A DNA stretch of 64,000 nucleotides from Acidimicrobiales bacterium (GTDB lineage Bacteria; Actinomycetota; Acidimicrobiia; Acidimicrobiales; MedAcidi-G1). How positions within the stretch are numbered: position 1 is the stretch's first letter; each line of letters starts with the position of its first letter. The translations under genes were made by a program, and so were the position numbers. Location: NCBI GenBank assembly GCA_022452035.1, contig JAKURV010000012.1, forward strand, positions 1 to 64,000, written 5' to 3'. The notes under the pieces were generated by a model that saw only the letters and a list, made by a program, of their open reading frames with translations, made no database searches and was not told the DNA's origin. Below are positions 1 through 64,000 of this stretch, one piece after another.

Positions 1-104
1 GAGGCAGACGCAGTGGTGGTTGCCGCCGGTGCAGCGGTTCCGGTGCTACTGCTGCATGCCGAGGCCACGAGCAGCGCAGCGACCGCGACCTCATACTTCT
101 TCAC
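1..104 (-). CDS. Partial lipoprotein (N-terminus only, cut by left edge)
   Basis: A minus-strand reading frame opens with GTG at 104 and stays open to the window edge (about 34 codons). It encodes a classic lipoprotein signal: Met-Lys-Lys, a hydrophobic stretch, then the lipobox LVASAC with Cys at residue 17, followed by a Ser/Thr/Ala-rich linker. Mature function lies outside the window. No Shine-Dalgarno is obvious; instead the start is preceded by the same hairpin leader that precedes the lipoprotein gene starting at 44584. I infer an extracytoplasmic, lipid-anchored product and cannot name its domain. Confidence 0.6.
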   Translation of the reverse strand, partial: MKKYEVAVAALLVASACSSSTGTAAPAATTTASA

Positions 105-147
105 GGTTTGAGTCTGTCATCCCTCCCCCGAGGGGAGGGGGCGACAC
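105..147 (-). promoter_or_regulatory. G/C-rich hairpin leader shared with the lipoprotein gene at 44584
   Basis: Immediately upstream of the GTG at 104 lies TGACAGACTC, preceded on the minus strand by an inverted repeat of CCCTCCCC against GGGGAGGG (121-138). The same decamer and a similar G/C hairpin occur at the same distance from the start codon at 44584. The position suggests a 5' leader or promoter element; its role is unknown. Confidence 0.45.
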
Positions 148-266
148 GGCGCCTTCAGGCATCGATATACGCAGGCCAACTAAGCCCAACAGCCTCGCCG
201 AGAGATTCGCCGTCAAGCACCGGCGGTGGCCCCGTTGGCGGGACGGGCCTGGATTAGTCGCCTGTC

Positions 267-1055
267 CTACAGGATCTGTGACAGGAACAACTTGGTGCGC
301 TCCTCGGTCGGGTTCAAGAAGAACTCCTCCGTCGTGTTCTGTTCAACGATCTGCCCACCCTCCATGAAAATGAGCCGGTCGGCCACCTCCTTGGCGAACC
401 CCATCTCGTGGGTCACCACCATCATGGTCATCCCGGAGAGGGCCAGCGTCTTCATGACGTCCAGCACCTCCTTGATCATCTCCGGGTCAAGCGCTGACGT
501 GGGTTCGTCGAACAGCATGATCCGGGGTTCCATGGCCAGGGCCCGGGCGATGGCCACCCGCTGCTGCTGGCCGCCCGACAACTGGCCCGGGTACTTGTGG
601 GCCTGCTCGGGGATGCCGACGCGCTCCAGCAGGGCCATGGCCTGGGCCTCGGCCTCGGCGCGGGGCTTCTTGCGTACCCAGATAGGGGCCAAGGTCACGT
701 TGTCCAGGATGTTCAGGTGGGGGAACAGGTTGAACATCTGGAACACCATCCCAACCTCGGACCGCACCTTCTCGATGTTGCGCAGGTCGTTGGTGAGTTC
801 CACGTCATCGACAACGATGCGTCCCTCCTGGTGAATCTCGAGGCGGTTGATGCACCGAATCCACGTCGACTTTCCGGAACCCGACGGGCCGAGCACCACC
901 ACGACCTCCTGCTCCTTGATGGTTGTCGACACCTTGTCGAGGGCCTGGAAGTCGCCGTACCACTTCGACACGTCCTCGCACACGATCATGTCGCGGGCTC
1001 CGGACAGGTCCCGGGTCTGGCCACCGGTCGGCTCGGCTGCTGTTGTATCGGTCAT
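267..1055 (-). CDS. aapP: Amino-acid ABC transporter ATP-binding protein (AapP/GlnQ type)
   Basis: This 262-residue ATPase energises polar amino-acid import at the inner face of the membrane. It has Walker [10 protein letters not shown] at residues 56-64, the signature [15 protein letters not shown] near 160, Walker [12 protein letters not shown] and the switch histidine in VVTHEMG. Length fits the family once a 20-residue N-terminal extension is allowed; an internal Met at residue 23 ([12 protein letters not shown]) could be the true start. It is the last gene of the four-gene operon aapJ-aapQ-aapM-aapP, 31 bp after aapM. The subfamily name rests on operon composition; the exact substrate is not determined. 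Confidence 0.93.
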
Positions 1056-1086
1056 GACATCACCTCATAGGCCTCAAGAGAGGCCG

Positions 1087-2925
1087 CTAGCGCTCGCCCA
1101 GCCCGGTGCGCCGCTCGAGGCGCTGGCTGGCCTTGGACATCTGGTAACAGAAGATCCAGTAGATCACGGACACGAAGAGGACGTTCTCCCTGGTGCTGCC
1201 CATGAACTCTGTCTGGCCGGGAATCACGATCCGGCCGATGTAGAGAATGTCGAACACCCCGATGATGGCCAGCAGCGAGGTCTCCTTGAACACCCCGATG
1301 CAGTGCCCCACCAACGGTGGGATGGAAACTCGTAATGCCTGAGGTAGGACGATGAAGATCGTCTTTTGAGCGGTGGTCATGCCGACTGCCTCGGCTGCCT
1401 CGTGCTGTCCCCGGGTTATCGACTGCAGGCCACCCCGTACGTTCTCGGCCAGGTAGGCCGATGAGAACAGGATGTAGCCGATGATGCAGGCGGTGACTTC
1501 GCTTAGGTGCATCCCCCTGGGAAGGAAGAGCGGCACCATGATCGAGAAGAAGATCAGGATCGTGATCAGCGGTACGCCCCGCACAACCTCGATGAACCCG
1601 GTCGCCAACTGCCGGAAGATGGGCATGCTCGACGTGCGAGCCAGGGCCAGGGCAATTCCCAGGGGGAACGAGAACACGATGGTGAAGATGGCAAACATCA
1701 GGGTGATCGAGAAACCACCGATGAAGAAGCCCCCTGGGACCGTGACGGTCGAGGGGGTGTTGACAGCTGTGATCAGCCACGACATCACACCCAGTACGCC
1801 CAACCAGCCGAAGATGTAGCGCCTCCGGGCCCGGGGTCCGCCGCCGAAAGTCGGTGCGGCCAGGGCAAAGACGGCCAGCAAGAGCATGTCGAGTCGCACG
1901 ACCTGTCGCATCGGTGTCAGGAACGTACAGAAGCCGACCACCAGGATCAGCACGGCGACGATTCGACCGGTCTCGCCTGTCGACGGGCGGGTGAGCCACG
2001 AGAGCAGAGCAGCTCCGCCGACTGCGTAGGCGGCGAAGATCGGCAGGTCGGTGCCGACCACGTGGCCCATATCGAAAGACGGGTCCCGCAGCACCAGGTA
2101 GATGAGCACGAGCGGCGCTAGGAGCCACAGCACCAGGAGGGTGACCCGGGTCGGATTGATCGGCAGGCGATCCCGCATCAGGCGTCCCGCGAAGTACGCC
2201 GCCACGACGACGAGCAGCATGATCGTCCACGGCAACTTGGTGGTCAGCGCCACCGTGCCCGGTTCGGCCAACACCCTCGGTACGCGCTTCGCGATGTAGG
2301 TGTGGTGGCCGTAGGGGACCACCCACAACGAGGCCACCAGCCCGGCCAGGGTGACCACCAACACCGTCAGCGAACTGACCGTTCGTTCGTCTTCGCCTCT
2401 GCCGGCGAAGCGACGGATGGCCTCGCCGACGGCAGCCACGGCCAGCGCGGCGGCCAGCCACTGGACGGTGGCCGAGGCGCTGAACGGAGCGAGAAGGGCA
2501 AGGAGGGCGAGGAGGGCGCCGGTGGCCAGGAGCTTGCGTCCGAGCCCCGCTACCGGCACCGTCGAGCCGGCCCGCCATACAGCCATCGACATGCCGGTGA
2601 GGATCAGGATGACAGCGACGCAGAACCAGACTCGGATGTACTGCTCATCGGGGTAGGCCCGGGTCATGAACAGCTGCATGTTGGTGGCCGTGCCGTCCCA
2701 CTGGCGGACCGGATTGAAGATGAACGACAGGAAGCCCCGGAAGACAGCCAACAGGATGATCGTGGTGACGACGGTCAGCACAGAGTTGAAGGGGCTCGAG
2801 AAGAGGTTCTCCTTCACCCACTCACGCGGCGCCAATTTCGGGATTTCGGGCGGCGCGGACAGAGGCGCATGTGCCGTCGCTGCGACCATGGAAGGTGTCG
2901 AGACATGACTCGAAATTTCCGACAT
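1087..2925 (-). CDS. aapM: Amino-acid ABC transporter permease (AapM-like, oversized)
   Basis: Membrane permease of 612 residues. The C-terminal half carries the HisMQ-type permease domain with the EAA loop (EAAEAVGMTTAQ, then VLPQALR) near residue 500. The first ~380 residues hold many hydrophobic segments, far more than the roughly 400-residue AapM of proteobacteria. Its ATG directly follows the TAG of aapQ with no gap, so the two are probably translationally coupled. It should pair with AapQ and AapP to import amino acids bound by the lipoprotein AapJ. The N-terminal expansion is the odd point and may be a lineage-specific membrane domain. Confidence 0.88.
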   Translation of the reverse strand: MSEISSHVSTPSMVAATAHAPLSAPPEIPKLAPREWVKENLFSSPFNSVLTVVTTIILLAVFRGFLSFIFNPVRQWDGTATNMQLFMTRAYPDEQYIRVWFCVAVILILTGMSMAVWRAGSTVPVAGLGRKLLATGALLALLALLAPFSASATVQWLAAALAVAAVGEAIRRFAGRGEDERTVSSLTVLVVTLAGLVASLWVVPYGHHTYIAKRVPRVLAEPGTVALTTKLPWTIMLLVVVAAYFAGRLMRDRLPINPTRVTLLVLWLLAPLVLIYLVLRDPSFDMGHVVGTDLPIFAAYAVGGAALLSWLTRPSTGETGRIVAVLILVVGFCTFLTPMRQVVRLDMLLLAVFALAAPTFGGGPRARRRYIFGWLGVLGVMSWLITAVNTPSTVTVPGGFFIGGFSITLMFAIFTIVFSFPLGIALALARTSSMPIFRQLATGFIEVVRGVPLITILIFFSIMVPLFLPRGMHLSEVTACIIGYILFSSAYLAENVRGGLQSITRGQHEAAEAVGMTTAQKTIFIVLPQALRVSIPPLVGHCIGVFKETSLLAIIGVFDILYIGRIVIPGQTEFMGSTRENVLFVSVIYWIFCYQMSKASQRLERRTGLGER

Positions 2926-4452
2926 CTACCGCTCCACCAGTTTCATTCGGACGTTGAACCAGTTGACGACCACCGAGATGGTCAGCGAACAGCTCAGGTA
3001 GAAGAGCATCCAGATGGCCACCACGGGCAGCGTCCTGCCGGTCTGGTTGAACACCGTGGTGCCGACCTGGACCATGTCGCTCATGCCGACGGCGACGGCC
3101 AGCGAGGTGTTCTTGGTCAGGTTCAGGTACTGGTTGCCGGTCGGGGGCAGGATGACCCGGAGGGCCTGGGGGAGCACCACGTGGCGGAGGATCTGTCCGC
3201 GGCGGAGGCCGACGGCCTTGGCCGCCTCGGTTTGGCCCTTGGGTACGGCCAGGATGCCGCCTCGGACGTTTTCGCCGATGAAGGCAGACGTGTAGAACAC
3301 GACAGCGAAGAACACCGAGGCGAAGCCGATCGACATGGTCAGACCGTTTTTCCCGTAGTTCGGGAACTTGCCCTTCTGGACGATGTCGGGGCGCATGGCG
3401 TCGAATGGGCGGGCTGCACCGTCGACGTTGAACTTGTCAGCCATAACTTCGAACAGGTCGCGGCCGCTGTTGAGGGTCCACGCCGAAAGGCCGGACCAGC
3501 GGATCACCAGGAAGACGACGGCCAGTGAGGCCACGGCGGTAAAGGCAATCCGGAACCAGTCGTCGTCGGTGAGCGACAGGTGTCCGCGGGCACTGCGGTG
3601 ATCGGAAACGAAACGGCGGATCCAAACGGTGGCTCCGCCGACAGCGATGGCGGAGAACAGCAGTTGTGGGAAAGCGTTGGGAAGCGAGTCGAGTAGGTCG
3701 GCGACAGCGCTGAAAACGGAGCCCAGCCAGGAGAACGCAGGGTGGACGAACAGGCCGATCAGCCCGAACAGGCCGATCGTTCCGAGCGCCCACAGGATCG
3801 GCGAGGCGTTGGCACCGGTTTCGTCCTGGATCCGTTGACGGTGACGACGGACGAGGTGAGCGGCCGCTGCACCAATGAGCACGACGACCGCCCACTGGTA
3901 GAAACCATCGGCGATGTGGACGCGGGGCATCGAGATGCCCTTGTTGGAGACGTGGAGCCAGCCGTTGATGGGGCCGGTTTCGTGGCCGAGCTTGGGAAAC
4001 GCGGCTGTCATAGCTGAGTAGTAGAGGATCATCTGCACCAGCAGCGGAATGTTCCGCAAAACCTCGACCCACCCGGAGGCGATGCGGCGGACCAGCCAGT
4101 TGTCAGACAGGCGGGCCAGGCCGACGATCACGCCCAGGATCGTGGCAAAGAAAATGCCGGCAATGGACAGACGCAGGGTGTTGACCATGGCGGCCCAGAG
4201 GGCCCGTCCACCGGTGTTGGGGTGGGTGTCGATTCCCTCACTGATCTGAATGTCGACGGGGCGTTCAAGGAAGTCGAAGTCGGTGTTGATGTTCCGTGCC
4301 CGAAGGTTGTCCCCGGCCTGATTAGCCAGGAACCACATGGCGCTGAGCACCACGAACAGCAGGAAAACCTGTGTCACCCACTTGAGGACGATGACGTCGC
4401 GCCACAGCGGTACTCGCTGGGATACCCGCTCTTGGGTGGTGGTATCCGTCAT
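2926..4452 (-). CDS. aapQ: Amino-acid ABC transporter permease (AapQ-like)
   Basis: This 508-residue permease has a first transmembrane helix near residues 30-45, a periplasmic stretch, then HisMQ permease helices interrupted by a ~150-residue hydrophobic insertion. The EAA loop (EAAKAVGLRRGQ followed by VLPQALRVILPP) lies near residue 420. It is longer than the usual ~400 residues for AapQ. It is separated from aapJ by 172 bp containing a strong stem-loop at 4561-4600, which may set a lower level of permease than binding protein. Function as the partner of AapM is known for the family; amino-acid specificity is not shown by sequence. Confidence 0.88.
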   Translation of the reverse strand: MTDTTTQERVSQRVPLWRDVIVLKWVTQVFLLFVVLSAMWFLANQAGDNLRARNINTDFDFLERPVDIQISEGIDTHPNTGGRALWAAMVNTLRLSIAGIFFATILGVIVGLARLSDNWLVRRIASGWVEVLRNIPLLVQMILYYSAMTAAFPKLGHETGPINGWLHVSNKGISMPRVHIADGFYQWAVVVLIGAAAAHLVRRHRQRIQDETGANASPILWALGTIGLFGLIGLFVHPAFSWLGSVFSAVADLLDSLPNAFPQLLFSAIAVGGATVWIRRFVSDHRSARGHLSLTDDDWFRIAFTAVASLAVVFLVIRWSGLSAWTLNSGRDLFEVMADKFNVDGAARPFDAMRPDIVQKGKFPNYGKNGLTMSIGFASVFFAVVFYTSAFIGENVRGGILAVPKGQTEAAKAVGLRRGQILRHVVLPQALRVILPPTGNQYLNLTKNTSLAVAVGMSDMVQVGTTVFNQTGRTLPVVAIWMLFYLSCSLTISVVVNWFNVRMKLVER

Positions 4453-4560
4453 CGTTGACTTTGGCTCAGATCGTGGGCTGGCGGATTAGGAAGACGTCTC
4501 TGGAAAGAGTCTCAGACAGTGGACAGTATCCGCGGGCCGGAGCGGCCCTTGACGCGAACA

Positions 4561-4600
4561 ATCCCGGGGCCCGGGAGCTGGCGCCCCCGAACCCCGGGAT
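4561..4600 (-). terminator. Stem-loop between aapJ and aapQ (attenuator-like)
   Basis: A perfect 9-bp inverted repeat, ATCCCGGGG against CCCCGGGAT, with a 22-base G/C-rich loop, sits between the aapJ stop and the aapQ start. There is no T-tract. In transporter operons such structures commonly protect the binding-protein mRNA or partly stop transcription; that role here is inferred. Confidence 0.55.
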
Positions 4601-4624
4601 CATCGATTACGTCAGTTCGCCTAC

Positions 4625-5722
4625 TTAGCGGGCCGGCGGGGAGTAGATCAGGCCCCCGTCCAACCATCCGGCGTTGGCGCTGCCCTCGCGGTACAGGCCG
4701 ACCGGGTTCAGGTTGCGGTCGTAGACCTCGCCGTAGCTTCCGACCTGCTTGATCACCTGGTGGAAGGCGTCGGCGGCCAGACCCATACCGGTCTGGAGTT
4801 CACCATCGCCGCCGCACAGGCGTGAGACCTCGGCCTCGGCCTCGGCGCACGTGGCATCCACGTTGGCGGAGGTGACGCCGTACTCGTCCATGATGATCAT
4901 GGCGTACACGGTCCAGTTGACGGCATCGGCCCAGGCCGAGTCGTTCTGGCCGTACGTCGGGCCGAGCGGCTCCTTGGAGATCGGAGTAGCCGGGAAGATC
5001 ACCCACTCCTGATCGGCGGGCATCTGCTTGGCCTTACGGCCCACGAGTGCCGAACCATCGGTGGTGGTGATGTCACAGCCACCGGCGATGAAGGTCTCGT
5101 AAACCTCGTCGCTCGTCTCGAAGCCGAGCAGCGTGATATCGGCACCGGCCAACAGGGCGGCCTCGGCGATGTTCTTCTCCGTGGTCGTTCCGACGTTGGT
5201 GCACACTATGGAACCGTCGATGTCGGCGACCTGGCTGGATCCCGAGAAGCCATCGCTGACTCGGGCCATCAACTGCTGGCCGTCGTAGTAGGTGGTGGGA
5301 CCGAAGTCCATGCCCACCGAGCTGTCACGGCTCTGGGTCCATGTGGTGTTACGCATGAGCACGTCCACGTCGCCGGTCTGAACAGCGGTGAAGCGCTCCG
5401 AGGCCGTCAGAGCCACGAAGTTCACGGCTCCAGCGTCGCCAAGGACGGCGGCAGCTACTGCCCGACAGAAGTCGGCGTCAATACCGGTTACCGAGCCATC
5501 AGCCTGGGTTTCGGAGAACGCCACGGCCGAGCCGCTGACTCCGCAGTTCAGGGTGCCACGGGCCTGGACGGCGTCCAGGAGACTGCCGGACGCGACAACT
5601 TCGACCTCTGCGGCCGTAGTGGCCGGTGCAGCTGGTGCGTCGTCGCTGTCGCTACCGCAGGCTGCGGCGACGACACCGATGGTCAGGAATAGGGCGAGAA
5701 GCCTGAGAAGCTTGCTCTTCAT
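4625..5722 (-). CDS. aapJ: Amino-acid ABC transporter substrate-binding lipoprotein (AapJ-like)
   Basis: This 365-residue extracytoplasmic solute-binding protein family 3 member begins with a lipoprotein signal whose lipobox ends VAAAC at Cys22, then a Ser/Asp/Ala/Thr linker. The mature part starts with the AapJ-typical VQARGTLNCGVSG and includes GIDADFCRAVAAAVLGD. A strong Shine-Dalgarno (GGAGGGGG) lies 8 bases before the ATG. It is the first gene of the transporter operon and should deliver amino acids to AapQM. The upstream 250 bp contain tandem direct repeats (5837-5883) that may control it. Confidence 0.93.
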   Translation of the reverse strand: MKSKLLRLLALFLTIGVVAAACGSDSDDAPAAPATTAAEVEVVASGSLLDAVQARGTLNCGVSGSAVAFSETQADGSVTGIDADFCRAVAAAVLGDAGAVNFVALTASERFTAVQTGDVDVLMRNTTWTQSRDSSVGMDFGPTTYYDGQQLMARVSDGFSGSSQVADIDGSIVCTNVGTTTEKNIAEAALLAGADITLLGFETSDEVYETFIAGGCDITTTDGSALVGRKAKQMPADQEWVIFPATPISKEPLGPTYGQNDSAWADAVNWTVYAMIIMDEYGVTSANVDATCAEAEAEVSRLCGGDGELQTGMGLAADAFHQVIKQVGSYGEVYDRNLNPVGLYREGSANAGWLDGGLIYSPPAR

Positions 5723-5836
5723 AAATTGAACCCCCTCCGGTTCATGGTTCCCGGGGGGGCGTGATCCCGCCGCCCACGGGTGCCACCCATCGTTGGGCGG
5801 CCCCGCGAGGGTATTTGGCTTCAGTCACCCGGGCAA

Positions 5837-5883
5837 CCCGGGCTATGCAATTCCCGGATACCCGGCTATGCAAATTCCGGATA
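5837..5883. repeat. Two tandem ~23-bp direct repeats upstream of aapJ
   Basis: Units at 5837-5860 and 5861-5883 share GGCTATGCAA and a CCGGATA end, differing by small indels. They lie about 115-160 bp before the aapJ start in an otherwise gene-free 257-bp gap. Tandem near-identical sites in a promoter region suggest binding sites for a regulator, but no known operator is recognised. Confidence 0.55.
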
Positions 5884-5979
5884 TACGGCGTCGTTCCCGA
5901 GTAATTCGGCCTCGTAATAGACGGCCTAGCAGGGAATCTGGTTCTGGAATTCCCACCTCGGCTCCACTCAACGTAGGGC

Positions 5980-6492
5980 CTAACCGGCCAACACCACCTC
6001 GTCCATCAGGCCGGTGGACACGCTGTAGACGAAACCACGAATGTGGTCCTTGTAGAGCAGGAACGGGGACTGGTGGAGGCGCTGCATCGATAGGCGGACG
6101 CTGTCGTGAGGGTCAGTGAACGCTTCCAACGCCCACGAGGGAGCCTCTCCGACCTCGTTGAGTAGTTGGGTCCGGAACTCTTCCTCGACGATCCGTTCCA
6201 GGCCGCAGTCGGTGTGGTGTACGAGCACGACCTCTCGGGTCTTCAGGAACCGCTGGGACAGGCACAGCGACCGGATGACGTCGTCGGTGATCACGCCACC
6301 GGCATTACGGATCACGTGGGCCTCGCCGTGGCCGAGGCCTAGTAACTGGAAGATGTCCATCCGGGAGTCCATACAGGCCACGACGGTCACGTGACGGGTC
6401 GGTTCGACCTGGAGGTCGGCGTCGGCAAAGTCGACGGCGAACGCCCGGTTAGCTGCCACGAACTCGTCGGCGATCGGGAAGTGGTCGGTCAT
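5980..6492 (-). CDS. Beta-class carbonic anhydrase
   Basis: A 170-residue cytoplasmic enzyme that hydrates CO2 to bicarbonate. The beta-class zinc site is complete: Cys40 in ACMDSRMD (with the Asp42/Arg44 dyad), then His93 and Cys96 in HHTDCG. The NAGG motif after the first cysteine (RNAGGV) is also typical. The length matches the small actinobacterial form. It stands alone on the minus strand, 103 bp downstream of a membrane-protein gene, with no neighbour clarifying its use. A gamma-class enzyme homologue is encoded at 26031. Confidence 0.93.
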   Translation of the reverse strand: MTDHFPIADEFVAANRAFAVDFADADLQVEPTRHVTVVACMDSRMDIFQLLGLGHGEAHVIRNAGGVITDDVIRSLCLSQRFLKTREVVLVHHTDCGLERIVEEEFRTQLLNEVGEAPSWALEAFTDPHDSVRLSMQRLHQSPFLLYKDHIRGFVYSVSTGLMDEVVLAG

Positions 6493-6595
6493 GGCAGGTG
6501 TGTCACGGATCGGATGGGGCGACTACCAGCCAGCCGTTTCTGGCCGGTCGCCCGAACCCCAAGGATGCCATGGTCGGCGCCCCAAGTGTGGCGGG

Positions 6596-7153
6596 TCAGT
6601 TTCGCCGGTTCAGCAATGCTGCCGTCACGGCGGCGCCCAGGACACCCCCGGACGTGGAGAGCACCAGGTCGCCCACGGTGTCGTCGTAGGTCAACTGCAG
6701 GCCGGTGGTTCCCATTTCTTGGACGATCCACTCCACGGCCTCCCAGGCGATGATGGCCATGGCCCCGAAGCCGGAGCCCAACAGGACCAGGTTCCACCGG
6801 GCCAGTCCTTGTGACGCCACGAGGAGCACCAGGGCGGCTACCAGGAAGGTCCAGTTGGCGAAGTGGAGGATGTCGTCGAACTGCTCGAAGGTGTCGTAAA
6901 GGTTCACCAGATTTCCCGACAGATCCAAGACGAACGGGGTGACCAGCAGGGCGTCGGCCAGGTAGGGGTACCGGTCCCGCCGACCCCGAAGGGCCCAGAT
7001 AACTGGTACCACTAGGGCCGACAGGGGATAGCCGACGCACCGTTCGGGCCAGCCCTTGCCGGCCACTCCGGGAATGTCCGGGAATAACAGGCCAGTCAGG
7101 AGGGTTGCCGCAAGGGCGCCCTTGACCACCCACATGAGGTGTCGCTCATTCAC
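6596..7153 (-). CDS. Multi-pass membrane protein, DUF2238-like
   Basis: Start chosen at the GTG at 7153 because GGGAGG precedes it by 6 bases and because the upstream in-frame residues are shadow coding of the neighbouring ligase gene. The 185-residue product has about six hydrophobic segments. Conserved polar positions inside them include FDDILHF near 105, WEAVEWIVQ near 145 and YDDTVGDLVLSTSGG near 160. This pattern of acidic and His residues within helices resembles the DUF2238 (YjdF) family, whose function is unknown. It follows the acyl-CoA ligase gene by 34 bp and may be co-transcribed with it. Confidence 0.6.
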   Translation of the reverse strand: MNERHLMWVVKGALAATLLTGLLFPDIPGVAGKGWPERCVGYPLSALVVPVIWALRGRRDRYPYLADALLVTPFVLDLSGNLVNLYDTFEQFDDILHFANWTFLVAALVLLVASQGLARWNLVLLGSGFGAMAIIAWEAVEWIVQEMGTTGLQLTYDDTVGDLVLSTSGGVLGAAVTAALLNRRN

Positions 7154-7187
7154 CGGATACCTCCCGGTCCGACCGGTCTGTATCCGG

Positions 7188-8720
7188 CTAGTTGATTTGC
7201 TTCTCCATACCCACCCAGTAGGGGGCGCGCAGTTTGAACTTCTGCAACTTGCCGGTAGCCGTCCGGGACAGTTCCTCGCGAAACTCCACCGATGTGGGGC
7301 ACTTGAAGTGGGCCAGAGATTCTCGACAGTGGTCAATCAGGGCCCGCTCGTCGACCGACTCCCCGTCGGCCAGCACGACCAGGGCCTTGATCGTCTCACC
7401 CCACTTCTCGTCGGGCACGCCGATCACCGCCACCTCAGCGACCGCTGGGTGCGAGAACAGGGTGTCTTCCACCTCAATCGACGACACGTTCTCGCCACCT
7501 GAGATGATCACGTCTTTTTTACGGTCGGTGATCGTGGCGTACCCCGCCTCGTCGATCACCCCGCCGTCTCCGGTGTGAAACCAGTCGTCGGCCAGTGCTT
7601 CGGCGGTGGCGTCCGGTTGGTCCCAGTAGCTCTTCAGCACGTGGTTGGTTCGGGCCAGCAACTCGCCCTCCGGCGAGGTCGACATGGACACACCGAGAGC
7701 CGGTGCCCCGGCTCGTGACAGGCGGGCCGCCCGTTCAGCTGGGGTGTCGTCGTCCCACTCGGCCCGTGAACGGTTCATGGTCAACAGCGGGGCGGTCTCG
7801 GTCAGTCCGTAGATCTGGATGAACTCCCAACCCAACTCGACTTCAACCCGCTCGATTGTTCGGGTGGGAGGCGGTGCTCCGGCCACCACAATTCGCATGC
7901 GTCCCGATCCGGGGATCTCGCCGTCCCAGTCTGCCGCCGCGTCCAGCACGGCGGCGATGACCGCCGGGGCGCCACACAGGAGGGTCACCCCGTGCTGCTC
8001 GATGCGTCGGAGGATCTCGGGTCCGTCGACCTTGCGGAGCACGATGTGCTTGCCGCCCATGCCAGTCATTGCGTACGGCATGCCCCAGCCGTTGCAGTGG
8101 AACATGGGCAGGGTGTGGAGGTAGACGTCCCGGTCGTTCACACCCGATTGCCATCCGAACACGGCGGCGTTCAGCCACAGGTTCCGGTGGGTCATCTCGA
8201 CGCCCTTCGGGCGGGCCGTAGTGCCGCTTGTGTAGTTGATGGTGGCGGTGGCGTCCTCGTCCGGGGTCCATGGTCGGGGTTCGACCCCTTCGAGGAACAG
8301 CGAGTCCGACTCGTTGCCGGCCAACAGACGGTGCTTCACCTTCACGCCACCCAGGTCGGTCTCCAACTCTGGGTCCATGAGAAGAACTTCGGCTCCCGAG
8401 TGGTCCACGATGTACTGGACCTCCTCGGCGTTAAGGCGGAAGTTGACCGGTACCCCGACCCGTCCGAAGGCACTCGTTCCATAGAGGAACACCAGCATTC
8501 GTGCTGAGTTGTGGCTGACCATGGCCACCCGCGCTCCGATGTCGAGGCCCATGGCGTCCAGGCCCGCGGCCATGGCCCGTGCCAACTCGGCGGTCCGTGC
8601 GTAGGTGAGGTCGGGGAGTGCTGGGGCAACCTGGTCGGGCTCGTCGATAATGGCGACCCGGTCTCCGTAGACGACCTCGGCCCGGCGCAGGTGGTCGGCA
8701 ACGGTCAGCGGGATTTTCAT
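7188..8720 (-). CDS. AMP-forming acyl-CoA synthetase
   Basis: This 510-residue member of the ANL superfamily activates a carboxylic acid to acyl-AMP and then acyl-CoA. The P-loop-like TSGTTARPKG lies near residue 165, the adenylate motif IYGLTETAPLL near 305, the TGDGG segment near 385 and the C-terminal catalytic lysine region TATGKLQKFKLR at the end. The ATG at 8720 is preceded by AGGAGG at good spacing, so an upstream extension was discarded. Substrate chain length cannot be read from the sequence. It is divergent from the chorismate mutase gene. Confidence 0.88.
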   Translation of the reverse strand: MKIPLTVADHLRRAEVVYGDRVAIIDEPDQVAPALPDLTYARTAELARAMAAGLDAMGLDIGARVAMVSHNSARMLVFLYGTSAFGRVGVPVNFRLNAEEVQYIVDHSGAEVLLMDPELETDLGGVKVKHRLLAGNESDSLFLEGVEPRPWTPDEDATATINYTSGTTARPKGVEMTHRNLWLNAAVFGWQSGVNDRDVYLHTLPMFHCNGWGMPYAMTGMGGKHIVLRKVDGPEILRRIEQHGVTLLCGAPAVIAAVLDAAADWDGEIPGSGRMRIVVAGAPPPTRTIERVEVELGWEFIQIYGLTETAPLLTMNRSRAEWDDDTPAERAARLSRAGAPALGVSMSTSPEGELLARTNHVLKSYWDQPDATAEALADDWFHTGDGGVIDEAGYATITDRKKDVIISGGENVSSIEVEDTLFSHPAVAEVAVIGVPDEKWGETIKALVVLADGESVDERALIDHCRESLAHFKCPTSVEFREELSRTATGKLQKFKLRAPYWVGMEKQIN

Positions 8721-8821
8721 GGGCGGCCTCCTGTCGGGTTCCCGCAATGTATTGACGACGGGACGGCTGACAATAGTTCTCGTCCCTCAGGCACCTCGTC
8801 TCAGGGCATACGCTCCCACCG

Positions 8822-9109
8822 GTGGAAGACGACGAGGTTCTGGACGGGTACCGGACGAGCATCGACAACATCGACGCCGCCTTGATCCACCTACTAGCCG
8901 AGCGGTTCAAGGTGACCCGCATGGTGGGGGCTCACAAGGCGGCGGCTGGCATGGCGCCGGCTGATCCCGACCGGGAGGCCGAGCAGGTGCAGCGAATGCG
9001 GGATCTGGGAGAGGCGGCGGGCCTGGATCCGGTGTTTAGCGAGAAGTTTCTGCGATTCGTGATCGACGAGGTGATCCGCCACCACGAGCGGGCAGGGAAC
9101 GGGGGCTGA
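8822..9109 (+). CDS. Chorismate mutase, AroQ type
   Basis: A 95-residue all-helical protein starting at GTG. It matches the AroQ fold: helix 1 with the acidic DNIDAALIHLLAERFKVTRMVGAHKA segment (Arg in LAERF and Lys in HKA as predicted active-site residues), the PDREAEQVQRM turn, and a final helix FLRFVIDEVIRHH. It would convert chorismate to prephenate for Phe/Tyr synthesis. Length fits a stand-alone mutase rather than a fused regulator. It ends convergently against the diiron-protein gene, with a hairpin containing both stop codons. Confidence 0.82.
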   Translation: MEDDEVLDGYRTSIDNIDAALIHLLAERFKVTRMVGAHKAAAGMAPADPDREAEQVQRMRDLGEAAGLDPVFSEKFLRFVIDEVIRHHERAGNGG

Positions 9110-9131
9110 CTCCCTGGCCGGGGTTCAGCCC
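9103..9131. terminator. Bidirectional hairpin containing both convergent stop codons
   Basis: GGGCTGA (9103-9109) pairs perfectly with TCAGCCC (9125-9131) around a 15-base loop. The chorismate mutase TGA and the opposite-strand TGA both lie in the stem. Its position suits a bidirectional terminator, though there is no T-run. Confidence 0.5.
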
Positions 9132-10285
9132 TCGGCCATTTCCCGGTCCTTGGCCACCTCGTCGAGGTCGGCGTATTCCTCGCCGGTGTCCACCCAGTCC
9201 TCGAACTGGATCACGCCGATGTCGGTGAACCGGTCCCGCAGCCATCCGTCGCCGGCGTCCAGCAGGCCCAACTTCTTGCAGTTGGGGACGATCTTGGAGA
9301 ACAGCAGCCGCTGGAAGAGCCTCAAGTCGTCAGGCATGGCCAAGGTGAACTGCACCATCTCCTTGACGTCGACCCCCATGCGCTCCCAGACCTCCTGGCG
9401 CATGAATCGGTCCCGCATCCGCAGGGCCGCCTCAAAGGCAAACTCCTGCCGTTCGCGTAGCTCGGCCACGGTGAGTTCCTGGTACACCTCCTGGAGGCTG
9501 AGCACCCCGAAGGCCACGTGTCGGGCCTCGTCGGACATGACGTAGCGAAGCAACTTCTTGAGCAGCGGCTCCTCGGTGGTCTGGTGCATGAAGCCAAAGG
9601 CAGCCAGGGCTAGCCCTTCCACCATGATCTGCATGCCCAGGTAGGTCATGTCCCAACGGCTGTCCTGAAGGATGTCGTCGAGCAGTGTCCCCAGGTGGGT
9701 GTTGACCGGGTACTTGATGCCGTCCAACTTCTGGTCCAGGTACTGGGCGAAGACCTCGACGTGTCGGGCCTCGTCGACCACCTGGGTGGCGGCGTAGTAC
9801 TTGGCATCGATCCACGGCACTGTCTCGACGATCTTGGCCGTGCACAGCAGGGCGCCCTGCTCGCCGTGCATGAACTGGCTGAGGCTCCAGTTCATGGACT
9901 CGACGCCCAGGTCGGCCCACTCGTCTTCAGTCAGTTTGTGGAGCGGCGAGCGAGGGTTCTCGGCGAAGTAGGCCACCTCCTCGGGGTTGGCCGGAGCCAG
10001 GACGGCGTACGGGTCCACGTCGGTCGACCAGTCCAGGTCGGTTTGGCCGTTCCACTGCGAGGTCTTGGCCTTCTCGTACAGCTTGTCGAGGCTGGCCCGC
10101 TCACCCTTTCCGTAGCCCCAGGTGAAGATGGCATCGGCGTTGTCTTCCACGGTGTGGATCAGCGAGGTCACATCGTCGTTGAATACGGAGAAGTCGCTGA
10201 TCCGGTCCGGGTCGTTGGCGTAGGCACGGAAGTCGAACTCGCCGTCGATGGTCTGCTCGCCGGGCATCGGCTCGGTGGTGGTCAT
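9125..10285 (-). CDS. Ferritin-like diiron protein, paralogue 2
   Basis: This 386-residue protein has two E-X29-D-E-A-R-H motifs: the first Glu is in MHGEQGALL and its pair in VVDEARHVEVF, the second Glu in VEGLALAAFG and its pair in MSDEARHVAFG. This four-Glu/two-His set is that of R2-like diiron enzymes such as ribonucleotide reductase R2, AurF-type N-oxygenases and soluble acyl-ACP desaturases. A diiron oxygenase or desaturase is therefore the best guess; substrate unknown. It lies 39 bp after a paralogue of nearly equal length in a TetR-led operon, with a clear GGAAGGA ribosome site. Confidence 0.75.
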   Translation of the reverse strand: MTTTEPMPGEQTIDGEFDFRAYANDPDRISDFSVFNDDVTSLIHTVEDNADAIFTWGYGKGERASLDKLYEKAKTSQWNGQTDLDWSTDVDPYAVLAPANPEEVAYFAENPRSPLHKLTEDEWADLGVESMNWSLSQFMHGEQGALLCTAKIVETVPWIDAKYYAATQVVDEARHVEVFAQYLDQKLDGIKYPVNTHLGTLLDDILQDSRWDMTYLGMQIMVEGLALAAFGFMHQTTEEPLLKKLLRYVMSDEARHVAFGVLSLQEVYQELTVAELRERQEFAFEAALRMRDRFMRQEVWERMGVDVKEMVQFTLAMPDDLRLFQRLLFSKIVPNCKKLGLLDAGDGWLRDRFTDIGVIQFEDWVDTGEEYADLDEVAKDREMAEG

Positions 10286-10324
10286 GGTGGAAGTCCTTCC
10301 AGTGGCGGCCGGTTTCGGCGGCCT

Positions 10325-11470
10325 TCAGTCGTCGTTCGGCGATAGTCGGTCGGTGGTCGGGTCGGCGAAGATGGGTTCCACGGCGTCACCGATGGTTAGG
10401 GCCTCGGCAGTGTTCTCCCAGTCCTCGTACTGGATGACGCCCATCTCCTGGAAGCGTTCCCGCAGCCAGCCGTCCCGGTGGTCGAGCAGACCGAGCTTCT
10501 TGCAGTTGGGGACGATCTTGGAGAACAGGAGGCGTTGGAGGGCCTGCTGGGAACTCTGTCTGGGGAGCAGTGCTTCGATTTCGGCGTTCTCGATGCCGAA
10601 GCGCGGCCAGAGTTCGGCGTTCAGGGTGCGTCGGCGCATCATGTCGCACGCCTCGTAGGCGAACTCCTGGCGCTCCCGGAACTCGGCGGCCGGTAGGTCG
10701 TCGTAGATCTCTTGCAGCGAGAGGATCCCGAATGCCACGTGCCGAGCCTCGTCGGCCATGACGTACCGAAGCATCTTCTTGAGTAGAGGTTCCTGGGTGG
10801 TCCCGAGCATCAGCCCAAAGGCCGCCAGGGCGAGGCCTTCGATGACCACCTGCATGCCGAGGTAGACGAGGTCCCACCGTTCGTCCCGGAGCACCGTGTC
10901 AAGCAAGGTTTTCAGGTTTTCGTTGATCGGGTAGGTGGTGGGCATCTTCTCGTCGAGGTACCGGGCGAACGCCTCGACGTGGCGGGCCTCGTCGACCACC
11001 TGGGTGGCGCCGTAGTACTTCGCCTCGATCCACGGCACGGACTCAACGAGCCGGGCTGTGCACAGCAGGGCGCCCTGCTCTCCGTGGAGGAACTGGCTGA
11101 GGGAGGCGGCTTGGGAGTGGAGGGCGAACTCCACCCACTGGTCTTCGTCCCACGAGGCGACGGGGGAGCCCTTGACGTCGAGCAGGCTGCGGGCCGGCAT
11201 GCCAGCTGGGATGCCGGTCGCTTCGGCCTGGAGGCGGATCATGCGCTCGGGGTCGACGGGGGTCGACCAGTCGAGATCGTCGCTGACGTTCCACTGCGAA
11301 CGCTTGGCTTTTTCGTAGAGGCGGTTCAGGCCGTCGCGGCCCCGCTCGTAGTCCCAGGTGAACTGCGTGTCGAACTCGGCTCGGACCGATTCCATGAGGA
11401 GGTCGAACTCGGTGGGCTCGGCCTGGTTCCCGCTGTCGTCCCCGGTGGTTTGAGGTTCAGTGATGGTCAT
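10325..11470 (-). CDS. Ferritin-like diiron protein, paralogue 1
   Basis: A 381-residue paralogue of the next gene, with the same two E-X29-DEARH motifs (HGEQGALLCTAR to VVDEARHVEAF, and VEGLALAAFGLM to MADEARHVAFG) and the same C-terminal block SKIVPNCKKLGLLD..GWLR. Its ATG overlaps the TetR gene's TGA by 4 bases, so it is translationally coupled to its probable regulator. The two diiron proteins may form a hetero-oligomer or act on different substrates. R2-like chemistry is expected from the ligands; neither substrate nor partner reductase is visible nearby. Confidence 0.75.
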   Translation of the reverse strand: MTITEPQTTGDDSGNQAEPTEFDLLMESVRAEFDTQFTWDYERGRDGLNRLYEKAKRSQWNVSDDLDWSTPVDPERMIRLQAEATGIPAGMPARSLLDVKGSPVASWDEDQWVEFALHSQAASLSQFLHGEQGALLCTARLVESVPWIEAKYYGATQVVDEARHVEAFARYLDEKMPTTYPINENLKTLLDTVLRDERWDLVYLGMQVVIEGLALAAFGLMLGTTQEPLLKKMLRYVMADEARHVAFGILSLQEIYDDLPAAEFRERQEFAYEACDMMRRRTLNAELWPRFGIENAEIEALLPRQSSQQALQRLLFSKIVPNCKKLGLLDHRDGWLRERFQEMGVIQYEDWENTAEALTIGDAVEPIFADPTTDRLSPNDD

Positions 11471-12117
11471 GTCAGATCTCCGGCGGTCGCCGTTTCCCCG
11501 GTGGGTGGACCGGCCAGGCCAGCGATCACCCGGTTGATCACCTCGTGCCAGTTCTCGCCCGCGGGGAGTTCCAGGCCCATGGAGCGGGTCAACAGCATCC
11601 CGAAGCCGATGGCGTGGGCCAGGCGGACCACGGACTGCTCGTCTAGCCCCGGGTCGAACAGGCCCTCGGTGGTGGCCTCGTCTACCAGCTTGCCGAGGCG
11701 CCGATCCTCTTCTTCGACCCGGCGGCGTAGGCGGTCAGCCAGGTCGGGGTCGCGGCGGGCCGCCACTACGGCCTCCAGGAAGAGGGCGTGCCCACCATCC
11801 AGCGGGTCGAGGAGGTGGTCGCCGAGGCTGGACAAGACCTCGGTGGGGGAGCTGACGGCTGATCCGCCGTTCAGGATGTTGTCGATGGAGTCGGGTACGT
11901 GGTGGTCGACCGCTTCCAGGAGCAGTTCGGCCTTGCCGCCGTACCGGCTGTAGATAGCGCCGGTGGTTACCCCGGCCCGACGGGCGATCTCGGCAACTCC
12001 GGCCCGCTCGTAGCCCTTCTCGGCGAACACCTCGGCTGCCGCGTGTAACAGGCGATGGGTCAGGTCGTCGCCGGGGCGCCAGGCCTCGTCAGTCTGGATC
12101 GTTTCCTGATCTGCCAC
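11467..12117 (-). CDS. TetR-family transcriptional regulator
   Basis: A 216-residue repressor with an N-terminal helix-turn-helix: VAEIARRAGVTTGAIYSRYGGKAELLLEAV at about residues 40-70, followed by a helical ligand-binding domain. The GTG at 12117 is the only plausible start; the only purine-rich stretch (GGGAG) abuts it, suggesting leaderless or weakly initiated translation. A 19-bp imperfect palindrome lies 6-24 bp upstream, so autoregulation and control of the divergent luciferase-like gene are likely. It heads the operon of two diiron proteins, which it probably controls in response to an unknown lipid or hydrophobic ligand. Confidence 0.88.
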   Translation of the reverse strand: MADQETIQTDEAWRPGDDLTHRLLHAAAEVFAEKGYERAGVAEIARRAGVTTGAIYSRYGGKAELLLEAVDHHVPDSIDNILNGGSAVSSPTEVLSSLGDHLLDPLDGGHALFLEAVVAARRDPDLADRLRRRVEEEDRRLGKLVDEATTEGLFDPGLDEQSVVRLAHAIGFGMLLTRSMGLELPAGENWHEVINRVIAGLAGPPTGETATAGDLT

Positions 12118-12122
12118 CTCCC

Positions 12123-12141
12123 GATAATAACGATGATTATC
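12123..12141. promoter_or_regulatory. Candidate TetR operator palindrome
   Basis: GATAATAACGATGATTATC forms inverted half sites GATAAT and ATTATC, an A/T-rich island in high-GC DNA. It sits between the divergent TetR gene (start 12117) and the oxidoreductase gene (start 12215). It probably overlaps a -10 element reading toward the TetR gene. Confidence 0.65.
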
Positions 12142-12214
12142 CGTGGGTCAAGGACGGGGCGTGACCGGAGGGCTAGTTTCCGGCCGAATCACCGAGCGAG
12201 AAAGGGCACGCCCC

Positions 12215-13060
12215 ATGCACTTCGGTGTCTGCTTCTTCCCCACGGCTTACGCCATCAGTCCCCTCGAACTGGGACCTGCTCTCGAGGAACGCGGCTTCGA
12301 GTCGGTCTGGTTGGCCGAGCACAGCCACATTCCAGCATCACGCACCTCGCCGTGGCCCGGTGGACCGGATCTTCCACAGATGTACTACGACACCCTGGAT
12401 CCGTTCGTGACCCTGGGCGCCATGGCAGCAACTACCACGACCCTGAGGTTGGGTACCGGCATCACCCTCGTCATTCAACGGGATCCCATCCACACTGCCA
12501 AGGAGGTGGCCAGCCTCGACGTGTTGTCCGGAGGGCGTGTCCTGTTCGGCGTCGGAGCCGGCTGGAACCTGGAGGAGATGGCCGACCACGGCACCGACCC
12601 CGATCGCCGGTTCGGCCTGATGCGAGAGCGGGTGGAGGCCATGAAGGCCGTTTGGACTTCTGAGGTTGCCGAGTATCACGGCGATCAGGTCGGCTTCGAC
12701 CCGATGTACCAGAATCCCAAACCGGTCCAGTCTCCGCACCCACCCGTCCACGTCGGTGGCGTAGCCCCCGGGGGACTGCGTCGGGCTGTGGCCTACGGCG
12801 ACGGGTGGATCCCCATCGGCGGACGAACAAACGTCGATGGGGCGGAACTCTCCGCCCTCCGGGCCGAGGCCTGTGCGGCAGCCGGGCGCGATCCGACCAC
12901 CCTGGAGATCTCCATCTACTACGCCTCGCCCGATCCGGCCGTCCTGGCCAACCTGGCCGAGCACGGAATCGAACGGGTGGCCTTTGCCGTACCGTCGGCG
13001 CCTCGGGACGAGGTCCTACCGGTCCTCGACCGGTACGCCGAGGTGATGTCCTCGCTCTAG
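12215..13060 (+). CDS. Luciferase-like (LLM class) F420-dependent oxidoreductase
   Basis: A 281-residue TIM-barrel protein of the bacterial luciferase superfamily. It shows the typical N-terminal strand MHFGVCFFPT, the SVWLAEHSHIP segment, RLGTGITLVIQRDPIHTAKEVASLDVLSGGRVLFGVGAGWN and the later PPVHVGGVAPGGLRRAVAYGDGWIP. Such actinobacterial proteins usually bind coenzyme F420; that cofactor is inferred. The ATG at 12215 was chosen because it begins the first barrel strand. It diverges from the TetR/diiron operon across the palindrome at 12123 and may share its regulator. Confidence 0.85.
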   Translation: MHFGVCFFPTAYAISPLELGPALEERGFESVWLAEHSHIPASRTSPWPGGPDLPQMYYDTLDPFVTLGAMAATTTTLRLGTGITLVIQRDPIHTAKEVASLDVLSGGRVLFGVGAGWNLEEMADHGTDPDRRFGLMRERVEAMKAVWTSEVAEYHGDQVGFDPMYQNPKPVQSPHPPVHVGGVAPGGLRRAVAYGDGWIPIGGRTNVDGAELSALRAEACAAAGRDPTTLEISIYYASPDPAVLANLAEHGIERVAFAVPSAPRDEVLPVLDRYAEVMSSL

Positions 13061-13121
13061 CCGAGGGTCTGGTTTTGGAGGAGATCGCCTTCAGGCGTGC
13101 TCCGGCGTCAATGTGTTGAGA

Positions 13122-15329
<2,208 letters not shown>

Positions 15330-15354
15330 TCAATCTAGACGGCGTCGCTACTCA

Positions 15355-15406
15355 GACCTCAAAGTAGAGCGGCTCATTCTGTCCTCTAAGTAGCGAGGCT
15401 CATTCT
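15355..15406. repeat. Two 26-bp tandem direct repeats upstream of katG
   Basis: Units 15355-15380 and 15381-15406 agree at 22 of 26 positions; on the minus strand each begins AGAATGAGCC. The unit distal to katG contains the stop codon of the selenoprotein gene. Their place 70-120 bp before katG suggests a regulator-binding array or a recent small duplication. Confidence 0.6.
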
Positions 15407-15672
15407 TCGCCGTAGCGGGATACGTCTGGTCCCATGAGATTCGCGAACAGGCCCAGTACCTCGCCGGGTTCGGCGTGGCGGCCGGTCTGGGCCTTGGAGT
15501 AGATCAGGTCCCCGTCGACTGTCACGTCGAACACGCCGTTCTCGCCCGTGACCAGCCGAAGGTCCTCAATGACGTGCTGGTAGTTGGCCAGCAGGTCCTC
15601 AGCCGCGCCCACGGCGCGGGAGGAATAGTCTCAGGGAACGCAGTAGGTGATCTGGATGTGGTGGTTCGCCAT
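15400..15672 (-). CDS. SelW/SelT/SelH-type (Rdx family) selenoprotein with in-frame UGA
   Basis: Reading from ATG 15672, an in-frame TGA at codon 14 (15633-15631) falls exactly where the Rdx redox motif C-x-x-U is expected: Tyr-Cys-Val-Pro-Sec. Beyond it the frame continues to a normal stop, giving 90 residues with the family features: a helix of paired hydrophobics, then GVFDVTVDGDLIYSKAQTGRHAEPGEV. The thioredoxin-like Rdx family carries CxxC or CxxU and acts in thiol redox control. A perfect hairpin (15603-15619) starts 11 nt after the UGA. The gene follows the lipid kinase gene by 10 bp. A conventional call would start at the GTG at 15612 and lose the active site. Confidence 0.85.
15603..15619 (-). 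promoter_or_regulatory. Candidate bacterial SECIS hairpin of the SelW-like gene
   Basis: On the minus strand CCGCGCC pairs perfectly with GGCGCGG around a GTG loop. The loop begins 18 nt after the UGA, within the spacing of bacterial SECIS elements, and its first base is the expected G. Confidence 0.7.
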
Positions 15673-15682
15673 GGGCCGGACA

Positions 15683-16606
15683 TTAGACGCGGCCAGGCGG
15701 TCGGGTCGTGGCTCCGGCAACCCAGAGGGCTCCCGGGCGGGCGGCCAGGGTGCACGGCATCGACCCGAAAGGCTCTCCGTCGGCTCTCACCAGCGGGTCA
15801 GCGTCGATGGCCTCCATGCGGACCTCGGCCGCCTGGTGGACCGAAACGTCGGGATGGTCGAGGTGGGCGCCGGTCCGGACCTTCCCGAAGGACCGCAACA
15901 GATCGAGGCGGCCAACGTCGCCGACGAGGCACACGTCCAGCAGCCCGTCGTCGGGAACGGCATCAGGGCAGATCCGCATCCCGCCGCCGAATAGGCCGGT
16001 GTTAGCCACCACCAGCACGGCAGCGCGCTCCTCGCGCTCCTTGCCATCGAGGACGAGCCGAAACAGCCCTGGCCGCATCGTCGGGATCCCGAGGAGGGTG
16101 GCCACCGTGTAGCGGGACGGCCCCCGGGGGACCCTCATGGCCTCGGCCCGGACATTGACGGCTGCCGGGAAGCCGGCGACACAACTGGTTACCGCGTGGG
16201 ACGGGCGAGAAAGAGACCCGTCGTCGTCCACCTTTGTGATCACGTCTACCGCTGTCGGGTCTTTCAGGGAGCGGTCGACGCGGTCCTCCAGGGACCCTCC
16301 AGCCAGGCCGAGGGCCTCGGCGGCGTCGTTGCCGGTCCCGCCGGCCACGATGCCCAACACGGTGGACGTCCCGGCTACCGCCCCGGTCGCCAGGTGCACG
16401 ATCCCGTCTCCGCCGAAGGCCACTATCCGCTCAACGCCCGCCACTACCGCGTGGTGGGCGGCCGCCTGGGCAACGTCGGCCGACGACGAGTCAAGGACTA
16501 GCGGCTCTACGCCGTGCTCCCGGAGCCGGGCTAGCACCCGGTCCACCTGGCTGGCGGCCCGCCCTTGGCGGGCTGCCGGGTTCACCAGGAGTGCCACATG
16601 CGACAT
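15683..16606 (-). CDS. Diacylglycerol/sphingosine kinase-family lipid kinase
   Basis: A 307-residue protein with the DAGK catalytic fold: N-terminal LLVNPAARQGRA, the nucleotide-binding FGGDGIVHLATGAV, GIVAGGTGNDAAEALGL and a C-terminal GLLDVCLVGDVGR block. It would phosphorylate a membrane lipid (diacylglycerol or a related polyprenol or sphingoid base); the exact lipid is unknown. The ATG at 16606 begins the first beta strand, so the longer upstream reading was rejected. It is 10 bp upstream of the SelW-like selenoprotein gene, probably in one operon, and divergent from the cupredoxin gene 34 bp away. Confidence 0.88.
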   Translation of the reverse strand: MSHVALLVNPAARQGRAASQVDRVLARLREHGVEPLVLDSSSADVAQAAAHHAVVAGVERIVAFGGDGIVHLATGAVAGTSTVLGIVAGGTGNDAAEALGLAGGSLEDRVDRSLKDPTAVDVITKVDDDGSLSRPSHAVTSCVAGFPAAVNVRAEAMRVPRGPSRYTVATLLGIPTMRPGLFRLVLDGKEREERAAVLVVANTGLFGGGMRICPDAVPDDGLLDVCLVGDVGRLDLLRSFGKVRTGAHLDHPDVSVHQAAEVRMEAIDADPLVRADGEPFGSMPCTLAARPGALWVAGATTRPPGRV

Positions 16607-16640
16607 GGGCCCATCATCGTCGATCGGTAGCCTCGGTCCC

Positions 16641-17021
16641 ATGACCACGCCGCGTGCCATCCTCGGGACCACTGTTTCAGCCGTCCTCCTGGTCTGTGCC
16701 TGCGGCGGGGGTGGGGGCGGTTCGGGAACCACCAGCACGGCCGAGGACGGCGTCCTACGGGTCGTCGCCCTGGACACCCAGGACTTCGACGCCGACGGCT
16801 ACCGGATGGCTGCAGGCGAGGTCACCGTCGAGTACCAGCTCTCAGGGTTCCAGCTTCACACGCTGGTCGTCGAGGGCCGGGAGGACGAACTGCGCCTCGA
16901 GGTCGAAAATGGGGGAACGGATTCCGGGACCATCACCCTGGAGCCCGGTCGCTACATCCTCTACTGCGACGTGGCTGGCCACCGGGAAGGTGGGATGGAG
17001 GCCCGGCTGCTCGTCGAGTAG
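16641..17021 (+). CDS. Cupredoxin-like lipoprotein
   Basis: A 126-residue secreted protein with a lipobox (LLVCAC, Cys20) followed by a Gly-rich linker. The rest is a small beta-barrel with a type 1 copper pattern: His in FQLHTLVVEG, Cys in YILYCDVAGH, His seven residues later in AGHREGG, and Met in GGMEARLL. It is therefore likely a membrane-anchored electron carrier on the outer face of the membrane. No oxidase gene is adjacent. It ends before a perfect 10-bp terminator hairpin shared with the convergent PuuD-like gene. Confidence 0.8.
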   Translation: MTTPRAILGTTVSAVLLVCACGGGGGGSGTTSTAEDGVLRVVALDTQDFDADGYRMAAGEVTVEYQLSGFQLHTLVVEGREDELRLEVENGGTDSGTITLEPGRYILYCDVAGHREGGMEARLLVE

Positions 17022-17037
17022 TCCGGAAAACCGTCAC

Positions 17038-17059
17038 GGCCCGCCCTAAAGGGCGGGCC
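17038..17059. terminator. Bidirectional terminator hairpin
   Basis: GGCCCGCCCT and AGGGCGGGCC form a perfect 10-bp stem with an AA centre, midway between the convergent cupredoxin and PuuD-like genes. No long T-run follows. Confidence 0.75.
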
Positions 17060-17082
17060 GATCGGTGTTCAGGCGCTCAGGA

Positions 17083-17823
17083 TCAGGCGACGATTTCGAA
17101 GAGCAGGTGCAACACGACGGTGATGGCCAGGCCGTACACGATGGTGTCCTGGTGCTTGTCCAGCACCTTCTTGTTGATGGCGCTGTCGTAGCCGCCCACT
17201 TTGCCGAGGGCCGAGAGTTCCATCACGATCCAGATCACCGCGAAGACGATCCAGATGGTGGCGCGGGCACCGGAGTCCGGGTTGCCGAAGTTCATGCCGA
17301 AATGGCTGGGCCACATCATGAAGAAGATCAGCGGGATCGAGAACAGCGTGTTGACTCGGCTGGCCCGTCCGGCCCGTTTGGCCGCTGCCGGGGCCTCCGA
17401 GTCGGCCTCACCACCCTCTGACACCCGCACCGAGGACCCAATGGCGATCTTCTGGGCCGGCCAGATGACCATCCATACGTTGGCTGCCATGGTCGTGCCC
17501 AGCACGGCGCCGAAGGCGATTCCCATACCGGAGGCCGACCTCCAGTAGTCCATCTCGTGGAGCAACTCCTGGTGGGCGAGGATCCAGATACCCGACACCC
17601 AGGTAAGGGCAGCCGCCCAACGGAACCACCACAGGGTCCGCCAGGTGATCTTGCGCAGCGCCTCGCCTCGGGCCCCGTCGCTCATCTCACCGAAGGCCGC
17701 GCCTTGGATGAAGTTAAAGAAGTACAGGAGGCCGATCCAGGTAATCCCACCCAGATAGTGGGCATACCGGCCGACGGCCTGGCCGCCCCCGGTCATCCCC
17801 ATCCAGTCACTGAACAGTTCCAC
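17083..17823 (-). CDS. Membrane protein resembling the urate hydroxylase PuuD membrane domain
   Basis: A 246-residue protein with about seven hydrophobic segments. The opening GQAVGRYAHYLGGITWIGLLYFFNFIQGAAFGEM is characteristic of the DUF989/PuuD membrane family. Helical His residues (YAHYLGG, ILAHQELLHEM, MMWPSHFGMNF) could bind haem. Canonical PuuD is ~400 residues with a C-terminal cytochrome c domain; that part is absent and no purine-catabolism gene is near, so urate oxidation is doubtful. It starts at GTG with GGGAG upstream. A haem-containing membrane redox protein is the safer description. Confidence 0.6.
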   Translation of the reverse strand: MELFSDWMGMTGGGQAVGRYAHYLGGITWIGLLYFFNFIQGAAFGEMSDGARGEALRKITWRTLWWFRWAAALTWVSGIWILAHQELLHEMDYWRSASGMGIAFGAVLGTTMAANVWMVIWPAQKIAIGSSVRVSEGGEADSEAPAAAKRAGRASRVNTLFSIPLIFFMMWPSHFGMNFGNPDSGARATIWIVFAVIWIVMELSALGKVGGYDSAINKKVLDKHQDTIVYGLAITVVLHLLFEIVA

Positions 17824-17929
17824 GAAGGTCTCCCTCGGCTCGGTGTGGGCGTACGACTCCGATCATGGCATGCACCACGCGCGGCGACAACGACCGGGGA
17901 GGTCCAGCCACCATCGACCGGCAGGTCGG

Positions 17930-19552
17930 TCAGTCCACGAGCACGTCGGCGAAGCGGTCCCGCAGGGTCTTCTTGGAGAACTTTCCGACCGAGGTCTTGG
18001 GGACCTCTTCGATGAACTCCACCCGATCGGGCAGCCACCACTTGACGACCCGGCCTTCAAGCCACTCCAGAACCTCGTCGGCGGTCAGGTCAGCACCTTC
18101 GACCGGGACCACGCAGGCCATGGCCCGCTCGCCCCACCTGGTGGACGCCACGCCGATTACGGCTGCCTCGACCACGTCGGGGTGGGCCATGATTTCGTTC
18201 TCCAACTCCACTGAGCTGATCCATTCGCCGCCCGACTTGATGAGGTCCTTGGTGCGGTCAACGAGGCGGATGTAGCCCTCGGGATCGGCGGTGGCTACGT
18301 CTCCGGTCTTGAGCCAACCGTCGTCGGTGAACGACTCCGGTGCCCGGTCGTCGTTGTAGTACGTGCGGGCCACCCATGGTCCCCGCACCTGAAGTTCGCC
18401 ACTGGTCTCACCGTCCCACGGGATTTCTTCGCCGGTTTCCGGCTCGGCAATCCGGAAGTCGACGGCCGGCGCGATCAGGCCGATGGTGGTCCGGAGGTCG
18501 GCCTTGGCCTCGTCGTCCAGGTCGTCCAGCGTGGATTTGATGGTGCAGACGGCACCGATTGGACTGGTTTCGGTCATGCCCCATGCCTGGAGGATCGGCA
18601 GACCGGTGGTCTTGCGGTAGCCCTCGGACAGGGCCTTAGGGACGGCCGAGCCGCCGCAGGGGATGGCCCGCAGCGCTGACACGTCTCGGCCCTCGAGTTC
18701 GGGGAGCACTCCCATCCAGATGGTGGGCACGCCGGCGGCCACCGTGACCCCCTCATCCTCGATGAGAGTGGCCAGGGCGCCCGGCGACAGGTCGGCACCC
18801 GGCATGACCAGCGTGGCTCCAGTGGCCACCCCGGCGTGGGCCAGACCCCAGGCGTTGGCGTGGAACATGGGGACCACGGGAAGGATCACATCCCGCTCGT
18901 TGATTCCCAGGGTGTCGGACATCATCACCCCGAAGGTGTGCAGCACCATCGATCGGTGGGAGTAGACGACCCCTTTGGGGTTCCCGGTGGTTCCCGACGT
19001 GTACATCATCGAGCCGGCTCTGTTCTCCTCGAAGGTGGTCCAGTCGACTGGCGAGGCGGCACCCAGCAGGTCCTCGTAGTCGTGGACCTCCTGAGAGATG
19101 GCGTCGCCGTCCGGTGCCGGGGCGCCATCGTCCATGAGGACCACGTGGCGGACCGTCTCGAAGGTCTCCATGAGTGGCCAGATGAGGCCGGCCACCGAGT
19201 GGTCGAGGAAGATCACCTCGTCCTCGCCGTGGTTCACGATGTAGGTGAGCTGTTCGGGGAACAGCCGCAGGTTGAGGGTGTGTGACACCCGGCCGGTGCA
19301 CGGCGGGGCGAAGTAGAGCTCCAGGTGGCGAGCCGTGTTCCAAGCGAAGGTGGCCACCCGGCCGTCATCGCTGATGCCCAGGTCGTCAAGTACACCGCCC
19401 AGACGGCGGGTTCGTTCGCCCCACTCGCCGTACGTGATCCGCTGGATCCCTGTCGGAGTGGCGGTTAATACCTGCTTGTCAGCGAACAGCCGGGTAGCAC
19501 GGTCGAATAGGTGAGTTAGGGACAGCGGTGTGTCCATCATCAAGCCGTCCAT
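17930..19552 (-). CDS. Long-chain fatty-acid-CoA ligase (FadD-like)
   Basis: A 540-residue ANL ligase. MMYTSGTTGNPKGVVYSH lies near residue 190, LQAWGMTETSPIG near 335, DGWLKTGDVATADPEGY near 425 and KTSVGKFSKKTLRDRF at the C-terminus, which supplies the catalytic lysine. It should activate a medium- or long-chain fatty acid. The ATG at 19552 (with GGAGGGAG upstream) was used because the much longer open frame beyond it is antisense coding of neighbouring genes; a second ATG 12 bases inside is an alternative start. It is last in a same-strand run with the MauE-like gene. Confidence 0.9.
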   Translation of the reverse strand: MDGLMMDTPLSLTHLFDRATRLFADKQVLTATPTGIQRITYGEWGERTRRLGGVLDDLGISDDGRVATFAWNTARHLELYFAPPCTGRVSHTLNLRLFPEQLTYIVNHGEDEVIFLDHSVAGLIWPLMETFETVRHVVLMDDGAPAPDGDAISQEVHDYEDLLGAASPVDWTTFEENRAGSMMYTSGTTGNPKGVVYSHRSMVLHTFGVMMSDTLGINERDVILPVVPMFHANAWGLAHAGVATGATLVMPGADLSPGALATLIEDEGVTVAAGVPTIWMGVLPELEGRDVSALRAIPCGGSAVPKALSEGYRKTTGLPILQAWGMTETSPIGAVCTIKSTLDDLDDEAKADLRTTIGLIAPAVDFRIAEPETGEEIPWDGETSGELQVRGPWVARTYYNDDRAPESFTDDGWLKTGDVATADPEGYIRLVDRTKDLIKSGGEWISSVELENEIMAHPDVVEAAVIGVASTRWGERAMACVVPVEGADLTADEVLEWLEGRVVKWWLPDRVEFIEEVPKTSVGKFSKKTLRDRFADVLVD

Positions 19553-19632
19553 AGTGGGGCTCCCTCCTCTTCGACGCGTGTGGGGTCGGTGGACTGGTGC
19601 CGCGGACGGTACCAGTCGGCTCGGATCCACTC

Positions 19633-20016
19633 TCAGCCGAGGGCGGTCAGCACTCCGAGGGCCGTCAGGATCCCATTTCGGACCAGGTCTCTCCAGGACA
19701 GCGGCCGCGATGACCAGGTCCCGAAGCACCCGCAGGAGTCCCGCCGTCCGGCGACCAGACGGCCGGCGATCAGCGTGGTGAAGGCCACCAGCAAGGCCAC
19801 GGCACACGGCCCCCCGGTCCGCCGGTCCACAACAAGGAGCAGGGCGGTGGTCAACTCTGTGACCGGCACAGCTACGGCTAACAAGCGGGGGTTCGGTAGC
19901 CCGAAGTTGGCCAACGACTGTCGGGTGGCCGCCGGGTCGCGGAACTTCAGGATGGCGGCAACGGTGAACGTGCCAGCCAGCACGACGGCGGCCACGACAG
20001 CCAGGGAGCCCGGCAC
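19633..20016 (-). CDS. MauE/DoxX-family membrane protein
   Basis: A 127-residue protein with four hydrophobic segments and the CGCFG motif (DSCGCFGTW) near residue 95, typical of MauE/DoxX proteins that take part in membrane thiol-disulfide exchange. It starts at GTG 3 bp after the stop of the 2-hydroxyacid dehydrogenase gene. MauE relatives usually act with a periplasmic thioredoxin-like partner; the nearest candidate, encoded at 21026-21517, has no cysteine. Function in a quinone- or disulfide-linked redox step is inferred. Confidence 0.75.
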   Translation of the reverse strand: MPGSLAVVAAVVLAGTFTVAAILKFRDPAATRQSLANFGLPNPRLLAVAVPVTELTTALLLVVDRRTGGPCAVALLVAFTTLIAGRLVAGRRDSCGCFGTWSSRPLSWRDLVRNGILTALGVLTALG

Positions 20017-20019
20017 CCG

Positions 20020-20943
20020 TCAGTATCCGAGGGCCACGTCGACCGGGGCCAAGAGCACCTTGCCGGAACAAAAGCGGCTCACGTTCTCGGCCACGAATGG
20101 CTCCAGGAGGCGAAGGCCCATCTCCGGGGTATTGGCCACGTGGGGGGTGATGAGACAGCGCGGCTCCGACCAAAGTGGATGTCCATCGGGGAGCGGCTCG
20201 GGGTCCGTTACGTCCAGCGCCGCGCCACCGAGAGAGTCCGATCGCAGCGCCTCCACCAGGTCCTCGGTCACCACATGGCCCCCCCGAGCCACGTTCACCA
20301 GCCAGGCGTGGTCGGGGAGGGCGGCCAACTCGGCCACTCCAACAATCCCTGTGGTCTCGGGAGTCAGAGCCAGGGCAACCACCAGCACGTCAGTCCGCGG
20401 CAGAACTTCGAACAGGCGGCCGGTTGTGATGGTCCGGTCGGCACCCGAAAACGCCTCGTCCTGACGCCGGACCACGGTCACATCACAGCCAAACGGTGCC
20501 AACAGAGGTAGAAGGTGTTCCGTGATACCGCCGCCACCCAAGACGGTGATCCGGCTACCGGCCAGCACCCGCCCGACGGGGCCGGACCACGAGGTGGCCC
20601 GGGAGTACCCGTGGAGGTGCTTCTGGCCGGCCAGGATCATCCCCAGTGCCGTTTCGGCCACCGCCGGGGCATAGACCCCCTTTCCGCAGGTCCACGTCCA
20701 ACGGTCATCCAGGTGGTGGGCGAAGGGCTCGATGCCCGCGTAGGGCAGCTGGATCCATTCCAGGTTTCGGGCGTCGGCCACCACCTCCGGGAAGCTGTCC
20801 ACGCGTGCCGGGTCGGCCCAGACAAGTCCCTCGGCGTCGGCCGGCTCCACGAGGCAACCGCCGCCGGCCGCCACGGCCCGGCACATCGCCTCGTACATGG
20901 CCGGACGGGTGTCCGGGGCGACGGCAATAGGGCGGGAAGTCAT
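20020..20943 (-). CDS. D-isomer-specific 2-hydroxyacid dehydrogenase family protein
   Basis: A 307-residue NAD-dependent enzyme. The dinucleotide-binding loop is seen as ITVLGGGGITEHLL near residue 140, with the catalytic triad as Arg in VNVARGGHV, Glu in DVTDPEPLP and His in LITPHVAN. It would reduce a 2-oxoacid or oxidise a D-2-hydroxyacid; substrate is unknown. The ATG at 20943 was chosen since the first strand begins at ITSR/IAVAPDTRP-like sequence just inside it; an upstream in-frame start would add 21 residues of low-complexity sequence. It probably forms an operon with the MauE-like gene. Confidence 0.85.
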   Translation of the reverse strand: MTSRPIAVAPDTRPAMYEAMCRAVAAGGGCLVEPADAEGLVWADPARVDSFPEVVADARNLEWIQLPYAGIEPFAHHLDDRWTWTCGKGVYAPAVAETALGMILAGQKHLHGYSRATSWSGPVGRVLAGSRITVLGGGGITEHLLPLLAPFGCDVTVVRRQDEAFSGADRTITTGRLFEVLPRTDVLVVALALTPETTGIVGVAELAALPDHAWLVNVARGGHVVTEDLVEALRSDSLGGAALDVTDPEPLPDGHPLWSEPRCLITPHVANTPEMGLRLLEPFVAENVSRFCSGKVLLAPVDVALGY

Positions 20944-21025
20944 CGGCTCGACAGCCTTCCGGCGGGAGGTGTCGCCTCCGGCCGGGGGGTCGGCGGCGTC
21001 AGGCAACGCACGACGACCGTGGGGA

Positions 21026-21517
21026 TCAGCCCAGCGCCGCCGTCCCGGCGTAGGGAGCCGGGTCGCCGGCGGCCGGGATTTCCGGACGCGACCATCGGGT
21101 CATATCAGCCAGGCTGGTTGCCGCCTCACGCCAGGCGAGCGGATCCCAACCTTCGGCGGAACCGATGACCGAACCGTCCTGGCGGATAGCCACGAAGGCG
21201 GGAAGGATGGCCAGCTCCATGGAGCGGGCCAGGGACCGGTCGGGATCGGCCAGGGTCAGAATCTCGTCTGTGAGCGGTCCGAGGAAGCGGGAAGCGCCGT
21301 CGCTGTCGGTTCCAGCCACCACAAAGGCCACCCGCACGTCGGCTTCCCGAAACACGGTCAGGATGCGCCGGGCGGTGTCTAACAGCCACGAACTCTCGTG
21401 GGTGAACGGATCCACGATCACGGCGGCCAACGGAAAAGTGGTCAGCAACTCCGACAGGTGCCGAGGCTCGTCTCCCACCGCCTGCAACTGGATAGAGAGG
21501 TCCGGTGCGTTGGCCAC
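21026..21517 (-). CDS. Cysteine-free thioredoxin/peroxiredoxin-fold protein
   Basis: A 163-residue protein whose layout follows a thioredoxin fold: VIVDPFTHESSWLLDTA at the usual active-site position and a cis-Pro loop, LPAFVAIRQDGSVIGS, near residue 115. No cysteine is present at all, so it cannot do thiol chemistry itself and may be structural, a binding protein or a degenerate redoxin. The GTG at 21517 starts the conserved block. It is divergent from mutY with only 88 bp between the starts, and 82 bp upstream of the 2-hydroxyacid dehydrogenase gene. Confidence 0.6.
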   Translation of the reverse strand: MANAPDLSIQLQAVGDEPRHLSELLTTFPLAAVIVDPFTHESSWLLDTARRILTVFREADVRVAFVVAGTDSDGASRFLGPLTDEILTLADPDRSLARSMELAILPAFVAIRQDGSVIGSAEGWDPLAWREAATSLADMTRWSRPEIPAAGDPAPYAGTAALG

Positions 21518-21605
21518 GGGCGCCGACGCTAGCGCGGGGCTAGGCGGACCGGCGGGACGACGGGAGCGTTCGGAGGTGGCCACTACGGTCCAGGAGGTGG
21601 CAGCC

Positions 21606-22493
21606 GTGGACACGACCATCGGCCAGCGGATACTGCCCGCTGACCTCCTCCGCTGGGGGTCTCAGAACCGTCGGAACCTGCCGTGGCGCGACAGCCGCGA
21701 CCCTTGGGCCGTACTGGTGGCCGAGGTGATGCTCCAGCAAACCCGGGTGGACCGGGTGGTGGAACGGTGGCCGCGCTTTTTGATCCGGTTCCCGAACGTG
21801 GCGTCCTGTGCCTCGGTCCCGCCGGCCGAGGTGATCGCCGAGTGGTCAGGACTCGGCTACAACCGGCGAGCCGTTTACCTCCACAGGGCAGCCGGAGTCG
21901 TGATGGCTCGACACGGTGGCCAGATTCCGACCGAACGGGCCGAGTTGGAGGCTCTCCCGGGTATCGGCCCCTACACAGCGCGGGCCGTCCGGGCCTTCGC
22001 CCACGAGGTCGAAGCGGCCGTGGTGGACACCAACGTGGCCCGGATCCTGGCCCGGTGGACCGGCCGGCGCCTCACGGCTCGGGAGGCCCAGAACCTGGCT
22101 GACCAATCGGTCCCCTCGGGGCGGGTTTGGTCCTGGAACCAGACCCTGCTGGACCTAGGCGCTCTGACCTGCACGGCACGGGTCCCGGATTGCAAACGCT
22201 GTCCGCTGGCCGACCGGTGTGCCTGGCGGGGCGAGGGTTCCGATCCGGCTCGCGGTTCCGCCGGGGTGTCAGGTGGCCAGACCCCATTTGAGGGATCGGA
22301 CCGCCAGGGTCGAGGTCGGTTGGTCGCCGCCCTAGGTGGGGGCCCGGTGGCCGACGGGAGGCTGGCCGATGTCATGGGCTGGCCAGAGGATGCCGACCGG
22401 GCCCGCCGGGTCGTCGGGACGCTGGTAGCCGACGGCCTCGTGGTGGTCTGCGCCAGCGGTTACGCGCTTCCCGGATGGGAATCGGGTACCTGA
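21606..22493 (+). CDS. mutY: A/G-specific adenine DNA glycosylase MutY
   Basis: A 295-residue base-excision repair enzyme removing adenine opposite 8-oxoguanine. Features: the catalytic Glu region AEVMLQQTRV near residue 40, helix-hairpin-helix LPGIGPYTARAV near 120, the catalytic Asp in VVDTNVARIL, and the 4Fe-4S cluster cysteines with C-x6-C-x2-C-x5-C spacing (CTARVPDCKRCPLADRC). The Nudix-like C-terminal domain is missing, as in some short actinobacterial forms. The GTG at 21606 has AGGAGG 8 bases upstream; a GTG 9 bases earlier is too close to that site. Confidence 0.92.
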   Translation: MDTTIGQRILPADLLRWGSQNRRNLPWRDSRDPWAVLVAEVMLQQTRVDRVVERWPRFLIRFPNVASCASVPPAEVIAEWSGLGYNRRAVYLHRAAGVVMARHGGQIPTERAELEALPGIGPYTARAVRAFAHEVEAAVVDTNVARILARWTGRRLTAREAQNLADQSVPSGRVWSWNQTLLDLGALTCTARVPDCKRCPLADRCAWRGEGSDPARGSAGVSGGQTPFEGSDRQGRGRLVAALGGGPVADGRLADVMGWPEDADRARRVVGTLVADGLVVVCASGYALPGWESGT

Positions 22494-22505
22494 AGCCGGG
22501 GCTTC
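22492..22505. terminator. Small hairpin between convergent mutY and UGSC genes
   Basis: GAAGC pairs with GCTTC around CGGG, starting inside the mutY stop codon and ending 14 bp before the UGSC gene stop. The stem is short, so termination is only a suggestion. Confidence 0.35.
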
Positions 22506-22518
22506 CGGTCGATCCAGG

Positions 22519-23043
22519 TCAGGCCGCCGTCAGGGCCGACACCAGCGCCTCGACGGCCCCGTCGGCCAGGTCCTGCATCTCCTGGTCGGTCCGGTCCTGG
22601 ATGGGGTGCGCCGTGAACACACGGGCCACATCCAACCCGAGTGCCCGGGCCTGTTCCTCGGCGGCTTCGGCAAACGGCTCTGAGGCCACCACCACACCTG
22701 GTAGGCCACGGCGTTCCAGGTCGTCGATGTCGTGCACACTGCACGTCGTGCAGGATCCTCAATCGGCGAGAGCTTCGATGACCGCCGCACACTGGGTGGC
22801 GATCTCGTGGCGCAGGTCGACAGGGGCCGGCTTGGTGAACGTTGGCTTGGCGTAGCGCAGGACGGTGGCGCCCTGCTCGCCCAGGCGCTCGGCCACCCGG
22901 TCCAGGAAGACGTCGCCCCGCGGCTTGCTGATGTCCAGCAGGCCCACCGTCACACCGACCAGGGAGGTGAGGCGGGGGCTGCGGGTTCGATCCGATGGGG
23001 TCGTGCCGGCGGTCGGATCCAGGACGACGGTCGGCTGACTCAC
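22519..23043 (-). CDS. UGSC-family selenoprotein with in-frame UGA
   Basis: The frame from GTG 23043 runs 94 codons to a TGA at 22761-22759 and then continues 79 codons to a true stop. Read as Sec, the join gives ALAD-U-G-S-C-TTCSVHDIDDLER, the hallmark of the UGSC family, and the two halves match the family's layout: GVTVGLLDISKPRGDVFLDRVAERL and FTKPAPVDLR before the motif, then GLPGVVVASEPFAEAAEEQARALG and FTAHPIQDRTDQEM after it. Total 174 residues. The family has unknown function; relatives with Cys at this site are known. Its GTG overlaps the upstream gene's TGA by 4 bases. A hairpin 19 nt after the UGA is a good SECIS candidate. Confidence 0.9.
22731..22745 (-). promoter_or_regulatory. 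Candidate SECIS hairpin of the UGSC gene
   Basis: CGTGCA pairs perfectly with TGCACG around a GTG loop whose first base is 20 nt after the UGA. The loop sequence is identical to that of the SelW-like gene's hairpin. A competing CTGCAC/GTGCAG fold is closer to the UGA (11 nt) and less suitable. Confidence 0.65.
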
Positions 23044-24491
23044 GGTGTGATCTCCCTACTTGTCGGCTCGCTGCCCATCGGGCCGTTCACCCAGCCTCCC
23101 ACAATGGCCGAGAACAAGCCGGCTGGACCACCGGCATGGACGACCAGCAGGCCGCCCGGGCGAAACTTGGGGAGAGTCGTACCGGCAAACCCCTCGGGGA
23201 GCCCTTCCTCGATCCCGCCCGCTCCGGCCAGGATTTCGTCGGCTTCGACTGTCAGGTGGCCGGCCAACTCGGACATGAACCGGTTCCGGTCCCAACCGGC
23301 GTCCCGGAACCGGGACATGTGTTCCGGGGAGAGCACCAGCATCCCGTCCATGCCCATCACCACCCGGGGCGAGACGGTTGCTCGCAGGCCCTCGGCCAGC
23401 GCCCGGACCAGAGAATCGGCCGACCGACTCTTCTGGTCGACCAGGATCCGGGGTGCCTCGCCGCAGAAGGCCGTCACCACGTCCTGGGACCGGTCAAAGC
23501 CACGATCCTCGGACAAGGTGGTCCACGGACTGCCCGCCTCGTCCTCGGCGAAGCAGAACCCCAACTTGGCCATACTGCCGTGGGTGGCCCGGTCGATGCC
23601 GCCGGGCGCCCCGCCGCCGACGTTGCGGACCACCAACTGAACGGCCCGCCCGATGGTGGCGTTGGCACGGTTCCCCTGGCCGAGGGCATTCACGCCGCTG
23701 TTCATCCCGATTCGCGATGACACCGGGCCGTTGACCACCAGGACGGGCCCAACGCCCATCGTGGTGGCCAGGATTCCGTGCATGTTGAACTCGTCGGTAC
23801 AGACGGCCTCCAGGGCGGCTAGCACCACAGGGAGGTACTCGGGCAGGCAGCCGGCCATCACGGCGTTCACGGCCACCTTCTCCACCGTGCACTCCACGAG
23901 GGCAGGGGGCATGACCGCTACCACCTCGTCGGCCGCCCGAGTCGTTCCGTCCAGCATCCGGGCCACCCGGGCTTCGGTCGGAGGAACAACGGGTAGCCCG
24001 TCGGTCCACCCCCGGTCAAAGAGGGCCTCGGCGTCGTCCTCGCCGGATCCCAGTTCAACTCGACGAGAGGCTAGGCCCGTGTCGTTGAACCGGAGCCGGA
24101 GTTCGTCGATCCGCCCGGGATCGACCGTCAGGGACCCTCAGCCGGGCTTGAAGGCCGGCAGGTCAGGCCCAAGATCGACCACCCCCGTCAGCTGCTCCCA
24201 CCGGTCTCGGTCCCATCCCGTTGTTCGCTCGACCTCCCGGCCAGCCTCGATTCGCAGCAGGGTGGGCACGGCCTCCAGATCCAGATGCCAACTGATGGCC
24301 AGGTCGGTGTCGTCCACGACCCAGTCGGCCACCGCTGGGAAGGTCGCGTCGTCCTGGGTGTAGGCAGTCAACCCGGCTCGTTCGGACAGATCGGCCAGCA
24401 CCGGCGCGACTAGCGCGCAAGCCGGGCATTCTGCCTTAACGACGGCCACTAGGCCGTCTGACAGGCCGGCGGACCCGACATCTGCAACCAC
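23040..24491 (-). CDS. Thioredoxin-like / UGSC-associated fusion selenoprotein with in-frame UGA
   Basis: Two open segments, a 117-codon thioredoxin-like part (GTG 24491) and a long downstream part, lie in one frame separated only by TGA at 24140-24138. Read through, they give a 483-residue protein with Sec118 in FKPG-U-GSLTVDP, where I recall Cys in homologues. The N-terminal domain has CPAC near residue 23 and a cis-Pro loop (AVPTLLRIE). The C-terminal domain has RGWTDGLPVVPPTEARV, CTVEKVAVNAVMAGCLPEYLPVV, MNSGVNALGQGNRANATIGRA and a final GGLLVVHAGGPAGLFSAIVGGWV. Its last codons overlap the UGSC gene. A hairpin 20 nt past the UGA supports Sec. Function unknown; a thiol/selenol redox enzyme is inferred. 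Confidence 0.82.
24105..24125 (-). promoter_or_regulatory. Candidate SECIS hairpin of the thioredoxin-like fusion gene
   Basis: GTCGATCC pairs perfectly with GGATCGAC around a CGGGC loop. The loop starts 21 nt after the UGA and has G at its second position, as expected for a bacterial SECIS. Confidence 0.65.
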
Positions 24492-24560
24492 CGGCCGAGT
24501 CTCGCGTATCTGACCGACTGGTCCGAGATCCGGTGAAATTCGAACCGTCGGTCACCTGAG

Positions 24561-24575
24561 AGATGTGTCACATCT
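24561..24575. promoter_or_regulatory. 15-bp palindrome between divergent selenoprotein operon and metallo-hydrolase gene
   Basis: AGATGTGTCACATCT is a perfect inverted repeat of AGATGTG around a central T. It lies 70 bp before the thioredoxin-like selenoprotein start and 41 bp before the metallo-hydrolase start, well placed as a shared operator. The TGTG/CACA core recalls Crp- or GntR-type sites; the regulator is unknown. Confidence 0.6.
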
Positions 24576-24615
24576 GCCCCACCGGGCCCTGACCCGTCCG
24601 TACCCTTCACGATCG

Positions 24616-25491
24616 ATGGGGGAGTCGCTCGACGTCACGTTCTACGGCGTTCGGGGATCGACCCCCTGCCCGTGCGACGAGAACCGCCGCTACGGAGGCA
24701 ACACCTCCTGCGTGGTCCTCGACGTGCCCGGCGGGGAGCCGATCCTGTTCGACCTGGGGACCGGCCTGCGCTTTTACGGTGTGGCTGAGCCATGTGCCGG
24801 TGCGCCGTTTCGCGGAACAGCCCTAGTTAGTCACCTCCACTGGGACCACGTCCAGGGCCTGCCGTTCTTCGCCCCCCTCCACTGTGACGGCGCCCACCTC
24901 GACGTGTTCGGTCCCGCCGAGGGAGGGTCCTCGCTGGAGGCGTCGTTCGAAGCCTTCATGAACCCTCCCTACTTCCCGATCTGCATTCGGGACCTGGCGG
25001 GTGAGATCGCTTTCCACGACGTGGACGAGGTCTCCTTCGAGATCGGCCCGGCCAGGGTGACGGCCCGTTCGGTGCCCCACGTCGGTTTGACCTACGGCTA
25101 CCGGGTGGACTGGAACGGCACCAGTGTCGCCTACGTGAGCGACCACCAGCAGCCCGTCGACGAACCCCAACGGGTGGCCGATCCAGTGCTGGAGTTAGCC
25201 GACGGGGTGGACCTCCTCATCCACGACGCCCAGTTCACCCCCGAGGAGTTCGCCGAGCGATCCGACTGGGGTCACTGCACCGTTGACTACGCCCTGGAAG
25301 TAGCCCACCAGGCTGCAGCCAGAGAGCTGGTGCTGTTCCATCACGACCCGGCTCACGACGACGACACCGTCGACCGCCTCCTGGCCGGAGCCCAGGAGCG
25401 GTGCAGCCACCTGGACGTAGTGGACGTCTCGGCGGCCGCCGAGGGTCACACCATCTCGCTGCACCGGCCGGGGCACCTGTCCACCGTCTGA
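24616..25491 (+). CDS. Metallo-beta-lactamase-fold hydrolase (PhnP-like)
   Basis: A 291-residue two-metal hydrolase. It begins DVTFYGVRGSTPCPCDENRRYGGNTSCVVLD, typical of the branch with phosphoribosyl cyclic phosphodiesterases, followed by the metal motif SHLHWDHVQGLPFF near residue 75, then VPHVGLTYGYRV, an Asp in IHDAQFTPEE, His in WGHCTVDYA and His in LFHHDPAHDD. Likely a phosphodiesterase, substrate unknown. The ATG at 24616 starts the first strand. It is divergent from the selenoprotein operon across the palindrome at 24561. Confidence 0.85.
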   Translation: MGESLDVTFYGVRGSTPCPCDENRRYGGNTSCVVLDVPGGEPILFDLGTGLRFYGVAEPCAGAPFRGTALVSHLHWDHVQGLPFFAPLHCDGAHLDVFGPAEGGSSLEASFEAFMNPPYFPICIRDLAGEIAFHDVDEVSFEIGPARVTARSVPHVGLTYGYRVDWNGTSVAYVSDHQQPVDEPQRVADPVLELADGVDLLIHDAQFTPEEFAERSDWGHCTVDYALEVAHQAAARELVLFHHDPAHDDDTVDRLLAGAQERCSHLDVVDVSAAAEGHTISLHRPGHLSTV

Positions 25492-25542
25492 TCCGGCGCT
25501 AGCGTCCAGCCTCGACCGACCCGGACGGCACGGAGGTAGTAG

Positions 25543-26031
25543 GTGGGATCGGAGATCGACGGCGACCTTTACCGAAAGGTCCTGGGGCGTTACCCCACCG
25601 GGGTGACCCTGGTTACCGGGATGGACGGCGACGAGCCCTTGGCCATGGTTATCGGCTCCTTCGTATCGGTATCCATGGACCCGCCCCTGGTCGGGTTCCT
25701 ACCCGGCAAGAGCTCTCACACGTGGCCACGGATCGAGATCAGCGGGTCGTTCTGCGTCAACGTGCTATCCGACACCCAGGAGAACCTCTCCAACGCCTTC
25801 TTCCGCAAGGACGGGGACCCGTGGGAGGAAACGGGCTGGGTGCCCGCAGCTTCTGGGTCTCCAGCCATCCCGTCATGTCTGGCCTCCATCGACTGCGCGA
25901 TTCACGACGTGGTCGACGCCGGCGACCACTGGTTCGTTCTGGGCCGGGTTACCGACCTCAGCCACGTCGACGAAGGTTCACCGCTCGTGTTCCTCGGTGG
26001 CCGGTACGGCGGGTACCGGCCCCCCGTCTAA
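25543..26031 (+). CDS. Flavin reductase-like FMN-binding protein
   Basis: A 162-residue split-barrel flavoprotein. It has the family opening YRKVLGRYPTGVTLVTGMDGDEPLAMVIGSFVSVSMDPPLVGFLPGKSSHTW, then GSFCVNVLSDTQENLSNAFF and a C-terminal HWFVLGRVTDLSHVDEGSPLVFLGGRYG. Such proteins reduce flavin with NAD(P)H and often feed an oxygenase; no partner oxygenase is adjacent. It starts at GTG, and its TAA overlaps the ATG of the gamma carbonic anhydrase-like gene (TAATG). Confidence 0.88.
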   Translation: MGSEIDGDLYRKVLGRYPTGVTLVTGMDGDEPLAMVIGSFVSVSMDPPLVGFLPGKSSHTWPRIEISGSFCVNVLSDTQENLSNAFFRKDGDPWEETGWVPAASGSPAIPSCLASIDCAIHDVVDAGDHWFVLGRVTDLSHVDEGSPLVFLGGRYGGYRPPV

Positions 26032-26549
26032 TGGCCGTCTACGCCCTAGGCGACCGGGTACCGCAGGTCGACCCCACGGCTTACGTCCATCCGCTGGCCG
26101 TGGTGATTGGCGACGTGGTGCTGGGACCCGAGTCCAGCGTGTGGCCCCATGCTGTGATCCGGGCCGACGACAACCGCATCGCTATCGGAGCCCGGACCTC
26201 GGTCCAGGACAACGCCGTGCTTCACTGCACAGGCGAGCTGGCCACCATCGTGGGCAACGACGTCACCCTCGGTCACCTATGCCACCTCGAGGGGTGCACC
26301 ATCGAGGACCGGGCGCTCGTCGGCGTAGGGGCCGTGGTCCTCCACGAGGCGGTCGTTGGTCGGGGGTCGATCGTGGGGGCCAACGCCGTGGTACGCAACG
26401 GCCAGATCGTGCCCCCGAATTCCATGGCCCTCGGCGTGCCGGCCACCGTCCGCGAGGGCGTGGTGCCCGAGGACGCCAACATGGTCAACGCCATGGTCTA
26501 CGTGCAGCGGGGTCGTGAGTTCCGCGAGTTGCTGCGTCGGCTGGACTGA
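26031..26549 (+). CDS. Gamma carbonic anhydrase-family protein
   Basis: A 172-residue left-handed beta-helix protein built from hexapeptide repeats, visible as successive IGDVVLG, IGARTSVQDNAVLH, VGNDVTLGHLCHLEGC, VGVGAVVLHEAVVG and VGANAVVRNGQIV turns. The zinc-binding His positions are present (LHCT and GHLCH). Members range from CO2 hydratases to acyl-CoA-pathway proteins of uncertain activity. It overlaps the flavin reductase gene and lies 4 bp before the alpha/beta hydrolase gene, so all three are probably one operon. Confidence 0.88.
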   Translation: MAVYALGDRVPQVDPTAYVHPLAVVIGDVVLGPESSVWPHAVIRADDNRIAIGARTSVQDNAVLHCTGELATIVGNDVTLGHLCHLEGCTIEDRALVGVGAVVLHEAVVGRGSIVGANAVVRNGQIVPPNSMALGVPATVREGVVPEDANMVNAMVYVQRGREFRELLRRLD

Positions 26550-26553
26550 TCGG

Positions 26554-27351
26554 GTGGCCGTCGACGACACGGGGCCCGACCCGACGGACGGGTTCGAGAA
26601 CCACCGGTTCCAGTCCGGTGACCTGAGCCTGGTCGCCCACCTGGCCCGTCCGCCACTCAGCGGGGACGGCCGGCCCGGCGTGGTGATCTGCCACGGCTTT
26701 CCCAGCGGGCCAGGTGGCGGAGCCAACAGCGTGGCCACCTTTCCCGAACTGGCCTTCCGCATCGCCACTGAGATGGGTTGGGTGGCCATGGTCCCGTACC
26801 TACGCGGGATGGGTGACTCGGAGGGTGATTTCAGTCTGGATGGATGGAGAGACGACGTGGCAGCCGCCGCGGCCGACCTCCGCGGCCAGGACAGCGTGCA
26901 GGGCGTCTGGGCCGTTGGGTTCGGGACCGGCGCCTCACTGGCCATCTGTGCTGCGGCGGTCGATCCCGAGATCCGAGGTGTGGCCGCCTTGGCCGCTCCG
27001 GCCGACTGGTCGGACTGGGCGGCCAACCCGCGCCGTCTTCTCCTCCACGCCCGCCAGGCCGGCGTGATCACCTCCGAGGAAGCACCCACCGACTTCGGAC
27101 GATGGTCAGCGGCCCTGCGGGATGTCGCAGCCGAACGATCGGTGGCTGAGCTGGGCACCCGCGACCTCCTACTGATCCACGGCAGCGACGACGAGGTGGT
27201 GCCGCCACTGGACGCTCGGGTGCTGGCCTCGGGCCACGGAATCGCCGACCTGCGGATGATCGCCGGCGCCGGCCACCACCTGCGCCACGACCCCCGGGCT
27301 ATCGCCATGCTTCTGGGTTGGCTGGACCGCCAGCGCCGCCAACACGACTGA
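26554..27351 (+). CDS. Alpha/beta-hydrolase fold protein
   Basis: A 265-residue hydrolase starting at GTG. The oxyanion region VVICHGFPSG is near residue 43, the nucleophile-elbow position reads GFGTGASLA near 130 (Gly-x-Gly-Thr-Gly, so the usual Ser appears replaced), followed by LIHGSDDEVVPP with the acid and AGAGHHLRHD with the His. Loss of the nucleophilic serine would make classical ester hydrolysis unlikely; Thr or another residue may substitute. It ends the flavin reductase / gamma-CA operon and precedes a hairpin cluster. Confidence 0.75.
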   Translation: MAVDDTGPDPTDGFENHRFQSGDLSLVAHLARPPLSGDGRPGVVICHGFPSGPGGGANSVATFPELAFRIATEMGWVAMVPYLRGMGDSEGDFSLDGWRDDVAAAAADLRGQDSVQGVWAVGFGTGASLAICAAAVDPEIRGVAALAAPADWSDWAANPRRLLLHARQAGVITSEEAPTDFGRWSAALRDVAAERSVAELGTRDLLLIHGSDDEVVPPLDARVLASGHGIADLRMIAGAGHHLRHDPRAIAMLLGWLDRQRRQHD

Positions 27352-27398
27352 CCGGTTTACCGGGGCGCCTGACCGGGTACCCGGGGTCTGTCCCAGAC
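27352..27398 (+). terminator. Cluster of three short hairpins after the hydrolase gene
   Basis: CCGGT-TT-ACCGG begins just after the stop, followed by the palindrome CCGGGTACCCGG and then GTCTG-TCC-CAGAC. The set could end transcription before sufB. The remainder of the 190-bp gap holds the sufB promoter candidate. Confidence 0.4.
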
Positions 27399-27455
27399 GG
27401 TTCAGCGATCACCCACGACCCTGCTCGCTGGGAGAAGGGTCGGGGATTCTGCACC

Positions 27456-27461
27456 TATAAT
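27456..27461 (+). promoter_or_regulatory. Candidate -10 element upstream of sufB
   Basis: A perfect TATAAT inside an A/T-rich pocket (CTATAATTGTTACTATC) 81 bp before the sufB ATG. No matching -35 hexamer is seen at the normal spacing, which fits activator dependence. The surrounding A/T-rich sequence could hold an iron-sulfur-regulator site. Confidence 0.45.
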
Positions 27462-27541
27462 TGTTACTATCTGCGTAGGAGAAATCCCGATGGGCCGCCA
27501 TCGGATACGACAGAAAACCGCTCTCCAGGGAGACGCCACAG

Positions 27542-28945
27542 ATGTCCGCAACCGACCTCGGTCTTGACCTCAGTCGCTACAAGCTTGGCTGGAGCGACGA
27601 GGAGGACTACGTCTTCAAGCCCAAGAAGGGGCTGAACGAGGACATCATCCGCGAGATGTCGTGGATGAAGGGCGAACCCGACTGGATGCGGGACTTCCGA
27701 CTGAAGTCCTACGAACGCTTCGGTCGTCGACCGATGCCCTGGTGGGGCGGTGACCTGTCAGGCATCGACTTCGACGACATCTTCTATTACATCAAGCCCA
27801 CGGAGTCGCTTTCCGACGACTGGGACGAGGTCCCGGAGTCAATCAAGAACACCTACGAGAAGCTGGGCATTCCAGAGGCAGAGCGCAAGTACCTGGCCGG
27901 CGTCACCGCCCAGTACGAGTCCGAGGTCGTGTATCACCGCAACCGCGAAGACCTTGAGGAGCAGGGCGTCATCTTCTGCGACATGGACACCGCGCTGCGG
28001 GAGTACCCGGAGGTCGTACGCGCCTACTTCGGGCGGATCATCCCGCCCAACGACAACAAGTTCTCGGCCCTGAACTCCGCCGTGTGGAGCGGGGGCTCGT
28101 TCATCTACGTGCCGCCCGGTGTGAAGGTGGAGATGCCCCTGCAGGCCTACTTCCGGATCAACGCCGAGAACATGGGCCAGTTCGAGCGAACCCTCATCAT
28201 CGCCGACGAAGGTTCCGAGGTGCACTACATCGAAGGGTGCTCAGCCCCCGTCTACAGCACCGACTCGCTGCATTCGGCTGTGGTGGAGATCGTGGTCAAG
28301 CAGGCGGCCCGGGTCACCTACACCACCATCCAGAACTGGTCATCGAACGTCTACAACCTGGTCACCAAGCGGGCCCGGGTGGAGGCCGAGGGGCACATGG
28401 AGTGGATCGACGGGAACATCGGATCCCGGCTGACCATGAAGTACCCGGCGGTCATCCTGGCCGGGCCCAAAGCCTCCGGTGAGGTCCTCTCGGTGGCCTA
28501 CGCAGGGCCGGGCCAACACCAGGACGCCGGAGCCAAGATGACGCATGCCGCCCCCGAGACGACATCCAAGATCGTCTCCAAGTCGATCTCCAAGGACGGC
28601 GGACGGACCAGTTACCGCGGCCTGGTTCGAGTCGAGGACGACGCCTACGGCTGCAAGAGCTTCGTGCAGTGCGACGCCCTGATCCTGGACGACGACAGCA
28701 TCTCGGACACCTACCCATACATGGAGGTCGGTTCAGCTGATGCGGTGGTCGGCCACGAGGCCACAGTGTCCAAGGTCGCCGACGACCAGCTCTTCTACCT
28801 GATGAGCCGAGGGTTGTCCGAGGAGCAGGCCATGTCCATGGTGGTCAACGGTTTCATCGAGCCGGTCACCCGGACGCTGCCCATGGAGTACGCCGTGGAG
28901 TGGAGCCGCCTCATCGAGTTGCAGATGGAGGGCTCAGTCGGCTGA
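27542..28945 (+). CDS. sufB: Fe-S cluster assembly protein SufB
   Basis: A 467-residue scaffold component of the SUF iron-sulfur assembly machine. It shows the SufB hallmarks [73 protein letters not shown] and [23 protein letters not shown], including the conserved Cys of VQCD, and ends in [22 protein letters not shown] lies 9 bases before the ATG. The usual partners sufC, sufD, sufS and sufU are not in the surrounding genes, so the operon is broken up here. Confidence 0.95.
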
Positions 28946-29006
28946 CCCGCCAGGGCCGACCCAGTCGGTCACCCGGCAGAAGCCCCCCAGGAGGCACACT
29001 CTGGTC

Positions 29007-29390
29007 ATGCCGATGCGCCAGAACTGCAAACACTTCGAGAGCCGCAGTTACCCCAACGGGGACACCGTGCGGAAGTGCAATCTGGACCTGGCACCCGAGG
29101 CGCCATGGCGTTGCCCGGAAGATTGCCCCTCGTTTACCAAGCGCCGGGTCGATGTCAACTGGAGCCACGGAGCGCTCATCACCCCGGAGACGCCTGACGA
29201 GCCGGTCGGCCTGGGTGAAGACGAGAGCATCGCTGCTCTGCTGGACGCCGCCGAGGACATCGTCAATGAGGCCGGCCCTCGGGTGATGGCCGACCTAGAC
29301 GCAGAGCGGTCGAAGAAGCGCTTTGGCCGCAGCAGAGCCAAGGGCCCACAGGGTGCCGGGGGCCGCAGGCGCCGCCGGAAGAAGAAGTAG
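29007..29390 (+). CDS. Small Cys-containing protein with basic tail, unknown function
   Basis: A 127-residue protein with four cysteines in the first 40 residues: CKHFESRSYPNGDT, then RKCNLDLAPEAPWRCPEDCPSF, arranged as a possible metal or Fe-S site. The middle is acidic (DEPVGLGEDESIAALLDAAEDIV) and the C-terminus is a run of Gly, Arg and Lys. I recognise a recurrent actinobacterial hypothetical but no function. It follows sufB by 61 bp, so a link to Fe-S assembly is possible. AGGAGG lies 12 bases before the ATG; a second ATG 6 bases inside is an alternative. Confidence 0.7.
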   Translation: MPMRQNCKHFESRSYPNGDTVRKCNLDLAPEAPWRCPEDCPSFTKRRVDVNWSHGALITPETPDEPVGLGEDESIAALLDAAEDIVNEAGPRVMADLDAERSKKRFGRSRAKGPQGAGGRRRRRKKK

Positions 29391-29543
29391 GTGGGGAGCC
29401 GAGGGCGCCCAACAAGGACAGGTGTCCGACCGGATCGGGCAATGAATTAACGGCTGTCCGGCGAAGTTAGCCGTGGTTGCCGACCGACCCGTCGGGGCGC
29501 CTGCGGGCCACGGCCGTTGCTGCCGTTAACCTGTGTCCGAACA

Positions 29544-30518
29544 ATGGAGTCGACCACCGTCACCGTCAACGTCCCCGGCAACGACCTCATGTCGGACCTC
29601 GTGGGAGAGCGCGACGTCCTACTGAGACGAGTTGAGGGCGCCTTCCCCGGATCGGCCATCCACGTCCGAGGCAACCAGATCACCATCGACGGCGACCACG
29701 CCCTCACCGTCCGACGGGTCTTCGACGAGGTAGTGGCTCTCCTCCAACAGGGCCTCGCCGTCGACGAGCGCACCCTGGACCGGGCCATCGACATGGTGCG
29801 GGCCGACGAGCGGCCCTCAGAGGTGCTCACCGCGGAAATCCTCCGCTCGGCGAGCGGCAAGCCCATCCGTCCCCGGTCGGCGGGGCAGAAGCGCTACGTC
29901 GAGGCGGTGACCGACGGGATCATCACCTTTGCCATCGGACCAGCGGGTACCGGCAAAAGTTGGCTAGCCGTGGCTATGGCCGTCCGGGCGCTAAAGGCCG
30001 GACAGGTGGACCGTATCGTGCTGACCCGTCCGCTGGTTGAGGCTGGAGAGCGGGTCGGTTTTCTGCCCGGCGACCTGATGGCCAAGGTGGACCCCTACCT
30101 CCGGCCCCTCTACGACGCCCTGTTCGACATGGTGGACGCCGAGACCGCCCAGCGCCTGTTGGACCGGAGTCAGGTGGAAGTAGCGCCCCTGGCGTTCATG
30201 CGAGGTCGCACTCTCAACAACAGCTTTGTCATCCTGGACGAGGCCCAGAACACCACGCCCGAACAGATGAAGATGTTCCTTACCCGCGTGGGGTTTGGGT
30301 CGCGAGTGGTGGTGACGGGAGACGTCAGCCAGGTCGACGTGCCGGGAGGTCGTAGCGGCCTCGAGGGCCTTCAGAACACCCTGTCAGACATCGAGGGGCT
30401 GTCGTTCGTCCGACTAGGGGCCCGCGACGTGGTACGCCACCGAATCGTTCAGGACATTGTCGAGGCTTATGAACGGGCCGGAGCGGAGCCTCCGGGTCCC
30501 AACGGGCCGACCGGATGA
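29544..30518 (+). CDS. phoH: PhoH-like ATPase
   Basis: A 324-residue PhoH family protein. The N-terminal RNA-binding-like part (VEGAFPGSAIHVRGNQITIDG) precedes the ATPase core: Walker A GPAGTGKSWLAVA near residue 135, GERVGFLPGDLMAKVDPYLRPLYDAL, then Walker B FVILDEAQNTTPEQMKMFLTR and VVTGDVSQVDVP. It commonly neighbours ybeY and is implicated in RNA metabolism. Its TGA overlaps the ybeY ATG. The preceding 150 bp hold nothing recognisable apart from the end of the upstream gene. Confidence 0.93.
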   Translation: MESTTVTVNVPGNDLMSDLVGERDVLLRRVEGAFPGSAIHVRGNQITIDGDHALTVRRVFDEVVALLQQGLAVDERTLDRAIDMVRADERPSEVLTAEILRSASGKPIRPRSAGQKRYVEAVTDGIITFAIGPAGTGKSWLAVAMAVRALKAGQVDRIVLTRPLVEAGERVGFLPGDLMAKVDPYLRPLYDALFDMVDAETAQRLLDRSQVEVAPLAFMRGRTLNNSFVILDEAQNTTPEQMKMFLTRVGFGSRVVVTGDVSQVDVPGGRSGLEGLQNTLSDIEGLSFVRLGARDVVRHRIVQDIVEAYERAGAEPPGPNGPTG

Positions 30519-31018
30519 GTCAAGAGCCTCCCCAACCGGGTCCCGTCGCCGGCCCGACAGTGATTGTGGACGACGAGCGGGACGACCCCGATCCCGCCCA
30601 GCCGGTCAATGTGGACCGGTGGGAGGCTCTGGTGGCCGACGTTCTATTGGCCGAAGGACTCGGTGACCGACCGGTCGAGGTCCATCTACACTTCGTGGAC
30701 GAGTTGTCCATCGAGGTCCTGAACCGCGACCACATGGACGGCTCCGGCCCGACCGACGTTCTGGCTTTCCCGGTTGATGATCCGGCTGAGGTGCCGCTCC
30801 ACGTACCCGTTCTACTGGGCGACGTAGTGGTGTGCCCGTCGGTGGCCGCCGGCCAGGCCTCGGAGCACGCCGGCGACTACCACGCCGAGTTGGCCCTGTT
30901 GGTGGTGCACGGCGTCCTGCACCTCCTAGGGAACGACCACGCCGATCCGGACCAGGCGGCGGCCATGCAGACCAAGGAGCGTGGCCACCTGGCCCGACAC
31001 GGGATGGAGCGGCCGTGA
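30515..31018 (+). CDS. ybeY: Endoribonuclease YbeY
   Basis: A 167-residue metal-dependent RNase for 16S rRNA 3'-end maturation and ribosome quality control. The zinc motif HGVLHLLGNDH is near residue 130, preceded by NRDHMDGSGPTDVLAFPVDD and LGDVVVCP. Its ATG overlaps the phoH stop and its TGA overlaps the GTG of the CorC-like gene, giving a tightly coupled phoH-ybeY-corC-era string as in many bacteria. Confidence 0.95.
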   Translation: MSQEPPQPGPVAGPTVIVDDERDDPDPAQPVNVDRWEALVADVLLAEGLGDRPVEVHLHFVDELSIEVLNRDHMDGSGPTDVLAFPVDDPAEVPLHVPVLLGDVVVCPSVAAGQASEHAGDYHAELALLVVHGVLHLLGNDHADPDQAAAMQTKERGHLARHGMERP

Positions 31019-32283
31019 GCCTCGTGCTCGGGGTGGTCCTTGTGGTGCTGCTGATGGCGGCTAGCGGTGTGCTGGTTGCCGCCGAAACCAGTCTTCTACA
31101 CATCCGTCGGGCCCAAGCCGAGGTCCTGGCTGATTCCGGCACGGAAGCCGACGACAGTGTGGATCGGTCGGATCTGTTGGACCTGCTGGACGACCGAGTG
31201 CGTGGCCTAGGCCCCCTCCTGTTCGTACTGATGGCCCTTCGTCTGTCGGCCGCTGGCCTGCTGGCCATCGTGGTAGCCGACCGGGTTGGCGCGAGCTGGG
31301 CCGCGGTAGCGCTGGCCGGTCTCCTGGTGGTCGGCTTCGCCCTGGTCGACGTGCTGCCCCGGACAATGGCCCTCCGAACCACCGACCGGCTAGCGCTCCG
31401 CCTGGCGCCCCTTGCCAGGGCCCTTGGACGGGTCGGACCGTTGCGGTGGATCGCTCTGGGCCTGGTCGACCTTCTGGACCGCCTGCTGCCCCGGAGACTC
31501 AGGACCGGTGCGCCCAGCATGTCCGAGGAGGAACTCTTAGCCGTGGCCGACCGGGCGCTTGCCTCGGCGTCCATCGACGCCGAGGAGCATGAGCTGATCG
31601 AGTCGGTCATCGCCTTCGGCGACACCCTGGTCAGGGAGGTAATGGTTCCCCGACCGGACATGGAATGCGCGGCTGCCGACCTGACGGTAGCGGAGGCCAT
31701 AGCCGTGGCAGCCCGAAACGGCCACTCGCGGGTCCCGGTCAGCGGCGACGGTGTTGACGACATCGTCGGCGTGGTCCACGCCAAGGACCTCATGAAGGCC
31801 CACCTGGACGGACGGGACACTGAACCGGTCGGATCCCTAGCCCGGCCGCCACGCTTCGTGCCCGAGACCAAGCAGGCCGACGACCTATTGCGTGAGATGC
31901 AGGCCGATCGCTACCACTTGGCCATCGTGGTGGACGAGTACGGAGGGACGGCTGGCCTGGTCACCATGGAAGACCTCCTGGAGGAGGTAGTGGGCGAGAT
32001 TGTGGACGAGTTCGACACTGAGGAGCCCCTGGTTCAGCCGCTGGCCGGTGGGGGCCTGCGGGTCCACGGGCGCATGCCCATCGACGAACTCGACGAGATG
32101 CTGGGCGGCACCCTGCCCGACGGAGACTGGGACACCGTAGGCGGCCTGATCTTCGATGCGCTGGGCCACGTCCCCGAAGTCGGCGAGGGCGTGGAGGTGG
32201 CCGGTCGACGTTTCGGGGTAGAACAGGTAGTAGGGCGCCGGATAACCCGGGTGCGGATCAGTGGCCCCGGGGACACCGAATGA
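31015..32283 (+). CDS. CNNM/CorC-type transporter-associated membrane protein with CBS domains
   Basis: A 422-residue protein. The N-terminal part has transmembrane segments (first 20 residues [22 protein letters not shown], then two or three more to about 150). Two CBS domains follow: [12 protein letters not shown] to [12 protein letters not shown], and [38 protein letters not shown]. It ends in the CorC/HlyC domain ([24 protein letters not shown]). The family is implicated in Mg2+ efflux and is often named hemolysin-like without toxin function. GTGA overlap with ybeY decides the start. Confidence 0.92.
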
Positions 32284-33152
32284 ACGGGCTGGTCGAGCCT
32301 GGAGGGGACGGTCACCGGTCGGGCTTCGTGACGCTCGTCGGCCGACCCAACGTCGGCAAGTCGACCCTGCTGAACCGGTTACTCGGCCAGAAAGTCACCA
32401 TCGTGTCCGACAAGCCCCAGACCACCCGGACTGAGGTGCGCGGGGTGCTGACCCGACCCGACGTCCAGGCCGTGTTCTGCGACACCCCGGGAATCCATAA
32501 GCCTCGGACCCTGCTAGGCGAACGCCTAAACGACACGGCCCGGGCGGCGCTCGGCGACATGGACGTGGTGCTCTTCCTGGTAGAGGCAGACGGTGCCATA
32601 GGGCGGGGTGACAATTTCATCGCAGCCGGGCTGCCGAAGGACCGCACCGTGCTGGTCGTCAACAAAGCCGACAGAGTGGGGCGGGAGCGGATAGCCGAAC
32701 AACTGATCGCTGCCTCGGGCTTCGACTTCGACGAATACTTCCCGATCTCGGCCCGGACGGGTGACGGGGTCGACGCCCTACGCGACCACGTGCTGGACCG
32801 GCTCCCGGAAGGACCGCGGTACTACCCGGAGGACATGGTCACCGACGTCCCCGAGGCCTTCTGGGTCGCCGAGCTGGTGCGTGAGCAGCTGCTGTCCGTG
32901 GTGAAGGAGGAGCTGCCGCATTCCATCGCCACCCGGGTGACCGAGTGGGAGTGGCCCCGGATCCGTTGCGAAATCCTGGTTGAGCGTGAGTCCCAGAAGG
33001 GGATCGTGATCGGGAAGAAGGGAGCGGTTCTAAAGGAAGTCGGCACGGCAGCTCGGGCCCAGCTGCCCGAGGGGGCGTTCCTGGAGCTTTTCGTACGAGT
33101 CGACAAGGGCTGGCAGCGGCGGCCCAAGGCCCTAGACCGCTTGGGCTACTAA
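32280..33152 (+). CDS. era: GTPase Era
   Basis: A 290-residue essential GTPase for 30S assembly. G1 is GRPNVGKSTLLNRLLG near residue 20, G2 QTTRTEVRGV, G3 DTPGIHKP, G4 NKAD, followed by the C-terminal KH RNA-binding domain with KEELPHSIATRVTEWEW and GIVIGKKGAVLKEVGTAARAQL. Its ATG overlaps the upstream stop by 4 bases. It ends convergently with dinG, both stops lying in one hairpin. Confidence 0.97.
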   Translation: MNGLVEPGGDGHRSGFVTLVGRPNVGKSTLLNRLLGQKVTIVSDKPQTTRTEVRGVLTRPDVQAVFCDTPGIHKPRTLLGERLNDTARAALGDMDVVLFLVEADGAIGRGDNFIAAGLPKDRTVLVVNKADRVGRERIAEQLIAASGFDFDEYFPISARTGDGVDALRDHVLDRLPEGPRYYPEDMVTDVPEAFWVAELVREQLLSVVKEELPHSIATRVTEWEWPRIRCEILVERESQKGIVIGKKGAVLKEVGTAARAQLPEGAFLELFVRVDKGWQRRPKALDRLGY

Positions 33153-33180
33153 CCGGCAGGGCACCATCGGGCCCCGGTTA
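33150..33180. terminator. Bidirectional hairpin containing era and dinG stop codons
   Basis: TAACCGG (33150-33156, starting with the era stop codon) pairs with CCGGTTA (33174-33180, the dinG stop on the other strand). An inner GGC/GCC pairing lengthens the stem. No T-run. Confidence 0.55.
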
Positions 33181-35091
33181 CAACCCCTCCAGGAACGAGA
33201 CCACCTCGTCCGGGTCGGCCGTACGGGCCATTGGGGGGAGGGCCTCCAGAAGATCCCACCGATACGAGCGGCTGCTTGCCAGGCGCCGGTCGAGTACGGC
33301 AACCACACCCCGATCCTCGGTCGTCCGGATGAGGCGCCCAGCCCCCTGAGCCAGCTCGGTGGCGGCCAGCGGGAGGTCGATCTCCCGCCACGCCCCATCC
33401 CCCAACAGGTCCCGACGGGCGCTTAACAGCGGGTCGTCAGGTCGGGGGAACGGGATCCGGTCGATGACGACAAGCGAGAGGCTGGGACCCGGGACGTCAA
33501 TCCCATGCCAGAGCCCCTTGGTGCCGAACAGGCACGACGTCTCGTCGTCGGCAAACTTGGCGAGCAGCAAGGGCTTGGGTAGGTCGTCCTGGTGCAGGAC
33601 CTGCCAGGGAAAACGGTCGCGGAGGGCATCGACGGCCTCATCGAGGGCCCGACGGCTGGTGAATAGGGCGAGGGTCCGCCCACCGGCCGCTGTTACCAGG
33701 CGCTCAATCTCGTCGTAACAGGCCGCCCGGTAACCGTCGTCACTAGGGTCAGGCATCGACGTGGCGCAGTACAGGAGCGACTGGCGTTCGAAGTCGAAGG
33801 GGCTACCCACGTCCTCGATCCGGTGCTGGTGGTCCGTCAGGCCCAGGCGGGTAGACAGGTTGGCCGGGATGGTGGCGCTGGTCAGGACCACGGTGCGCTC
33901 ACCCCAAAGACACTGGTCCAGCACCGCGGCCACGTCGACCGGGGCAACCTGGAGACTGAGCCGGCCGACAGCCCCCTCGGTCCACGCCACCTTGGGGCCC
34001 GGAATCGGTCCACCGTCTAGGTCGAGCGCCGCGCTGACATCACCGGCAAGGGTCTCCAGCGACCTGAGGGCACGGGCCCGCCTGGCCCCCGTGTCACCGG
34101 GGCCGTCCGCCGGAACGCCCAGCAACTCGGTCCGGAGTGCTGCCAGGCGGGTATCAGCCAGGTTCAGGGCGGACCGCAGTTCAACGGTCGCCTCCGGGAC
34201 CAGGCGAGCGCCGACGTAGGGGCCGAGGGCATCGTCCAGACGGCCGGCTAGGTCGGCCACGTTCTCGACGGCCGTCGAGCCAGCCAGGATCGACCGAGCT
34301 CGCTGCACCAGTGCGACAAACCGTCCGGCCCGCAACTCGAATCCCGAGGCATGGGCCAGGACGTCCTCAGTTTGGTGCGCCTCGTCGAGAATGGCCACCT
34401 CGTGGAACGGGAGGGCCGCCCCCTCGGTAACCACGTCGATCCCGTAGAGGTGGAGATTGGTGACAACCAGGTCGACCGTCTCGGCTGTCGCCCGAGCCGC
34501 CTCGGCGAAGCACTCTCCTCCGCTGGGACACCGGGCAGCACCCGGGCACTCATGGGAACCGACGCTGACCGCCGCCCACGTCATGGCCGTGGGCTGAATC
34601 GGGAGATCAGCCCGATCGCCCGTTTCCGTCGAGTCGGCCCACTCGGCGATAGTGGCCAGTTGATCGGCGTCAGCGGCATCGGCCAGGCCGTCGAATTGTT
34701 GCTGGCTATCGCCGACAGCCGCCAACTCGGTGAGGCGCTGACGGCACACGTAGTTGACCCGACCCTTCAACACCGAGAAGGTGAAGGTCCGTCCAAGACG
34801 GGTTCGGAGGTGTTCAGCCAGGAACGGTAGGTCCTTGGTAGCCAACTGGTCCTGGAGAGCCTTGGTGGCCGTGGCCACCACGGTGGTCCGACCTGACAGG
34901 AGCGCGGGGACGAGGTAGGCCAGCGACTTACCGGTTCCGGTTCCCGCCCTAACCACCAGATGTGTTCCGGCCTCGATCGACTCAGCCACCCGGCGAACCA
35001 TGGCCTCCTGGCCGGGACGGCGCTCACCGCCTCCCGGCAGGGCCCCGCAGACCTCCTCGAGGGCGATCGCCGCCTGCTCCGCCACATCCAT
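33178..35091 (-). CDS. DinG-family ATP-dependent DNA helicase
   Basis: A 637-residue XPD/DinG-like superfamily 2 helicase. Motif I is VRAGTGTGKSLAYLVPALL near residue 45, motif II DEAHQTEDVL near 235, and the C-terminal half has LFTSRRALDEAV, FGTKGLWHGIDVPG and TELAQGAGRLIRTTEDRGVVAVLDRR. Cysteines in the segment between motifs I and II (around 150-205: YVCRQRL, ECPGAARCPSGGECFAEA) fit an Fe-S cluster. The ATG at 35091 was taken since upstream in-frame sequence overlaps the divergent uppS start. Confidence 0.92.
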   Translation of the reverse strand: MDVAEQAAIALEEVCGALPGGGERRPGQEAMVRRVAESIEAGTHLVVRAGTGTGKSLAYLVPALLSGRTTVVATATKALQDQLATKDLPFLAEHLRTRLGRTFTFSVLKGRVNYVCRQRLTELAAVGDSQQQFDGLADAADADQLATIAEWADSTETGDRADLPIQPTAMTWAAVSVGSHECPGAARCPSGGECFAEAARATAETVDLVVTNLHLYGIDVVTEGAALPFHEVAILDEAHQTEDVLAHASGFELRAGRFVALVQRARSILAGSTAVENVADLAGRLDDALGPYVGARLVPEATVELRSALNLADTRLAALRTELLGVPADGPGDTGARRARALRSLETLAGDVSAALDLDGGPIPGPKVAWTEGAVGRLSLQVAPVDVAAVLDQCLWGERTVVLTSATIPANLSTRLGLTDHQHRIEDVGSPFDFERQSLLYCATSMPDPSDDGYRAACYDEIERLVTAAGGRTLALFTSRRALDEAVDALRDRFPWQVLHQDDLPKPLLLAKFADDETSCLFGTKGLWHGIDVPGPSLSLVVIDRIPFPRPDDPLLSARRDLLGDGAWREIDLPLAATELAQGAGRLIRTTEDRGVVAVLDRRLASSRSYRWDLLEALPPMARTADPDEVVSFLEGL

Positions 35092-35154
35092 CGCACGGAG
35101 GCTAGAACGGCCTGCCGACACCCCGCCGACGGGGTGCGCGGGTAGTTTCATCCC

Positions 35155-35877
35155 GTGCTTGCCTCGGATCTCGATCCGACCCGGATCCCCGGTCACATCG
35201 CCTGTGTGATGGACGGCAACGGCCGATGGGCCGAGCAGCGCGGCCTGCCCCGAACCGACGGCCACACGGCCGGCGAGCAGGCCTTGTTCGAGGTCCTGGA
35301 CGGTGCCGACGATCTAGGCGTGGGCTGGTTCACCGTCTATGCCTTCTCAACCGAGAACTGGCGCCGCCCGGTCGACGAGGTGCAGTTCCTCCTCCAGTTC
35401 AACGAGGAGATCCTCCTGAACCGTCAGCGGGAACTCCACGAGCGCAACATTCGCATCCGGTTCATCGGCCGTCGGGACCGGCGGGTGCCCCGGCGCCTGG
35501 TCCGACGCATGGACGAGGCGACCGCCCTTACCCGGGACAACACAGGGCTGACGTTCACCATCGCCTTCAACTACGGCGGTCGAGCCGAGCTGGTTGACGC
35601 CGTCCAGCAGATCGTCGACGGCGACACCCGCAGGGTCACGGAGCAGACCATCGCCCGACACCTCTACGACCCGGAGATGCCCGAGCCGGACCTGGTGATC
35701 CGCACGTCGGGAGAGTACCGAGTCTCGAATTTCCTGCTCTGGAAGCTGGCCTACAGCGAGTTGGTGTTCAGCGACACACTGTGGCCCGACTTCCGACGTG
35801 AGCACCTGTACGCGGCGATTAAGGAGTACCAAGACCGCGACCGCCGCTACGGCGGCGTCGGCGGGCCCGAGGCGTGA
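35155..35877 (+). CDS. uppS: Polyprenyl diphosphate synthase (UppS family)
   Basis: A 240-residue cis-prenyltransferase that makes the lipid carrier precursor for cell-wall synthesis. It has the catalytic Asp in VMDGNGRWAEQRGLPR, the substrate-binding FSTENWRRP region, FNYGGRAELVDA and the C-terminal DLVIRTSGEYRVSNFLLWKLAYSELVFSD. Here EYRVSNFLLW replaces the usual E-x-R-L-S-N-F-L. It starts at GTG 63 bp from the divergent dinG start. Its stop overlaps the GTG of recO. Confidence 0.95.
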   Translation: MLASDLDPTRIPGHIACVMDGNGRWAEQRGLPRTDGHTAGEQALFEVLDGADDLGVGWFTVYAFSTENWRRPVDEVQFLLQFNEEILLNRQRELHERNIRIRFIGRRDRRVPRRLVRRMDEATALTRDNTGLTFTIAFNYGGRAELVDAVQQIVDGDTRRVTEQTIARHLYDPEMPEPDLVIRTSGEYRVSNFLLWKLAYSELVFSDTLWPDFRREHLYAAIKEYQDRDRRYGGVGGPEA

Positions 35878-36593
35878 GCCTCTACCGCGCCGACGGCATC
35901 GTCCTTCGGACCTGGCGTCTCGGCGAAGCCGATCGAATCGTCGTCCTGCTTACTCCCGAGAACGGCAAGGTTCGGGCGGTGGCCAAGGGGGTACGCAAGA
36001 CTCGCAGCAAGTTCGGTGGGCGACTTGAGCCGACCAGCCACGTGGCGGTCCAGCTATACGCCGGGCGAGGCGACCTGGACATCGTGACCCAGGCCGAGAC
36101 CATTGACCGGTTCGAGAGCCTGCGACTCGACGCCGACCGGTTCGCCGACTCCTCGGCCCTCCTAGAGGTGGTTGACGTAGTCAGCCCGGACCGGGAGCCC
36201 GACGAGCGGCGATACCGGATGCTGCTGGGAGCTCTGCGAACTCTGGACGAGCGACCCACGGCGCTAGTCGTCCCGGCCTTCTACCTGAAGCTGCTGGCCC
36301 ACGAGGGGCTAGCACCCCAACTAGACGCCTGCGTCCGTTGTGGCAACGGGTCACCGCTGGTGGCTATCGACGTAGGGGAGGGCGGTGTGTTGTGTGACGG
36401 TTGCCGCCGGGGCCGGCCGGTCAGTGAGCCGGCGCTGGCCGTGCTCCGGGCCATTCTGGGCGGTGGGTTGTCCGATGCCCTCGAGGTCGCCGACCCGGGA
36501 GTGTGCAGGGAGGTAGACGCGGTGGCCACCACAGTGGCCGAGTACCACTTGGAGCGTCGCCTTCGATCCCGGAGGGTCATGGGCCACGCTTAA
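35874..36593 (+). CDS. recO: DNA repair protein RecO
   Basis: A 239-residue recombination mediator. The N-terminal OB fold begins YRADGIVLRTWRLGEADRIVVLLTPENGKVRAVAKGVRKTRSKFGGRLEP, and the C-terminal half carries the zinc-finger CVRCGNG...CDGCRRG. It loads RecA with RecR in the RecF pathway. Its GTG overlaps the uppS stop (GTGA). It is convergent with the RDD-protein gene across a hairpin. Confidence 0.94.
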   Translation: MSLYRADGIVLRTWRLGEADRIVVLLTPENGKVRAVAKGVRKTRSKFGGRLEPTSHVAVQLYAGRGDLDIVTQAETIDRFESLRLDADRFADSSALLEVVDVVSPDREPDERRYRMLLGALRTLDERPTALVVPAFYLKLLAHEGLAPQLDACVRCGNGSPLVAIDVGEGGVLCDGCRRGRPVSEPALAVLRAILGGGLSDALEVADPGVCREVDAVATTVAEYHLERRLRSRRVMGHA

Positions 36594-36594
36594 C

Positions 36595-36617
36595 CCGGTC
36601 TGATCCGGCGAGACCGG
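36595..36617. terminator. Terminator-like hairpin between recO and RDD-protein genes
   Basis: CCGGTCT (36595-36601) pairs with AGACCGG (36611-36617) around nine bases, exactly between the convergent stops. Confidence 0.55.
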
Positions 36618-36618
36618 T

Positions 36619-37137
36619 TCAGATCAGGTCGTCACCGGGGACCTGATCCAGCCCGGGCACAAACACCGGCTCGCCGACCCAGCCCCGGTCAACGACCAGC
36701 GTCCCACCAATCCGGTCGCCAATCCGCCGATGCCCCCGGCTGGTCAACACCAAGCCCATCTCCACCAGGGGGATGAACGGCACAGGGATCACCCACGGCA
36801 GGGTCCGCCCGGCTGCCCCCCGGAACCCGGGCAGGCCACCGTCCCGTCGATTGACCACCCGCAGCCCGGTGACCGCCTTGCCCAGGCTAAAGCCGGTGAC
36901 CATAGTGAGCACGACCTGGTTGAGCACCATGAGGACAGTGGCTGTCCAGATGATGGTCGGGTTGATGGATGTCGGGAGACCAGCATCGTTAGTCAGGACG
37001 GCGTCGCTCCGGTGCACCAGCAGGATGACGATGGCCATGAAGAGGTTGTCCAGCAGCCAGGCAGCCAGTCTCCTACCGGACACCGCTGTGGGGTCGGGGC
37101 CGGAAGCACCACCCCGGAGCCGGTCAATGATGTTCAC
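36619..37137 (-). CDS. RDD-domain membrane protein
   Basis: A 172-residue membrane protein. The family Arg-Asp-Asp-like signature is altered: GRRLAAWLLDNLFMAIVILL at residues 20-40 retains Arg and Asp at helix 1, and the later GFSLGKAVTGLRVVNRRDG and RRIGDRIGGTLVVD blocks are clear RDD features. Three or four membrane segments. Function is unknown, possibly in ion transport or membrane stress. The GTG at 37137 was chosen as the first start before helix 1, since further upstream would run into the divergent glyS promoter. Confidence 0.8.
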   Translation of the reverse strand: MNIIDRLRGGASGPDPTAVSGRRLAAWLLDNLFMAIVILLVHRSDAVLTNDAGLPTSINPTIIWTATVLMVLNQVVLTMVTGFSLGKAVTGLRVVNRRDGGLPGFRGAAGRTLPWVIPVPFIPLVEMGLVLTSRGHRRIGDRIGGTLVVDRGWVGEPVFVPGLDQVPGDDLI

Positions 37138-37255
37138 CGGCCCATTCTGGCCTGAACGACCCGGCGACCGTCGACCCTCGTCGAAGGGCGTGAAACCAAT
37201 CCCACGTAGGGATTGGACCCCTTCGCTTAGGGGTGCGCAGGTACCCTGCACGCCC

Positions 37256-38575
<1,320 letters not shown>

Positions 38576-38622
38576 GCGGATCCGACGCCGTCGACACCGG
38601 CAAAGGCGGCCAGACTGACGGG

Positions 38623-40149
38623 ATGGAAAGCGCCGACGACCTTCGACAACTTGTAGTCGATGCCACGACGGCCAGCACCGCCGAAGCCCGTCGTGCGGCG
38701 GTGGCCGCTGTGCCGCCCTCCCTGATTGCCAACCTGCTCCACGCGGGCCTCGCCGAGGGACCGAGGCCCGCGGCGCTGGGCACTGGTGTAGCGGCCAGCC
38801 CGGGAGCGGCCAGTGGAGCACTGTGCCTCACCGCCGAAGCCGTGCTAGATGCCTCGGACCGTGGTGAGGCCGCAGTCCTGGTCCGCGACGAGACCACGCC
38901 AGCCGACGAGGTCGGGATGCGGGAGGCGGCCGGCATTGTGACGGCCCGGGGTGGGATGGCCGGGCACGCCGCAGTAGTGGCACGGGGGTGGGGCATTCCA
39001 GCCGTGGTGGGCGTGGCCGACCTCCGAGTGGCCGACAACCACGTGGTCCTAGGAGGTCGGCGACTGGACGAAGGCTCGGCCGTCTCACTCGATGGCTCAA
39101 CAGGTGAGGTCTTCGCCGGCGAAGCCGACCTGGCCGGCACGGTCTACCTACCCGAGCTAGACGTCCTGCTGTCCTGGGCCGACGAGATACGCGACAACCG
39201 CGTCGGGGTGCGGGCAAACGCAGACCGAGCCGACGACGCGGCCCGGGCCCGAGACTTCGGTGCCGAGGGCATCGGCCTGTGCCGGACAGAGCACCTGTTC
39301 CTCGGTGACAGGCTTCCGCTGGTGCAGCGATTCCTGGCCGCTGAGGATCCGGCCGAAGAGGCAGCGGCCCTCGACGACCTAGAAGTCGTACAGCGGTCCG
39401 ACCTGGTTGGGGTACTGGAGGCCATGGCGCCCCACCCGGTAGTAGTCCGCCTCCTGGACGCGCCACAGCACGAGTTCCGCGGCGACACCGCCGAGGACCG
39501 GGAGCACAACCCAATGCTCGGCACCCGGGGGGTTCGCCTGGCCATCCTGCGCGAGGGCCTGTACCGGATGCAGGTCCGGGCCCTGTGCGCCGCGGTGGCC
39601 GACGCACGAGCCGCCGGGGCCGAGCCGCACGCCTCGGTGATGCTGCCCCTGGTAGCCACAGCGTCCGAGCTGGCGCTGGTACGGGGCTGGGTCCTGGACG
39701 AGATGACCACGTCCGCCATAGGGGACGCCCTACCAGTAGGCACCATGGTCGAAACCCCACGTGCTGCCCTCCGGGCCGACGACCTAGCTATCCACGCCGA
39801 CTTCTTCTCATTCGGGACCAACGACCTCACCCAGATGGTGTTCGGGTTGAGTCGAGACGACGCCGAACGAGACCTGATGGGCAAATACCGAGAGCGAGGC
39901 GTACTGGACGCCAACCCATTCGAACACCTGGACGAGGGGGCGGTGGCCCCCCTGGTGGCAGCGGCCATCCGGGCCGGGCGGGAGACCCGACCGGGCCTCG
40001 AGGTCGGGGTATGTGGAGAACATGGCGGCGATCCCCGGTCCATCCACCTACTGGTGGAGGCCGGCGTGGATTACGTGTCGTGCTCTCCGTTCCGGGTTCC
40101 GGTAGCGCGCCTGGCCGTAGCCCAGGCGCTCATAGCCCAGGGCGCCTGA
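38623..40149 (+). CDS. PEP-utilising enzyme: PPDK-like protein lacking the ATP-grasp domain
   Basis: A 508-residue protein matching only the C-terminal two thirds of pyruvate phosphate dikinase. The phospho-His domain has TARGGMAGHAAVVARGWGIPAVVG near residues 107-130. The PEP/pyruvate barrel has FGAEGIGLCRTEHLFLGDRLPLVQRF, LDAPQHEF, FFSFGTNDLTQMVFGLSRDD and the catalytic Cys in VGVCGEHGGDP. The N-terminal ~350-residue ATP-grasp domain is absent and not encoded nearby, so ATP-driven PEP synthesis by this chain alone is impossible. It may use another phosphoryl donor or a separate ATP-grasp subunit. PtsI is an alternative relative, but CGEHGGDP favours PPDK. Confidence 0.8.
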   Translation: MESADDLRQLVVDATTASTAEARRAAVAAVPPSLIANLLHAGLAEGPRPAALGTGVAASPGAASGALCLTAEAVLDASDRGEAAVLVRDETTPADEVGMREAAGIVTARGGMAGHAAVVARGWGIPAVVGVADLRVADNHVVLGGRRLDEGSAVSLDGSTGEVFAGEADLAGTVYLPELDVLLSWADEIRDNRVGVRANADRADDAARARDFGAEGIGLCRTEHLFLGDRLPLVQRFLAAEDPAEEAAALDDLEVVQRSDLVGVLEAMAPHPVVVRLLDAPQHEFRGDTAEDREHNPMLGTRGVRLAILREGLYRMQVRALCAAVADARAAGAEPHASVMLPLVATASELALVRGWVLDEMTTSAIGDALPVGTMVETPRAALRADDLAIHADFFSFGTNDLTQMVFGLSRDDAERDLMGKYRERGVLDANPFEHLDEGAVAPLVAAAIRAGRETRPGLEVGVCGEHGGDPRSIHLLVEAGVDYVSCSPFRVPVARLAVAQALIAQGA

Positions 40150-40210
40150 CCTGTCCCACGGCCGCCCGGCTGCCGGAAAGCCTCCGTGAGGCCGGTGGTA
40201 CGTTCGGCCG

Positions 40211-41998
40211 ATGGGCATCGTGGACGACGACGTACGGCGCGTGCGAGACGAGACTGACATCGTCCGCCTCATCACCGAACACACCCAGCTCAAGAAGCAG
40301 GGCGCCCAGTGGATGGGACTCTGCCCGTTCCACGGGGAGAAGTCCCCCTCGTTCTCGGTGAACGCCGAGAAGGGCGTCTACTACTGCTTCGGCTGCCAGG
40401 CCAAGGGCGACGCCATCGACTTCGCTCGCGAAACCGAGGGGCTGGACTTCGCCGGGTCCGTCGAGTTCCTGGCCGGCAAGGTCGGGATCACTCTGCGGTA
40501 CACGGACCGCAACGAGGGCCGTAGCCGCAACCGCCGCAAGGAACATGCCGAGCACATCGGGCGGGCCGCGGACTTCTACCACGAGCGCCTCCTGGAGGAC
40601 TCCACCGCCCGTTCGGCCCGCGACTACCTCCGCTCACGGGGCTACGACAGTGATGTGGCCCGCCGGTTCCAGATCGGGTGGGCACCCGACGAGTGGTCCG
40701 AGCTGTCGCGCCACCTGCGGCTGAAAGATGACGAGTGGGTGACCACCGGGCTGGGTGGCATCAACAAGCGGGGCGGCCAGTACGACTTCTTCCGGGCCCG
40801 GATCGTGTTTCCAATCTTCGACGCCCAGGGCAACGCCATTGGGTTCGGTGGACGCAAGCTGCCCGACGGCGAGGGACCGAAGTACAAGAACACCTCGGAC
40901 GCCGCCGAGTTCTACTCCAAGAGCGAGGTGCTCTACGGGCTCCACTGGGCTAAGGGCGAGGCGGGGCGGACCGACGAACTGGTGGTGTGCGAAGGGTATA
41001 CCGACGTGATCGGGTGCCACCTGGCGGGCATCGAGCGGGCAGTGGCCACCTGTGGCACGGCCCTCACCCCCCAGCACGCCCGCACCATGGGCCGGTTCGC
41101 CAGCCGTGTCGTGCTGGCCTTCGATGCTGACGGCGCCGGCCAGGCAGCCGCCGAGCGGGTCTACGCCTGGGAAGAGGAGTTCGGTCTGCGGTTCGCTGTA
41201 GCCGCCCTACCCGCTGGAGCCGACCCCGGCGACCTGGCGAGCAACGACCCGGACGGCCTACGGGCCGCCATTGAAGAAGCTCGGCCGTTCCTGGAGTTCC
41301 GGGTGGACCGGGAGTTGGACCGGAGCGACCTGGACTCGGCAGAGGGGCGAGCTCTGGCCGCCACGGCGGCCATGCGACTGGTCGTCGAACATCCCGACGC
41401 GCTGGTCCGGGACCAGTACGTGATGCGGATTGCCGACCGGTGCATGGTGAGCGCCGACGAGGTGCGTCGCCGGGCCGAAACGCCCGCCGGCGATCCGACT
41501 ACTCGGGGTCGACATATGGCGGTGGACGGTGGCGGCAACCCAACCACACCCGGCCACCTGACCCCGGAGCACCAGGCACTGCGGCTGCTGGTTCACCGGC
41601 CCGGCGAGGTGGCCGACCACCTGGCCTCGGTGCTGTTTGACGACCCGGTCAACCAGGACTCCTACGAGGCGCTGGGAACTACCCGGGACCTGCACGCTGC
41701 TATGGAGCAAGCCGGGGGAGCGGTGGGTGACCTGCTGGCCCGGCTGGCTGTCGATGACGCCAGTGACGACGACCCCTGTGGCGTGGTGTCACGCCTACTC
41801 TTCCTTGCTGCCGAGCGGGCCGCTGTGGTGCTCGAGGCCGAGGCCCGCCAGGCCGGCGACCTGGCGACCTATCAGCCGTCCATCTCGTTTCTCCGGAACT
41901 GGGTCATGGACCTGCGCGAGGGCTTCACCGATTTCGCCGAGGTTGAGCCACTACTACGGTGGCTGGTCAACTATTCGGAGGGGAGGGTTGATGCCTGA
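40211..41998 (+). CDS. dnaG: DNA primase DnaG
   Basis: A 595-residue replicative primase. The N-terminal CHC2 zinc finger reads [14 protein letters not shown]...[11 protein letters not shown] at 36-65. The core has [25 protein letters not shown] and the Toprim motifs [10 protein letters not shown] and [15 protein letters not shown]. The C-terminal helicase-binding domain is present ([19 protein letters not shown] onward). It overlaps rpoD by 8 bp, the classical dnaG-rpoD macromolecular-synthesis arrangement. Confidence 0.96.
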
Positions 41999-43232
41999 GG
42001 CGGCTTCCGAGGTGCCGGCCTGGCCCGGGGTCTCGGAGTTCGAGGTGGCCCGGCTTATCAGACGCGGCCGGGCCCGCGGCCGCCTCACACTCGACGAGGT
42101 CATCGACGTGGTCTGTGATGCCGAGCTGACCTCGGAGTTGATCTCCGGCATTCGGACGGCGCTGCAGGCTGAGGGAATCGAATTTGACGAGACGGTGGCC
42201 GTGGAGGCTGACGGCGAGGAGGTCCTTCGGTTGGTCAGGGCCCGACCGTTGGAGTACCGGATCCGCCCACAGACGGGAACCGGCCAGGGGTCGACCGCCG
42301 ATTCGACCCGCCTCTATCTCCACGAGATCGGACAGGTCGCCCTCCTGACCCAGGCCGAGGAGGTCGAGTTGGCCAACGGCATCACGGAGGGCAACCGGGC
42401 CGAGACGGAGCTAGCCGACCTAGCGGCGGCCGGCGAACTGGACCGGACCGCCGGCTCGGAGGTGGCCCGGCTGCGGCGCCTGCAGCGGCGAGGCGACCGA
42501 GCCCGTGACCGTCTGACCAGGGCCAACCTGCGCCTGGTGGTGTCGGTGGCCAAGAAGTACGGGGGTCGGGGCCTTCCGCTCCTAGACCTCTTCCAGGAGG
42601 GGAACCTGGGCCTGATGCGGGCGGTCGAGAAGTTCGACGCCAACAAGGGCTTCAAGTTCTCTACGTACGCCACGTGGTGGATCCGCCAGGCCATCACCCG
42701 GGCCATCGCCGACCAATCGCGCACCATCCGAATTCCAGTTCACAAAGTGGATGCCATGAACCGGGTGCTGCGGGTCCAGCGCGACCTGTCCCAAGAGCTG
42801 GAACGAGATCCCTCACACAATGAGATTGCCGAGCGCACGGTGCTGCGACCTGACGAGGTCAGAGACCTGCTCCGGTTGGCCAAGGAGCAGGACAACCCGC
42901 TGTCCCTGGACTCGCCGATGGGCGAAGAGCAGGACGCCAACCTGGCCGAGCTGGTGCCGGACCTGGGAGCGGTGGCGCCAGACGAAGAGGCCGCCCGGCG
43001 CCTGCTCGGCGACGCCATCCTGATCGCTCTGGAGGAGCTGGACGACCGTGAAAAGGATGTCGTTCGGATGCGCTTTGGCCTAGACGGAGGACAACCCCGC
43101 ACGCTGGAGGAGGTGGGGCGCCACTTTGGGGTGACCCGCGAACGGGTGCGACAGATCGAGGCTCGGACCATGGCCAAGTTGCGCCATCCCCACCGTTCGC
43201 AAAAGCTCCGCGACTACCTAGACGAGGACTGA
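41991..43232 (+). CDS. rpoD: RNA polymerase primary sigma factor RpoD
   Basis: A 413-residue sigma-70. Region 1.2 is [24 protein letters not shown], regions 2.1-2.4 [38 protein letters not shown] and [29 protein letters not shown], region 3 follows, and region 4.2 is [30 protein letters not shown]. The N-terminal 1.1-like part is short and lacks the long acidic spacer. The ATG at 41991 lies inside the dnaG 3' end, preceded by GGGAGGG. Confidence 0.95.
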
Positions 43233-43301
43233 AGCGTGCCCGGTCGGCTCCCACGAACCGATCGGGGCTATGGACCGCGCTGGTATCCTGCGCACGCTCT
43301 T

Positions 43302-43377
43302 TCCGGGGTAGCTCAGCTGGCAGAGCGTCGGACTGTTAATCCGCAGGTCGTGGGTTCGAGCCCCACCCCCGGAGCCA
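43302..43377 (+). tRNA. tRNA-Asn (anticodon GTT), CCA encoded
   Basis: Cloverleaf: acceptor TCCGGGG/CCCCGGA, D-arm GCTC/GAGC, anticodon stem-loop TCGGA-CTGTTAA-TCCGC with anticodon GTT at 43335-43337, T-arm GTGGG-TTCGAGC-CCCAC, discriminator G, then CCA. A TATCCT hexamer 14 bp upstream is a plausible -10 element. Confidence 0.97.
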
Positions 43378-43379
43378 CA

Positions 43380-43481
43380 AATATGCAGGTCAGGGTCGGT
43401 CTCTCGGGGCCGGCCCTGTTCGCGTCCAAACTGGCCGGCGAATACGTGCCCGTCGCCGTCGACGTCGCCTAGCAGGTCACT
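43380..43481 (-). pseudogene. Possible remnant of a dockerin/EF-hand-like repeat
   Basis: Between the tRNA 3' end and the lipoprotein stop, one minus-strand frame encodes LLGDVDGDGHVFAGQFG, which resembles the D-x-D-G-D-G calcium loop followed by a short helix of dockerin-like extracellular repeats. It has no start or ribosome site of its own and is out of frame with the lipoprotein gene. A decayed C-terminal repeat is one reading; chance in high-GC DNA is another. Confidence 0.25.
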
Positions 43482-44584
43482 GATAATCCGGCGACTACCC
43501 CGGCATGGTCGGCAGCCCACCACAGGTCTTCTACGGGGGAATCAAGTGGCTGGTCTGCCCAGTGACCAGTTGTTTCTGGATCGATGTGTAAAGAACAGCC
43601 AACTCCAGGCCGAGCCAGGACAAAGTCGATCCGCTCGGTAAACCGCACGGCAGGGTCGTCTAGGCCGGCCAGGGGTGGACCGCCCTCAACACAGCAGGAG
43701 CACCCCAGACCGGTCTTTGGGTCACACTCTGGGCGGCCAGCCGCCTGGTAAGTGTCGACGAATCCAGCATCGGTGAGTGTGCCTATGCGGGAGTCCCCGA
43801 TCGGCCGGTTCAGGTCCCCGACCACCAACTGCAAGACAGCGTCGACCGAGAGGTCCTTTAGGAGGGCCAGCGTTTGGCGGGGATGACAGGCCCCATAGTC
43901 GTCGCCGGGGGCACACGCCTCGTCGCAGCCTGCCACCCCTGGTTCTAGGCACTCGAGATTGAAGCTGCTGCTAGCGAAGTGGGTGGCGACTACGTCCACC
44001 ATCCCAAGTCCTGTTTTCAACCGGACCCAGTGGGCGGACCAGATTGGGGCTCCTGCCAACTCGACATAGGTCTCATCGAGGATTTGGAGGTCGGTCAGGA
44101 TCATCTCCTGGTCGGGCAGCCCGCGATCATCTACCACTAGTTGGTACCGCCCACCGCACAGGGTGGGAAGCATGTCTGGTACCAGCTCCTGCTGACGGGG
44201 GCTGACCTCTTGAAAAGCGACCACGTCAGGGCAGTTCAAATCGTTCTGGATTAGAGCCCAAAGGGCTCGAAGTCGGGCGGGAGCGGCACACTGGTCAGTC
44301 TCGGGGGCGCAGTCGCTGGCGTATTCGAGACCGTGCAGCAAGTTGATGGTGGCTACCACGAGTGGTAGCGGGGGAGCTGCGATGGTTGTAGTTGTTGTGG
44401 GTGGCGTAGTTGTTGTGGGTGGCGTAGTTGTTGTGGGTGGCGTAGTTGTTGTGGGTGCCGCAGTAGTGGCCGGTGTAGTCGTCGTCGAAGGAACGAGCGT
44501 GGACGTTGAAACGGTCGAATCAGAACCGCTACCGCAGGCCAAAGTCATGAGCATGATCGCGAGGTATATGGCCAGCACCCTCAT
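43469..44584 (-). CDS. Secreted endonuclease/exonuclease/phosphatase-fold lipoprotein
   Basis: A 371-residue lipoprotein with lipobox LMTLAC (Cys17), then a ~55-residue Thr/Pro linker made of TTTTPP repeats. The mature domain begins PLVVATINLLHG and shows the EEP fold: catalytic Glu in VAFQEVSPRQQ, the Tyr/Asp region, VVATHFASSS, VVGDLNRPIGDS and the final WWAADHAGVVAGL with its Asp-His. Cysteines are numerous (ECLEPGVAGCDEACAPGDD, CSCCVEGG), suiting an exported disulfide-rich protein. A phosphodiesterase or nuclease acting outside the cell is inferred. The leader matches that of the left-edge lipoprotein. Confidence 0.82.
   Translation of the reverse strand: MRVLAIYLAIMLMTLACGSGSDSTVSTSTLVPSTTTTPATTAAPTTTTPPTTTTPPTTTTPPTTTTTIAAPPLPLVVATINLLHGLEYASDCAPETDQCAAPARLRALWALIQNDLNCPDVVAFQEVSPRQQELVPDMLPTLCGGRYQLVVDDRGLPDQEMILTDLQILDETYVELAGAPIWSAHWVRLKTGLGMVDVVATHFASSSFNLECLEPGVAGCDEACAPGDDYGACHPRQTLALLKDLSVDAVLQLVVGDLNRPIGDSRIGTLTDAGFVDTYQAAGRPECDPKTGLGCSCCVEGGPPLAGLDDPAVRFTERIDFVLARPGVGCSLHIDPETTGHWADQPLDSPVEDLWWAADHAGVVAGLSVTC
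44388..44459. repeat. Four 18-bp tandem repeats in the lipoprotein linker
   Basis: Four consecutive copies of an 18-bp unit (plus strand GTAGTTGTTGTGGGTGGC, the last copy with one change) encode the TTTTPP linker of the lipoprotein. Copy number could vary by slippage. Confidence 0.85.
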
Positions 44585-44626
44585 GGTCAGAGTCTGTCAC
44601 CCCCCCCGGTGGGGAGGGTGGGGCGA
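44585..44626 (-). promoter_or_regulatory. Hairpin leader of the EEP lipoprotein gene, shared with 105-147
   Basis: Directly before the ATG lies TGACAGACTC, preceded on the minus strand by a G/C-rich inverted repeat (CCTCCCCACC against GGGGGGGG-type sequence). Order and spacing match those at the left-edge lipoprotein gene. Confidence 0.45.
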
Positions 44627-44690
44627 TGTAGGAGTCCCTAGGCACAAATACGTCTACCGCGGGTCGCCACCAACCGGACTCACTTCTTGC

Positions 44691-45608
44691 TCAATAACCG
44701 TCGATAATCTCTTCTCCGTATCGGTGGAGCGCCTCAACGGTTCGGTCTAGGGGGTCGCCGGGAACCGGCACGCCGACCCAGGTCACGCCGAGTTCTTCGA
44801 GGGCCGCCAAGCCTGCGAGGTGAGCGTCAACGCTGAAGTCATCGTTAGCCGGGGAGCCGCCGTCGGGACACACAAAGTGCACGTCCACGGCCGAGTCACG
44901 CCCTGCTGACTCCAATCGCTGCCACAGATCGTCGAGCATCGGCACCAGATCGTCACGGGTCTCAAGAGGCGCGGTACGCGCGGTGGATGCCAGTTGTGGA
45001 GAGGTCGGGAACGGGATCCATCCCTGACCCTTCGACGCGACCCGCTGGCGGGCTCGTCCGGAGTTTCCGCCGATCCAGATAGGCGGATGGGGCTGCTGTG
45101 TAGGTTCAGGGTGGGCTTGGTTTCCGGAAGCCGTGAAGTGGCGGCCCTCGAAGGTCACCTCGTCGCCGGACCACGCGGCGAGAATTATGTCGAGGGCCTC
45201 GTCGAAGAGGTCGTTGCGTTCATCGAACTCGATGCCTAGGGCCCGGTACTCCGACCTCAGGTATCCGGTGCCGGCACCGAGGATGGTCCGTCCGTCGGAA
45301 AGGACGTCGACGGTAGCCACCATCTTCGCTAGGAGAAAAGGATTGCGATAGGGGGCGACCACCACGTTGCTCATCAGGCGGATCTGTTCAGTGACCGCGG
45401 CGCAGAAAGCCAGGGCAGTAAACGGGTCAAGAGCGTTATGCCCGCCGGCTTCCAACCAGCGTCGACTGGGAATCGGGTGGTCGGTGAAGCCGACGGCGCC
45501 GAACCCGCCCGCTTCAGCCGCCTCGAGCACCGAGCGCATCCCGTTGCGGGTTGCCAGTGCCGGGTCGTGGTCGCCGCCAGCCATCGGATAGGTGAATGAG
45601 AACTGCAT
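44691..45608 (-). CDS. Luciferase-like (LLM class) F420-dependent oxidoreductase
   Basis: A 305-residue barrel enzyme. It has FGAVGFTDHPIPSRRWLEAGGHNALDPFTALAFCAAVT, LMSNVVVAPYRNPFLLAKMVATVDVLSDGRTILGAGTGYLRSEYRALGI, FDERNDLFDEALDII and PPIWIGGNSGRARQRVASKGQGWIPF. This matches the F420-binding actinobacterial group rather than FMN monooxygenases. It lies 8 bp after an SDR gene in the catabolic island and may carry out a redox step on an acyl or sterol-like intermediate; substrate unknown. Confidence 0.85.
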   Translation of the reverse strand: MQFSFTYPMAGGDHDPALATRNGMRSVLEAAEAGGFGAVGFTDHPIPSRRWLEAGGHNALDPFTALAFCAAVTEQIRLMSNVVVAPYRNPFLLAKMVATVDVLSDGRTILGAGTGYLRSEYRALGIEFDERNDLFDEALDIILAAWSGDEVTFEGRHFTASGNQAHPEPTQQPHPPIWIGGNSGRARQRVASKGQGWIPFPTSPQLASTARTAPLETRDDLVPMLDDLWQRLESAGRDSAVDVHFVCPDGGSPANDDFSVDAHLAGLAALEELGVTWVGVPVPGDPLDRTVEALHRYGEEIIDGY

Positions 45609-45616
45609 GGGTCCGG

Positions 45617-46438
45617 TCAGGGTCCGTAGGCGTATCCGCCGCCATCGGGCCTGTGGAACCAACCTGAGGAGGCGAACGTGCCACCATCGACGTGGATCGT
45701 TTCCCCGGTGACGTAGGACGAAAGGTCAGAAGCCAGGAAGATAACCGCCCCTCCGACCTCCTCGGGGGTTCCGGCCCGGCCCAGGGGCACGATCCGGTCC
45801 CATCGTGATGGCCCCCCGGGTCCAGCCAGGGCCTCCAGGGCCTCGGTGCGAGTCAGGTCGGGTGCAACCGCGTTGACCCGGATGCCGTGTTCTGCCAACT
45901 CCAGGGCCGAGGTCTTGGTGAAGTTGGCCACTCCGGCCTTAGCTGCCGCGTAAGCAGCGAACCGCGGGGCCGCCCGGTGGGCCTCGATCGAAGTCACGTT
46001 CACGATGCTGCCTCCCAGGCCCGCTGCGACCATCGACCTGGCGACACGATGGGTGCACAGGATCACGTGGAGCAAGTTGGCCCGGAGGAGAGCGTTCCAA
46101 CCTCGTTCGTCGCTGTCCAGGAACGGGGCGGCGAAGGTCCCGCCCGCGTTGTTGATCAGGATCGTCGGACAGCCCAGACGTTCTGTGGTCTCGGCCAAGG
46201 CGGCCTCTACCTGGTCGGCTTCCCGTACGTCGACGACTAAGCCCAGTCCGTTGATCTCGTCGCCGGCTGCCCTAGCCGTATCGGGATCCTTCTCCCAGAC
46301 AGCCACCCGGGAACCGAAGTTGGCCAGCGTCCGTGCGACCCCTCGTCCAATCCCTGTTCCGCCGCCCGTTACTACGGCCACCCGGCCGTCGAGGCGCAAC
46401 GAGTCGGGTGAGAGCGGCGCCGAAGAGTCACACTCCAC
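45617..46438 (-). CDS. Short-chain dehydrogenase/reductase
   Basis: A 273-residue SDR. The nucleotide motif VVTGGGTGIGRGVA is near residue 22, LINNAGGTF near 95, the catalytic Ser in VNVTSIEAH, and YAAAK supplies Tyr and Lys. The C-terminal SSYVTGETIHVDGGTF is typical of FabG-like oxidoreductases. It starts at GTG. It is the first gene of a two-gene operon with the luciferase-like enzyme. The divergent 220-bp gap to the acyl-CoA dehydrogenase gene holds a weak TTGACC at 46589 and nothing else clear. Confidence 0.9.
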   Translation of the reverse strand: MECDSSAPLSPDSLRLDGRVAVVTGGGTGIGRGVARTLANFGSRVAVWEKDPDTARAAGDEINGLGLVVDVREADQVEAALAETTERLGCPTILINNAGGTFAAPFLDSDERGWNALLRANLLHVILCTHRVARSMVAAGLGGSIVNVTSIEAHRAAPRFAAYAAAKAGVANFTKTSALELAEHGIRVNAVAPDLTRTEALEALAGPGGPSRWDRIVPLGRAGTPEEVGGAVIFLASDLSSYVTGETIHVDGGTFASSGWFHRPDGGGYAYGP

Positions 46439-46658
46439 GGTCCGGACCCTACGCCCCTAGGGATCCGCCGGGGCTGTCGAAGCCCTGGTGTATCGACGGT
46501 TAACTGGGACCGGGCGGGCCCAAGGTCCCGTATGGGGTCTGGGAGAGCCAGCGCTTTTCGATTGGAGAGCCCGAGAACACTGAACAACTTGACCACGGGT
46601 CCTCGACCGGGTTTTGTACCGGGTGTCGACACGTCCACCGTCGGTAGGGTCGTGGTGG

Positions 46659-47888
46659 ATGTCCGAACAAGGTCAAACTGAGGTCGAATCTCCCGATCGG
46701 AGAGCCTTCCGGGTCGAGGTGAGGTCGTTCCTCGACGCCCACGCCGAGCCATTGGCCGAAGTCGACCCATGGACCGTGTCGGACTTTCCTGACGACGCTG
46801 AAGCCGAGGCTTACTTCTCCCGAGGTCGAGCGTGGCAGGCCACACTGGCCGACCATGGGTGGGCGGGAATCACCTGGCCGGCCGAATACGGGGGTCGGGG
46901 TGGAGACGCCTGGATGGGTCGGATCTTCGCCGAGGAGGCAGCTCGTTTCGGATCTCACTCGGGGTTCGTGAGCGCCACCATCGCCATGCTGGGCCCAACC
47001 TTGCTGGCTTGGGGCTCCGAAGCCCAGAAGCAGCGCTTCATTCCGCCTCTACTCCGGGCTGATGAGGCGTGGTGTCAGCTGTTCAGTGAACCCGGAGCGG
47101 GTTCTGACCTTGCTGGGCTGGCCACCCGGGCGGTTCTTGATGGCGACTCCTTCGTGGTCGATGGCCAGAAGGTCTGGAGCTCGTGTGCCCAGTTCTGCGA
47201 CTGGGGCTTTCTCTTGGCCCGCACCGATTTCGATGCCCCCAAGCACCAGGGCATCAGCTTCTTCCTGATGGATATGTCGACACCCGGTGTTGAGGTGCGA
47301 CCGCTTGTCCAGGCAAACGGGTCGACGCACTTCAATGAGGTGTTCCTGACCGGGGTGCGGATCCCCGTCGAGCAGCTAGTCGGTGATCTGCATGGCGGCT
47401 GGGGGGCGGCACGGATGGTGTTGGCCAACGAGGCGGCGTTCATTGGCCGAGGCGGTGGGAGTACCGCCCACCGGCTGGTCGAGTTGGCCCGCATGTTCCG
47501 ACGCCAGGACGATCCGGTCGTCCGTCAGGGCCTAGCTGACGCCTTTATCAGAGAACAGATCATCAGGCTCTTGGGTCGACGAATCCGGGCCGCCCTGCGG
47601 CAAGACGGGTCCTCGGTGGTCGACCCGGCCCTGACCAAGGTGTTTGCTGCTGAATCGAAGGCCCGCAACGGCCAATTAGCCACCGCCATCTCCGGCGCTG
47701 CCGGAGTGGTCGGACCGGACCCGGTAGGACGGTGGGTCCAAGCCGAACTGATCAACCGGTTCACCATCTCGATCGGTGGGGGCACCACCGAGGTCCAGAA
47801 GAACAATCTGGCCGAACGGTGGTTGGGGTTGCCTAGGGAGCCCTGGTCCGACAAAGACCTCCCTTGGAGGGATGTTCCCCGAAGTTGA
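46659..47888 (+). CDS. Acyl-CoA dehydrogenase (FadE-like)
   Basis: A 409-residue FAD flavoenzyme. The middle has AWCQLFSEPGAGSDLAGLATRAV and DGQKVWSSCAQFCDWGFLLARTD, the flavin and substrate cleft sequences of FadE26-like enzymes; the C-terminus has AELINRFTISIGGGTTEVQKNNLAERWLGLPRE. It oxidises an acyl-CoA to its 2-enoyl form, probably as one subunit of a heteromer as in mycobacterial steroid side-chain degradation. It is divergent from the SDR gene and convergent with the VOC gene. Confidence 0.9.
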   Translation: MSEQGQTEVESPDRRAFRVEVRSFLDAHAEPLAEVDPWTVSDFPDDAEAEAYFSRGRAWQATLADHGWAGITWPAEYGGRGGDAWMGRIFAEEAARFGSHSGFVSATIAMLGPTLLAWGSEAQKQRFIPPLLRADEAWCQLFSEPGAGSDLAGLATRAVLDGDSFVVDGQKVWSSCAQFCDWGFLLARTDFDAPKHQGISFFLMDMSTPGVEVRPLVQANGSTHFNEVFLTGVRIPVEQLVGDLHGGWGAARMVLANEAAFIGRGGGSTAHRLVELARMFRRQDDPVVRQGLADAFIREQIIRLLGRRIRAALRQDGSSVVDPALTKVFAAESKARNGQLATAISGAAGVVGPDPVGRWVQAELINRFTISIGGGTTEVQKNNLAERWLGLPREPWSDKDLPWRDVPRS

Positions 47889-47909
47889 CGGTCAGGGTTT
47901 GGCGTCAAC
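47884..47909. terminator. Bidirectional hairpin containing two convergent stop codons
   Basis: GTTGACG (47884-47890) pairs perfectly with CGTCAAC (47903-47909) around 12 bases, spanning the stops of the acyl-CoA dehydrogenase and VOC genes. Confidence 0.55.
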
Positions 47910-48372
47910 CAGGCGTCAGTTCGAAGTACTGCACCTCGATGGACATGGGGAGCAGGTAGCGCACATAAAAGGCGTGCAACTTCAACACCGTGTGGTCCTC
48001 TACCGCATAGGGGAGGATCTCCACCCGAGCGTCACGGGCCTGAAACGCCTCGGCTCTGGCCTGGACGATGTTGAGTTCGTCGAGGCTGTCGACCTGGACA
48101 CCGAAGTGGTCGCCGGGCAGACCAGGGGGACAGGACATAGGGGCCTCGTCGGCCAGCAGAAACACGAAGCGGTCGTAGGAGTTGACCGAGAAGATCATCC
48201 GTTGGCCATCGATGGTCATCATGTCCAACTCGGCCCATCCGAACACGTTGTCGAAGAAGGAGGCCAGGTCGGCTCGACCCTGTTGGCCGAGGAGGTCAGA
48301 TGAGACGCTGAGTGCAACGTGGTTGATTCGCTTGGGACCGCGGAATCCACCTTCCCCTGCCTCAACCACCAT
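47905..48372 (-). CDS. VOC/glyoxalase-fold protein
   Basis: A 155-residue vicinal-oxygen-chelate-fold protein: INHVALSVSSDLL begins the first module, DHFGVQVDSLDELNIVQARAEAFQ the second, and it ends in MSIEVQYFELTPG. The expected metal ligands (His in INHVAL, His in GDHFGVQ, Glu in IEVQYFE) are present. Possible roles are dioxygenase, epimerase or binding protein. The ATG at 48372 has GGGAGG just 4 bases upstream. It is the last gene of the nine-gene run, 57 bp after the amidohydrolase-like gene. Confidence 0.75.
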   Translation of the reverse strand: MVVEAGEGGFRGPKRINHVALSVSSDLLGQQGRADLASFFDNVFGWAELDMMTIDGQRMIFSVNSYDRFVFLLADEAPMSCPPGLPGDHFGVQVDSLDELNIVQARAEAFQARDARVEILPYAVEDHTVLKLHAFYVRYLLPMSIEVQYFELTPG

Positions 48373-48429
48373 GATTCCTCCCGATCCGCACGGGACCATA
48401 CCTCTTGCGCGTTCTAGCGGTGATGACGT

Positions 48430-49260
48430 TCATCCACGGGGTGGATGCCGATCGGAGAAGAAGAGTCGTTCGGCGTTACCCCACAGGTATTTGTCCAGTA
48501 CGCCGTCACGGAGGTCGAGCTGGGCGGCCTCATCAATGCAGCGTTTCATGGACAACACAGGGTGGTCGCTGGCGTAGAGAATCTTGTCCTGCCCCCTGGT
48601 GTTCATGAAGTGCACGACCTCGGGGGGGAGGTACTTCGGCGAGTAGGCCGAGGTCATTAGGTAAAGGTTGGGGTACTTGAGCATCAGGCGCATCGCGGTA
48701 CCCCACCACGGGTCGGCTCCGTGGGCCATGCACAGTCGTAGGAGTGGGAACCGATAGCAGATTCGGTCCAGATGGATGGGGTCCTGGCACTCTCCCGGCA
48801 CCGGGGGACCCGGTAAACCGGTGTTGACACTAAGTGGCAGGTCCATTTCCACGCACTTTGTGTAGAGCGGGTAGTACTGGGCGTCGCTGGGTGGGAGATC
48901 GAAGTCAAACGGCACGACGCGGGCCATCACCACTGGGTGTTCGGCTGCCAGGTCCTCGAGGCGCCACAGTTCGGGGAGGCCCGCGGTGGGTCGTACGTGA
49001 GCCGCCAATGCGAAACGGTCAGGATGCTGGCGGGCAAAGTCCAGAACGGTCTCCGAGGGGTCCTTTACCCGTACGGTCAGGATGGCCTTCTCCACCCCAG
49101 CCTCGTCCATGTCGGCCAGACATTCGTCGACTGACAACGAGGTGAAAAATTCTTCCCCCGCCTTGAAGTAGTCCTCTTTGGCTCGCTTCAGGTAATCAAC
49201 ATGCCTGATCTCGCCCATGGTGACATTGACCCAGCAATCGATCGCCCGGCGGCTGGTCAT
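48430..49260 (-). CDS. Amidohydrolase-2-like protein lacking the HxH motif
   Basis: A 276-residue TIM-barrel protein of the amidohydrolase-2 type. It retains LCMAHGADPWWGTAMRLMLKYPNLYLMTSAYSPKYLP and a late ILYASDHPVL, which supply the usual His and Asp. The N-terminal metal motif H-x-H is absent; the protein opens AIDCWVNVTMG instead. It may therefore bind one metal or none, as in decarboxylase-like or non-hydrolytic members. Its ATG overlaps the upstream acyl-CoA dehydrogenase gene's TGA, placing it in the catabolic operon. Confidence 0.8.
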   Translation of the reverse strand: MTSRRAIDCWVNVTMGEIRHVDYLKRAKEDYFKAGEEFFTSLSVDECLADMDEAGVEKAILTVRVKDPSETVLDFARQHPDRFALAAHVRPTAGLPELWRLEDLAAEHPVVMARVVPFDFDLPPSDAQYYPLYTKCVEMDLPLSVNTGLPGPPVPGECQDPIHLDRICYRFPLLRLCMAHGADPWWGTAMRLMLKYPNLYLMTSAYSPKYLPPEVVHFMNTRGQDKILYASDHPVLSMKRCIDEAAQLDLRDGVLDKYLWGNAERLFFSDRHPPRG

Positions 49261-50564
49261 TGGTTCGCAATCTCGTGTTCAAGCCGAGCCTCGATGGCTT
49301 CCCGAGCCTCGGCCATCCGGGTTGGCAGGTGTTCTGACGGGAAGAGTCCATCTGCCGGCCGGTAGCCCTTCAGGAGCGTCTTGGCAATGGTGTCCTTGTG
49401 GACCTCGGACGGGCCATCAGCGATGCCCATTATCGGACCAGTCATCCACATGCCGATAAGCGGCATCTCGTTTGACACCCCGAGCGATCCGTGGGCGTGC
49501 ATAGATCGGTAGACCACGTCCATGAGAACCTTCGGGGTGGCCACCTTCACTGCGGCGATGTGGTGCCGGATTTTGGCGTAGTCCCCAACGGTGTCGATGA
49601 GCCAGGCGGTATGGAGGACCAGAAGCCGGAATTGCTGGATCTGGATCCACGAGTCAGCAATCCAGTGTTGGATCGACTGTTTCTCGGCGATGAGGGAGCC
49701 CTTCGTCTCCCGGGACAGCACCCGTTCGCACATCATGTCCAAGGCGCGCTGCGCGGTACCGACCGATCGCATGCCGTGGTGGACCCGCCCACCCCCCAGG
49801 CGTTCCTGAGCAATGCGGAACCCCGCCCCCTCTTCCCCAAGCAGGTTCTGAGCCGGCACGCGTACGTCGGTGAATCGCAGGTAGGCGTGATCCCCGTCGG
49901 CGATCCGGTCACCGGCCAACCCGACGTTTCGCACCACCTCCAGACCGTCGGAGTCGGCCGGCACCAGCATCATCGACGAACCTCGGTAGACGGGAACGTC
50001 GGGATCGGTGATCACCATGACGATGGCAAACGTCGCGAACCGGAAGTTCGAGGCAAACCATTTCTCTCCGTTGATGACCCATTGGTCACCATCCCGGAGG
50101 GCTCGACAGGCGAAGTAGTTGGGGTCCGAGCCGGCCTGCGGTTCGGTCATCGAGTAGGTCGACGAGATCTCCCCAGCCAGAAGCGGCTCTAGGTACTGCG
50201 CCTTCTGAGCGTCGGTTCCGAAGTGGGCGAGGATTTCGGCGTTTCCCGAATCGGGGGCCTGACAACCGAAGACCGAGGGGGCGAAAGAAGACCGGCCGAG
50301 TAGCTCGTTAATCAGAGCCAACTTCACCTGGCCGTAGCCCTTGCCCCCTAGGTGGGGGCCGAGGTGGCAGGCCCAGAGATCCTGTTCCCTAACCCGGTCT
50401 TGGAGTGGCCGGACCAATGCCTGGGCCGTCTTGTTGGACTTGTCGAACGGCGACACGGTGCCTCGAAAGTAGAGGTCGAGCGGTTCGATCTCCTCCTTCA
50501 CGAACCCGTCGATCCAGTCCAATTTCTCCTGGAACTCAGGTTCGACCTCGAAATTGATCGCCAT
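49257..50564 (-). CDS. Acyl-CoA dehydrogenase family protein
   Basis: A 435-residue member of the ACAD superfamily. It has SSTYSMTEPQAGSDPNYFACRAL, NGEKWFASNFRFATFAIVMVITD, RIAQERLGGGRVHHGMRSVG and a C-terminal GSLGVSNEMPLIGMWMTGPIMGIADGPSEVHKDTIAKTLLKGY. This resembles the ACAD10/11-like group more than FadE26. It is coupled to the amidohydrolase-like gene by an ATGA overlap and lies 89 bp after the kinase-fold gene. ACAD10/11-like enzymes are often encoded beside such a kinase-fold protein, as here. Confidence 0.9.
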   Translation of the reverse strand: MAINFEVEPEFQEKLDWIDGFVKEEIEPLDLYFRGTVSPFDKSNKTAQALVRPLQDRVREQDLWACHLGPHLGGKGYGQVKLALINELLGRSSFAPSVFGCQAPDSGNAEILAHFGTDAQKAQYLEPLLAGEISSTYSMTEPQAGSDPNYFACRALRDGDQWVINGEKWFASNFRFATFAIVMVITDPDVPVYRGSSMMLVPADSDGLEVVRNVGLAGDRIADGDHAYLRFTDVRVPAQNLLGEEGAGFRIAQERLGGGRVHHGMRSVGTAQRALDMMCERVLSRETKGSLIAEKQSIQHWIADSWIQIQQFRLLVLHTAWLIDTVGDYAKIRHHIAAVKVATPKVLMDVVYRSMHAHGSLGVSNEMPLIGMWMTGPIMGIADGPSEVHKDTIAKTLLKGYRPADGLFPSEHLPTRMAEAREAIEARLEHEIANQ

Positions 50565-50653
50565 AGGGGCTCCGGGTCGTCCGTGTGGGGGTCGTCCGAA
50601 ACCTACTCTGCCCCTTCGGCCGCTCCCGAATCCAAGAGTCCGGCTGTGCTAAG

Positions 50654-51712
50654 TCAGATGGTTCGGACCAGTTCGGCGGCCCGGGCGGCCAGGTCCAGAA
50701 CGACCCCGCCGAATGCTTCCATCCTCGGGTTGTCGGCCCCCCCGTTCACGTAGCGGGCGTACCCGCCTTCGAGCACGATGGCCAGCTTGAACCGGGCGAG
50801 GATGACGTAATAGTCAATGTCGTCGACATCGCGCCCTGACACAGTGGCGTAGCGGTGGAGAAGATCATCGCGGTTTGGCATCCCCGTGTAGTCCACGTAC
50901 CCGCCTGTGCGAACCTCGCCCTCGTCCGGCCAGCCCATGACCACCCAGGCCAGGTCCAGGAGGGGGTCCCCTACGGTGCCCATCTCCCAGTCGACGATTG
51001 CTGCCAGCCGAGCCGGGCCACCGTGGTGGAACATGACGTTGGCGAACTGATAGTCGCCGTGCATGATCCCCGGTTGGTAGTTGCGCGGACGGTGGCCTCG
51101 CAACCATTCTCCCGCGTCGTTCAGGCCGGGGATCTCCCGGAACTCGAACCGTCTGAGGTGTGCGTACCAGCGATCAACCTGGCGATCGTGGAACCCGTCG
51201 GGTCGGCCAAGCCCCTCCAATCCCCGCGCCCTCCAGTCCACCCGGGACAACTGTGCGATGGCGTCGACTAGTTCGAAAGCAAGCCCCTGGCGGGCCCCCA
51301 GGTCGGAACCGAAGGGCTCGGGCCAGTGGGGCTCGCCGATCGGTGACCAGCCGTCGACAAAGTCCATCAGGTAGAACGTGGCACCCAGTACGGACGGTTC
51401 GGCGCAGACCGCTCGAACCGCCGGGTGGGGGACGTTGCTATCAGCAAGTGCTTTGAGAATTCGGTATTCGCGCAGCATTGTTTCGTTCCGACCCTCGGGA
51501 ACCATTCGAGGCGGCCGCCGCAGCGCCCAGCGGTGTTCGCCTCGTTGAATTTCGAAAAGCTCGTTGGACGCCCCACCAGTGACGAAGGTGGCCTGGATCT
51601 CTTCGCCGGAGCCGGGTAGGCCCTCGGCATCCATCCACTGCCCGAGACGGTCGGGATCGACCAGGCCTCGGGTTCGATCACCGTCCCCGGATAGGTCAGC
51701 CTCGTCAAGCAC
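50654..51712 (-). CDS. Aminoglycoside-phosphotransferase-fold kinase (ACAD10/11-associated type)
   Basis: A kinase-fold protein of 352 residues from GTG 51712, or 371 if the ATG at 51769 is used. The former starts 8 bp inside the upstream stop, the pattern common in this operon. It has FVTGGASNELFEI, the Brenner motif IMHGDYQFANVMFHH and VDWEMGTVGDPLLDLAWVVMGW. In animals and bacteria the domain is fused or adjacent to ACAD10/11, where it phosphorylates 4-hydroxy acyl-CoAs before dehydration; the neighbouring ACAD supports that role, which is inferred. Confidence 0.82.
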   Translation of the reverse strand: MLDEADLSGDGDRTRGLVDPDRLGQWMDAEGLPGSGEEIQATFVTGGASNELFEIQRGEHRWALRRPPRMVPEGRNETMLREYRILKALADSNVPHPAVRAVCAEPSVLGATFYLMDFVDGWSPIGEPHWPEPFGSDLGARQGLAFELVDAIAQLSRVDWRARGLEGLGRPDGFHDRQVDRWYAHLRRFEFREIPGLNDAGEWLRGHRPRNYQPGIMHGDYQFANVMFHHGGPARLAAIVDWEMGTVGDPLLDLAWVVMGWPDEGEVRTGGYVDYTGMPNRDDLLHRYATVSGRDVDDIDYYVILARFKLAIVLEGGYARYVNGGADNPRMEAFGGVVLDLAARAAELVRTI

Positions 51713-52670
51713 CTGAACCGACCAGCCTGCCGGCGGGGTAGGGAGGAGTTGAGAGCACATCTGGTTCACCGCTAGTCACCGCCACCACGTCCCGGTGGTC
51801 GCCGTCTGTGACGCTCAACACCATGCCCGTCATCAAGGTGAGGTCCTGTCCCCGTTGGGCGTCAATCATCGGTGTTTCGTATCCCATGCCCAGCCCACGA
51901 ACCAGCCACGGCCCGGTCGACGATTGAGCAAGATCCTCATGGGTGGCGCCATCACGACAGGCATCGACCAACGCTGGTGCATGTTCGCGTCGGCCGTCGA
52001 CGAACCGCCCACCGACACCACCCTCGTAGAGGCCGACCATCGCTCCCAAGTCGACCACCGTGGTGTCGCCTTCGTGACGGACTACCGGCTCGGAAGAAGG
52101 GATGGTGGCACCCAGGGCAGTCATTGCAGCTAGGGCGTTCCCTATCGGGGTCGGAGCGTCGGACCGGCTCAGCACCGCCTCTACCCCGGACCAGACCACT
52201 CGGCAGGCAGATCGGACGAGTTCGATTTCCTCGACCAACTTGACCGCCCGCACGCTGGCCATCAGGTCATCGCACGGCACGATCTGGGCGCCTGGGGAGA
52301 ATCGGGCGGCGGCCCGGATGAAGCCGGGTGAGCAGGTATCCACACCGATGCGGCGGGCGGTGCTCAGGCCCCCTATGGCCGCCATTGAGGAGGCCATGAT
52401 CTCCGGATTCCACGTGATCGGATACAGGTCGTCGAACGGCACATGTTCAGGGATCCCGGCGTCCCAGCTGGACAGCAGGTGAGTTCGCTGTGTCTCGGCA
52501 ATCAGGACACACCCGGCTCCGAAGGGTCGGGTTCCGGACGTCCACAGGCGGGCCATTCCGGTCGAGTAGCCAACGTTGTCCTGCCGACCCAGGACCAAGG
52601 CGTCCACCCCCCGCTCTGACATGGCGTCCAGGACACGGCGGCGACGGGCCGCAACCAGTTCGCTTGTCAT
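51705..52670 (-). CDS. M24 (pita-bread) family protein with degraded metal site
   Basis: A 321-residue creatinase/Xaa-Pro peptidase-fold protein. It keeps the N-terminal domain (ERGVDALVLGRQDNVGYSTGMARLW) and VVDLGAMVGLYEGG in the catalytic half, so one Asp remains. The second Asp of the D-x-G-x(4)-G-Y-x-S-D-type motif is replaced by Gly in LYEGGVGG, the H-G-L-G motif reads RGLGMGYE, and no E-P...E pair follows. It is likely catalytically dead. It directly overlaps the intact M24 gene by 4 bases, suggesting a pseudoenzyme partner or a binding role. Confidence 0.75.
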   Translation of the reverse strand: MTSELVAARRRRVLDAMSERGVDALVLGRQDNVGYSTGMARLWTSGTRPFGAGCVLIAETQRTHLLSSWDAGIPEHVPFDDLYPITWNPEIMASSMAAIGGLSTARRIGVDTCSPGFIRAAARFSPGAQIVPCDDLMASVRAVKLVEEIELVRSACRVVWSGVEAVLSRSDAPTPIGNALAAMTALGATIPSSEPVVRHEGDTTVVDLGAMVGLYEGGVGGRFVDGRREHAPALVDACRDGATHEDLAQSSTGPWLVRGLGMGYETPMIDAQRGQDLTLMTGMVLSVTDGDHRDVVAVTSGEPDVLSTPPYPAGRLVGSGA

Positions 52671-53857
52671 GACTTAAACGGCAGGTAGTCCGGCCATCCT
52701 CCCAACGGTCGCCAGCCGGTGTCGGTTATCGCCACGACCTCCTCGGCCCGGTATCCGCCGACCCCGTCTTCCCACACCACAGGTTCGAGGACTAGCACCA
52801 TCCCGGGTTCCAAAACGAACTGCTCGTCGAATCGTTCGCCTAGGTCAGTGCCAATCATTGGCATCTCCGCGCTTTCAACCCCGAGGCCATGGGCCAGGTA
52901 GAAGTGGGGCAGCCAAGGAATGGTCCCTCGGTTCGCTCCGATAGCTGCTCGTCCTACTTCGGCCAGGGTTACCCCGGGGCCGATGGTCGCCAGGGAGGCC
53001 TCCATCACCGCTGACCACCGCCTGAACAGGTCCTGTTCGGCCGACGACGGGTCCCGTCCGACCACCCAGGTACGCCCGTAGTCCGACGCGTATCCCTCCA
53101 CGCCAATTCCGGTGTCTACCCACACCAAGTCCTCCTCGTTGAACAACGGATCTCCGACCCCGGTAGGGAATGCCACGTGGCCGGTGGAGGTTCTGGGTCC
53201 ATCCGAAAGGTTCCGGGGCATGGGTTGGAATATGGGGTCGATCAGGACGTTGTCGACTCCGAGTTGACGCACTCGGCTGATGAACATCCCGGCTAGCTCC
53301 GATCGCCGAACACCGGGAAGACAGGCGGTCCGGACCTCCTCCATAGCTACCTCGTTGATCCGTTGTGCTCGGTCTATGCAGGCCAACTCATCTTCGGTTT
53401 TCACCAGGCGGGCGGGGCCGAGAACCCGCCCGGCATCGACCAAATCGAAGCCGTCTAGGAGTCCCGATCGGAGCATCGCCCCTGTGACCTCGTCGATGGC
53501 CAAACGCCCGACGCTTCTGGTTCCGGTGGCCATGCCTATTCCTTCCACCAAACCGGCAATCGACTCGTCTAGTTCCGGGAACACTGAGGGGTGGATTTCC
53601 GCGGCAAGGTCAGACGACGGATGGTCGGCAAACAGATGGACTGGTCCCTCTTGGCCGATGATGGCCACCGGACGCTGGTAGACGGCATGGGTCGAGTCGA
53701 CTGCCGGGCCGACGTGGCCGCTGGCGTAGGCGACGTGGGGTTCGTGGAGCAAGACGGTGGCGACCACGTCCTGGGCGGCCATGTGGTGTCGGAGCCGGGA
53801 TAGTCGTTCACGGCGCATCCGGCCAACGTCGTAGGTCAGATGATCATCCGCTGACAT
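52667..53857 (-). CDS. M24 family metallo-hydrolase (Xaa-Pro peptidase/creatinase-like)
   Basis: A 396-residue protein with complete metal ligands: Asp in VWVDTGIGVEGYASDYGRTW (two Asp), His in YLAHGLGVESAEMP, and Glu in MVLVLEPVVWEDGV and YRAEEVVAIT. The family includes aminopeptidases P, prolidases, creatinases and the DMSP lyase DddP, all near this length. The catabolic setting makes a carbon-substrate enzyme as likely as a peptidase. The ATG at 53857 follows 61 bp after the CoA transferase gene and its stop overlaps the degenerate paralogue. Confidence 0.85.
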   Translation of the reverse strand: MSADDHLTYDVGRMRRERLSRLRHHMAAQDVVATVLLHEPHVAYASGHVGPAVDSTHAVYQRPVAIIGQEGPVHLFADHPSSDLAAEIHPSVFPELDESIAGLVEGIGMATGTRSVGRLAIDEVTGAMLRSGLLDGFDLVDAGRVLGPARLVKTEDELACIDRAQRINEVAMEEVRTACLPGVRRSELAGMFISRVRQLGVDNVLIDPIFQPMPRNLSDGPRTSTGHVAFPTGVGDPLFNEEDLVWVDTGIGVEGYASDYGRTWVVGRDPSSAEQDLFRRWSAVMEASLATIGPGVTLAEVGRAAIGANRGTIPWLPHFYLAHGLGVESAEMPMIGTDLGERFDEQFVLEPGMVLVLEPVVWEDGVGGYRAEEVVAITDTGWRPLGGWPDYLPFKS

Positions 53858-53918
53858 CACCCGCCCAGAATGCCTCATTCTGTGCGACGGTGGCACTACC
53901 TAAGGTCGCCCCCGTTGG

Positions 53919-55121
53919 TTAGACCACCCCGGCGACTCGGAGTTCTTCGATCTCGTCTTCCGTAAGTCCCAGCACCCCGGTCAGTACATCGTCAGTGTGC
54001 TCACCTAGTCGCGGTGCACCGGTTGGGGCCTTCGGTGGTTGGCCGGAGATCCTGGGGAATGGTGCCTGCTGTCGGACTGCTCCGATCACCGGATCGTCGA
54101 CGACCAGGATGTCGCCCCGGGCCACTACATGCTCGTCTGCCGAGAGGTCGGCCGCGTCATAGGCGGTGCCCACGATCACGTCGTGTTCAACGCATAGCCG
54201 TTCCACCTCATCGGCATCACGCTGAGCCACCCAGGCGGCCACAATGGCGTTGATTTCGCCGTTGTTGGCAGCTCGAGCAGATGGGTTGGCGAAGCGCTCA
54301 TCGTCGACAAGGTCGGGGCGGTCCATGGCCTGACAGAGGCGGGTGAAGTTGACTTGGGCGGCCCCCACGATGCACACGTAGCGTCCGTCGCGGCTGGGGT
54401 AGTTGTCGAGTGGCGCGGCGTAGTCGAGGCGGTTACCTCGGCGTGATCGGACGGTTCCGAGGCGGTCGTAGGCGGCGATGGTCCATTCGAGGATTCGCAG
54501 GGCGGAGCCGTAGAGGTAAGCATCGATTACTCCGCCTCGGCCAGTCCCTCTCGCGTCGCGTTCATAGAGAAGCCCCATGGCCGCCTGGGCGGCGAACAGG
54601 GCAGTGAGGTAATCGGTGACCGTCACGCCCGGGCGAACGGGTGGGCGACCTTCCTCCCCGGTGAGGTGGAGCAGCCCACCGTAGGCCACCCCGTTTCGGT
54701 CTAGCCCAGGACGTTCTGACTTCGGCCCGTCCTGACCGAAGACGCTGATACGTACCGTGACGAGGCGCTCATCCAGCCGGCTTGGGTCGATGTTCCAGCG
54801 CTCCAGAGTCCCGGGGCGAAAGTTCTCGCACAAAACGTCCGATCGGGCGGCCAGATCGCGGAACACTCTTTGGCCCTCTGGATGGGAAAGGTCCAGAGTC
54901 ACCGACTTGCGACCTCGACCTTCGACGGCCCAGTAAAGCGAGTGAGGGCCGTCGGGCCCGTCGACGAAAGGTCCTAGGTCCCGCAACGGGTCGCCCTGGC
55001 CTGGCTTTTCGACCTTGATTACCTCGGCCCCTTGTTCGCCCAGCAGGCCGGCGCAGAACGGAGCCGCGACCCGCGTGCCGAGGTCCAGGACCCGCAGGCC
55101 CTCCAGTGGGCGACGGGTCAT
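53919..55121 (-). CDS. CaiB/BaiF-family CoA transferase
   Basis: A 400-residue class III CoA transferase. It begins PLEGLRVLDLGTRVAAPFCAGLLGEQGAEVIKVEKPGQGDPLR, has RKSVTLDLSHPEGQRVFRDLAARSDVLCENFRPG, and a catalytic Asp in PGVTVTDYLTALFAAQAAMGLL. It moves CoA between an acyl-CoA donor and a free acid, here presumably activating a pathway intermediate. It overlaps the enoyl-CoA hydratase gene by 4 bp. Confidence 0.92.
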   Translation of the reverse strand: MTRRPLEGLRVLDLGTRVAAPFCAGLLGEQGAEVIKVEKPGQGDPLRDLGPFVDGPDGPHSLYWAVEGRGRKSVTLDLSHPEGQRVFRDLAARSDVLCENFRPGTLERWNIDPSRLDERLVTVRISVFGQDGPKSERPGLDRNGVAYGGLLHLTGEEGRPPVRPGVTVTDYLTALFAAQAAMGLLYERDARGTGRGGVIDAYLYGSALRILEWTIAAYDRLGTVRSRRGNRLDYAAPLDNYPSRDGRYVCIVGAAQVNFTRLCQAMDRPDLVDDERFANPSARAANNGEINAIVAAWVAQRDADEVERLCVEHDVIVGTAYDAADLSADEHVVARGDILVVDDPVIGAVRQQAPFPRISGQPPKAPTGAPRLGEHTDDVLTGVLGLTEDEIEELRVAGVV

Positions 55122-55984
55122 GCCGACTTCGGGTCGGGTTCGGGGTCGCGGTGTTCGGCAAACACTTCAGTCATCGAGGTCTTTTTCTGACGGGTCTCCA
55201 GGGCATCGAGCGCGGTGGCCGTGCCGTGCATCCAGTGGTGGGCCTGGAAGTGGTAGTCGTAAGCGTTGCGCTGGCCTTGGAGGTCGAGGGTTTTGTTGAT
55301 CGATCGTTTGACGACTTGTGCGGTTGCTGGTGGAACCTTGGCGATCGTCTCGGCCATCTCACGCACCGCGTCTTCCAGGTCGCCGCGGGGGACAACCCGA
55401 TTGACCATTCCAAAGCGTTCTGCCTCGACGGCAGTTAGAACCGACGCGGTGAGAAGGAACTCCTTGGCCTTGCGGGCCGGCATCTCCCATGGTTCCACCA
55501 GGAGTTCCACCGCGGCTCCCGTCATGCGGAGCACTGGGTTCTGGAAGGACGCGTCGTCGCTGGCCACGATCAGATCGCACATGCAGGCCAGCATCACGCC
55601 GGCGGCGATGCATTTGCCCTGCACTGCGGCGATGGTGGGCTTCCGGAAGTCACGGATACGTAGGCAGCGGTCGAAATACATGACCTTCTCGTGGTGGTAC
55701 TTGCCTTCCGGGGTTTCGCGCATGAGCCGCCACTCGTCGGGCTCGGTGTCGCCAACCAGTGCCTTGAGATCGTGGCCCGAACTGAAGTGTTGACCCCTTC
55801 CGGCCAGGACAACAACCCTCACCTGGTCGTCAGCGTCGGCCAGGTCGAAGGCTGCATCGACCTCGTCGATGAGTTGGGTGTTTTGGGCGTTGGCCACCTC
55901 AGGTCGATCAAGGGTGATAGTGGCCACAGGGCCTGTCACCTCGTAGATGATCGCTTCGAACTTCGGCGGGCTGTTGTTGGACAA
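55118..55984 (-). CDS. Enoyl-CoA hydratase/isomerase family protein
   Basis: A 288-residue crotonase-fold enzyme. The oxyanion-hole segments are RGQHFSSGHDLKAL near residue 65 and KCIAAGVMLACMCDLIVASDDA near 123, followed by QNPVLRMTGAAVELLVEPWEMPARKAKEFLLT and AERFGMVNRVVPRGDL. Glu in VELLVEPWE may act as catalytic acid. It would hydrate the enoyl-CoA made by the neighbouring acyl-CoA dehydrogenase. It lies 12 bp after that gene. Confidence 0.9.
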   Translation of the reverse strand: MSNNSPPKFEAIIYEVTGPVATITLDRPEVANAQNTQLIDEVDAAFDLADADDQVRVVVLAGRGQHFSSGHDLKALVGDTEPDEWRLMRETPEGKYHHEKVMYFDRCLRIRDFRKPTIAAVQGKCIAAGVMLACMCDLIVASDDASFQNPVLRMTGAAVELLVEPWEMPARKAKEFLLTASVLTAVEAERFGMVNRVVPRGDLEDAVREMAETIAKVPPATAQVVKRSINKTLDLQGQRNAYDYHFQAHHWMHGTATALDALETRQKKTSMTEVFAEHRDPEPDPKSA

Positions 55985-55996
55985 GGTTGCCTCCTC

Positions 55997-57181
55997 TCAG
56001 CTCCGTCGTTCCCGTGGAAGACCGAGCGTGCGCTCCCCGATGATGGTCCGTTGGATTTCACTTGTACCAGCGAAGATTGATGCTGCTCGGTAGTAGAGCC
56101 AGGATCGCTGCCACCGACCGTCACCCGGGTTGCCGGTCGCGCCCTTCCAAAGGGGAGCCACGTCGGCCAAGACCCGCATCGCCGTAGCGTGGAAGCGCTG
56201 GCTCATCTCACTCCAGTAGAGCTTGGCCGTGGTCGTCTCACCACCGGGGGCTTTGCCCGATTGTAGACGCGACAAGGCCCGCCAGTTCTGGAGCTGAAAA
56301 ACTCTGAGCTCCACAAAGGCCTGGGCAAGGCGCGACGAGGTGCGCGGATCGCTCCCGATCCCGGACCGCTCGGCCAGGCGGATCAGTTCGTCGAGCAGTT
56401 GCGAGTGGATAACCAGTTGCCGTGGGTTAGTGCCTCGTTCGTGGGCCAAGGTCGATTGCGAAACCGACCATCCTGCGTTTTCCTCGCCTACCAGTTGGTC
56501 GTCGGCTACGAACACCTGGTCGAAGAACACCTCGTTGAATTCAGAATCGTCGGTTATCTGGCGGAGCGGCCGGACCTCGATCCCGGGCGAACTCATGTCG
56601 ACCATGAAGACGGAGATGCCCTCCCTTTTCGGCAACCGGGGTCCAGTCCGGGCCAGACACAACCCCCAGTCGGCGAATTGCGCGTAGGAGGTCCAAACCT
56701 TCTGGCCAGTGAGTGCCCAACCTCCGTCGACCCTGGTGGCCACAGTGGCCACGGAGGCCAGGTCGCTGCCGGCATTGGGCTCGCTGAACAGTTGGCAGAA
56801 GAGCCGGTGGGCCGGGAGAATGTCGGGCAGCCATCGAGCCTTCTGGTCCTCCGTCCCGTGGGCGAGAAGGGTGGGTCCGACCAGGTTGACTCCGATTCTG
56901 CCTACCAGTTCAGGTGCCCGTGCCCGAGCCAGTTCCTCCTGCACGATGAAGTGGTGGAGTGGTTCGAGGCCCCGGCCCCCGTACTCCAGTGGCCACGACA
57001 CGCCGACCATTCGGGCGCCAGCCAGTTTCTCCTGCCAGTCCCTCAGGAACGCCACTTCTTCGCCCAGGTCGTCGAACATGGGTGGGAAACCAACCCCGTA
57101 CTCCCAGGGCAGTTCGCGTTCGAGCCAACTTCGGCACTCTGCCCGGAATTCCTCCTGGCTCGTAGTTGGAGCGAGGTCCAT
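55997..57181 (-). CDS. Acyl-CoA dehydrogenase (FadE26-like subunit)
   Basis: A 394-residue ACAD. The opening TSQEEFRAECRSWLERELPWE is typical of the longer subunit of mycobacterial alpha2beta2 ACADs. FAD and substrate regions are LFCQLFSEPNAGSDLASVATVATRV, GQKVWTSYAQFADWGLCLARTG and the C-terminal YRAASIFAGTSEIQRTIIGERTLGLPRE. It heads the nine-gene run and is divergent, with 80 bp between starts, from a shorter ACAD gene that could encode its partner. Confidence 0.92.
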   Translation of the reverse strand: MDLAPTTSQEEFRAECRSWLERELPWEYGVGFPPMFDDLGEEVAFLRDWQEKLAGARMVGVSWPLEYGGRGLEPLHHFIVQEELARARAPELVGRIGVNLVGPTLLAHGTEDQKARWLPDILPAHRLFCQLFSEPNAGSDLASVATVATRVDGGWALTGQKVWTSYAQFADWGLCLARTGPRLPKREGISVFMVDMSSPGIEVRPLRQITDDSEFNEVFFDQVFVADDQLVGEENAGWSVSQSTLAHERGTNPRQLVIHSQLLDELIRLAERSGIGSDPRTSSRLAQAFVELRVFQLQNWRALSRLQSGKAPGGETTTAKLYWSEMSQRFHATAMRVLADVAPLWKGATGNPGDGRWQRSWLYYRAASIFAGTSEIQRTIIGERTLGLPRERRS

Positions 57182-57261
57182 CCGGTCAGGTCTACCAGTT
57201 CCGATCCGGGAGACGCGACGCTTCGAGGGGGGCGGCGCCTGCCCTACGATGCGCGGCGCTC

Positions 57262-58302
57262 ATGGACTTCGACCTCTCTTCCGACCAAGTTGCCCTACGT
57301 GATGCAGCGTCTGGGTTCCTTGACGACCGATGCGCCAGTAGCCACGTCCGGTCGGCAGCCGACGACGGCGGGTTTGACCCCTCCCTGTGGACCTTGATGG
57401 TGGACCAGGGGTGGATTGGGATCAGTACCCCCGAGTCAGCGGGCGGCTTAGGTATGGGAAGTGTCGAGGCCGCGGTTCTTCTCGAACAACTCGGACGGCA
57501 CTTGGCCCCAGTGCCGCTGAACCAGCATCTGAACGCTCTCCACGTTCTGGCCGACACGCCCTGGTCCGAGGGCCTGCTCGAGGGGTCACTCATCGCAACG
57601 GTGGCTCGGCGCTCGGTGGAACGAAACGCCGATGGCTCGGTCACCGGTCGTCCCGAACCAGTGATCTACGGCGCGTCGGCCGACCTGCTCGTGGTGCCAG
57701 CCGGCGACGAGTTGGTCGCCGTGGACTTGACCGCTATCGACCGAAAACCGGAGCCGGCTATGGACCGGACACGAGAACTGGCCTGGATCGAGATGGAAGA
57801 GGTCCCGGCGGTCACCGTGGGTGACGCCTCGGCTGTGGCCGCTCATCTTGATCGTGGCGCGGTGTTCCACTCGCTGGAACTTCTGGGTGCCGGCGAGGCG
57901 GTCATGGACATCGCGGTGGACTATGCCGGTCAGCGAGAACAGTTCGGGCAGCCGATCGGCGCCTTTCAGGCAGTCAAGCACCGCTGCGCTGACATGCTTG
58001 TCGACGTCGAAGGGATGCGTTCCACCGCCTACCACGCCGCGTGGTCGATCGGTGCCGGCGATCCGGACGCTCCAGTCGCTGCGGCGGTGGCCAAGATCTG
58101 GTGTAGTGACGCCGGCCTCCGGGTCGCCGAGTCGGCCCTTCAGGTGCACGGGGGCATCGGCTTTACCTGGGAGTCGGACGTTCACCTGTACTTGAAGAGG
58201 ATCCAACTCGACCAGGTGTCCTTCGGTGACGCCGAGTACCACCGGACCCGCCTCGGGGAGACTCTCCGCCAGCGAGTCGGCGACGGCACACCCATCCTCT
58301 GA
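57262..58302 (+). CDS. Acyl-CoA dehydrogenase (shorter FadE27-like subunit)
   Basis: A 346-residue ACAD with the N-terminal DFDLSSDQVALRDAASGFLDDR, WTLMVDQGWIGISTPESAGGLGMG, the C-terminal half SLELLGAGEAVMDIAVDYAGQREQFGQPIGAFQAVKHRCADMLVDVE and AESALQVHGGIGFTWESDVHLYLKRIQ. The length and weak middle region fit the non-catalytic or FAD-only subunit of heteromeric ACADs. The ATG at 57262 begins the first helix. It is divergent from the longer subunit gene and convergent with the alcohol dehydrogenase gene. Confidence 0.9.
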   Translation: MDFDLSSDQVALRDAASGFLDDRCASSHVRSAADDGGFDPSLWTLMVDQGWIGISTPESAGGLGMGSVEAAVLLEQLGRHLAPVPLNQHLNALHVLADTPWSEGLLEGSLIATVARRSVERNADGSVTGRPEPVIYGASADLLVVPAGDELVAVDLTAIDRKPEPAMDRTRELAWIEMEEVPAVTVGDASAVAAHLDRGAVFHSLELLGAGEAVMDIAVDYAGQREQFGQPIGAFQAVKHRCADMLVDVEGMRSTAYHAAWSIGAGDPDAPVAAAVAKIWCSDAGLRVAESALQVHGGIGFTWESDVHLYLKRIQLDQVSFGDAEYHRTRLGETLRQRVGDGTPIL

Positions 58303-58309
58303 TCCCTCT

Positions 58310-58331
58310 CCGAGGCCGGGTGTCGCCTCGG
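58310..58331. terminator. Terminator hairpin after the shorter ACAD gene
   Basis: CCGAGGC (58310-58316) pairs perfectly with GCCTCGG (58325-58331) around eight bases, 8 bp past the stop and 19 bp before the convergent dehydrogenase stop. Confidence 0.6.
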
Positions 58332-58349
58332 CCCTTGGCCCGGGTCTAC

Positions 58350-59357
58350 TCAGGGACGTACCAGGACCTTCCCGGCTACCTCACCGGCGCGGAGGCGCAC
58401 CATGGTGTCAAACAGGGCGTCGAGGCCAATGGACCCGGGTTCGACGAGGGCGTCGAGAGGCAGCAGGCCGGAAGAGATGAGTTCCAGAGCCGACGTAAAC
58501 CCGGTGGCGCCATAGGTGTAGGACCCGGTCACCACCAGTTCGTTGAGGATGATCCGGTTGCTGTCCAACCGGGGAAAGTCCATTCCGGTACCCACCAGGA
58601 CCATGCGTCCGCAGGCCACCAACTGGGCTAGTCCAGATTCGGCCGCCGTCCGAACCCCAGAGGTTTCGATTACTACATCGACCGGCTCATCGACCGCTAT
58701 CCCCGGATGCCATGGCGACTCAAGGTCCGAGGGTTCGAGCACTGTCGCCCCCAGCCGGAGAGCTAGGTCACGTCGGAGGGGCGAGGGCTCGACCACCACT
58801 ACGTCGTCGTGCCCTTGGGCTATCAGCGCGGCCACCGCGGCCGCTCCGATGGGGCCACATCCGGAAACCATGACCCGATGGCTGGAATCGACGCCGGCAA
58901 GATCGAGTGCGTGAAGGGCTACGGCTAGTGGCTCGGCATAGGCGGCCGCCCGGGCCTCCACCCCGGCGGGAACCGTCACCGCCTGGTCGCTGTCAATAAC
59001 CACGTAGTCGGCGAACGCACCGTGGGGTTGTTCCACCCCGGCGGTGGGCCGGTCCTCGCAGAGGTTGGGTCGGCTGGCCAGGCAGGCCTTGCACCGTCCG
59101 CATGCGTTCCCCGGATGGCCGACTATCAGGGTGCCGGTCTCCAAGAGGACGTCGGAGCCGACCTCGACGACTCGACCTGACCATTCGTGGCCTCCGATGC
59201 TGCCCGGCACTCCCCATCCGTCGAGAACGTCGTGAAGGTCAGTCCCACACACCCCGCAGTATTCGACGGCTACCCGCACCTCGGATGGTCCGATCTGGGG
59301 CACGGCTGTTTCTGCCACCTCGAGATCCCCTTTCCCCCGGTAGATAGCCGCGCGCAT
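58350..59357 (-). CDS. Zinc-dependent medium-chain alcohol dehydrogenase
   Basis: A 335-residue MDR enzyme. The catalytic zinc ligands are Cys in YCGVCGTDLHDV, His in GGHEWSG and the following Glu; the structural zinc has CGRCKACLASRPNLC with the family spacing. The NAD-binding region is VMVSGCGPIGAAAVAALI near residue 165. It resembles sorbitol/threonine dehydrogenases. It lies 11 bp after the acyl-CoA ligase gene, and could oxidise a hydroxylated pathway intermediate. Confidence 0.9.
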   Translation of the reverse strand: MRAAIYRGKGDLEVAETAVPQIGPSEVRVAVEYCGVCGTDLHDVLDGWGVPGSIGGHEWSGRVVEVGSDVLLETGTLIVGHPGNACGRCKACLASRPNLCEDRPTAGVEQPHGAFADYVVIDSDQAVTVPAGVEARAAAYAEPLAVALHALDLAGVDSSHRVMVSGCGPIGAAAVAALIAQGHDDVVVVEPSPLRRDLALRLGATVLEPSDLESPWHPGIAVDEPVDVVIETSGVRTAAESGLAQLVACGRMVLVGTGMDFPRLDSNRIILNELVVTGSYTYGATGFTSALELISSGLLPLDALVEPGSIGLDALFDTMVRLRAGEVAGKVLVRP

Positions 59358-59368
59358 AGTCCCTCCGG

Positions 59369-60844
59369 TCACTGAGGAGGCTCCAGACGGGACCGAAGTT
59401 CGGACCGGTCGAACTTGCCCGAGGCCAGCAGCGGGAGCCACTCGACCACCTCCAGGTGTTCCGGGGTCAGGAACGGGGCTAGTTCACGGGTGGCGAACCA
59501 CGACCGACAGATCTCGAGGTCGAAGTGGTCGGATGCCACCACGAACGCTGCCACTCTTTCCCCGAGGCGGTCATCCGGCATGCCGACCACTACGGCCTGA
59601 TCGATCGACTGGTGGGCTTCAAGGTGCATCTCGACCTCCCGGGCCGAGATGTTCTCGCCGGCCCGAATTATCCGGTCGTCGGACCGGCCGGTGATGGTCA
59701 ACCACTTCCCATCAAGTCGGCCCAGGTCGCCGGTCCGGAACCACCCGTCGACGAACACGCCATCACCCTGTGTCGGTTCTAGGTAGCCGCGGGCAACCTC
59801 GGGGCCACGTACCCAGACCTCACCGTGGCCGTCGACCCGGATCTGGGTTTCATCGAAGGATCGCCCGTCTGTACCGGACATCTGCTCCGGGGGATCGTCG
59901 AACCGGCTGGTGGCAACGGTCGGGGCCTCGGTTGAGCCGTAGGACCGTTTGACGACTGCGCCGAGTTCGTTCCGGGCTCGTTCCACGAAGGCCGGCGTTA
60001 CGCCCGCCCCACCGCAGGACAACATCCGAAGGGACTGCGTGCGTTGCGAAGAGAAGGCCGGGTCGTCCATCAGAGCTAGGAAGAAGGTCGGCGGGCCCAC
60101 CATGTACGTGACCGCCTCGGTTTCGATCAAGTCCAGAGCGTCAGCCGGATCCCAGTTGGGCATGAGCACGGTGCGCATGCCGGCCACCCCCGGCACCAGA
60201 ACCCCATGGAGTAGGCCTGAGACGTGGGCCAACGGGGCTGGCATGAGGACTACATCCTCTGGGCCTAGACCGTGGACTTCGAGTAACTGGCGGACCTTGT
60301 AGAGGAGGCCGCCGTGGGTGTGGATCACGCCCTTCGGAACACCAGACGATCCCGAGGTGAACATCACCAGGGCGTCATCGGAGGACGCCACGGAACCCGG
60401 TGGGACTTCTGCACCACCACGAAGGCAGCTGACGTCCAGTACGCCGGGCAGATCAGCCGCCGGACTGCCCGGACCGGCTACCCGAACAACCGGGTCCAAC
60501 GCTTCGAGGGTGGGCACTAACTGGGCCGAACCAGCCCGCGGGTGGAGGGCGGCAGCGACCGCGCCGAGTCGCCAGCAGGCCCGGTAGAGGACCACAGCCT
60601 CAACGCCGACCGGCAACTGGAAGGCCACACGGTCTCCGCTACCCACCGATCGTTCAGCGAGTGCCGCAGCTGTCGAAGAGATGGTTGCCTCAAGTTCCGC
60701 GGTCGAGAACTGAGTGCCACCCACCACGACCAGGTCGTCCCGGGTCGGTGCCCCATCCAGGGCCTCGGTGAGGTTCACCCGTTTCCCGGGCTGGACGGTC
60801 GGCGAACCGGTTTCACCCGTCGACGCCCAATGGGGTTTCGCCAC
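59369..60844 (-). CDS. AMP-forming acyl-CoA synthetase
   Basis: A ~491-residue ANL ligase: VMFTSGSSGVPKGVIHTHGG near 170, RSYGSTEAPTVATSRF near 310, DGWFRTGDLGRLDGKWLTITGRSDDRIIRAGENISAREVEMHLE and the C-terminal LLASGKFDRSELR with the catalytic lysine. The start at GTG 60844 has GGGAG 10 bases upstream but overlaps the SnoaL-like gene by 32 bp; GTG 60778 is an alternative. It likely activates a pathway-specific carboxylic acid, in operon with the dehydrogenase. Confidence 0.85.
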   Translation of the reverse strand: MAKPHWASTGETGSPTVQPGKRVNLTEALDGAPTRDDLVVVGGTQFSTAELEATISSTAAALAERSVGSGDRVAFQLPVGVEAVVLYRACWRLGAVAAALHPRAGSAQLVPTLEALDPVVRVAGPGSPAADLPGVLDVSCLRGGAEVPPGSVASSDDALVMFTSGSSGVPKGVIHTHGGLLYKVRQLLEVHGLGPEDVVLMPAPLAHVSGLLHGVLVPGVAGMRTVLMPNWDPADALDLIETEAVTYMVGPPTFFLALMDDPAFSSQRTQSLRMLSCGGAGVTPAFVERARNELGAVVKRSYGSTEAPTVATSRFDDPPEQMSGTDGRSFDETQIRVDGHGEVWVRGPEVARGYLEPTQGDGVFVDGWFRTGDLGRLDGKWLTITGRSDDRIIRAGENISAREVEMHLEAHQSIDQAVVVGMPDDRLGERVAAFVVASDHFDLEICRSWFATRELAPFLTPEHLEVVEWLPLLASGKFDRSELRSRLEPPQ

Positions 60845-61208
60845 TGAATACGATCTCCCGAGAGGCGAAGCGCCAGCGATCCGGGGCACGACGAATCACG
60901 TCGACGTAGCGGCCCGTCGACAGGATGGTGTTGGTCCGGGAAACGAACACGTAGTCGGTGGCCGCTCGCGCTGTGTCGCCATCGACGTCGATGACTGGCT
61001 CACTCAGCATGTGACGTCCACGGTCACCCTCTTGTTGCGTGGGCTCGATGAAACTCCGGACCTCATCTCGGCCCCGGAGGCGGTTGCCCATGACGGTGAA
61101 CACTACGTCTTCGTCGAAAAGGACAATCCACTCGTCGAACCGGCCGTCGTCGAGCAGATGGCAGTAGTCGGCTAGCAACCTGCGGATCGCCGACTCGTCA
61201 TCGCTCAT
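60813..61208 (-). CDS. SnoaL/NTF2-fold protein
   Basis: A 131-residue cone-barrel protein: ESAIRRLLADYCHLLDDGRFDEWIVLFDEDVVFTVMG is the classic NTF2-like opening, then GRDEVRSFIE, HMLSEPVIDVDGDTARAATDYVFVSR and WRFASREIVFSG. Such proteins include isomerases, hydratases and small dehydratases in sterol and aromatic catabolism; the function here is not set. The ATG at 61208 has AGGAGG 9 bases upstream. It starts a three-gene operon with the ligase and dehydrogenase. Confidence 0.82.
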   Translation of the reverse strand: MSDDESAIRRLLADYCHLLDDGRFDEWIVLFDEDVVFTVMGNRLRGRDEVRSFIEPTQQEGDRGRHMLSEPVIDVDGDTARAATDYVFVSRTNTILSTGRYVDVIRRAPDRWRFASREIVFSGETPLGVDG

Positions 61209-61297
61209 CCCTGATGTCCTCCTAGTTGACATGATCCTCCAGGACCGGGGTCGCCAGCCAACCGGCACGGACCGGCTTCACGTGCTACGACAGGGTC

Positions 61298-62479
61298 GTG
61301 GATCTCACCTTCACCGCCTCTGAGGAAGCGTTTGCCGCTGAGGTCCGAAGTTGGCTGGCCGAGCACGTGGAACACCCCGGGCCGTTTGGCTCGGTGGACG
61401 ACGAGGTCGATTGGGGCCGGTCCTGGCAGGCCACGCTGGCCGCCGCCCGCATGGTGGCCATTTCATGGCCGCGCTCTGTCGGTGGACGAGACGCGAGTCC
61501 GGTGGAGGTTGCCCTCTACAACATGGAGTACGCCCGGTCCGGGGCGCCCCAACCGATCAACCGCGTAGGGATCAGCCATGTCGGTCCGACCCTGTTGGCC
61601 CGGGGCACTGTCCAACAACAGCGCCGATGGATGCCGGCGATCCTGGACGCCTCCGAGCTTTGGTGCCAGCTGTTCAGTGAGCCGGATGCTGGCTCCGATC
61701 TGGCGGCTCTACGGGCCCGGGCCGAGCCGACCGACGGTGGTTGGCTGGTTAGCGGCCAGAAGGTCTGGACGTCCTATGCGCGGCACGCGACGTGGGGCAT
61801 CGCCCTGGTTCGCACGGATTCCGATGCGCCCCGGCACAGTGGCATCTCATGTATGGCGATCGCCATGGACGCTCCGGGAGTCGACGTCCGACCCTTGCGC
61901 CAGATCACCGGTGAGTCGGAGTTCAACGAGGTGTTTCTCGACGAGGTATTTGTCCCCGAGGACCAGCTCATCGGCGGCCTCCATCAGGGTTGGGCGGTGG
62001 CCAATACCACGCTTGTCCACGAACGGGGTGTTGGGTTCCCCTTCAAGGAACAGGTCCTCCACGAGGTCTATTTGGAGGACTTGGTTGCGTTGGCTTCCCG
62101 AAGCGGACGGCTCGGAGAGCCAGCCGTCGACGACGCCCTGGTCGACGTTCTGGTCCTTGTGAGGATCCTGCGCCTCTACAACTGGAGGACCTTGTCGCGG
62201 TTGGCTCGCGGAATCGAACCCGGCCCCGAGTCGAGTCTGGTCAAGTTGGCTTGGACCGAGATGACCCAACGTCTGTCCACCGCGGCACTGGCAGTTCTCG
62301 GAGACCAGGCCCCTCTATGGCCGACTCCTGGGGGTGAGCTGGCCGCCGGGACCTGGCAACGCCAGTGGCTATGGAGCAAAGCCGCGGGTATCGCAGGGGG
62401 GACTACCGAGGTGCAGCGAACGATCGTTGCCGAGCGGCTTCTCAGCCTCCCTCGAACCCCAGCAGATCAGGGGGCGTAG
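61298..62479 (+). CDS. Acyl-CoA dehydrogenase (FadE26-like)
   Basis: A 393-residue ACAD starting at GTG. It has ASEEAFAAEVRSWLAEHVEHPG, ELWCQLFSEPDAGSDLAALRARAE, VSGQKVWTSYARHATWGIALVRTD and the C-terminal SKAAGIAGGTTEVQRTIVAERLLSLPRT. It is closely similar in layout to the protein encoded at 55997-57181. It is divergent from the SnoaL-like gene (89 bp gap) and its 3' end overlaps the convergent ligase gene by 13 bp. Confidence 0.92.
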   Translation: MDLTFTASEEAFAAEVRSWLAEHVEHPGPFGSVDDEVDWGRSWQATLAAARMVAISWPRSVGGRDASPVEVALYNMEYARSGAPQPINRVGISHVGPTLLARGTVQQQRRWMPAILDASELWCQLFSEPDAGSDLAALRARAEPTDGGWLVSGQKVWTSYARHATWGIALVRTDSDAPRHSGISCMAIAMDAPGVDVRPLRQITGESEFNEVFLDEVFVPEDQLIGGLHQGWAVANTTLVHERGVGFPFKEQVLHEVYLEDLVALASRSGRLGEPAVDDALVDVLVLVRILRLYNWRTLSRLARGIEPGPESSLVKLAWTEMTQRLSTAALAVLGDQAPLWPTPGGELAAGTWQRQWLWSKAAGIAGGTTEVQRTIVAERLLSLPRTPADQGA

Positions 62480-64000
62480 CGTTCGGCCAGCATCCCGACG
62501 AGCTTTCGCAGGTCGACCTTGCCGCTCTCCAACCAGGGGAGGTCTTCCGGACTGTCGTAGATGGCTACGTGTCGGGGCACCTTGTAGGAGGACAGGTCCC
62601 CTCGTAGGCGCTCCAAGATCTCCTCCGGATCAACGGACATGCCAGGCCGTAGGACCACTGCGGCGGCCACGTCCTGGCCTCGTTCGGTGTGGGCTACTCC
62701 AGCCACGAAGGCGTGCATCACCTCGGGTTGCTCCTCGATGATCAACTCGACTTCGCGCGGCATGACGTTCATACCAGAGGTCTTGATCTGGTCGCCCATA
62801 CGCCCCTTGAAGTACAGGTGTCCGTCAGCGTCAAGGTGGCCAACATCGCCGGTCCGATACCAGCCATCAGGCATGAAGACCTCATGCCTGGCTACCCCTA
62901 CCAGCCCCAGCATCAGGGGATAGCCGCGGATCCAGATCTCCCCCAGTTCCCCCTCGAGGGCCTCCTCCCCGGTGGATGGGTCCACGATCCGGTGTTCGAT
63001 GCCCGGAACGGCCCGACCGAACGAGCCGCGCTTGATCTCAGGGAGGGCACTGCCGATCAGTTCGATGGAGTGAGGGCCGAGCGATTCGGTCATGCCAAGA
63101 GAGTTGGCTCGTAGCTCTGGGTCGCCGACTCGCCGGTCTGGGGGGAGGAGAGCGTCGAGGCTTCCGCCCCGGACCGCCGACAGGTCCCGGGCCGGGAACG
63201 ACGGGTGTTCGGTGAGGGCCCGACTCATGTGGGGCCAGCCGACCACGTGGGTGACCCTCTCCGTCTCGATGAGGTCGAGGGTTCGGCCAGCCTCGAACCG
63301 CTCCTCGAACACGACAGTGGCCCCGGCGTGCATCGCTGAAACAAGGGTGTAGGTCAAACCACCCACCCAGAACAGCGGCATCGGCGTGTAGAGGACGTCC
63401 CCGGGGACAAGGTCGCGGAAGGGTAGAAGGTTGTAGGGGTGCCGTACGACGGCACCATGGCCATGGATTACCCCCTTCGGCTCGGCGGTGCTACCCGAGG
63501 TGTACATGATCACCATCGGGTCATCGGGAACGACCGCGGCCTCTGCAACTGCCAGGTCGCTGTCGGTGGTGCCCGAGGCACCAGCTACCAGGTCCTCGAC
63601 CGTCGATGCCCAACCCCGATCGGTGCCGTTCCACACATAGACCTCGGCCAGGTCCGGATGACTGGCTATTTCGATCTCACCATGACGCTGGTCGGCCAGG
63701 TCGGGAATCGCGGTTTCGAGTTCTTCGGGGTAGTGGCGACCCAGATAACCATTGGCGGCGACCAGAACTTCAACCCCTGAGTGACTAAGAGCCCAACCGA
63801 GTTCTCTCGGCCGAGCGTAGGTACTGAGCAGAGTGGTCACAGCTCCGATACGAGTAGCGGCCAGCCAGGCCACCACCCAGTCAGGACCGTTCGGGGCGAG
63901 GAGGCCCAACCGGCTTCCCCGGGCTACCCCACTGGCTAGAAGAGCGCGGGCCATCTCGGCTGACCGCCGCTCCACCTCTCGGTAGGTGACTCGTTGGTCG
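62467..64000 (-). CDS. AMP-forming acyl-CoA synthetase, 5' end beyond right edge
   Basis: The open frame runs past the window's right edge with in-frame QRVTYREVERR upstream of the first internal start, so the true start is outside. About 510 residues are present: VIMYTSGSTAEPKGVIHGHG near 160 from the edge, SLGMTESLGPHSIE, DGWYRTGDVGHLDADGHLYFKGRMGDQIKTSGMNVMPREVELIIEE and a C-terminal SGKVDLRKL lysine. It is an acyl-CoA ligase of the island; substrate unknown. It convergently overlaps the acyl-CoA dehydrogenase gene. Confidence 0.9.
   Translation of the reverse strand, partial: DQRVTYREVERRSAEMARALLASGVARGSRLGLLAPNGPDWVVAWLAATRIGAVTTLLSTYARPRELGWALSHSGVEVLVAANGYLGRHYPEELETAIPDLADQRHGEIEIASHPDLAEVYVWNGTDRGWASTVEDLVAGASGTTDSDLAVAEAAVVPDDPMVIMYTSGSTAEPKGVIHGHGAVVRHPYNLLPFRDLVPGDVLYTPMPLFWVGGLTYTLVSAMHAGATVVFEERFEAGRTLDLIETERVTHVVGWPHMSRALTEHPSFPARDLSAVRGGSLDALLPPDRRVGDPELRANSLGMTESLGPHSIELIGSALPEIKRGSFGRAVPGIEHRIVDPSTGEEALEGELGEIWIRGYPLMLGLVGVARHEVFMPDGWYRTGDVGHLDADGHLYFKGRMGDQIKTSGMNVMPREVELIIEEQPEVMHAFVAGVAHTERGQDVAAAVVLRPGMSVDPEEILERLRGDLSSYKVPRHVAIYDSPEDLPWLESGKVDLRKLVGMLAERYAP

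Follow-up and report, generated by a model that had tools for sequence, protein, structure and literature searches.

The window, by which we mean the whole stretch of 64,000 nucleotides of Acidimicrobiales DNA analysed here, carries on its minus strand two adjoining genes that each contain one in-frame UGA codon. The downstream gene (22519..23043) encodes a selenoprotein of the UGSC family, 174 residues long with predicted selenocysteine (Sec) at residue 95. It starts with GTG at 23043, stops with TGA at 22521-22519, and has a ribosome-binding-like GGGAG at 23056-23052, eight bases upstream of its start. The upstream gene, here called the partner (23040..24491), encodes 483 residues with predicted Sec at residue 118, and combines a thioredoxin-like N-terminal domain with an unclassified C-terminal domain. 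The stop codon of the partner and the start codon of UGSC overlap in a GTGA (23040..23043, minus strand), through which the two genes are likely to be translationally coupled. On the plus strand, a MutY-like gene with an HhH-GPD base-excision glycosylase domain (21165-22493) converges with UGSC.

The host genome comprises 2.18 Mb in 65 contigs and is 96% complete. It contains selA, selB, selC and selD, all four genes for which the initial annotation had proposed to look: a tRNA-Sec (selC) with the anticodon UCA, selB and selA adjoining each other, and selD on the minus strand of contig C16 (locus L175). The selD gene has a TGA of its own in AG-U-GCK, and the host SelD is itself a predicted selenoprotein.

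The UGSC gene and its selenocysteine codon

The initial annotation had pointed out a TGA at 22759-22761 in a frame that otherwise runs for 174 codons, and had read it as Sec to restore the motif ALAD-U-G-S-C. All of this was confirmed. The frame is real and lies on the minus strand, a detail left unstated at that time; the UGA is codon 95, in the context ALAD-U-GSCTTC, and ALADUGSC corresponds to residues 91-98. The suggestion that both halves fit the family also holds for the full translation, which is matched from end to end by PF24696 (E 2.7e-41, 142 bits against a cut-off of 25) and by the NCBIfam model NF041046, UGSC_fam (E 7.3e-45, 152.6 bits against a cut-off of 125). At the position of the UGA, homologues align with exactly Sec or Cys: Sec in 118 distinct homologues and Cys in three, with TAG in the Geodermatophilaceae. 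The tetrad U/C-G-S-C is invariant among 48 UGSC homologues. UGSC is present in 138 of 395 genomes of the class, mostly with one internal TGA, and because this TGA is common to homologues across the class it is neither a sequencing error nor a chance stop. Furthermore, a second UGSC gene with a TGA is found on another contig of the host genome. The UGSC gene of the window is a new member of a known selenoprotein family.

The TAG codons occupy the Sec codon of UGSC in Blastococcus (L099) and Geodermatophilus (L129), at about 5662-5664 of each locus, and in both loci the upstream partner has Cys. These codons agree with the published tRNA-Sec of Geodermatophilaceae that reads UAG (PMC5330540).

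A perfect 6-bp hairpin whose GTG loop begins 19 nt past the UGA, noted at the outset, was found as described (CGUGCA-GUG-UGCACG, 22731..22745, minus strand). It conforms to the published bacterial SECIS model, in which a loop of 3-9 nt lies 16-37 nt from the UGA and has G within its first two positions (PMC13188914). The hairpin occupies the same position in 118 distinct Sec-UGSC genes; the loop reads GUN in every one of them, and each of the six pairs forms in 108-118. Several pairs show two-sided changes, for example from G-C to A-U and from C-G to G-C. The 64 nt that follow the UGA fold with ordinary stability in both genes (z +1.24 for UGSC and +0.32 for the partner), so that energy alone is no evidence, and conservation and the comparison of Sec with Cys forms were relied on instead. 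The energy observed for the UGSC hairpin is reached by 2% of random synonymous recodings of the same peptide, and UGSC hairpins are backed by synonymous-codon shuffling (P 0.005-0.07).

The partner gene and its in-frame UGA

The in-frame UGA of the partner, directly upstream of UGSC, had been overlooked in the initial annotation. It is codon 118 (24138..24140, minus strand), in KPG-U-GSLTVDP, and is replaced by Cys in non-Sec homologues. Among 30 close homologues, the codon is Cys in the 20 that lie outside one family (f1) and TGA in the 10 that belong to it. The f1 partners with TGA span four genera at 68-82% identity, and the TGA is kept in every f1 genome in which the partner was found. On a broader scale, all 57 aligned rows have either Cys or Sec at this position of the PG-C/U-GS motif, and 12 of 106 distinct homologues have Sec. 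The tree of these 106 requires at least three changes between Sec and Cys: most Sec forms make up one actinobacterial clade, with the Cys form L146 nested inside it, and the Sec partner of a betaproteobacterium (L156) is placed among proteobacterial Cys forms. The reading frame is conserved without a break on both sides of the UGA.

The partner UGA is followed by a SECIS-like hairpin of its own, GUCGAUCC-CGGGC-GGAUCGAC (24105..24125, minus strand), with a stem of 8 bp and a loop 20 nt past the UGA. On average, 7.4 of the 8 pairs form in Sec genes compared with 4.4 of 8 at the same place in 89 Cys genes, and the best SECIS-type hairpin has a median energy of -10.5 kcal/mol in Sec forms and -2.0 in Cys forms, a contrast that is inflated by kinship, as 10 of the 12 Sec partners come from one family or its nearest relatives and the points of this statistic are thus not independent. 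The loop CGGGC occurs in 11 of the 12 Sec genes and is not among the commonest Cys loops. Two Sec partners, L084 (with a stem-breaking mismatch) and L156, have weak hairpins. Synonymous-codon shuffling gives the partner hairpins marginal values (P 0.04-0.12, with no support for L084), since part of the signal lies in the choice of amino acids at these sites. The sequence comparisons predict the partner to be a second Sec-containing protein, with its own SECIS-like hairpin.

The N-terminal domain of the partner (residues 5-104; 24180..24479, minus strand) was assigned to the thioredoxin fold by predicted structure and profile match. The predicted structure aligns with thioredoxins at Z 9.4 (85 residues at 2.8 Å), the profile matches thioredoxin chains of the PDB with E 2e-4, and a CPAC motif lies at residues 22-25 (24428-24417). 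The remainder, from about residue 140 to 483 (~340 residues; 23043..24074, minus strand), is marked by the motifs DGLPVVPPT...FNMHG...GQGNRAN, and a domain of this type occurs alone beside the second UGSC copy. Structure searches with the whole partner were filled by thioredoxins. In Pfam and NCBIfam, no family matches the partner over its length and none matches the C-terminal domain; 57 partner homologues gave no match to a subunit of the GrdA, GrdE or PrdA type in these two collections. No direct homology between UGSC and the partner was found.

The partner motif is absent from all 119 prokaryotic selenoprotein families of the 2026 inventory (PMC13188914), and the partner probably represents a new selenoprotein family. 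Standard gene calling will truncate its Sec form at the UGA. The literature searched, whose coverage is incomplete so that an earlier mention may exist, yielded no description of the UGSC-partner pair. A domain named 'Unknown_1' and fused to UGSC appears in part of the 2008 report on the family (PMC2398784), and may or may not be this partner.

Conservation of the pair and its gene neighbourhoods

Across the 395 genomes of the class, partner and UGSC are both present in 132 and both absent from 251, with one alone in six and the other alone in six. Gene order was compared in a set of 80 loci, one genome per species, from at least eight phyla. In 71 of the 80, UGSC lies downstream of the partner on the same strand, at a distance of 18-286 nt. 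UGSC is divergent in three of the remaining loci, and in two of the other six a contig end lies no more than 200 nt from the partner. That the two genes are conserved as a unit, in at least eight phyla, is well supported. UGSC thereby gains a near-obligate partner, which itself has a Sec codon in a single lineage of actinobacteria and in one case outside it. Wherever the motif of a UGSC beside a thioredoxin-type partner is readable, it contains Sec or TAG. The same pair, with a Sec-UGSC and a Cys partner, also exists far from Actinomycetota, in the Chloroflexota loci L121, L126, L135, L143 and L153.

A second type of partner is about 340 residues long and lacks both the thioredoxin part and the PG-C/U-GS motif. 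The genome of the window has one such pair (L016, C9:39500-46000), in which UGSC, with its UGA, is located at about 2200-2800 and the partner at 2768-3802, both on the minus strand, followed by a short-chain dehydrogenase gene. In the loci examined, pairs of the second type adjoin genes for acyl-CoA dehydrogenases, short-chain dehydrogenases and a beta-keto acid cleavage enzyme, catabolic neighbours as expected of a metabolic enzyme. Among the loci read, UGSC proteins with Cys were seen only beside partners of this second type (L023, L025 and L037).

The neighbours of first-type pairs are mostly housekeeping genes, and no pathway could be named from them. Of the 80 loci, 14 have a MutY-like gene similar to that of the window next to the pair. 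Flavin reductase, MutY-like glycosylase, hexapeptide transferase and SufB genes were considered as clues to function and set aside, as they look clade-specific. Genes of the sel group adjoin the pair in several loci, with selA downstream in seven and a selB-like gene, so judged by its sequence, in seven.

A proposed two-part reductase and its relation to known systems

A thioredoxin-like nature was suggested for UGSC in 2008 (PMC2398784). The predicted model of the window protein (pLDDT 88) instead has five beta-alpha repeats in a doubly wound alpha/beta arrangement, and Sec95 lies where the third strand ends and the third helix begins. The model is similar to flavodoxin or response-regulator folds (Z 9-11.6), and the matches listed include no thioredoxin; contrary to the 2008 suggestion, UGSC is predicted to have neither a thioredoxin nor a peroxiredoxin fold. 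The top match is a chain of the methyl-coenzyme M reductase activation complex (Z 11.6). Since many unrelated doubly wound proteins match at similar Z, no function was drawn from these matches. A search of the PDB with the UGSC profile found nothing.

The NCBIfam models for selenoprotein B of glycine and sarcosine reductases match 40 of 48 UGSC members (best 3.2e-6). In a profile-profile alignment (hhalign), UGSC and the Sec region of the GRDB-family proteins of the class align with E 5e-7 and a probability of 92%, Sec against Sec, over a similarity that spans only about 73 residues around Sec; the GIP and HP motifs of GRDB-family proteins are also aligned. UGSC of the window does not reach the GrdB family cut-off (13.5 bits against 602 in the test with PF07355/TIGR01917), and the family scan of UGSC relatives gave no match to PF07355. 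As judged by these profiles, the Sec region of UGSC is homologous to that of glycine reductase B. The initial annotation had called the reaction of the family unknown; the similarity to GrdB, which it had overlooked, bears on that reaction.

Proteins of the class that do resemble GRDB/PrdB (L157-L171) have an in-frame UGA just past the end of their PF07355 match, and automated annotation will truncate them there. Their Sec motifs read U-G-T-x-T-R-C or U-P-x-C.

Two UGAs at conserved Sec/Cys sites, the hairpins, the Sec machinery and the conserved pair together give sequence support for an operon of two selenoproteins. Our main reading, to which we assign a probability of about 58%, is that the products of this two-gene operon work as one enzyme, made up of a GrdB-like Sec reductase and a built-in thioredoxin. 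For the fuller proposal we see the odds as even: that UGSC and its partner form an unrecognised Se-dependent reductase complex in which a thioredoxin-Sec fusion recharges the GrdB-like Sec nucleophile, and that the partner represents a new family of selenoproteins, split in two at the UGA by annotation pipelines.

We infer the steps of the UGSC reaction from the established chemistry of glycine reductase. UGSC would be a free-standing protein related to the Sec domain of GrdB/PrdB, and its selenolate would attack an activated carbon of a small substrate to form a selenoether. Cys98 of the UxxC motif would resolve the selenoether, giving the reduced product and a Se-S bond. The active site may be built or shared by the C-terminal domain of the partner, and the Se-S bond would be reduced again by the thioredoxin domain (CPAC) through Cys/Sec118. 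In the second-type system, as its partner is without the thioredoxin part, electrons would come from a separate thioredoxin.

The main rival is a role in defence as a thiol peroxidase or disulfide reductase, in which UGSC would act as the reductant of peroxides or protein disulfides and be regenerated by the thioredoxin domain of the partner. The CxxC of that domain, the UxxC of UGSC and the predominance of redox proteins among marine selenoproteins (PMC2398784) are all consistent with such a role. We nevertheless regard it as unlikely, though worth keeping in sight: the fold predicted for UGSC is neither that of thioredoxin nor that of peroxiredoxin, its Sec region aligns with GrdB and not with peroxidases, second-type pairs stand in catabolic gene clusters, and simple peroxide reduction does not account for the C-terminal domain of the partner, which is large and conserved. 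It is improbable that the pair merely binds or traffics metal or selenium species, such as Se for delivery to SelD, and catalyses no reduction. The selA and selB-like genes beside the pair, in seven loci each, would suit this idea, but such proximity is also expected if the pair is the main Sec user; making Sec-UGSC already requires Sec, the second copies are found in catabolic clusters, at a distance from sel genes, and the relation to GrdB suggests catalysis. Least probable is that UGSC is the sole selenoprotein and UGA118 of the partner a true stop, so that the thioredoxin part is made as a free fragment and the C-terminal protein is started separately: a GTG-started ORF of 308 aa in frame past this UGA and the weak hairpins of some Sec partners would allow it, whereas the TGA persists across the four f1 genera (68-82% identity) with invariant Cys elsewhere, the flanking frame is uninterrupted, the hairpin occurs in Sec forms and is lacking from most Cys forms, and the same codon is TGA in a betaproteobacterium outside the main Sec clade.

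New for UGSC are the conserved partner, itself able to be a selenoprotein, the prediction of a fold other than that of thioredoxin, and a Sec region resembling that of GrdB. The proposed two-part reductase ties the UGSC active site to glycine reductase, an enzyme whose mechanism has been characterised, and replaces an 'unknown redox protein' by a two-subunit hypothesis that can be tested. If true, it would mean that a Se-dependent reductase complex occurs in many bacteria for which no glycine-reductase metabolism is known.

Compared with the known UGSC family (PF24696/NF041046, PMC2398784), the window gene shows no essential difference: it shares the whole-length match, Sec in U-G-S-C, the SECIS-like hairpin and an origin in aquatic bacteria. 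UGSC of the Geodermatophilaceae (PMC5330540) belongs to the same family, with the same Sec position and the same partner upstream, and differs in having UAG for UGA and Cys in the partner. The likeness of the partner to thioredoxin (PF00085) lies in its N-terminal domain, with the CPAC motif and Z 9.4; its Sec, however, is outside the CxxC, in the later PG-U-GS, and the domain is fused to an unclassified domain of 340 residues. With GrdB/PrdB (PF07355, TIGR01917, TIGR04483), UGSC shares Sec-G-S/T-x-T-x-C, followed by E-x-x-G-I/L-P and then H-P. GrdB differs in its large N-terminal part, which UGSC, with its 174 residues, does not have. Glycine and proline reductases also differ in their subunits, as the UGSC partner joins a thioredoxin to an unclassified domain and cannot be recognised as GrdA, GrdE or PrdA. 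As in grdA-grdB, a Sec protein is encoded beside a second selenoprotein in one operon.

Follow-up and report, generated by a model that had tools for sequence, protein, structure and literature searches.

A thioredoxin fusion protein with a very probable selenocysteine, encoded beside the UGSC selenoprotein in Acidimicrobiales

In the DNA analysed here (64,000 nt of an Acidimicrobiales bacterium, contig JAKURV010000012.1, hereafter the window), a thioredoxin-fold domain and a large C-terminal domain share one reading frame across a single in-frame TGA, and comparison with homologues indicates that this codon is almost certainly read as selenocysteine (Sec) in place of a universally conserved Cys, although there is no evidence at the protein level. 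As comparison across genomes shows, the fusion gene forms a conserved pair with a gene of the UGSC selenoprotein family, and the two are mostly closely linked and co-directional. The fusion with Sec at residue 118 is likely a new selenoprotein within a known but uncharacterised system, of which UGSC is already known and the large domain probably so (Unknown_1, 2008). A 2026 inventory of 119 selenoprotein families lists UGSC alone, and no architecture made up of thioredoxin, PG-U-GS and the partner domain; likewise, none of the NCBIfam selenoprotein models matched the fusion protein when 67 homologues were searched. Since no Pfam or NCBIfam model covers most of its length, annotation pipelines can be expected to break it up, giving a short thioredoxin plus a truncated protein. 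This locus provides the long-orphan UGSC selenoprotein with a partner that is now defined, a likely source of electrons and a distant relative whose chemistry is known, so that its function can be tested directly.

The interrupted frame and the residue at codon 118

The fusion gene (23040-24491) lies on the minus strand and runs from a GTG start at 24491 to a TGA stop at 23042-23040, giving a single frame of 483 residues whose sole internal stop is the TGA at 24140-24138, that is, codon 118 in the context LPAFKPG-U-GSLTVDPGR. A first-pass annotation, made from the sequence alone, had proposed one frame with a lone TGA at this place, a thioredoxin-fold segment with CPAC and a 4-bp overlap with the UGSC gene. 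All three claims held: the CPAC motif occupies residues 22-25 (24417-24428), and the overlap is the GTGA shared by the fusion-gene stop and the UGSC-gene start (23040-23043). The annotation gave no strand, and its count of 366 codons downstream of the TGA was off by one (365). Read through the TGA, the protein aligns with proteins in 46 of the 48 genomes of the source organism's family, of which 45 have it at full or nearly full length. Full-length homologues that align with it at 47-94% identity come from at least five phyla, so this is no chance open frame.

In 103 of 103 distinct stop-free full-length homologues codon 118 is TGC or TGT (RPG-C-GS), and nothing else. These homologues come from Acidimicrobiia, Geodermatophilaceae, Acidobacteria, Myxococcota, Gemmatimonadota and alpha-, beta- and gammaproteobacteria. 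The first-pass annotation had placed a Cys in homologues at the PG-U-GS join and had named it as the test of its Sec reading; the test was run, Cys was found without exception, and the Sec reading is supported, by comparison only. Within the family, 41 of the 45 full-length genomes carry exactly one internal stop, a TGA, which falls at codon 118 in every TGA gene whose DNA was read, and the four genomes without a stop carry Cys instead (KPG-C-GS) and are nested inside the family. On a tree of 144 rows built with column 118 masked, two changes suffice, i.e. a Cys-to-Sec change on the family stem (SH-aLRT 99) and a Sec-to-Cys reversion in the clade of four (100), itself nested with Sec sisters (99). 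Sec118 is thus a lineage-specific replacement of Cys within one actinobacterial family, which means that the wider system needs Sec only in UGSC.

A bacterial SECIS-like hairpin with an 8-bp stem and a G-containing apical loop (CGGGC) is present just downstream of UGA-118 (24105-24125, minus strand). The TGA loci number 43, including duplicates, because some loci of the two genome collections are the same contigs, and 34 distinct sequences from the TGA to +48 were taken for structure. In these 34 Sec genes the hairpin starts 15 nt after the T of the TGA, and its loop reads CGGGC, or CGGTC in two of them. Pair cells are standard in 96.0% of cases, whereas the figure is 53.9% in the 103 Cys genes, and slid versions of the hairpin used as a control were at most 49% paired; one pair swaps UA for CG in 14 sequences. 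The residues PGR, encoded by the loop and stem, are invariant in the Sec genes and variable in the Cys genes. In the four Cys revertants the hairpin has been lost, with only three or four of the eight pairs left, while their Sec sisters (L043 and L044) retain 8/8. The folding energy of the single hairpin, a GC-rich sequence, was no better than that of shuffles (z 0.16, not significant), and minimum-free-energy folding was consequently dropped as proof of a SECIS, so that the case for the hairpin stands on the comparison between Sec and Cys genes. The family also offers a clean natural history from Cys to Sec and back to Cys, in which a SECIS hairpin was gained and then lost.

The gene pair with UGSC and the selenium machinery

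The downstream gene (22519-23043, minus strand, GTG start at 23043) encodes a 174-residue member of the UGSC family, with its own Sec codon at residue 95 (TGA, 22759-22761, in the context ALAD-U-GSC and opening the motif U-G-S-C-T-T-C) and its own SECIS-like hairpin (22729-22747), for which 93% of cells are paired in 111 distinct sequences across phyla. A UGSC gene adjoins the thioredoxin (Trx)-fused gene in 138 of the 141 loci with room for one, in at least five phyla; 133 of them follow it immediately downstream (median gap 4 nt), and five are divergent. Three of the 141 have no UGSC within about 6 kb. Every UGSC gene adjoining a Trx fusion has a recoded stop, either TGA or, in five Geodermatophilaceae, TAG. 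A UAG-reading tRNA-Sec and a UAG-coded UGSC were already known from this family (PMC5330540). The TAG loci found here, in five Blastococcus and Geodermatophilus genomes (L085, L087, L098, L102 and L109), agree with that published tRNA-Sec, and the adjoining fusion protein carries Cys118.

SelA, SelB and SelD of the source genome all score over their cut-offs, and a tRNA-Sec with a TCA anticodon (UCA in RNA) was detected at 67.5 bits. SelA was found in 80 of the 82 genomes with the fusion versus 121 of the 214 without it (Fisher p 4e-14; class sample), and several fusion loci, among them those of Rhodoferax, Aquabacterium and Rubrivivax, also encode SelB. The co-occurrence of the two genes across genomes, which the first-pass annotation had put forward as a check, therefore holds for UGSC and extends to SelA. 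Its proposal of a two-protein selenium-dependent system is likewise supported, with the restriction on Sec118 given above. The SelD gene of the source genome (L177, G000:C16:39537-40460) itself contains one in-frame TGA and is likely to encode a selenoprotein. On Paracoccus plasmids, selB lies a few kilobases from a UGSC/partner-domain module (L054:12350-14122 and L184:11436-13208), and the L054 annotation had split the UGSC of that module into two short ORFs.

Besides the pair itself, no neighbouring gene is conserved across phyla and no substrate gene is consistently adjacent, and the neighbourhood was for this reason dropped as a guide to the substrate. Divergent from the pair in the window lie an MBL-fold-like hydrolase gene (24565-25491, plus strand) and a flavin-reductase-like gene (25543-26031, plus strand). 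Both are kept in about a dozen Acidimicrobiia and in no other phylum, and plain synteny is the likely explanation.

The component domains and their relatives

The N-terminal domain (residues ~12-102; 24186-24458) is matched by PDB thioredoxin structures, in agreement with the AF2 model and Foldseek. TIGR01068 matches 56 of the 67 homologues (best 1.5e-5), but the window protein scores only 15.8 bits, below the 96.8-bit equivalog cut-off. The domain resembles thioredoxin (PF00085/TIGR01068) in its fold, in its redox CxxC (C22 and C25, both Cys present in 67/67 aligned homologues) and in an invariant Pro76 within VPT. It differs in being fused to a large domain and in the extra Cys/Sec motif (RPG-C/U-GS) past the fold. 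Residue 118 is placed just beyond the thioredoxin fold, after the last helix, where the model is confident (block pLDDT 94). One related genus (L215-L217; family f36, genus g83) lacks both the thioredoxin domain and the RPGCGS motif but retains the remainder of the protein (63-65% identity), together with a UGSC interrupted in frame by a stop. Since Cys/Sec118 shows 100% conservation and comes and goes with the thioredoxin domain, the two may work together, and we infer that residue 118 belongs to a thioredoxin input module. The VPGUxxT thioredoxin-like selenoprotein (NF041383) also has a PGU motif, but the Sec of the fusion protein follows the thioredoxin fold and reads U-G-S-L-T, and NF041383 gave no match in the 67 homologues at E up to 1. 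An identity with VPGUxxT or another catalogued selenoprotein was ruled out, there being no NCBIfam match.

The large partner domain (residues ~150-483; 23043-24044), which starts with GWTDGLPVVPPT, has no Pfam, NCBIfam or PDB match and no known fold, Foldseek included. It contains two conserved Cys: Cys215 (MAGC-P-E; 23847-23849), found in 66 of the 67 Trx-fused proteins and in 17/17 sequences of a broad alignment, and Cys313 (GFC-F-AE; 23553-23555), found in 66/67 and in more than 90%, respectively. A fumarase-like fold was not accepted (Foldseek E 0.008, TM ~0.2), and a Gly_reductase (GrdE-type) identity was ruled out for want of a Pfam match, the domain matching no glycine-reductase subunit searched (Gly_reductase, GRDA). 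The first-pass annotation had called this part a UGSC-associated domain; its distribution is broad, covering Archaea and Bacteria, and it is often a stand-alone protein. Stand-alone copies have UGSC as a neighbour in haloarchaea, Paracoccus, Roseovarius, Variovorax and Arthrobacter. In Variovorax boronicumulans a single ORF encodes the two as a fusion, and a longer single ORF in Sporomusa resembles the Variovorax fusion. Genes near the stand-alone modules encode CoA transferases, SDRs, lyases and TRAP or tripartite-tricarboxylate transporters, possibly pointing to small-organic-acid catabolism. The source genome also carries a second, paralogous module (L048:3741-5374; G000:C9), in which a stand-alone partner domain is followed by a TGA-coded UGSC with the motif U-G-S-C-T-S-W and, just downstream, an SDR gene.

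A fusion of UGSC to a conserved domain with a conserved Cys, named Unknown_1, was depicted in 2008 (PMC2398784, Figure S1A) and called limited to a few aquatic organisms. The Variovorax protein, in which UGSC is fused to a partner domain with a conserved Cys, resembles that arrangement, whereas the partner domain is widespread in the present survey. We consider it likely that Unknown_1 is the C-terminal partner domain, although this has not been proven by sequence; the text of PMC2398784 mentions no thioredoxin-Sec fusion.

The UGSC gene product is a clear member of its family (NF041046, 7e-45 and 152.6 bits, over the 125-bit cut-off, motif U95-G-S-C98; PF24696, 3e-41; Zhang and Gladyshev 2008), a family catalogued alone but tied at the present locus to a second selenoprotein. 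Its UxxCxxC centre is nearly invariant, residue 95 and C98 being kept in 54/54 members and C101 in 53/54. The 2008 description assumed a thioredoxin-like fold (PMC2398784); this was rejected on a confident model (pLDDT 93), a flavodoxin/Rossmann-like fold of five strands in which Sec95 opens a helix. Weak matches to the glycine-reductase selenoprotein B model TIGR01917 were obtained for 44 of the 54 members (best 3.4e-6), spanning the Sec motif and up to ~70 residues beyond it (in the L125 UGSC, residues 71-164 align to 330-421 of the model), and 46/54 weakly match sarcosine GrdF, aligned at the Sec motif. The TIGR01917 scores (13.5 bits for the window UGSC, 20.9 for L125) are far below the 602-bit cut-off, and Pfam GRDB matched none of the UGSC members searched. 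UxxCxxC is the motif of GrdB through which GrdA is thought to act (PMC13188914). UGSC is like GrdB (TIGR01917, TIGR01918) and D-proline reductase PrdB in this centre, in the remote match over the Sec motif and C-terminal region, and in the thioredoxin system that adjoins some of its modules, but it is unlike them in falling far under the family cut-off and in having hosts, haloarchaea and proteobacteria among them, beyond the anaerobes known for glycine reductase. PF04723 and PF09338, for the partners GrdA and GrdE, had no match in the source genome or in any control genome. Elsewhere the source genome has a frame of 193 residues that scores 30.5 bits, over the PF07355 (GRDB) cut-off, and represents a GrdB-like protein distinct from UGSC (L218, G000:C26:5697-6020).

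A putative electron path and its alternatives

We lean, by a modest margin, towards the reading that the locus encodes a two-selenoprotein, thioredoxin-driven, GrdB-like reductase module; the order of electron transfer and the substrate are inferred, with no protein-level evidence. Electrons from NADPH would reach the CxxC (C22/C25) in the N-terminal domain by way of a cellular thioredoxin reductase, move from there to the thiol or selenol at residue 118, and continue to the UxxCxxC centre of UGSC (Sec95/C98/C101). UGSC, as a remote relative of glycine/proline-reductase selenoprotein B, would perform the chemistry, and the large C-terminal domain, with its conserved C215 and C313, may bind a small metabolite substrate and dock UGSC. 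In modules without the thioredoxin domain, stand-alone TrxA/TrxB could take its place. In Arthrobacter, where the partner domain is stand-alone, the gene order is trxB-trxA-domain-UGSC, and TrxB-like genes were found in 7 of 15 stand-alone plasmid loci versus 0 of 80 Trx-fused loci, in samples that differ in taxa; no trxB neighbour was seen in the short (4-kb) stand-alone actinobacterial loci. With trxB/trxA beside stand-alone modules and TrxB-like genes absent from fused loci, the fused thioredoxin domain looks like a built-in input. Taken with the likeness of UGSC to GrdB, its UxxCxxC motif and its model, this pattern makes transfer from the thioredoxin CxxC through Sec/Cys118 to Sec95 the best reading. 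The thioredoxin input proposed in the first-pass annotation is thus supported as an inference, by the invariant C22/C25 and the trxB-trxA neighbours, and its statement that no substrate is known remains true.

A bolder version, on which we remain more doubtful than convinced, sees in the module a compact equivalent of glycine/proline reductase in hosts other than the classical anaerobes. Here the thioredoxin domain and Sec118 would replace the separate thioredoxin and carrier steps, UGSC would be a GrdB-type selenol catalyst, and the widespread GWTDGLP domain would be a new substrate-binding partner. If true, this would establish a family of enzymes for selenium- or thiol-dependent reductive cleavage, with members across Actinobacteria, Proteobacteria, Acidobacteria, Myxococcota, Gemmatimonadota and haloarchaea.

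Among the alternatives, the one that survives best, and is possible, places Sec118 off the electron path, as an auxiliary or regulatory selenol acting, e.g. as a selenenylsulfide switch or in protection against over-oxidation. In its favour, the residue is dispensable as Sec, being Cys in most homologues with one reversion, and it is not part of the thioredoxin CxxC but of the segment past the last helix; its strict conservation as Cys or Sec, and its joint presence or absence with the thioredoxin domain, speak against it.

A role of the pair as a thiol/selenol peroxidase or in detoxification, with UGSC reducing peroxides or organic hydroperoxides, is unlikely. Many Sec/Trx systems are peroxidases, and the thioredoxin-like fold assumed for UGSC in 2008 would fit, but the model has a flavodoxin/Rossmann-like parallel sheet instead, the family likeness is to GrdB/GrdF, and the stand-alone relatives occur in the catabolic setting described above. 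Slightly less likely still is a large domain acting as the catalyst, e.g. a hydratase/lyase-like enzyme, with UGSC and thioredoxin keeping its Cys reduced or regulated. Its two conserved Cys, the weak Foldseek likeness to class I fumarate hydratases and the aconitase X neighbours in Sporomusa and Vibrio could be cited for this, but the Foldseek match is not significant, and the invariant U-G-S-C centre sits on UGSC and is retained even without the thioredoxin domain.

Finally, that UGA-118 is a plain stop between a 117-residue thioredoxin and a separate downstream protein is all but excluded, even though table-11 gene callers terminate the ORF there, an internal GTG start is available at 23966 and the large domain is frequently a separate protein in other taxa, since no homologue was found that terminates at codon 118 as a separate protein, the outcome named in the first-pass annotation as a refutation, since Sec-type genomes keep the reading frame, the KPG-x-GS around the codon and the hairpin across the TGA, and since the 103 distinct in-frame homologues with Cys at exactly this codon rule out an ordinary stop.
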